A DNA stretch of 22,469 bases from a virus: the IMG/VR virus record IMGVR_UViG_3300033997_000199, positions 1-22,469 of that record; one strand, given 5' to 3'. Every line of letters begins with the position of its first letter. The first letter of the stretch is position 1. This document shows, piece by piece, positions 1-22,469 of this stretch. The notes beneath the pieces are model-generated. The model saw nothing but the letters and a program-made list of their open reading frames with translations, was not told where the DNA came from and did not search any database. The position numbers and the translations under genes were made by a program.

Positions 1-99
1 GCGGATGAGGTGCTGGAGACCCTGCGCGACGAGAACGTGGTGGAGATCCCTGCGGTGTACCGGATCGCCATTCCGAACGACCTTCTGGAGTTGTACTGA
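1..99 (+). CDS. 3' end of a phage tail-region protein (partial)
   Basis: An open frame runs from the first base to a TGA at 97-99. It encodes the last 32 residues of a protein ending in ...IPNDLLELY. The next gene starts inside this stop codon (TGATG), so the two are translationally coupled members of one late operon. Too little is visible to name a family. The position just before tail-fibre genes suggests a tail or tail-tip component, which is inferred from context only. Confidence 0.75.
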   Translation, partial: ADEVLETLRDENVVEIPAVYRIAIPNDLLELY

Positions 100-593
100 T
101 GAGCAGCCTTGAGCAACAGCGCCGCGCAGGCGGCGCAGCCATGGAGCAACAGCGCCGTGCAGGCGGCGCAGCCATGGAGCAACAGCGCCGTGCAGGCGGC
201 GCAGCCATGGAGCAACAGCGCCGTGCAGGCGGCGCAGCCATGGCTGCCCGCCGGCGTGGGCAGGCCACTGTTGACGATATCAACAGCCTGGTAAAGCTGC
301 CCGCCACCAAGTCCAAGCTGGCGCCTATCGAGCCGCGCGGTGGGCTTGCCGCCAAGCAGGGGCGGGGCGACTACCAGGAGCCAGAAGCCAGCACAGGCGG
401 CGGCATCGCCAGCCCCATCACCGAAATCAAATACTCCGACCGCACGTATTGGGACGACATAACTATTACCAGTTCGGACGGGCTCCTGAGCTTCCGGGTC
501 AAGCCCATCAAGCAGATCGAGCAGGTGGATGCCAATGCCGACGAAGTGGTGCAGATCTTCGCCAATCCAAAGCCGCCGGCGCCCACCCCATGA
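99..593 (+). CDS. Hypothetical phage tail-region protein with 11-residue N-terminal repeats
   Basis: A 164-residue protein that I cannot assign to a known family. It begins MSSL and is followed by four tandem copies of EQQRRAGGAAM (residues 5-48), which are basic, glutamine-rich and alanine/glycine-rich. The remaining ~115 residues look like a normal soluble domain (NSLVKLPATKSKLAP..., then a segment rich in beta-formers). The start overlaps the previous stop (TGATG) and the stop overlaps the next start (CCATGA), so it lies within a coupled late operon upstream of a large structural protein. Each repeat carries its own in-frame ATG, so initiation at internal methionines is possible and the true N-terminus is uncertain. 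A short virion or tail-tip protein is the likely role, inferred from position. The repeats look recent, because three of the four copies are identical in DNA. Confidence 0.75.
   Translation: MSSLEQQRRAGGAAMEQQRRAGGAAMEQQRRAGGAAMEQQRRAGGAAMAARRRGQATVDDINSLVKLPATKSKLAPIEPRGGLAAKQGRGDYQEPEASTGGGIASPITEIKYSDRTYWDDITITSSDGLLSFRVKPIKQIEQVDANADEVVQIFANPKPPAPTP
111..242 (+). repeat. Four tandem copies of a 33-bp in-frame repeat
   Basis: The units are 111-143, 144-176, 177-209 and 210-242. Units 2-4 are identical, and unit 1 differs at one base (gcgcag instead of gtgcag). The period is a multiple of three, so copy-number change alters the protein length by 11 residues without shifting the frame. Each unit ends in gccATG. 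Confidence 0.95.
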
Positions 594-2320
594 TCGACAG
601 CCACCTTCACCCGCTGGATGAGGTGCGCATGTTCGGGCACACCATCCACGGTCTGATCCGCGGGAACATCAGCAACCGATCGGTCGAAGTGGACGGTGTG
701 CGCTTTGCACTGCCGGCAAGCTATGACGTTGGTTTTGCCGGGGACTCGGGCGTGCTTCAGGTGGTGCGCCATCCTGCTGCTGGTCCTGTTGACCTGACAC
801 CCGAGGAGCTGGCCTCAGAGCGAACCCTGGGCCGGGTGTGGCAGAACTTCGCCATGGTTCAGCGCAGCGGCAGCCTGTTCGGTCGAAACGTGGGCGGCTG
901 GCTGTATATCCACGGCAATGGCACGCCCTGGCTGATTCGCCCGGTTATTTCAACGGCACCGGCGGCCGGCGCTCCATTCACTATGGGGCTGAATTGCCGC
1001 CCGTTTGGGCGCATCGGCGAAGCGCCGGTTGAGCCGATTGTGCTGACTATCACCTGCGCCGACATTCAGCAGTCCTCCACCGGGTCGCGCTTCTACTCAC
1101 TGGAGACGATAAACAACACGGGCTCGCTCGCTCTTTTACGCCTCGCGCTGCCCACGGCGCCGGATCTGCCATCCGGCTTCCTGGCCATAAACATGACGGA
1201 CGATGGGGATCTGCCCGCTGCCAACCTGAGCGTATACAAGAGTCAGGCGCAGGTGCGTGGCACCTGGTCGACTACGCATCCAAGTATCGCCAGTCTGAGC
1301 ACCCTGTTTGCCTATCGGTCACTTCTACCGCGTGCCGAGCTACAGGGGGCGGTGTATCCAGATGGCCCTGCCGTGCCCAAGTACCCGGTGGGCGGTGGCA
1401 CCGTAACGGCGACGTTGGTGGCGCTGGAGGAAACCGACAGCGAGAGAACGAACGGCTTTGCCAGCTATGCCACCTTCCGGCGTGGTGATGTCGAGGCGAC
1501 CTCTGGCCGCACCGGGCGAATCATCCGCCTGCAGTTCGATGGCGATGGCGTGCTGCATGAGTTTGCCTACAACACCACCTACCACTACGAGGGCAGCATG
1601 CCCGCGTGGGTGGGCGCAGCTGCTGGGCAGCTGACAGCCAGCGGAGATGGGGTGGCAATCATGCCGCCAGATTGGACGGAGACAACGCCCGTAGTTGTGA
1701 GCGTCAGCCGAACCATACACGAGCTGATCTCCCAGACCATTGAGCTGACGCAGAACGGAACGCCGATAGCCAGTATTCACAACCAGAAGGCGTACAGCGT
1801 CAACCACACCGCCACACTGCCGCCCCTCTCGGCAGGGGAGCACTGGGCGTATGCCTGGGTCGGCGGTACCCAGAACGTGCATGGGTTTGGACCTGCTCGA
1901 TCCAACACCACGCTGACGCTGCCGGCGCTTGTTGACGGTGGGGCGTCTGTTGAGCCCTCCGGCGCCACTGCCGAAAAGGGCGGGCCATGGCCGTCCACCC
2001 AGGCTGCCGCCCCGGCCACTACATCCGGGGTGGGCACTCCGCAGTACGCCTCGGAAATGCCTGTTGGCACAACGCAGCGTGACGCCGACAGCATCGGTGC
2101 CACCTTTCAGGGCATTGGCTGGTCATGCTCGGTTGCCCCAGCCGCCGCCGTGGTCATGGAGGAAGTGGCAGCCCAGCGCCGCGAAATCATCCTCGCATGG
2201 CCACATGCACAGCTTCATCTCCGCGATCTGGAAAGGCCGAACGCCGTTTACCACCCGGTAGAGCACGCGATAGCGACCGACACCAATGAAACCGACGGCA
2301 TCGCCGTGATGTTCGTTTGA
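590..2320 (+). CDS. Large tail/virion structural protein
   Basis: A 576-residue protein starting MIDSHLHPLDEV at 590. This start overlaps the stop of the previous gene (ATGA) and is preferred over an in-frame start at 449, which would lie inside that gene. The sequence is rich in short beta-type segments (for example GGGTVTATLVALEE and EHWAYAWVGGTQ) with an alanine/proline/glycine-rich linker near residues 460-500. This is typical of tail-tip or baseplate proteins, but I recognise no named domain. It lies between a small tail-region gene and a run of fibre-like genes, 9 bp upstream of the next start. A virion structural role is an inference from size, composition and context. Confidence 0.7.
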   Translation: MIDSHLHPLDEVRMFGHTIHGLIRGNISNRSVEVDGVRFALPASYDVGFAGDSGVLQVVRHPAAGPVDLTPEELASERTLGRVWQNFAMVQRSGSLFGRNVGGWLYIHGNGTPWLIRPVISTAPAAGAPFTMGLNCRPFGRIGEAPVEPIVLTITCADIQQSSTGSRFYSLETINNTGSLALLRLALPTAPDLPSGFLAINMTDDGDLPAANLSVYKSQAQVRGTWSTTHPSIASLSTLFAYRSLLPRAELQGAVYPDGPAVPKYPVGGGTVTATLVALEETDSERTNGFASYATFRRGDVEATSGRTGRIIRLQFDGDGVLHEFAYNTTYHYEGSMPAWVGAAAGQLTASGDGVAIMPPDWTETTPVVVSVSRTIHELISQTIELTQNGTPIASIHNQKAYSVNHTATLPPLSAGEHWAYAWVGGTQNVHGFGPARSNTTLTLPALVDGGASVEPSGATAEKGGPWPSTQAAAPATTSGVGTPQYASEMPVGTTQRDADSIGATFQGIGWSCSVAPAAAVVMEEVAAQRREIILAWPHAQLHLRDLERPNAVYHPVEHAIATDTNETDGIAVMFV

Positions 2321-2329
2321 GGGCTCGAC

Positions 2330-3046
2330 ATGAACTTCATCAACAACTGGCAGCAGGCGATTGAGCTTGCTGCTGATGCCACCTCTATTGCGCTGGCACT
2401 GCCTGACGGCGACTACGTGCTGATGATCAGCAACGCGCTGGGGGCCCAGGCCTCGCTGTGGGAGGTGGTAGCGGCCAGCGTGGCTGATGGCACTGCAACC
2501 CTGGTGCGCGGCCAGGAGGCGACCGTGGTGCGGGCCTGGCCGGCCGGCAGCGTTATCTACTGCCCTCTGACTGCCGGGCAGCTGTCGTCGATGTTCGCGC
2601 AGCTGGAGGCGCAAGCGTCCAGCCTGGTCGACCTGCAGGCGCGCGTATACGCCCTGGAAAACCCCGTGCCGGCCGGTTCGCTGCGCGTTGGCGTGCATGT
2701 TGGCGCAACCGCCGCTGGCTACTACATGCAGAACGATGAGCCTGTGGGCACCGTTACACCGGTTGCCATCGAGGTTCCCACCGTGGGGCCTTGCCCTGTG
2801 CGCGTGCTGTACCAGTACGCCAGCGGCGGCAACCTGCAGTTCACGCTGGTGCTGGATGGCGACTTTGCACACAGCGTTATCGAGAGCCTGGATGTGGAAG
2901 GCGTGGGCGCCCTCGCGGTGGCGGATGCCACCACCTTCGACGATGTCATCAGCGGTACGCCGGTTGTTGGCTACCAGTGGGCAATCTCCAGCAGTGATTG
3001 GGCAGACGGCGGCGAACGCCTCGTGGCCTTTACCTTCCCGGCCTGA
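2330..3046 (+). CDS. Phage tail-fibre/virion protein
   Basis: A 238-residue protein starting MNFINNWQQAIEL. The N-terminal ~90 residues contain a pattern I know from tail-fibre-like proteins of Pseudomonas phages: an ALG..ASLWEVV stretch, then LVRGQEATVVRAWPAGSVIY and a C-P-L-T-A-G-Q motif. A short helical/coiled-coil segment follows (SSMFAQLEAQASSLVDLQAR, about residues 85-105). The C-terminal ~120 residues look like a beta-rich domain. This layout of a particle-attachment head, a coiled coil and a beta tip fits a trimeric fibre or decoration protein. It lies in the late operon with short gaps on both sides. Confidence 0.7.
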   Translation: MNFINNWQQAIELAADATSIALALPDGDYVLMISNALGAQASLWEVVAASVADGTATLVRGQEATVVRAWPAGSVIYCPLTAGQLSSMFAQLEAQASSLVDLQARVYALENPVPAGSLRVGVHVGATAAGYYMQNDEPVGTVTPVAIEVPTVGPCPVRVLYQYASGGNLQFTLVLDGDFAHSVIESLDVEGVGALAVADATTFDDVISGTPVVGYQWAISSSDWADGGERLVAFTFPA

Positions 3047-3060
3047 CCAAGGAGCGCGGC

Positions 3061-3636
3061 ATGCTACCTGTGAAACAGGATCTCGCCATTGTCCCCGGCG
3101 ACACCTACCGCGACACCGTGCGGCTCATGCAGCCAACCCTGGTTTATCACCCCATTCAGAGCATTAGCGGAGCGCCCGCGGTGCTTGATGTGCCAGGCCA
3201 CGGCCTGGCGCTGGACTGGCCGGTATGGGTGCGCGGTGTTTCGGGCTTTGCGGCCATCAACCGGGAGCCTGGCCGAGAGCTACCGTGGCTCGCCGAGCGG
3301 CTAAGTGCCGACAGTCTGCGCATCAACCCGCTGTCCGCCGCTGGCGGTACGCCGGCGGGCGGCCAGCTGGTTTATCGGCAGCCCATCGACCTGGCTGGTT
3401 GCTCGGCCTGGATGAACTTCACGGACTCAGCCGGTAATGCATTGTTCGCCCTCAAGGACGATGAAGGCCTTGCGGTGGATACCTTCGGGCTTGTGACCCG
3501 CGCTCTCACGCCGGCGCAGACCGAACGGCTCACCGGCGCTTGGCGCTATAGCTTCGGCATCACCTTCAGCGATGGCGCAGTAACTACCTACCTGACGGGC
3601 GGGCCTGCTGCCGGTGGTTGCTGCAATGGGTGCTGA
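3061..3636 (+). CDS. Phage virion-associated protein
   Basis: A 191-residue protein starting MLPVKQDLAIVPGDTYRDTV at 3061. The ATG is preceded by AAGGAG at a suitable distance, which decides this start over an upstream in-frame methionine at 2998 inside the previous gene. The pattern 'DLAIVPGDTYRDTVRLMQP' followed by VPGHGL..DWPVWVRGV resembles small structural proteins encoded beside fibre genes in Pseudomonas phages. No enzymatic motif is seen. The C-terminus is unusually cysteine-rich (GGCCNGC). The next gene starts inside its last codons, which implies coupled translation. Confidence 0.65.
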   Translation: MLPVKQDLAIVPGDTYRDTVRLMQPTLVYHPIQSISGAPAVLDVPGHGLALDWPVWVRGVSGFAAINREPGRELPWLAERLSADSLRINPLSAAGGTPAGGQLVYRQPIDLAGCSAWMNFTDSAGNALFALKDDEGLAVDTFGLVTRALTPAQTERLTGAWRYSFGITFSDGAVTTYLTGGPAAGGCCNGC

Positions 3637-4087
3637 ACTGATCGTACTCACCCAGGCCAGCGGCTCGGCCGAGTTGCAGCAGCAGGTGGCCGTGCTGGTA
3701 GAGGTTGCCGCGGTTGCCGTGGTGGCAGTCGGTGCGCAGGGGCCTGCTGGCCGGCCGGGCCAGTCTGGCAGCGCCCTACCGGCGGTGAGCTTCGCCTACG
3801 GCGATGCGGCGCCAATGCTGGTGCACACCTTCGACGGGCCTGCGCTGCTGGCGGACCTGCAGCTGGTGATCCAGCAGCCGTTCGATGGCGCCGGCGCCCA
3901 GCTGGTGCTGCGCACCCAGGATGGCCAGGTGCTGATGGCGGCTGACCAGAACGCCCCGGCCCTTGTGGCCACCTTCGAAACAACACCCGCCGCGCAAATG
4001 CCGGCTGGCTCTGCCATTTACCTCGAAATCACCCCTGGTGCGGGCGCCACAACCGGCGCCGGCCAGATTCTGCTCAACCTGCACTGA
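3626..4087 (+). CDS. Small fibre-like protein with a short collagen-like stretch
   Basis: A 153-residue protein starting MGAELIVLTQ at 3626. A GTG at 3614 in the same frame is an alternative start that would add four residues. Both starts overlap the end of the previous gene. Residues ~12-35 form a hydrophobic/coiled-coil stretch (ELQQQVAVLVEVAAVAVVAV). They are followed by a short Gly-X-Y collagen-like run (GAQGPAGRPGQSG), a common trimerisation element in phage fibres. The C-terminal ~90 residues are a beta-rich domain (QLVIQQPFDGAGAQLVLRTQ...) that resembles the C-terminus of the next gene product. The gene is probably a receptor-binding or accessory tail protein, inferred from architecture. 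Confidence 0.65.
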   Translation: MGAELIVLTQASGSAELQQQVAVLVEVAAVAVVAVGAQGPAGRPGQSGSALPAVSFAYGDAAPMLVHTFDGPALLADLQLVIQQPFDGAGAQLVLRTQDGQVLMAADQNAPALVATFETTPAAQMPAGSAIYLEITPGAGATTGAGQILLNLH

Positions 4088-4097
4088 GGGATAACTC

Positions 4098-4781
4098 ATG
4101 CGCTTTCTCGATCTGCTCGGCACCCTGGGTGCGAAGTTTCAACTGGGTATCAACGGCCTGCTGCTCAAGTCCGCTGGTGGGAAGATCCGCGCCCGCAACG
4201 CCGCCGACAGCGCCGATGCGCCGTTGGTGGGTAGCACCATCGAGGCCTCTGGCGACAGCCTGACCCTGAACGAGGATGCTGCCGGAAGTGGCGCGGACTG
4301 GAAGCTGACACTCAGCCGGCCAGCCACCGGCATGACCCAGGACCTGGACTTCAAGCTGCCGGCCAACTACGGCACCGCCAACTTCGTGCTGCAGACCGAT
4401 GGCGCGGGCAATCTCTCCTGGGTGGCTTCTGCCTCGGCGACCAACATGCAGGCCACCGACACCACTGACCTGGTGTTCGGCTCCAGCAGCCCGGTGGCGA
4501 TGTTCACCCTGCCGGCCAATGCCGTCGTGGAGCGAGTGCAAGTCATCATCGACGAGTCATTCGACGGCGCACCTTCGTTGTCGATCGGCATCCCCGGCAC
4601 GCTGTCGAAGTACCTGGGCAGCACGCAGGTGGACCTGACTGCGGCGGCCGGCACCATCTTCGAGGTGACCCCTGGCCTGGAGGCCAACAACAGCACCGAG
4701 GATCTGATTGCCACCTACTCGGCCGGCGGCGCCGGCGCCGGTGCGGCACGCCTGCTGGTCACCTACGTCATTCCGAGCTGA
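4098..4781 (+). CDS. Tail-fibre-like protein
   Basis: A 227-residue protein starting MRFLDLLGTLGAKF, with a GAGGG ribosome-binding site just upstream. The amphipathic N-terminus (FLDLLGTLGAKFQLGINGL) resembles that of the next protein and may be a shared docking element. The middle has a feature common in fibre proteins (DLDFKLPANYGTANFVLQTDGAGNLSW). The C-terminus is a beta-rich domain (VERVQVIIDESFDGAPSLSIGI...) similar in layout to the C-terminus of the 3626-4087 product. No catalytic motif is seen. Fibre assignment is by pattern and position. Confidence 0.7.
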   Translation: MRFLDLLGTLGAKFQLGINGLLLKSAGGKIRARNAADSADAPLVGSTIEASGDSLTLNEDAAGSGADWKLTLSRPATGMTQDLDFKLPANYGTANFVLQTDGAGNLSWVASASATNMQATDTTDLVFGSSSPVAMFTLPANAVVERVQVIIDESFDGAPSLSIGIPGTLSKYLGSTQVDLTAAAGTIFEVTPGLEANNSTEDLIATYSAGGAGAGAARLLVTYVIPS

Positions 4782-4791
4782 GACCTGGCCA

Positions 4792-5703
4792 ATGCACTTT
4801 CTCTCTAACTTGGCCGGTACGCTGCGCGCGGCATTCCGCGTGGGGCTCGGCATGCTGGATGCCAGCGGCCTGACCGCGGCACGCACGCATGCGCTGCCGA
4901 ACAAGTCGGGCACGATTGCGCTGCTCGATGACATCTCTGGTGGCGAGGCGGCGTTCGACATCGTGCCGCTGGCCGCAACCAGCGACGGGCAGACCTCGTT
5001 CGAGGTGCCAGGCGGCTACACCGTGGGCGGCATCATCGTGATCCTGGGCGGCTCCACCCTGGCGCCGACCCACTACACCGCCACCGACGGTGAGAACGTG
5101 GTACTGGCCAGCGGCGATGGCGTGGTTGTTGGATCGGAGCTGGTAGTGCTGCGGTTCTCGACGTTCGAGGTGGCGGATGCTGTAACGGACGCCGAGCTGG
5201 CTGCCGTGGTGGCTGACCTCGAGGGTCAGATCGGCGGCAAGATGGCCAACCCGATGACGACCGCCGGAGACCTGATTGTCGGGGGCGCGAGTGGGGCTCC
5301 GACCAGGCTCGGCATAGGCAGCGAGGGGCAGGTGTTGACCCGTGTCGGGGGTGTCCCGGTATGGGCAAATTCAGCAGCGCCTAACCCCAAGCAGCTCTGC
5401 ACTGCGTGGGTCAACTTCACCGGAACCGGAACCGTGGCTATCCGCGATAGCTACAACGTGAACAGCATCACCGACAACGGGGTCTGCGACTACACAGTCA
5501 ACTTCGCTACCGGGATGGATAACACCAACTTTTCGGCTGTCGGCACATCCGCGCCGGCCGCCATCAACATCAACAATGGCCTGATTTGCGTCGAGCACTC
5601 GCGATCTACGTCAGGTGTTCGGCTGCAGACTATTGCTTATGACGGCACAAAGGCGATTGACGTTGCGGGTCTAAATGTCGCCGTATTCGGAGGGAAGTCA
5701 TGA
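4792..5703 (+). CDS. Phage tail-fibre protein
   Basis: A 303-residue protein starting MHFLSNLAGTLRAAF at 4792, 10 bp after the previous gene. Three parts are visible. The first is an N-terminal amphipathic segment like the previous gene's, followed by a beta domain (SFEVPGGYTVGGIIVILGG). The second, around residues 155-200, is a coiled coil and the widespread fibre motif PMTTAGDLIVGGASGAPTRL followed by G.EGQVL.RVGGVPVWA. The third is a C-terminal tip of the kind seen in many siphovirus fibres (AWVNFTGTGTVAIRDSYNV followed by a NG..DYTVNFATGMDN pattern). The last bases overlap the next start (ATGA). This is the best-supported host-recognition fibre in the window. Confidence 0.85.
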   Translation: MHFLSNLAGTLRAAFRVGLGMLDASGLTAARTHALPNKSGTIALLDDISGGEAAFDIVPLAATSDGQTSFEVPGGYTVGGIIVILGGSTLAPTHYTATDGENVVLASGDGVVVGSELVVLRFSTFEVADAVTDAELAAVVADLEGQIGGKMANPMTTAGDLIVGGASGAPTRLGIGSEGQVLTRVGGVPVWANSAAPNPKQLCTAWVNFTGTGTVAIRDSYNVNSITDNGVCDYTVNFATGMDNTNFSAVGTSAPAAININNGLICVEHSRSTSGVRLQTIAYDGTKAIDVAGLNVAVFGGKS

Positions 5704-5939
5704 GCCGCTACATCATTTTTCAGCCTGACGATAGACCGATGGCTTACGCGTGCATTGGTGATGGCGCCGAGTTTGCTGTGGCGGCTGCTCAGGCGGTCCC
5801 GCTCGGCCTCCCATACTGGGAGGTGGATAAGAGCGTTCTCGATGACCTGTTTGCGAGCTACGGCGATTTCCGTGGATCGTGGAAGTTGGACCCCGCGGGG
5901 CTTGGCCAGCCTACTGGAGTAGGGGGCGGAGATGCTTAG
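5700..5939 (+). CDS. Small hypothetical protein of the fibre locus
   Basis: A 79-residue protein starting MSRYIIFQPDDRPMAYACIG. It overlaps both the fibre gene upstream (ATGA) and the chaperone-like gene downstream (8 bp). No family is recognised. It is acidic, ends in a Gly-rich tail (PTGVGGGDA) and has no membrane segment. The tight packing suggests a fibre-associated accessory or chaperone protein. Confidence 0.65.
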   Translation: MSRYIIFQPDDRPMAYACIGDGAEFAVAAAQAVPLGLPYWEVDKSVLDDLFASYGDFRGSWKLDPAGLGQPTGVGGGDA

Positions 5940-6306
5940 TATTTCGATGGTATCTGCGCGAGGCATAGTGCTTTCGCGCGTGAACTCCGCCTACCAGGTC
6001 GAGTTTCTCGCGCTTGAGCAGCAGTATCCGAAGGCTGAGCGAGAGGGTTGGGCGCTTCAACTGCGGGAGGCAGACGCTTATGAGTCTGGCGCTGGGGCTA
6101 CGCCTTGCCTGACAGCGATGCTGGCTGAGCGTAATGAGGGCGCCGAGGTGCCCGAGACGATGCCCGAGCTGATCGCCAAGATTCGTGGGAAATCGGATGC
6201 CTACGCGACCCTATACGGTGCGCTCACTGGCAAACGCCACCGCTTGGAGCGTGCCGCTCTGGCCGCTGAAACGCCGGAACAACTTGCACTGGTGGTGTGG
6301 TCATGA
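5932..6306 (+). CDS. Tail-fibre assembly chaperone-like protein
   Basis: A 124-residue protein starting MLSISMVSARGIVLSRVNSA. It is almost entirely helical and charged (FLALEQQYPKAEREGWALQL, then KIRGKSDAYATLYGALTGK and ALAAETPEQLALVVW). This composition and the C-terminal pattern fit the small fibre-assembly proteins encoded after tail-fibre genes (Tfa / DUF4376-like), which help fold or attach the fibre. It overlaps the genes on both sides. The assignment rests on pattern and position, not on a diagnostic motif. Confidence 0.6.
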   Translation: MLSISMVSARGIVLSRVNSAYQVEFLALEQQYPKAEREGWALQLREADAYESGAGATPCLTAMLAERNEGAEVPETMPELIAKIRGKSDAYATLYGALTGKRHRLERAALAAETPEQLALVVWS

Positions 6307-7238
6307 ACTCTCGAACTCTAGCGGAGCTCTCGCCGCTGGCGGCGCTTCTGGGGCTGCCGACCGACACCAGCAAGCAGTATGCCTTTAGCCCAGGGGATGG
6401 ATGGGTCGAAGTGCAGGGCGGTGGCGATGTGCTGCAGGGGCTGATTGATGGCCGCTGGCGTATGACAACGGTGCAGCAGGACATGAGCGCGTTCTCGCTG
6501 TCGGTGTTCTGCGCATCGCCTGTGGCCGCCGCTATAACCACTGCGTTCAACGGTTCGTTGGTTGAAGGGGGTGGGTGGATTGGTTCGTCCAGCGGCACTG
6601 CGGGTGCCGGGATAACACGACCAACCGCCAACACCAACATGCTGCAGCTGAACACAGGCACGGACGCAACCGGCCTGTCGATTCTCAAGTACGGGGAGTC
6701 GAACGAGGTATGGACTGACGACCTGATAAGTGCTCCGGCTACGGTGGCTCGGGCCGACATCTCGGGCTTCGCCGCGCGCGGAGTGCTGTATGTACCGGCG
6801 TTGAGTACGTCTGCTCAGGAGTTCGTGGTGCTGATGGACTTCGGTCCAGAAGGCCATCCGTTCGTATCCAATCCGACCAATGTCGGCGCGATGCAGCTGA
6901 TTTACCAGCGCACCACCAGCACCAACTGGCGCATCCGTTACTGCGATACCAGCGGTGCGGTGAAGTACCACGATACGGGGGTTGCTGTTGCTGCTGGTCT
7001 CCGCTGCAGTGCCTCCATCAAAGCGACCAAGCAGCCCGACAATTCGTTCGTGGTCGAGGTCGATGTGAACGGTACGACGTCGAGCTTCAGCGACAGCTAC
7101 CTCAACACCAGCACATGGCAGAACGGTGCGGATATTTCCCGCCCCCTCTATCAGCCTTCGGTTCGGTTGACCAAAACTGTCGGCACCACGTCGGTTGCCC
7201 TGCAGGTGCGCCTGTTCGCCTTCGCGTTCAGCTACTAG
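6303..7238 (+). CDS. Last late-operon virion protein, fibre/tip-like
   Basis: A 311-residue protein starting MNSRTLAELSPLAALLGLPT at 6303, overlapping the previous stop (TCATGA). The C-terminal two thirds look like a lectin/jelly-roll fold: alternating beta segments such as EFVVLMDFGPEGH, MQLIYQRTTSTNWRIRYCD, CSASIKATKQPDNSFVVEVD and SVALQVRLFAFAFSY. This suggests a carbohydrate-binding or receptor-contact protein. The N-terminus is short and helical. It is the last + strand gene before the lysis region, and its stop overlaps the stop of a convergent - strand gene by four bases. The role is inferred. Confidence 0.65.
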   Translation: MNSRTLAELSPLAALLGLPTDTSKQYAFSPGDGWVEVQGGGDVLQGLIDGRWRMTTVQQDMSAFSLSVFCASPVAAAITTAFNGSLVEGGGWIGSSSGTAGAGITRPTANTNMLQLNTGTDATGLSILKYGESNEVWTDDLISAPATVARADISGFAARGVLYVPALSTSAQEFVVLMDFGPEGHPFVSNPTNVGAMQLIYQRTTSTNWRIRYCDTSGAVKYHDTGVAVAAGLRCSASIKATKQPDNSFVVEVDVNGTTSSFSDSYLNTSTWQNGADISRPLYQPSVRLTKTVGTTSVALQVRLFAFAFSY

Positions 7239-7489
7239 CGCGGCTGCCCGTGCCATAGGCTGTAGTCCAGCCCGGGCGCCGCGTCAGGCTCATCCAGCCC
7301 AGCCGGCGGCCTGTGGATGCTCAGGCTATCCGGCGCGTCAATCCGAAGCCGGGCACCACCCCTGGTGTGCTCTATCAGGGTGATGGTTATGCCCTGCTTC
7401 AGCGCCTCAAGAAGTTCCGCCGGCGTAGTGCCTGGCTTCACCTCGATGCGGCTCTGCTCGCCAGGCAGCCGTTTGACTGTGAGCCCCAT
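7235..7489 (-). CDS. CsrA/RsmA-family RNA-binding regulator, RsmF/RsmN-like
   Basis: An 84-residue protein. CsrA-family proteins bind GGA motifs in mRNA leaders and control translation and stability. The pattern ITLIEHTRGGARLRIDAPDS followed by LSIHR (about residues 36-60) matches the C-terminal half of CsrA (NQVRIGVNAPKEVAVHR). R60 falls at the position of the critical RNA-binding arginine (R44 in CsrA, R62 in RsmN). The N-terminus LTVKRLPGE matches LILTRRVGE. Between them is an insertion with a predicted helix (PAELLEALKQG). This is the hallmark of P. aeruginosa RsmN/RsmF, where a helix is inserted between beta2 and beta3. A GGAGG Shine-Dalgarno sits 8 bases before the ATG. The gene has its own strand between tail and lysis genes. 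The ~24-residue C-terminal tail (PPAGLDEPD...) is an unexplained extension. Confidence 0.8.
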   Translation of the reverse strand: MGLTVKRLPGEQSRIEVKPGTTPAELLEALKQGITITLIEHTRGGARLRIDAPDSLSIHRPPAGLDEPDAAPGLDYSLWHGQPR

Positions 7490-7547
7490 GTGTTACGCCT
7501 CCGTGCGTGAATGTTGGGCAGAGCATAGGCGCCAATACGCCACAACT

Positions 7548-7570
7548 AAAGCCCGCTGAGTGCGGGCTTT
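7548..7570. terminator. Hairpin between the Rsm-like gene and the lysis genes
   Basis: A perfect 9-bp inverted repeat, AAAGCCCGC / GCGGGCTTT, with a 5-base loop. The downstream T-tract is weak on both strands, so it could be a terminator or a leader structure in the lysis transcript, whose first ribosome-binding site (CAGGAG) follows at about 7579. On the - strand it lies just upstream of the Rsm-like gene, where TTTAGT and TATGCT spaced 17 bp apart form a weak promoter candidate. Confidence 0.5.
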
Positions 7571-7588
7571 CTCATTTCAGGAGTCACC

Positions 7589-8104
7589 ATGACGCCACGA
7601 GAACTACGCAATGGCCCCCTGGCCGAGGCGCTGTTGCAGCTGCCAGCGAAGATGACCAGCCCGCAGGCCGAGCTGATGCTGCTGGCGATCGGTCTGCAGG
7701 AGTCCGAACTCAAGCACCGCCGCCAGCACGGCAATGGCCCGGCGCGCTCACTGTGGCAGGGGGAGCAGAGCGGCGGCATGGTTGCCGGCTTGCTCGGCTT
7801 CCATAACCAGGATGTGCAGGACCTGGCGCGCGGGCTGTGCGCCGTGCGTGGCGTGCCGGCCCAGCCGCGTGCCGTCTGGGAAGCGATCGAGCACGACGAT
7901 GTGCTGGCGGCTGGCCTCGCTCGCCTGCTGCTCTACACCGATCCGGCCAGACTGCCGGGCCTCGGTGACGAGGAGGGCGCCTGGCAGCTGTATCTGCGTA
8001 CCTGGCGCCCCGGCGCCTTCACCCGCGGCACCGCCCAGAAGCGAGCTGAGCTGCGGCAGAAGTGGGAGAGGAACTATGCCCTGGCGCTGGAGGTGGTGCG
8101 GTGA
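7589..8104 (+). CDS. Putative endolysin / lysozyme-like protein
   Basis: A 171-residue protein starting MTPRELRNGPLAEALLQLPA with a CAGGAG Shine-Dalgarno. The pattern 'MLLAIGLQESELKHRRQ...GNGPARSLWQ' near residues 30-57 resembles the catalytic-glutamate helix and following strand of lysozyme/transglycosylase-like folds, with E38 as the candidate acid. Similar proteins are found in Pseudomonas prophages directly upstream of Rz, which is also the case here. No signal peptide, SAR segment or membrane helix is seen, so release would need a holin. It overlaps Rz by one base (TGATG). Peptidoglycan cleavage is an inference. A virion-associated lytic protein is the alternative. Confidence 0.6.
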   Translation: MTPRELRNGPLAEALLQLPAKMTSPQAELMLLAIGLQESELKHRRQHGNGPARSLWQGEQSGGMVAGLLGFHNQDVQDLARGLCAVRGVPAQPRAVWEAIEHDDVLAAGLARLLLYTDPARLPGLGDEEGAWQLYLRTWRPGAFTRGTAQKRAELRQKWERNYALALEVVR

Positions 8105-8613
8105 TGGCGTGGGTGAGGGTGGTCCCGCTGTGGGCCTGGCTGGCGTTTGTCCTTGGACTGTGGACAGTGGTTGAGGAGCTGCGTCTGGCGAATCTGCGGG
8201 GCGAGCTGGTGGCCGAGCAGGCAGCACACAGTGACTACCGCGCCGAGGTAGCCGAGCGTGATCGCCGGGCGGCGGTGGTGGCTCTGGCTGAAACGAAGCG
8301 CCGCCAGGTGGCGGCCGAAGGGGTAGAGAAAGATGCTCAAGGGAAACTTGGTCAGGCGCAAGGCGATGCTGCTCGGGCTGGTGATGCTCTGCGGCGCCTG
8401 CAGCAACGATACGCAGAGACTGAGCAGCGAGCCCGCCAGTGCGGTGATGCCATCACTGCCCAGCTCAGCGCGGCAGCAGAAGCCGGCGCCCGAATGCGTG
8501 CCGACCTGCTCGGCCGGCTTGGAGCGGCTGCTGGATTCTATGCTGCCACCGCCGACGACAACCGAGTGAGGGGGCAGGCCTGCGAGGCCTCCTACGATTC
8601 ACTCATGCAATGA
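8104..8613 (+). CDS. Rz: Rz-like inner-membrane spanin (DUF2514-like)
   Basis: A 169-residue protein starting MAWVRVVPLWAWLAFVLGLW at 8104. A GTG three bases upstream is an alternative start. Residues ~8-24 form one N-terminal membrane helix. A long charged coiled coil (about 30-130) and a C-terminal globular end with cysteines follow. This is the i-spanin layout: inner-membrane anchor plus periplasmic coiled coil that reaches the outer-membrane partner to fuse membranes at lysis. The gene overlaps the lysin upstream and contains Rz1 in another frame. Confidence 0.8.
   Translation: MAWVRVVPLWAWLAFVLGLWTVVEELRLANLRGELVAEQAAHSDYRAEVAERDRRAAVVALAETKRRQVAAEGVEKDAQGKLGQAQGDAARAGDALRRLQQRYAETEQRARQCGDAITAQLSAAAEAGARMRADLLGRLGAAAGFYAATADDNRVRGQACEASYDSLMQ
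8333..8569 (+). CDS. Rz1: Rz1-like outer-membrane spanin lipoprotein, nested in Rz
   Basis: A 78-residue protein encoded wholly inside Rz in a different frame, as in many phages. It has a positively charged start (MLKGNLVRRK), a hydrophobic stretch (AMLLGLVMLCGAC) and a lipobox-like end where the second cysteine (LCGAC) would be lipidated. The mature part is short and proline-rich (PSLPSS..., LPPPTTTE), typical of o-spanins. The -3 residue of the lipobox is cysteine rather than the usual Leu/Ile/Val, so the processing site is slightly atypical. It acts with the Rz protein to span the periplasm. Confidence 0.78.
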   Translation: MLKGNLVRRKAMLLGLVMLCGACSNDTQRLSSEPASAVMPSLPSSARQQKPAPECVPTCSAGLERLLDSMLPPPTTTE

Positions 8614-8617
8614 AGAG

Positions 8618-8657
8618 AGCAGCCGGCCAGGGTGCGCTAACACCCGGGCCGGCTGCT
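8618..8657. terminator. Large hairpin between convergent lysis and repressor genes
   Basis: An 11-bp perfect inverted repeat (AGCAGCCGGCC / GGCCGGCTGCT) encloses an inner 5-bp stem (GGGTG / CACCC) around CGCTAA, with one mismatched base on each side between them. It starts five bases after the Rz stop and lies downstream of the convergent Mnt-like gene. It can therefore serve both transcripts. No long T-tract follows, so Rho-independent termination is plausible but not certain. Confidence 0.6.
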
Positions 8658-8723
8658 GCGGTCTTGTTCGTACCGTTGCAAGACTTGCGCAGGATTATTT
8701 CTGGCTGCGCCTTGGCAGGGCAG

Positions 8724-9239
8724 CTATCTGGTTGGCTTCGTGCGCTCTGCTGCTTTGAGTTCTTCCCACTCGGCCTGGTCCATCCCCAAGGGGCGGCCTG
8801 TTTTGCGCAGAGGGCGTTTGGCTGTAGAGGAGGGGGTGGCACGGTGCAGCTCGTAATCGATTACCCCGAGCTCTATTTCTTCTGCCGTTTCTGGATCTTC
8901 CTTCTGAGGAAATGAATCAGTCAGAAATTGCAGGCTTCGAGCAATGGTGTGCCTGAGGTTCTTGGCAGCGCGTTCTTCGTGCTCCAGCTCCACCTGTTCC
9001 ATCGCGGTGGGTTTTCTGATCGCCCTCAACTCTGCCAGGCGAGCGGCGCTCTCTTCGTGGAGTTTTCGCAGCATCTGCAGAGCCGGTGTGACGGGGGCCT
9101 CCGTCTGGCGAAAGCTGTCCTGCAGGCGAGCAACAATCTCGGCAGTTGCAGATCGTTTGTTGAGCCGTGCTGCCTCTTCGATCTGCGTTTTCAGATCGGC
9201 CGGGATGCGGAGGTTGAATTGCGGGTCGGCTCTGCTCAT
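8724..9239 (-). CDS. Mnt/Arc-family ribbon-helix-helix repressor with long C-terminal extension
   Basis: A 171-residue protein read from the ATG at 9239 (MSRADPQFNLRIPADLKTQI). An upstream in-frame ATG at 9266 has a poorer leader. Residues 5-45 match the Arc/Mnt family: PQFNLRIP as the DNA-contacting beta strand, then helix 1, then NKRSATAEIVARLQDSF, equivalent to NGRSMNSELLQIVQDAL of P22 Mnt. The remaining ~125 residues are helical and charged with a basic tail, much longer than Mnt (82 residues), and may give oligomerisation. The gene is divergent from an Arc-like gene and an antirepressor, the same arrangement as P22 immI, where Mnt represses the ant promoter. Its putative ribosome-binding site lies in a hairpin (9247-9265). 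Confidence 0.8.
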   Translation of the reverse strand: MSRADPQFNLRIPADLKTQIEEAARLNKRSATAEIVARLQDSFRQTEAPVTPALQMLRKLHEESAARLAELRAIRKPTAMEQVELEHEERAAKNLRHTIARSLQFLTDSFPQKEDPETAEEIELGVIDYELHRATPSSTAKRPLRKTGRPLGMDQAEWEELKAAERTKPTR

Positions 9240-9246
9240 TCGTGAC

Positions 9247-9265
9247 TGTTCCGGTGAACGGAACA
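9247..9265. promoter_or_regulatory. Inverted repeat in the leader of the Mnt-like gene
   Basis: TGTTCCG / CGGAACA with a 5-base loop, immediately upstream of the 9239 start. On the - strand the putative Shine-Dalgarno (CGGAAC) is the 3' arm of this stem. The hairpin could therefore reduce translation, or the repeat could be a DNA operator. Confidence 0.4.
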
Positions 9266-9286
9266 TGAGGATGCATCACCGTGCTA

Positions 9287-9334
9287 TTGACGGCAATGAA
9301 TCACCGTTATATATCTATCACCGTCATATAACGG
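9287..9334 (+). promoter_or_regulatory. Putative arc-ant promoter with overlapping operators
   Basis: TTGACG (9287-9292) and TATATC (9310-9315), with a 17-bp spacer, form a good sigma70-type promoter ~30 bp upstream of the Arc-like start. A 9-bp inverted repeat CCGTTATAT (9304-9312) / ATATAACGG (9326-9334) spans the -10 and predicted start site. The octamer ATCACCGT occurs three times (9275, 9300, 9317), two of them inside the promoter. This is the layout expected for a repressed promoter bound by ribbon-helix-helix dimers. Transcription has not been shown. Confidence 0.6.
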
Positions 9335-9344
9335 AGGTGTGCTT

Positions 9345-9494
9345 ATGAGTCGGCAGGATCCGCAGGTAGTAGTCAGGTTGCCAGAGCAATTGAAGGAGTG
9401 GCTGAAGGAGCAGGCCACAGCAAATCGGCGCAGTCAGAACGCAGAGATCGTATTCCGGTTGGAGCAGGCCAAGCTGCAGCAGGAAGCGGCATGA
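9345..9494 (+). CDS. Arc-like ribbon-helix-helix repressor (49 residues)
   Basis: A 49-residue protein starting MSRQDPQVVVRLPEQLKEWL, with the strong Shine-Dalgarno GGAGGTG. It aligns with P22 Arc over nearly its whole length: PQVVVRLP at the DNA-binding strand (Arc PQFNLRWP), then a first helix, then NRRSQNAEIVFRLEQAK (Arc NGRSVNSEIYQRVMESF). Arc is 53 residues, so the size fits. It lies upstream of an antirepressor gene on the same strand and divergent from a Mnt-like repressor. In P22, Arc shuts down both divergent promoters after the initial burst of Ant. Function by analogy is likely but unproven here. The gene is short enough to be missed by routine annotation. Confidence 0.8.
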   Translation: MSRQDPQVVVRLPEQLKEWLKEQATANRRSQNAEIVFRLEQAKLQQEAA

Positions 9495-9507
9495 TTGCCA
9501 AAAAGAA

Positions 9508-9533
9508 AAGCCCCGGCGGGCAGGCCAGGGCTT
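9508..9533 (+). promoter_or_regulatory. Hairpin in the arc-ant intergenic spacer
   Basis: AAGCCC (9508-9513) pairs with GGGCTT (9528-9533), enclosing GGC / GCC around GGGCAG. It lies in the 67-base gap between the Arc-like and antirepressor genes, 13 bases after the Arc-like stop. It could be an attenuating terminator or mRNA-stability element that sets the Arc:Ant ratio. In P22 this gap encodes the antisense sar RNA that blocks ant translation. Nothing here proves an antisense RNA. Confidence 0.45.
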
Positions 9534-9561
9534 CGGTGTAAATCATTTCGAGGCGATTCAC

Positions 9562-10491
9562 ATGGGAAATACTACGGCGGTACAGAGTGGTGCGCAACAG
9601 CTGGTACGAGTGTTTGATGGTGTTATCGGTGGGCGGCCCGCGCAGGTGTGCGATGGGCGTGAGCTGCATGTGTTCCTGAAGAACGGCAGGCAGTTCTCGG
9701 ATTGGATCAAGCAGCGCATCAGCCAGTACGGATTCGAGGAAAATCAGGACTTCTCTATGGTTTCACTAAAAAGTGAAATCAAAAATGGCCGTGGCGGCGA
9801 CCGCCGTAGCGTTGACTACCACCTCACCCTCGACATGGCCAAAGAGTTGTCGATGGTGGAAAACAACGAGCAGGGTCGTATGGCGCGGCGTTACTTCATA
9901 GAGATGGAGCGTCGCGCCCATGCTCAGCCGCAACGGGCAAATGATGAGCCTGCGATAGAGCAGCTCGGTTTGCGTGGCTGCAATGTACTGGTCGCGCACT
10001 ACGGTGAGCAGATGTGGTTCAGCGCCGGCAATCTGAGTACGGCGCTCGGGCTGGGCAGCTCCGATCGGCTCGTACGCAGCTTGGCAGAGCGGCACAAGCG
10101 CAGACTGAAGCGCGGTACCCGCGAGCTGTGGATGATTGACGTGGTGGGTGCTGACCGAGCAGCGGATTACTGCAGGCCTGATGTAGCCACTGAGTACAAG
10201 GCTTGGTTGCAGCGAGTGACTGCCCCCACGGCGCAGGCCCACGCGGGGTCGCCGGTTGAGCGCTTTGGCTTGGAGCAGTTGCTGGATATGCGGCTGCTGG
10301 TGAGCTTCGATGAGCGTGGTACCTACCAGGCCAAGCCGATCCCGCCGGGCGCGCTTCTGGTGAGTCCATCCCGCCTGGCCAATGTGCTGAGCGATCCATT
10401 CACCGTGCCGACCGAGTTCTTGCCGGAGATTCTGCAAGCTGTTGCAGCGCGCATGGGGGCTGCAATGCGGCCTGCAATTCCGTCAGGATGA
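9562..10491 (+). CDS. ant: AntA-type phage antirepressor
   Basis: A 309-residue protein starting MGNTTAVQSGAQQLVRVFDG. Residues ~28-100 match the AntA/AntB antirepressor domain: V.DGRELHVFLKNGRQFSDWI followed by RIS.YGFEENQDFSMVS and a DYHLTLDMAKELSMVENNEQG stretch that ends in RRYFIEMER (about 110-117). The C-terminal ~190 residues (LGLRGCNVLVAHYGEQMWFS...) look like a second DNA- or protein-binding module. Antirepressors inactivate the main phage repressor and push toward lysis. The gene follows the Arc-like gene, and both probably start from the promoter at 9287. The stop overlaps a tiny downstream ORF (ATGA), and a hairpin follows at 10576. Confidence 0.85.
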   Translation: MGNTTAVQSGAQQLVRVFDGVIGGRPAQVCDGRELHVFLKNGRQFSDWIKQRISQYGFEENQDFSMVSLKSEIKNGRGGDRRSVDYHLTLDMAKELSMVENNEQGRMARRYFIEMERRAHAQPQRANDEPAIEQLGLRGCNVLVAHYGEQMWFSAGNLSTALGLGSSDRLVRSLAERHKRRLKRGTRELWMIDVVGADRAADYCRPDVATEYKAWLQRVTAPTAQAHAGSPVERFGLEQLLDMRLLVSFDERGTYQAKPIPPGALLVSPSRLANVLSDPFTVPTEFLPEILQAVAARMGAAMRPAIPSG

Positions 10492-10565
10492 TGGCGGATC
10501 GCTGGCTGGATCGGGAGGGGAAGTGGGTAGGTTTCGAGAGTGCTGCCGAGGAATGGGGCGTCTAG
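10488..10565 (+). CDS. Possible 25-residue ORF coupled to ant
   Basis: ATGATG at 10488-10493 overlaps the ant stop codon and opens a 25-residue frame (MMADRWLDREGKWVGFESA..., ending WGV). The tryptophan-rich, charged composition and the overlapping start make a coupled small protein possible. A frame this short can occur by chance. There is no recognisable family and no separate ribosome-binding site beyond AGGATG. Confidence 0.3.
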   Translation: MMADRWLDREGKWVGFESAAEEWGV

Positions 10566-10575
10566 GCAACAAAAG

Positions 10576-10601
10576 CAGAGGGCGCCCGTAAGCGCCCTCT
10601 G
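10576..10601. terminator. Bidirectional hairpin terminator after ant
   Basis: A 10-bp perfect stem, CAGAGGGCGC / GCGCCCTCTG, with loop CCGTAA. On the - strand the stem is followed by CTTTTGTT, a fair T-tract. It therefore terminates the small - strand gene at 10604-10684, and on the + strand it closes the arc-ant operon with a weaker tail. Confidence 0.7.
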
Positions 10602-10603
10602 AT

Positions 10604-10684
10604 TCAGCTGGTAAGCAACAACTGCAGTAGCAGCTGTGCCACCCTCAGTGCTTCAATCAGAAGCACTATCAGGAGATTATTCAT
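10604..10684 (-). CDS. Candidate 26-residue hydrophobic membrane peptide
   Basis: The - strand ATG at 10684 opens a 26-residue frame that is about half leucine. It begins MNNLLIVLLIEALR and continues as a leucine/glutamine-rich helix ending in Thr-Ser. It has only two charged residues (E11, R14), spaced as on one face of an amphipathic helix. TAGGG lies six bases before the ATG, and a good terminator for this strand follows three bases after the stop. Within the reading frame, AGTGCTTC / GAAGCACT (10647-10667) would form an mRNA hairpin. The composition resembles type I toxin peptides such as TisB and DinQ, but also generic phage membrane micro-proteins. No antitoxin RNA is demonstrated. It could be a chance ORF. 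Confidence 0.4.
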   Translation of the reverse strand: MNNLLIVLLIEALRVAQLLLQLLLTS

Positions 10685-11021
10685 ATTCAGCCCTAAGGTG
10701 ATGGCTGGATATTGGTGATGTGGTTAGCGCGTGCTAATGTTTACTAGCGTGTATACGTAAGCACAGTGCGCGCGTGCACAGCGGATTTGGTTGTCCAGAT
10801 TCACCATCGCCGCCGCAGACTGGAGAAGACCGAGAGGGTTGCCGCCCTCTCGGTTTTTTTTATCTGCGTCACTACCCCGCAAGCCTTGAGCCTGCGATTT
10901 CAGTATATCCGTTGCGCCTGGCCAATAAAGCCCTCTGCTGGCGCGCATTCTGTGGATAACTTGTGGGTGGATTGTGAGTTGTTCTGAGTTCCTCGACGGC
11001 GTGCCGCGCAGGCTGTGGGTT
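10685..11021. other. Gene-poor spacer between the ant region and the SOS module
   Basis: I see no convincing protein gene here. It holds an operator-like palindrome with arms TTAGC / GCTAA (10724-10737), a weak extended-10 promoter candidate on the + strand (TTGGTG at 10712, TGC-TAATGT at 10732-10740), the strong terminator at 10829-10861, and one exact DnaA-box match (TGTGGATAA, 10951-10959). The longest open frame here, on the - strand, starts inside the neighbouring SRAP gene's 3' end and has no family resemblance. Confidence 0.5.
10829..10861 (+). terminator. Strong Rho-independent terminator
   Basis: ACCGAGAGGG / CCCTCTCGGT is a 10-bp perfect stem with loop TTGCCG. The run of eight T from 10854 to 10861 includes the last paired base. 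This is the best intrinsic terminator signal in the window. It has no recognised protein gene directly upstream on its strand. It may end a small RNA that starts near 10747, or catch read-through from the ant operon. Confidence 0.85.
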
Positions 11022-11762
11022 TCACCGTTTGTCGTTCCTGCCGAGCGGGCGACTCTCTTTCGTGTGCTCATCTCGCGCAATCGGCCGAATTATCTGCGGG
11101 CCCTGGCTGCGCACGTTCCCTACTGCCTTATCGACTTTGAACCATTCGAAGTCATTGGCCTGTCGGCCTTGATGTAACAGCAGCTGCTCTGCGCGCAAGG
11201 GCGTGGTGGCGGGGTCTAACCACTCGCGCGCCAGGTCTGGGGCCAGCACCACCGGGCGCCGGTCGTGCACGTCGACCATGCCGCCCTCGGCGTCGGCGGT
11301 GATGATCACGAAGCCGTCGCTCTCGCGCGGCTCGCGGCCATCCTGCGGATATTGGCCGATCGCGGCGAAGAAGCAGGGCGCGCCGTCTCGTAGGCGGATG
11401 AAGTAGGGCTGCTTGTGCTTCGGGTCGGTTTCGTCTTTCACCCACTCGTACCAGCCGTCTGCCGCCACCAGTCCCCGGTGTGGCCAGATTTGTCGAAAGA
11501 AAGCGCCCGTGGCCACCTTCTCCACCCGGGCGTTAATCGGCGGCGGCATCTTCCCTTTCGCCCAGTGCGGCATCCATCCCCACCTCACCGCTGCTACCAC
11601 CAGGCCGCCGGCCGTGCTGTGCAGCAGCTGCACCTGCGTGCTCGGCGCTACGTTGTAGCGTTCGATCGGCTCGTCACCAGCCAGGCCGATCACCTCCTGC
11701 TCGCTGTCCAGCTCCCGCAGATAGTCCCGCATGCCTCGGTACTGGGCGAACCTCCCGCACAT
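11022..11762 (-). CDS. SRAP-domain protein (YedK/HMCES-like abasic-site sensor)
   Basis: A 246-residue protein. SRAP proteins form a thiazolidine crosslink with abasic sites in single-stranded DNA through Cys2 and shield them. The N-terminus MCGRFAQ gives the catalytic Cys2. The other conserved residues are visible: N77 (PPPINARVE), E106 (ADGWYEW) and H166 (DVHDRRPVVL). Length and motif order match full-length YedK (about 220 residues), with a slightly longer basic C-terminus. A strong AGGAGGT Shine-Dalgarno precedes the ATG. The gene is divergent from umuD with a LexA box ~50 bp upstream, so both arms are probably SOS-induced. SRAP genes often accompany SOS or error-prone polymerase genes. 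Confidence 0.93.
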   Translation of the reverse strand: MCGRFAQYRGMRDYLRELDSEQEVIGLAGDEPIERYNVAPSTQVQLLHSTAGGLVVAAVRWGWMPHWAKGKMPPPINARVEKVATGAFFRQIWPHRGLVAADGWYEWVKDETDPKHKQPYFIRLRDGAPCFFAAIGQYPQDGREPRESDGFVIITADAEGGMVDVHDRRPVVLAPDLAREWLDPATTPLRAEQLLLHQGRQANDFEWFKVDKAVGNVRSQGPQIIRPIARDEHTKESRPLGRNDKR

Positions 11763-11786
11763 CCTCCCACCTCCTGTCGCTCTACA

Positions 11787-11815
11787 TTGACGGCCGTCTG
11801 ATTCGACAATACTGT
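11787..11815 (+). promoter_or_regulatory. Putative umuD promoter
   Basis: TTGACG (11787-11792) and TACTGT (11810-11815) are 17 bp apart on the + strand. The -35 is close to consensus, and the weak -10 is overlapped by the LexA box. The predicted start is near 11822, ~25 bp before the umuD GTG. Repressor bound at the box would cover the -10. Confidence 0.55.
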
Positions 11816-11827
11816 ATTAATATACAG
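11812..11827. promoter_or_regulatory. LexA (SOS) box between SRAP and umuD
   Basis: CTGTATTAATATACAG matches the gammaproteobacterial LexA consensus CTG-N10-CAG with an AT-rich core, and the symmetry extends one base on each side (A...T). It lies in the 84-bp divergent region, overlapping the umuD -10 and ~50 bp from the SRAP start, so one box probably controls both genes. Confidence 0.9.
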
Positions 11828-11846
11828 TTAAATCAGGCATTCAACC

Positions 11847-12284
11847 GTGGACAGCGTTACCATCCTCGGCCCCGTCGCGCCCTCGTCGGTCACCATTCCC
11901 TTCTTTCTGCCGTCCATCCCGGCCGGCTTCCCAAGCCCCGCCCAGGATCACCTCGAGCAGCGCATCTCGCTGGACGAGCTGTTCGGTCTGCATCGCCCGC
12001 AAATCTACCTGGTGCGCGTGGCCGGAAACAGCCTGCAGGGGCTGGGCATCCATGATGCCGACCTGGTGCTGGTCGACAAGGCGCTCACGCCACGCCGCGG
12101 CGATGTCGTGGTGGCCTGCGTGAACGGCGAGCCCCTGCTGAAGATCCTCGGCGGCGACAAGCACCAGGTCATCCTGCTGTCCGCCAACCCGCAGTATTCA
12201 CCGCGCTACATCATGGAGTCCGAGGAGTTCCAGATCTGGGGCGTGTACATCGGCCTGTGCCGGGTAGGGCGCGCCAGTGGCTGA
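11847..12284 (+). CDS. umuD: UmuD-like translesion polymerase subunit / S24 peptidase
   Basis: A 145-residue protein from a GTG start at 11847, whose N-terminal length matches E. coli UmuD (139 residues). UmuD self-cleaves with RecA* and then activates the polymerase UmuC. The LexA-like serine/lysine dyad is present: S62 in [16 protein letters not shown] and K99 in NGEPLLKIL. The cleavage region [16 protein letters not shown] suggests a cut between A26 and G27, equivalent to C24-G25 of E. coli. The gene lies just downstream of a LexA box and overlaps umuC by 8 bp. It looks intact. Confidence 0.95.
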
Positions 12285-13548
12285 GCGCGCCTTCGCCCTG
12301 ATCGACTGCAACTCGTTCTACTGTAGTTGCGAGCGGGTCTTTCGACCGGAGCTGGCTCGCACGCCCATCGTGGTGCTGAGCAATAACGATGGGTGCGTGG
12401 TGAGCCGCACGGCCGAGGCCAAGGCGCTGGGCGTGAAGATGGGCGAGCCCTGGCACCAGATCAGGAAGCGCTACGAGGCGGCTGGCGGCATGGCTTTCAG
12501 CTCGAACTACGCGCTGTACGGTGACATGAGCGAGCGGGTGATGACCATCATCGAGAGCCTGGTGCCGGCGCTGGAGGTGTACAGCATCGACGAGGCCTTC
12601 GCCGAGCTAACCGGAATCCCTGGCGATCTTGAGCCGCTGGGCCGGGAGATTCGCGCTCAGGTCCTTGCCGGCACCGGCATCCCCACCGGAGTGGGCATTG
12701 GTCCGAGCAAGACGCTGGCGAAGCTGGCCAACTACGCCGCTAAGCGCTGGCAGAGGCAGACAGGCGGAGTAGTAGATATCCGTGATCCGGAACGCCGCGA
12801 AAAGCTGCTGCGCGCGGTGCCGGTCTCCGAAGTGTGGGGCGTCGGCCGCCGTCTGACCGAGAGGCTCGGCGCCATGAGCATCCAGACCGCCTGGGACCTG
12901 GCCACGGCCGATGCCTGGACCCTGCGCAAGCAGTTCAACGTGGTGCTGGAGAAGACAGCCCGCGAGCTGCGCGGCACCGCCTGTCTGGAGCTGGATGGCG
13001 TGGCGCCGCCGAAGCAGGAGATCTGCTGCAGTCGCTCCTTCGGTTCGCGGCTGCAGCATCTGGAGCCGATCCGGGAGGCGGTGGCCACCTATGCGGCCAG
13101 GGCCTGCGAGAAGCTGCGGCAGCAGGGTTCCGTGTGCAAGCGCGTGCGCGTGAGCATCCGTACCGGCATGTTCAATCCGGACGAGCCGAAGTTCGCCCGG
13201 GGAGTATTGTGCGAGCTGCCTTATCCCAGCGACGACACCCGGCTGATAAGTCATGCTGCGTTGGCTGGCCTAGAACAGATATACCGGCCCGGCTTTGCTT
13301 TCAGCAAGGCCGAGGTGCTGCTGCTTGATCTGTGTCACCGAGGTGAGTACACCGACGACCTGTTCGCCCCGACACAGTCGGAGGCCTCCCGCCGGGTGAT
13401 GGCGGTGCTGGATGCCGTGAATGCGAAGTGGGGCAGGGGGACGCTGCGCCCTGGCGTTGTGCCACCCACGCCGGGCTGGGGGATGAAGCGGGAGATGATG
13501 AGCCGAAGCTTCACGACCAGTCTGGACGGGTTGTTGGTTGTGCGCTGA
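12277..13548 (+). CDS. umuC: UmuC-like Y-family DNA polymerase V catalytic subunit
   Basis: A 423-residue protein, the same length as E. coli UmuC (422), starting at GTG 12277 within the end of umuD. Y-family motifs are intact: [18 protein letters not shown] with metal ligand D10, and [11 protein letters not shown] with D105-E106. The helix-hairpin-helix region follows ([20 protein letters not shown]), then the little-finger domain and a DDLF stretch near residue 360 that could act as a beta-clamp contact. With UmuD' it carries out error-prone lesion bypass during SOS. On a mobile element it raises mutagenesis and UV tolerance of the host or phage. There are no frameshifts or missing catalytic residues. 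Confidence 0.96.
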
Positions 13549-13637
13549 GGAATTGACGGCGGTTTTGTTGTTGCACGTATGTCAAAGTGCGATTGAGCTA
13601 GGCTAGGATCACTGTTTTGCTCGGCTAGGAGGCTGAA

Positions 13638-14723
13638 ATGGAGTTTGCAGAAAAACTTAACAGCCTGTCGGTGAAGATTCGCCAGCAGGGGTCATCTATC
13701 CAGACTGAGGAGGCTACCAAGAACGCATTCGTGATGCCGTTCATCCACTCAGTTCTGGGGTATGACGTGTTCGACCCGGCTGAAGTGACGCCGGAGTATG
13801 TGTGCGACGTGGGTACCAAGAAGGGTGAGAAGATCGATTACGCCATCCTGAAGGGCGGCGAGATCCAGATCCTCATGGAGTGCAAGAAAATCGGCGAGCC
13901 GCTCTCGCTGAACCATGCCAGTCAGCTGTTCCGATACTTCCACGTCACCAATGCTCGCATTGCCATTCTCACCAATGGCCAGGTCTACAAGTTCTTCACT
14001 GACCTGGACGCGCCGAACAAGATGGATGAGAAGCCGTTTCTGGAGCTGGACCTGCTCGACATCGATGAGCATGTGGTGCCCGAGCTGCTGAAACTGACCA
14101 AGACGGCCTTTGACGTCGAGTCCATTGTGAATGCGGCGGGTGAGCTGAAGTACGTTAGCCAGATCAAGAAGCTGCTGACAGGGCTGCTCACCAATCCTGA
14201 TGAGGATTTCGTCAAGTTCGTGGCGTCTCGCGTATACGAAGGAGCTGTAACCCAGAAGGTGCGCGAGCTTTTTGGCGAGCTGACTCGCAAGGCTGCTGCG
14301 CAGTTTCTCAATGACCAAGCCAACGACAGGCTGAAGTCCGCGATCAGCGGAAGTGGTTCGCCTGTCCAGGCGGCTGCGCCGGTCAAGGAAACAGAGGTGG
14401 TTGCAGTCGAGGCCGAGGTTGCAGGTGATGACAAGGTCGTCACTACCGAGGAAGAGATCGAAGGCTTCATGATCGTTAAGGCGATCGTGCGGCATGCCGT
14501 CGATGTGAAGCGTGTTGCCATGCGCGACAATCAAAGTTACTGCGGCGTACTACTGGATGATAACAACCGCAAACCGATCTGCCGCATGCACTTCAATCGC
14601 AGCCAGAAGTACCTTGGCGTGTTCGATGAGGACAAAGCCGAGACGCGGATACCAATCAATGGGGTCGATGACATCTACGCGCATTCTGAGAAGCTTATCG
14701 AGACTGCGAAGTCGTATCTGTAG
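13638..14723 (+). CDS. Stand-alone HsdR-N-like PD-(D/E)XK protein
   Basis: A 361-residue protein with an AGGAGG Shine-Dalgarno. Residues ~20-130 match the N-terminal nuclease domain of type I restriction R subunits (HSDR_N/HSDR_N_2 group): E24/E25 in QTEEATKNAFVMPFIHSVLG, D67 in KIDYAIL, and E81-C-K83 in ILMECKK, so the nuclease core looks complete. A long helical middle, a charged linker (about 245-285) and a small C-terminal domain (EGFMIVKAIVRHAVDVKRVA onward) follow. There is no helicase domain and no HsdM/HsdS nearby. Such stand-alone proteins are common in bacteria and phages and their function is poorly known. Its place among morons suggests a defence or superinfection role. A strong terminator follows. 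Confidence 0.8.
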   Translation: MEFAEKLNSLSVKIRQQGSSIQTEEATKNAFVMPFIHSVLGYDVFDPAEVTPEYVCDVGTKKGEKIDYAILKGGEIQILMECKKIGEPLSLNHASQLFRYFHVTNARIAILTNGQVYKFFTDLDAPNKMDEKPFLELDLLDIDEHVVPELLKLTKTAFDVESIVNAAGELKYVSQIKKLLTGLLTNPDEDFVKFVASRVYEGAVTQKVRELFGELTRKAAAQFLNDQANDRLKSAISGSGSPVQAAAPVKETEVVAVEAEVAGDDKVVTTEEEIEGFMIVKAIVRHAVDVKRVAMRDNQSYCGVLLDDNNRKPICRMHFNRSQKYLGVFDEDKAETRIPINGVDDIYAHSEKLIETAKSYL

Positions 14724-14760
14724 GGCATCAATGATGGTTCGCCCGCCGCACCTGCTGCGG

Positions 14761-14809
14761 GCACAAAAAGCCCGGCCTGATGGGAGACTCATCAGGCCGT
14801 TTTTTGTGC
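14761..14809. terminator. Strong bidirectional terminator between the nuclease gene and int
   Basis: The inner stem CGGCCTGATG / CATCAGGCCG (14773-14799) has loop GGAGACT. The outer arms GCACAAAAA / TTTTTGTGC (14761-14769 and 14801-14809) also pair. The T-run at 14800-14805 serves the + strand, and the A-run on the left gives the - strand its T-tract. It can therefore end both the nuclease gene transcript and read-through from the integrase operon. Confidence 0.88.
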
Positions 14810-15128
14810 CTGCTGTATTTGGGGGTAACAAGGGAGAGAAAGGCCCTCAACTCTCTACTTGGTAGCCCTTCGGCGTGGTGCTACTGAGGCTCTTTAGCTG
14901 TCTAAAACTGCCCCAAACAGTCGCGGAAAATATGTGGTTAGGGCTGTTTTTGTAATGAATGCGGCTTAGACAGATTTCAGAAAAATATTTTATAAATCAG
15001 TTGCTTAGATATTTAATTACTTCTGGTGCTGCATCATCGGTGTGTGTGCGGAAACGTCCATAAATCAATAACTTAGCGCAATCTGTCTATTTGACAGGGC
15101 ATTTATGTCTAATACTTTTTGCCCTGGA
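14810..15128. other. Non-coding AT-rich region, candidate phage attachment site (attP)
   Basis: No gene is seen. From about 14930 the sequence becomes much richer in A+T than its surroundings and lies directly at the 3' end of the integrase gene, where many attP sites lie. It contains a heptamer in both orientations: TGTCTAA at 14899 and 15106, its complement TTAGACA at 14966, and TGTCTAT at 15084. The larger inverted pair is AGACAGATT (14968-14976) / AATCTGTCT (15080-15088). These could be integrase arm or core sites. No tRNA remnant was recognised, so the core is not identified. Confidence 0.5.
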
Positions 15129-16118
15129 TTACCGTTCATCGGCCGCGATCTTGGCCAGGGCGGGGCCCTGGGCGACGTCGATTTCGCGCAGCCGGATGTA
15201 TCGTTCTGTCATTCGGGGGTCGCTGTGGCCGGCCAGGATTTGCGGGTTGTGGCCCTGCTTCTTGGCGTCGGTGATGGACTTCGCCCGGAGGTCGTGCAGG
15301 GTAGCGTCTTTCACGCCAGCGCGCTCGGCCGCCTTTTTGAATTGCTGCTTCACCGTCTCGTAGATCACCGGCTTGCAGGTGCGCTTGGTGGTGAATAGGG
15401 TCAGGCCACGGGCAGAGCGTGGCAGGGCCTTGGCCCGGGCGATGACGTCCTTGATGTCGGGCGTCATGGCAACGATCAGGCGCTTGTCCGTCTTCTGCTG
15501 CTTGAAGGCGATGCCCTCGTCGCTGATGTCAGCCAGCTTGATGCTGAGCACGTCGTTGATGCGCTGGGCAGTCAGGTAGGCCATCAGGTAGATCACCCGC
15601 ATGTTTTCCGTCGACACGGCGAGGATGGCCGCCAGCTCGGCATCGGTCAGATAGCGGTCGCGCTTCTTCTCCTCGAACCGGCGGATGCCCACGCAGGGGT
15701 TGCTGTCCATCAGCTGCCATTCGACGCCGTAGGTGCAGACCGTGCGGAGGAAGCTGACGATTCGGTTGGCCATGTTCGGTGTCGCCGCCATGCTGTTCTT
15801 GATGGCGGCGACGTGCTTGGCCTTGACCTGGTGGGGCTCGAACTCGGCGAGGATCTCCTTGAGGCGCCGGCCGGCGGCCTCGTACTGCTCCAGGGTGTTG
15901 GGCTTCAGCTTGGTGCTGAGCTGCTTCAGTGCATCATCGATCAGCTTGGGCATGCCGGCGCCGGTGCTGGCTGCCTTCACCTTGCGGGTGTAGGCCTCCA
16001 TCGCTTCCTCGATGGTGCTGCCGATGCGCTCCCACTTGTTCTGGTGCACATAGTAGAAGGCGCCATGCTTGCGGTAGACCTTGGCAGGCAGGTCGCGGTC
16101 TTTCTTGCGTGGTCTCAT
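15129..16118 (-). CDS. int: Tyrosine-recombinase phage integrase
   Basis: A 329-residue protein starting MRPRKKDRDLPAKVYRKHGA at 16118. This start lies two bases after the stop of the preceding gene and fits the usual N-terminus of Pseudomonas phage integrases. A longer frame reaching 16376 would add 86 low-complexity residues inside DUF4224. It has an N-terminal arm-binding region, then a core-binding SAM-like domain (about 52-140). The catalytic domain has R186 in YLTAQRINDVL, K212 region, H275-x-x-R278 in LHDLRAKS, H298 in LAGHSDPRM and nucleophile Y307 in TERYIR. All are present, so it is probably active. It catalyses site-specific integration and excision and is the last gene of the leftward early operon, next to the likely attP. 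Confidence 0.93.
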   Translation of the reverse strand: MRPRKKDRDLPAKVYRKHGAFYYVHQNKWERIGSTIEEAMEAYTRKVKAASTGAGMPKLIDDALKQLSTKLKPNTLEQYEAAGRRLKEILAEFEPHQVKAKHVAAIKNSMAATPNMANRIVSFLRTVCTYGVEWQLMDSNPCVGIRRFEEKKRDRYLTDAELAAILAVSTENMRVIYLMAYLTAQRINDVLSIKLADISDEGIAFKQQKTDKRLIVAMTPDIKDVIARAKALPRSARGLTLFTTKRTCKPVIYETVKQQFKKAAERAGVKDATLHDLRAKSITDAKKQGHNPQILAGHSDPRMTERYIRLREIDVAQGPALAKIAADER

Positions 16119-16120
16119 GG

Positions 16121-16321
16121 TCAGGATGCCAGTCGCAGCTGAGGCTCGGGGCGAGTTTGGGTGCCGCCGCCCAGGCGTGCAACCACCAGGTCGCGCAGCA
16201 CCTTGGGCTTGCCGTCGCCGCCGATGATGTGGGCTATCTTCTCGGCCTTGAGCCAGCGCACCTGGGCGCTGGGCTTCACCTTGCCGGAGAGGGTCTGTAG
16301 TTCTGCCTCGGTGAGAAACAT
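16121..16321 (-). CDS. DUF4224 family protein (putative excisionase-like)
   Basis: A 66-residue protein starting MFLTEAELQTLSGKVKPSAQ with GGAGGGAG upstream. The pattern 'FLT..EL..LSGK..P.AQ.RWL' followed by DGKPKVLRDLV is that of DUF4224, found next to integrase genes in many Pseudomonas and Burkholderia prophages. Size, position and a likely winged-helix fold suggest a directionality factor or integrase-region regulator, but this function is not proven for the family. The stop lies two bases before the int start, so the pair is coupled. Confidence 0.85.
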   Translation of the reverse strand: MFLTEAELQTLSGKVKPSAQVRWLKAEKIAHIIGGDGKPKVLRDLVVARLGGGTQTRPEPQLRLAS

Positions 16322-16335
16322 GGTGCTCCCTCCTG

Positions 16336-16794
16336 TCAGGCTGCAGCGGCAGCAGGCCAGGCGCCGGCTGCGTCATAGATGCGCGCCGCCTGGGCTTCGT
16401 CCAGGGTCACGCTGTTGGGGATGGCGATCCAGGCTGATGCCTGGATGTGGTTGGGGTTGCAGCCGGCCAGGTGCTCCCGGTAGAAGGCCTCGATCACGTC
16501 GGTCAGCTGGGCGGCGAGGTAGACGCCTTGCGGCGCCACCTCGGTGCTCTTGATGTAGCGCTGGCCGAACTGGTCGATGCACAGGGCGCTGATGTAGATG
16601 CACCAGTGGTGGGCGAAGTCGCACACCGCGTCGACCATGGGGCGCGACTTGATCAGCCTGCCGGTCTTCCAGTTCACCAGGTGCTGGCCGCCGGCCGGAT
16701 CAATGTTGAGCACGGCAGCGTGGTTGGTGCGCACCAGTGCCCGGCAGTTGCGCTCCAGGCGCGCGCGCATGTTGTGGGGCTTGCGGGTGCTCAT
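16336..16794 (-). CDS. Conserved hypothetical phage early protein
   Basis: A 152-residue protein starting MSTRKPHNMRARLERNCRAL at 16794. The start overlaps the methyltransferase stop (ATGA) and is preferred over an upstream ATG at 16878. The N-terminus is basic, followed by ALVRTNHAAVLNIDPAGGQH, then DFAHHWCIYISALCIDQFGQ, and an alanine-rich tail. I recognise the pattern from Pseudomonas prophages but know no function. It may be a DNA-associated protein given its charge. It is part of the int-proximal early operon. Confidence 0.75.
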   Translation of the reverse strand: MSTRKPHNMRARLERNCRALVRTNHAAVLNIDPAGGQHLVNWKTGRLIKSRPMVDAVCDFAHHWCIYISALCIDQFGQRYIKSTEVAPQGVYLAAQLTDVIEAFYREHLAGCNPNHIQASAWIAIPNSVTLDEAQAARIYDAAGAWPAAAAA

Positions 16795-18164
16795 GCTGCC
16801 TCCTCGCCCTGCTGCTGCTCCACCAGGTTGGCGTGCACCAGGGCGGCTGCCACCGGCGGGCAGACGCTGTTGCCGCACATACGCACCTGGGCGTCGATGT
16901 TGAGGGTGGCGGCGCTGGCCGTGTGGGTGTGGATGTAGTCGGCCGGGAAGCCCTGGGCGGCGTAGAGTTCGTGGGGCTTGAGCATGCGCATGCCGATGTC
17001 GACGATGCGATAGGGCTCGCCCTTGACCATGACCAGGGCGAGCCGGTCCTTAGTGGTGATGGTGTGCGTCGGTTCGCGCACGCTCTGGCCGTCGCCGGTG
17101 CCGTAGTACTTCACCAGATAGGCGCTGACCAGGGCGTTGTGGTCGCGGGTGGTCACTGTGGGCAGCGGCTGGGCCAGATCGGCGCCGGCGCCGTTGTAGT
17201 TGCCGCCGTAGTGTTTGGCGAGGAAGGCGCTCACCAGGGCGAAGTGCCCGCCCTTGACTTGGGCGCACTGGGTGCGCAGCGGCAGGTCGACCGGCATGTT
17301 GCGCTGGCTGCTGCCGTTGGCGTGCTCGGTGATCCAGACGGCCTGGTTGCCCACGATGAACGGTTCCCGGGCCTCGACGACGTAGCGCCGGAGGCCGCGG
17401 GCGATGCGCGCCATGGTGTTCTCCACCAGCGGGCGCTTGCGGTCGAAGATGCTCGGGCAGGGGATGGCCCAGTCGATGATGTCGGCGGCTGTGCGCCAGG
17501 GCTTGAGCTGCTTGTTCTTCACCTCGCTGCTGGCCGGGTCGCCGTGGGTCGGCTCAGGCCAGACGATGGGCTGGCCGTCGCAACGGGCGATCAGGAACAG
17601 GCGCTTGCGGATGGTGGGGGCGCCGTAGTCGCAGGCACGCAGCTCGCGCCATTCCACCGCATAACCTAGGCGGCGCAGGGCGTTGGTGAAGCTGGTGAAG
17701 GTGCGGCCCTTGTTCTTCGGGCAGGGGGCGCCATTGCTCATGAGCGGCCCCCAGGTGACGAACTCCTCGACGTTCTCCAGCATGATCACGCGCGGGCGCA
17801 CGGTGGCGGCGTAGCGGATGGCGACCCAGGCCAGGCCCCGAATCTCCTTCTTCACCGGCTTGCCGCCCTTGGCCTTGCTGAAGTGTTTGCAGTCCGGGCT
17901 GAACCAGGCCAGGTCGACGGGGCGGCCGCCGGTGATCTCGCGCGGGTCAACCTCCCACACGCTCTCACAGTAGTGCTTGGTGTGCGGGTGGTTGATCTCG
18001 TGCATGGCGATCGCTTCGGGGTCATGGTTGATGGCGATATCAACTGGCCGGCCGAGGGCCATTTCGATGCCAGTGGAGGCGCCGCCGCCGCCGGCGAAGT
18101 TGTCGATCACCAGGCCGCCGAAGTTGAAGCTGGGCTGCGGGTGGATGCGGTAGAGGTTGTTCAT
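16791..18164 (-). CDS. C5 cytosine-specific DNA methyltransferase
   Basis: A 457-residue enzyme. C5 methyltransferases transfer a methyl group from SAM to cytosine C5 in a specific DNA sequence. The motifs are in order: I, DNFAGGGGAS (21-30); IV, FSPDCKHFS with C92 as the nucleophile; VI, ENVEEF (130-135); VIII, RKRLFLIA (186-193); and X near the C-terminus, MCGNSVCPPVAAAL. Motif IV has S-P-D-C instead of the usual P-C-Q, a variant seen in some phage enzymes. The target-recognition region contains two similar modules (HFALVSAFLAKHYGG.. and NALVSAYLVKYYGTG..). No cognate endonuclease is nearby, so it is probably solitary and protects phage DNA. It overlaps the next gene (ATGA). The 5' end adjoins the inserted + strand gene. 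Confidence 0.93.
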   Translation of the reverse strand: MNNLYRIHPQPSFNFGGLVIDNFAGGGGASTGIEMALGRPVDIAINHDPEAIAMHEINHPHTKHYCESVWEVDPREITGGRPVDLAWFSPDCKHFSKAKGGKPVKKEIRGLAWVAIRYAATVRPRVIMLENVEEFVTWGPLMSNGAPCPKNKGRTFTSFTNALRRLGYAVEWRELRACDYGAPTIRKRLFLIARCDGQPIVWPEPTHGDPASSEVKNKQLKPWRTAADIIDWAIPCPSIFDRKRPLVENTMARIARGLRRYVVEAREPFIVGNQAVWITEHANGSSQRNMPVDLPLRTQCAQVKGGHFALVSAFLAKHYGGNYNGAGADLAQPLPTVTTRDHNALVSAYLVKYYGTGDGQSVREPTHTITTKDRLALVMVKGEPYRIVDIGMRMLKPHELYAAQGFPADYIHTHTASAATLNIDAQVRMCGNSVCPPVAAALVHANLVEQQQGEEAA

Positions 18165-18238
18165 GCTGCACCCCCGTGGACGACCGAGGCGACAACGGGC
18201 AAGCTTCTGGCATGGTCTGGGTGGTGGAGCTGCATTGG

Positions 18239-18892
18239 ATGCGAAGTCAGAAGGAATGGTTGGTCGAGAAGGCAGTCATGTTTCTGTGCCTGCTGATCGC
18301 CGCTGCGGCAGTGCTGTGGTTGCTTGTTGGCTCCGTCGCCTATTGGGTGAAGCACGGTTGGCTTCCTGCCGATACATCCGGCTGGGTTCAGGCGGTGGGT
18401 GGCCTGATGGCGGTTGCCGTTGCCATCGCTGTTCCTGCTTGGCAAAAGAGGCACGAACTTCAGCAGCGCTTGATCGCTGAAAGACGGGAGCGCATCGAGT
18501 CTGTGTATGCCCTCTTGGCTCTCATCCAAGACCAAGGGGCGCTTGCGGAGTGGGCTGTTGGTAGGCTCTGTGCTATTGATGGCTACCATTTTGTTCTGGA
18601 AGCCAGATCCCCAAAGCACAATGAAGTCCTTGTAAGGTTCAGACAGCATGAGGGGAGTGCCGAGGCTGTCGAACCCTTCAGCTTCGGCAAAGAGTTTGTG
18701 CAACAAGTGCTGGCCTATCGAGAGCGAGCCTCCTTCATGGCCGGTATTGCCCGTGCTGTCGGTTCCAAGTCTCCTGACAGAGAGGCCTTTGTTAGGGATT
18801 TGAGGCGCCTGCAGAAATTTCCCGATCGCCTTCGAGAGCTTGAAGCTGACCTGATCAAGATGTCCGATGACCTTGAGGCTGGTCGATACTGA
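18239..18892 (+). CDS. Two-helix membrane protein, probable moron
   Basis: A 217-residue protein starting MRSQKEWLVEKAVMFLCLLI at 18239, nine bases after GGAG. An earlier in-frame ATG at 18212 or 18176 is possible. Two membrane helices are predicted (about 11-35 and 46-66). The second is the common motif SGWVQAVGGLMAVAVAIAVP, known from many small bacterial membrane proteins. A ~150-residue cytoplasmic helical domain with charged coiled-coil segments follows (KRHELQQRLIAERRERIESV). It is the only + strand gene in the early block, divergent from the methyltransferase and ending two bases before the end of the convergent HD gene. Such lone genes are often lysogenic-conversion or superinfection-exclusion genes, but the function is unknown. 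Confidence 0.75.
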   Translation: MRSQKEWLVEKAVMFLCLLIAAAAVLWLLVGSVAYWVKHGWLPADTSGWVQAVGGLMAVAVAIAVPAWQKRHELQQRLIAERRERIESVYALLALIQDQGALAEWAVGRLCAIDGYHFVLEARSPKHNEVLVRFRQHEGSAEAVEPFSFGKEFVQQVLAYRERASFMAGIARAVGSKSPDREAFVRDLRRLQKFPDRLRELEADLIKMSDDLEAGRY

Positions 18893-18894
18893 CG

Positions 18895-19485
18895 TCATGC
18901 CACAGCCCTCCGCCGGTGAGTGGTGGCCAGCAGCTCCAGCAGGCGGCCGTGGTAGTGGATGGCGGCCTGGCTCGGCTGCCATGGGTCGATGAATTGCGCG
19001 AGCGGCTCGATGCCTTCCAGGCAGGGCCAGGGCTCCGGGTGCTCGGGCATCAGGTCGCGCTTCTCGGTGGCCAGGGCTACCAGGTCGGCGTGCTTCACCG
19101 AGTCGGGTAGGACCGGGTCGAGGTCGAAGCGCTGGCAGATGGCGATCCAGACACGGCGCTCTACTGCGTCGTAGAGCGATTCGAGGTTCTGGCACTCGTA
19201 GAACTCGCGCATGCCCTGCTTGAGCGGGCGCACCAGGTCGCCCACGTAGGCTTCGGTTGCGTCGTGGAGCAGGGCGGCGAGCTGCTCCTCCAGTGGCCGG
19301 CCTTCCTGCTCGAGGATGGTGGCGGTCAGCGCGCAGTGTTGGGCCACGCTGTAGAACTGGCGGGTGTGGCCGTTGAAGCGGCACTGCATGCTCAGGCTGT
19401 GGGCGATATCGGTCGGGTCGACCATGTCAGCGTTGGGGCTGACCAGGTCGAACTTGCGGCCGCTGCGGGTGAGTATCCAGCTCAT
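18895..19485 (-). CDS. HD-domain phosphohydrolase (YfbR-like)
   Basis: A 196-residue protein starting MSWILTRSGRKFDLVSPNAD. It has the metal-binding HD pattern: H50 (FYSVAQHC), H74-D75 (ALLHDATEAYVGD) and a downstream aspartate, D134 (VKHADLVAL). This fits the 5'-deoxynucleotidase/YfbR-like family that hydrolyses dNMPs. In phages these proteins are usually thought to act on nucleotide pools. It overlaps the upstream exonuclease gene by four bases (ATGA). Its own stop (ATGA type, at 18895-18898) now faces the inserted + strand gene. Confidence 0.85.
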   Translation of the reverse strand: MSWILTRSGRKFDLVSPNADMVDPTDIAHSLSMQCRFNGHTRQFYSVAQHCALTATILEQEGRPLEEQLAALLHDATEAYVGDLVRPLKQGMREFYECQNLESLYDAVERRVWIAICQRFDLDPVLPDSVKHADLVALATEKRDLMPEHPEPWPCLEGIEPLAQFIDPWQPSQAAIHYHGRLLELLATTHRRRAVA

Positions 19486-20033
19486 GCCAGTGCCTCCCCT
19501 GCCAGGGTGTGGTGGATCTGCAGGGCAGCCAGCAACTGCTTGGCCTCATGCAAGGCGTCATGCTCGGCGTGGTGCTTGGTGCCCTCGAAGGGCAACGCTT
19601 TGACCTCGGGATAAAGGGCCAGCAGGGTGCGCAGGTCGCGGTCGTTCCAGAAGTGCCAGAGGGTGCCCATACCGCAGGCGTCGAGGGCGCTGCGCACGAT
19701 GACGTTGTCGAAGCTGCTGCCGTTGCCCCATACCAGCGCATTGCCTTCGGCGATGAAGTTGCTCAGCGCGTTCAGGGCTATGGGAAGCAGCACTGCGGCC
19801 TGGCTGCCGTCCACCTCAGCGCGGGCGGCGGCCTCCTGATTCAGCCACCAGTTCACAGTGCTGGCGTCTACCTCCAGGCCGGCCTGGAGCGAGGACTCCA
19901 GGTTTACGCGCCGGTAGAGGGTGTCGGTGATGGCGCCTTGCTCGATGCGTACGCAGCCGATGGCCACGATGGCGGCGCGTGGGCCTTTGCCCATGGTTTC
20001 CAGGTCGAGCACATAGTGGGTGGCGTTGATCAT
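19482..20033 (-). CDS. DEDDh 3'-5' exonuclease, Rv2179c-like
   Basis: A 183-residue protein starting MINATHYVLDLETMGKGPRA. The DnaQ-like exonuclease signature is present: D10-x-E12 in LDLETMG, D109 in SSFDNVIVRSA, and H154-x4-D159 in TKHHAEHDALHEA. This sequence arrangement matches the Rv2179c-like family of small phage and bacterial 3'-5' exonucleases. All four metal ligands are visible, so it is probably active on nucleic acid ends. It overlaps both neighbours by four bases in the early operon, which implies a role in phage DNA or RNA metabolism. Confidence 0.88.
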   Translation of the reverse strand: MINATHYVLDLETMGKGPRAAIVAIGCVRIEQGAITDTLYRRVNLESSLQAGLEVDASTVNWWLNQEAAARAEVDGSQAAVLLPIALNALSNFIAEGNALVWGNGSSFDNVIVRSALDACGMGTLWHFWNDRDLRTLLALYPEVKALPFEGTKHHAEHDALHEAKQLLAALQIHHTLAGEALA

Positions 20034-20503
20034 GCTGCGGCCTCCGGCAAGGTGGCCTCGAGGGCTTCGGCGATGCGCTTGTTTAGCTGCTCCAGGCGCT
20101 GTGCAGCGGTGAGGGCGAAGCGGGCCTGCTCGACCAGCTGAAGGTTGGTGTAGGTCTGCACGGCCACTAGCAGCTGCTTGTGCGCGATGCCGAGGGTGAG
20201 CAGGTCATCAGCGGTCAGTGTGCGGGCGGCGAAGATGGCGATGCGTGCGTCGGCATCCTGCATGACCGACTCCAGTGCCTGCTGATGCTCTTGGCGTTCG
20301 ATTTCGCGAAGGCGCTTGTGGCGGTGCAGGTCCAGGTGCAGGGCGTTGGTTCGCTCCGTGTGGGCCTGGTCCGATTCCTCGAAGCCCTGGTCATAGCCAG
20401 CCTTGCGCGCAGCGCTGGCGGTGCGGTGGGCATAGACGGCCAGGCCGACCAGAGCCAGCACCAGGCCGGCGATGATCAGGGTGAGCAGAGTGGTGGTTTG
20501 CAT
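20030..20503 (-). CDS. Single-pass membrane/coiled-coil phage protein
   Basis: A 157-residue protein starting MQTTTLLTLIIAGLVLALVG. Residues ~5-25 form one N-terminal membrane helix with a short outside N-terminus. A long charged helical region follows (AARKAGYDQGFEESD..., HKRLREIERQEHQQALESVM) up to an Ala-rich tail. No family is recognised. The layout resembles small phage membrane proteins that pair with cytoplasmic partners. It overlaps the exonuclease start (ATGA). The leader GACACAGCACATG is identical to that of the gene at 21430-21771. Confidence 0.75.
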   Translation of the reverse strand: MQTTTLLTLIIAGLVLALVGLAVYAHRTASAARKAGYDQGFEESDQAHTERTNALHLDLHRHKRLREIERQEHQQALESVMQDADARIAIFAARTLTADDLLTLGIAHKQLLVAVQTYTNLQLVEQARFALTAAQRLEQLNKRIAEALEATLPEAAA

Positions 20504-20574
20504 GTGCTGTGTCCTCGTAGAGCCCGCCGCCGGGAATTGCTGTCAGAGTCCGGCGGCCGGGTGTTGCAACGGGG

Positions 20575-21396
20575 TTAGAGGGAGGCTTCGTACATCGGCA
20601 CGTCGCCGATGCCGTCGCTGATGGTCTTGCGCACCGCCTCGTAGGCTTCCTCGAGCACCTTGTCCGGGCGGACCAGCTCGTACCAAACCTGCAGGCGGCC
20701 CTCGACGATGCGGTAGCGGAAGCGAGCGGCCACCAGGAAGGCGGCGCCGCCGATGAAGGGCTTCACGCCGATGTAGAACTGCTCGGGGATGCGCAGCTGG
20801 CCAGTCTCGCCGGCGCGGCCATCGATCTCCTCGTTGTAGGTCAGCTGCACCTGGCCGTTGTCGAGGCGAGTGCCCTGACGGAAGGTGATGTTCTTCTGCG
20901 CCTGCAGAGTGCGGCTGATCTCCAGCATGTCTGCGGCGGTCGGTGCGCCCGGGGTCTGTTCATTGGTGACCACGTCCTTCACGTTGTCCTCGATGAACTC
21001 GGCGAAGTCGGCCTGGCTCATGCGCTTGCGGTCGGCTGCTTTCCAGTTGCCCCACTCGACGGTCAGCGGGCAGGCGTAGGAGGCCGAGTGCGAGCCCCAG
21101 GCGGGCTGGTCAGGCTGGTGGTAGTCGAATATCGCGCGGAAGGTGCGGCCGTTCGGGCCGTTGCAGAAGACCACGGTGGCAGGGGTGGTGAAGCGCTTCA
21201 CGTACTCAATGAAGGTCGCAGCATCCAGCACCGTGAGGCTCTGTTTGGTGCGGGTTGGTGCGGGCAGGTGCTGTTCGAGCACTTGCAGGTCGATGCCGGA
21301 CGGTACCAGGGCCAGCGGGGCCTTGATCTGCTCGACGTTGAACGGTTTGCCGAGGGCCTGGGCGAGGGCTACCAGCTGGTTGATCACTTCTTTCAT
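20575..21396 (-). CDS. DUF2303 family protein (YfdQ-like)
   Basis: A 273-residue protein starting MKEVINQLVALAQALGKPFN, with CAGGAG upstream. It matches DUF2303/YfdQ by the central pattern: a FIEYVKRF...TVVFCN...FRAIFDYHQP stretch, WGSHSASYACPLTVEWGNWK, then MSQADFAEFIEDN and ITFRQGTRLDNGQVQLTYNE. These proteins are encoded in many early regions of phages of Gammaproteobacteria, but their function is unknown. Length is normal for the family. A role in DNA metabolism is only guessed from position. Confidence 0.88.
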   Translation of the reverse strand: MKEVINQLVALAQALGKPFNVEQIKAPLALVPSGIDLQVLEQHLPAPTRTKQSLTVLDAATFIEYVKRFTTPATVVFCNGPNGRTFRAIFDYHQPDQPAWGSHSASYACPLTVEWGNWKAADRKRMSQADFAEFIEDNVKDVVTNEQTPGAPTAADMLEISRTLQAQKNITFRQGTRLDNGQVQLTYNEEIDGRAGETGQLRIPEQFYIGVKPFIGGAAFLVAARFRYRIVEGRLQVWYELVRPDKVLEEAYEAVRKTISDGIGDVPMYEASL

Positions 21397-21429
21397 CGGG
21401 GTGCTCCTGTGAGCGGTTGTCAGAGAGGG

Positions 21430-21771
21430 TTACTCGGCGACCTGGCGCAGCTCGCCGGGGCTTTCTTCGTTGCCCACCGGGCGCAAGTCCATCTGTTGCT
21501 GGCGTGGGTCGCGGCGGCTGAGGTTGCCTTCGGGGGTGAGGAAGAACAGGGAGCTGCCGCGCGGCAGCTTCGGTTCCTTGGCCTTCACCTCGGCCTTGAC
21601 GGTGATCTGGCCGGCGCCTTCGGGCTTGTAGTTGAGGGTGATGGTCAGCGCGCCAGCCTTGTTGGTGAGGCGGATCAGGTCGATGAGGCTGTGCTGCGCG
21701 TCGGTCAGCTCGTCCAGCAGGCCACCCATCTCGATCTCGCGGAGGGTGTCCATGAAGGGGCGTTTGCTCAT
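21430..21771 (-). CDS. Hypothetical phage early protein
   Basis: A 113-residue protein starting MSKRPFMDTLREIEMGGLLD. The first half is helical (DELTDAQHSLIDLIRLTNKA) and the second half is beta-like then basic (GALTITLNYKPEGAGQITVK, KEPKLPRGSSLFFLTPEGNL). No family is recognised. It lies directly upstream of DUF2303 in the same operon, the usual place for a small partner protein. The leader is identical to that of the 20030-20503 gene over 13 bases including the ATG. Confidence 0.75.
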   Translation of the reverse strand: MSKRPFMDTLREIEMGGLLDELTDAQHSLIDLIRLTNKAGALTITLNYKPEGAGQITVKAEVKAKEPKLPRGSSLFFLTPEGNLSRRDPRQQQMDLRPVGNEESPGELRQVAE

Positions 21772-21822
21772 GTGCTGTGTCTCTTCGGTTGATGTGTCAG
21801 AGCCCGGTGGTGCCGGGGGTGG

Positions 21823-22059
21823 TTAAGCCGCCTGCTCGGCTCGGGAGTCGAGGTAGGCGGCCAGGTCCGTCAGGCGCACGTACAGCGGCGCCAGGCGGGA
21901 ATCGGTGTGCTTGAAGGTAGGGAGGGCGACCTCTCCGTTGCGGATCAGGGCGCGCAGGCGCTTCTCCGTTTTGATGTGCGGGAAGTAGTGCTCGCGCACC
22001 TGCGCCAGCGACAGGCTGTTGGCCTTCCAGCGCTGCTGCAGTAGCTCCAGCGTTGTCAT
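21823..22059 (-). CDS. PrtN-family pyocin-activator-like protein
   Basis: A 78-residue protein starting MTTLELLQQRWKANSLSLAQ at 22059. A longer frame to 22308 would add 83 low-complexity residues and is rejected. The pattern MTTLELL..R....SLAQVREHYFPHI followed by TEKRLRALIRNGEVALPTF and LTDLAAYLDSR matches the pyocin activator PrtN family. In P. aeruginosa, PrtN switches on pyocin genes through P-box sites after RecA-mediated loss of PrtR. Phage-borne relatives lie near integrases. The fold is a winged-helix DNA-binding domain. The start overlaps the upstream gene (ATGA). Which promoter it controls here is unknown. Confidence 0.82.
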   Translation of the reverse strand: MTTLELLQQRWKANSLSLAQVREHYFPHIKTEKRLRALIRNGEVALPTFKHTDSRLAPLYVRLTDLAAYLDSRAEQAA

Positions 22060-22421
22060 GCCGCCTCCCCGCGCCCCGCCGGGAGCCGTAGCCGCACCAG
22101 CTCGACGAGACTGTCGACAGTCTTGCCGCGTGCGTGGGTGGCGATGTTGCCGGCCTCGTCGGTGACCACCACGCCGAAGGGGCGCACCTGGTCGGTGGTG
22201 AGGGTGACGTGGGGCAGCCAGCCGCGGGGCATGAGTGCCAGCAGGGCGGTGTACAGGCCGACCAGCTCCAGCGCCTTCTCCGGGATGCACTCCAGGCGCT
22301 GGATGCACTCGGCGGCGGCGTCCCGCACTGTGGCTGCGTCCACGGCGGTGGGGTTCTGGAAGTGCATGCCGGCCAGCTTGACCACGCCGATGGCGTCGGT
22401 GATGGGGTTGGGCTTGCTCAT
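22056..22421 (-). CDS. Hypothetical phage early protein
   Basis: A 121-residue protein starting MSKPNPITDAIGVVKLAGMH. It is helical with an acidic middle (AAECIQRLECIPEKALELVG) and a beta-like stretch (GWLPHVTLTTDQVRPFGVVV). No family is recognised. It overlaps the PrtN-like gene downstream and the partial gene upstream, both through ATGA junctions, so it sits inside the tightly coupled part of the early operon. Confidence 0.7.
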   Translation of the reverse strand: MSKPNPITDAIGVVKLAGMHFQNPTAVDAATVRDAAAECIQRLECIPEKALELVGLYTALLALMPRGWLPHVTLTTDQVRPFGVVVTDEAGNIATHARGKTVDSLVELVRLRLPAGRGEAA

Positions 22422-22469
22422 GCGGCGGTGTCCTTCTGCGGGATTTCCTTGATCTCGATGCCCATCTGC
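22418..22469 (-). CDS. 3' end of an early-operon gene (partial)
   Basis: The frame enters at the right window edge and ends at a TGA (22418-22420) that overlaps the next start. The last residues are QMGIEIKEIPQKDTAA. The protein continues beyond the window, and no family can be assigned. Confidence 0.65.
   Translation of the reverse strand, partial: QMGIEIKEIPQKDTAA

Follow-up and report, generated by a model that had tools for sequence, protein, structure and literature searches.

The window, the whole stretch of DNA that was analysed, is a virus record of 22.5 kb. Tail genes can be recognised in it by their position and ORF content, and it also encodes a spanin (8062-8613), an Arc-like protein, an HsdR-N-like endonuclease and an integrase. 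Its first complete ORF (99-290) opens with near-identical MEQQRRAGGAA tandem repeats. The gene studied here encodes a micropeptide, MNNLLIVLLIEALRVAQLLLQLLLTS, and its neighbouring features are listed in Table 1. The initial annotation had described this ORF, which gene callers miss, and its coordinates, translation and composition were correct: 26 residues, among them 11 leucines (42%), one glutamate and one arginine. The ribosome-binding site, the perfect internal hairpin and the good terminator directly after the ORF that it reported are also present.

Table 1. Features of the micropeptide locus and its surroundings in the window
Feature	Position	Strand	Remarks
AntA-type antirepressor gene	9562-10491	+	Convergent with the peptide gene; family search
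Intrinsic terminator of the peptide mRNA	10576-10601	-	11-pair stem, T-rich tail CTTTTGTTG
Micropeptide ORF with stop codon	10604-10684	-	MNNLLIVLLIEALRVAQLLLQLLLTS; translation, protein-level conservation, pN/pS, leave-one-out profile test
Perfect 8-bp hairpin within the ORF	10647-10667	-	Only partial in relatives
Predicted Shine-Dalgarno AGGG	10691-10694	-	6 nt ahead of the ATG; from sequence
Predicted promoter of the divergent small RNA	10712-10740	+	TTGGTG-N17-(TGC)TAATGT, extended -10; inside the peptide mRNA leader region
Perfect inverted repeat TTAGCGCGTGCTAA, possible operator	10724-10737		Overlaps the promoter; single site in the window
Predicted divergent small RNA, ~120 nt	10747-10866	+	Promoter and terminator conservation
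GTCCAGATTC block	10793-10802	+	Invariant in three class A units; alignment A2
Terminator of the divergent RNA	10829-10861	+	Stem covaries
SRAP gene	11022-11762	-	Upstream of the peptide gene, same strand; Pfam PF02586
LexA box CTGTATTAATATACAG	11812-11827		Between SRAP and umuD
UmuD-like S24 peptidase gene	11847-12284	+	Family search
UmuC-like Y-family polymerase gene	12277-13548	+	Family search

The peptide ORF is a real gene, conserved at the protein level in Pseudomonas prophages, and not a chance reading frame. With the low-complexity filter switched off, a search of fetched loci (mainly 64 SRAP loci) recovered the peptide at the same place in two other prophages, L011 (MPSQIVALLIEMLRLLQLLVQLLLTS) and L010 (MHTALLLMVLIEALRTLQLLLQIIFLN); a peptide identical to that of L011 is found in Pseudomonas sp. 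AOB-7. Profile searches of Pseudomonadaceae genomes and a pattern scan of viral contigs, which made no use of position, added MAIFIEVLRVIQLLLEIYITTM, MLTANLIIVLCIEVLRWLQCLQLASLLRF, MSTFNLLIIFCIEVVRWLQLLELEKLLQH, MHTINLIITLCIEVVRLLQYMQLEKLLQL, MHTIDLIITLCIEVVRWLQYLQLEKLLQL, MSTFNLFLILCIEVVRWIHLLQLEKLLQY, MFKALIIMLMIEVVKLLQILCA, MLKELLVMLLIEVVKLLQILLT and MKLFELFLTLCIEIVRLLQMISRM. The last three, with profile E-values of 0.0056, 0.033 and 0.012, respectively, were accepted because of their position. In total, 11 further distinct members of 22-29 aa were detected elsewhere among Pseudomonas-type prophages and genomes. Their common core is I-E-x-[LV]-[RK]-x-x-[QH], in which I-E-x-[LV]-[RK] is invariant and a glutamine or histidine follows three residues on. 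The family is rare: clear matches occur in 4 of the 398 Pseudomonas genomes searched.

Leave-one-out profile scores exceeded those of all 500 composition-matched shuffles for each of the eight members known at that stage. In most member pairs the majority of changes fall at third codon positions. The pN/pS ratio is 0.08-0.38 in class B, where the last codons of the peptide ORF overlap the 3' end of a methylase gene and only the part not overlapping dam was counted, and 0.52-0.68 in class A, with pS near saturation. A Ka/Ks-type comparison had been proposed with the initial annotation, equal synonymous and nonsynonymous change being named as the outcome against a protein; the ratios do not speak against one. 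GRAVY values span 0.86-1.67 in the eight members measured and the best 19-residue mean of the window peptide is 2.12, consistent with a short hydrophobic peptide that has one predicted membrane helix.

No model in Pfam, NCBIfam or PADLOC matches the peptide family, PHROG gave no meaningful match (one model reached E 0.27 with one member, a chance-level value), and Rfam returned none at the gathering score. The sub-threshold Rfam matches sbrA, ctRNA_pGA1 and NsiR1 look hairpin-driven and were set aside. Nothing relevant came up when phage and plasmid records were searched with DNA and by tblastn; the tblastn negatives are uninformative, since leucine-rich queries are probably masked by the low-complexity filter. 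The earlier view of an undescribed phage micro-protein in an accessory position is borne out. Among other pattern matches, L002, L073-074, L077-086, L088-091, L100 and L105-114 were discarded as chance, L094-097, L099, L119-121 and L132 as frames of other genes or weak, and L103/L104 (MMLLVEAVRLSQRLLQ...) as differing in context. The peptide is absent from the nearest AntA relatives (L003-L005) and, apart from L010 and L011, from the SRAP relatives.

The expression signals of the gene are conserved to different degrees. GGAG or AGGA occurs in relatives where the window gene has its AGGG, and a stem with altered letters also lies 3' of the ORF in L010, L011 and L125. The internal hairpin is partially retained in the two nearest relatives and is not needed to explain the locus. 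The peptide transcript region folds at -72.2 kcal/mol versus -49.6 kcal/mol for shuffles (z -5.5), a stability that stems mainly from the terminator and two hairpins. The start region is not unusually sequestered, and a reading built on its sequestration was rejected as not systematic. In class A no clear sigma-70 promoter was found for the peptide gene itself. Class B genes have a near-consensus sigma-70 promoter, TTGACA/T-N17/18-[TC]TAAAT, and because of it the class B peptide may be expressed in lysogens, which would fit exclusion as well as a toxin. Short tandem repeats precede the class B genes, in the stretch that leads from the SRAP/umuD side to the peptide promoter (L127:3820-3975; L122 upstream of 8067 on the minus strand; L123 ~8220-8260; L124:1140-1420); their unit is AAATCAAC in L127 and L122 and a longer one of ~24 bp in L124.

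The peptide gene occupies the same junction in 10 of 12 loci, most of them found blind to synteny: it is convergent with the end of a late or lysis gene or with a D12 DNA methylase gene, and usually lies just downstream of a SRAP-umuDC module with a LexA box. UmuC or UmuD is encoded upstream of the peptide, within 0.6-3.4 kb, in nine of the 12 distinct loci (as a UmuC fragment in one); most of the nine have SRAP on the peptide strand, and SRAP and umuD usually flank a LexA box. Seven of 12 loci have a D12 adenine methylase gene convergent with the peptide gene, in most cases with a LexA-like box at its start, and such a gene also faces the L011-type peptide copy of AOB-7; in other loci its place is taken by a spanin/Rz or AntA gene. 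The SOS module is lacking, in the stretch read, only at G080, which has the methylase alone, and G006, which has neither; no umuDC or SRAP was detected in these two. In G490, which lacks SRAP, an Rz gene lies on one side of the peptide and a LexA box with a dinB gene on the other.

Several of these islands have further features of their own. G637 carries two diverged peptide copies (L135 and L136), each between a D12 methylase gene and a SRAP-umuDC module, that is, two related islands in one host. A LexA-like box of the CTGTATGGATAAACAG form lies just upstream of the D12 adenine methylase gene at L123:7094, L126:6561 and L127:5075, which suggests that the DNA methylase of these prophages is SOS-induced. 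Near the G006 peptide (L122:7339-7740 and the ORF upstream) we noted a candidate type II toxin-like protein (MAKRFIPLPAPGDIVWCKFPE...) and a candidate antitoxin.

No LexA box lies at the promoter of the peptide gene, which in this respect falls outside the SOS (LexA) regulon; a scan of the window found only the box between SRAP and umuD. The terminator scan detected no minus-strand terminator between SRAP and the peptide gene, and read-through from one into the other could occur.

Alignment of the three class A units revealed a second conserved set of signals, on the plus strand, with the form TTGGTG-N17/18-(TGC)TA...T. The motif TTGGT[GC]-N17/18-TGCTA is found at the same place in five loci (the window, L011, L010, L130/L135 and L133/L136); the class C form, TTGGTC-N17-(TGC)TAACGT in two loci, had no part in its definition. 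Over 1.2 Mb of strand, counted without the copies at L010 and L011, the motif appears only at three peptide loci, namely the window and the two of class C. In the stem of the divergent terminator, a comparison of three sequences shows five pairs with both partners changed, and terminators facing away from the peptide, roughly 140-165 nt upstream of its ATG, occur in at least seven loci. These signals predict an adjacent divergent small RNA gene. Its promoter and that of the peptide appear to overlap face to face, and the peptide mRNA must therefore cross the promoter of the RNA. The inverted repeat over this promoter has at least one match in 14 of 100 shuffles too, so it is weak on its own. 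Reading the GAATCTGGAC block as a leader ORF (NLD in each of the three class A units) was considered and dropped, the frame being confined to class A.

Antisense pairing in trans is one of the defining features of type I systems. As a control, agrB pairs with dinQ at -55.1 kcal/mol, while the best of 100 shuffles reaches -30.3. Nothing comparable was found between the class A RNA and the peptide mRNA (p ~0.33 in the window, 0.7 in L010, 0.03 in L011), and cognate pairs were no better than non-cognate ones. The divergent RNA therefore lacks extended trans antisense complementarity; a short cis overlap may exist between the 5' ends of this RNA and the peptide mRNA. The type I toxin-like character ascribed to the locus at the outset is thus upheld in part: the style of the peptide and its SOS neighbours agree with it, but an antisense antitoxin, a LexA box of its own and homology to DinQ were not found. 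It is plausible in mechanism and unproven.

Coding conservation, a common core, synteny, a Shine-Dalgarno and terminator of its own and a conserved predicted divergent RNA characterize the peptide gene. We consider the chances about even that it belongs to an undescribed Pseudomonas prophage family of SOS-island inner-membrane micropeptides working like TisB and DinQ. The peptide would be carried in an SOS cargo island with SRAP, umuDC and often a D12 methylase that has a LexA box of its own. It would insert into the inner membrane as a single-pass helix, self-associate along its narrow polar stripe (E, R, Q, Q) and, when abundant, cause an ion or proton leak in the manner of TisB and DinQ. 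The divergent promoter would hold the peptide low, either by competing within the promoter region that the two share or because the 5' ends overlap, and DNA damage would raise its level by read-through from the LexA-controlled SRAP gene. We favour this explanation because homologues found without regard to position fall at the same dam/lysis-peptide-SRAP-umuDC junction, and because of the pN/pS ratios and the leave-one-out test, the DinQ-like hydropathy and polar stripe, the conserved divergent promoter and terminator, and the LexA box 5' of SRAP. It is weakened by the absence of trans antisense complementarity, of a LexA box at the peptide promoter and of DinQ homology, by a start region that is not unusually sequestered, and by the class B sigma-70 promoter, which fits exclusion equally. 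More tentatively, and with rather low confidence, we propose that the level of the peptide is set by the face-to-face divergent promoter and small RNA and not by antisense pairing, in a toxin-like or exclusion module. If so, this would be an RNA-partnered module with a mode of control different from that of known type I systems.

The peptide might instead serve lysogenic conversion, produced from its own promoter in the lysogen and binding a host membrane protein or the injection machinery, such that superinfecting phages are excluded as by PfsE. The accessory site where the late operon ends, on the strand opposite to it, the TTGACA-type promoters of class B and the invariant polar residues, which could form a binding face, are compatible with such a role. 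We regard it as unlikely, given that the sequence shows no sign of the YXWGW of PfsE and that the association with SOS genes is left unexplained. Many small single-pass peptides modulate partner proteins, and a non-toxic regulatory micropeptide acting on a partner from the host or the SOS module would agree with the strong conservation of the E, R and Q face and with the SRAP and umuDC genes often found alongside. Against this, the loci share no constant partner, with umuDC and SRAP undetected in G006 and G080 and SRAP missing from G490, and the adjoining predicted divergent RNA suggests that the level must stay down; we think this role quite unlikely. A holin-like or pinholin-like accessory to lysis is very improbable: spanin and endolysin genes do adjoin in several loci, but the peptide gene lies on the strand opposite the late operon, ends in a terminator of its own and in class B starts from a separate promoter, and described holins are much longer. 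That the RNA is the functional product and the ORF incidental is disfavoured already, to the point of being hardly credible, for despite the very stable RNA fold and the conserved divergent RNA signals it is opposed by codon-pattern selection and protein-profile conservation across diverged DNA.

The analysis adds to Pseudomonas prophages a new conserved micropeptide family that annotation has overlooked, and locates it in a DNA-damage cargo island that recurs. Peptides of the TisB/DinQ type are best known from enterobacteria. Should this family be their Pseudomonas prophage counterpart, SOS induction of prophages would be tied to membrane potential, and with antisense pairing missing, how the peptide is controlled becomes a testable question.

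Among known peptides, PfsE (Pf4 PA0721) is likewise a phage-borne Pseudomonas peptide of about 30 aa and acts at the inner membrane. With its 30 residues it blocks superinfecting phages through PilC and has a conserved YXWGW motif (PMC8764522). PfsE comes from another phage type, and the aromatic motif is absent from the family alignment A4.

TisB/IstR-1 of E. coli shares with the window peptide an SOS context and a small RNA partner nearby, which at the window locus is a predicted one. The two differ in that the window peptide has one acidic and one basic residue where TisB has an alternating ladder, and in that no antisense pairing was found at the window peptide. They are similar in length and in the hydrophobic helix with a narrow polar strip (PMC8309996), predicted for the window peptide.

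DinQ/AgrB of E. coli K-12 differs from the window locus in the 31-nt antisense complementarity and the LexA operators of the dinQ promoter (PMC3567139), both lacking in the prophage-borne window gene. Scored against the family profile, DinQ (VIDKAIIVLGALIALLELIRFLLQLLN as printed for K-12, with a GTG start) reached 4.3 bits; because 152 of 1000 DinQ shuffles did as well or better, homology cannot be claimed, and by sequence DinQ does not join the family. The resemblance to TisB and DinQ remarked on in the initial annotation holds at the level of length, hydrophobicity, the E-x2-R-x2/3-Q polar stripe and adjoining SOS genes. DinQ is a hydrophobic single helix of 27 aa, similar to the window peptide in length and hydropathy, and both have an SOS link and a divergently transcribed small RNA, predicted in our case. 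The E-x2-R-x3-Q patch of DinQ (PMC8309996), formed by E17, R20 and Q24 in a peptide with depolarising action (PMC8309996, PMC3567139), is matched in the window peptide by E11-R14-Q17-Q21.
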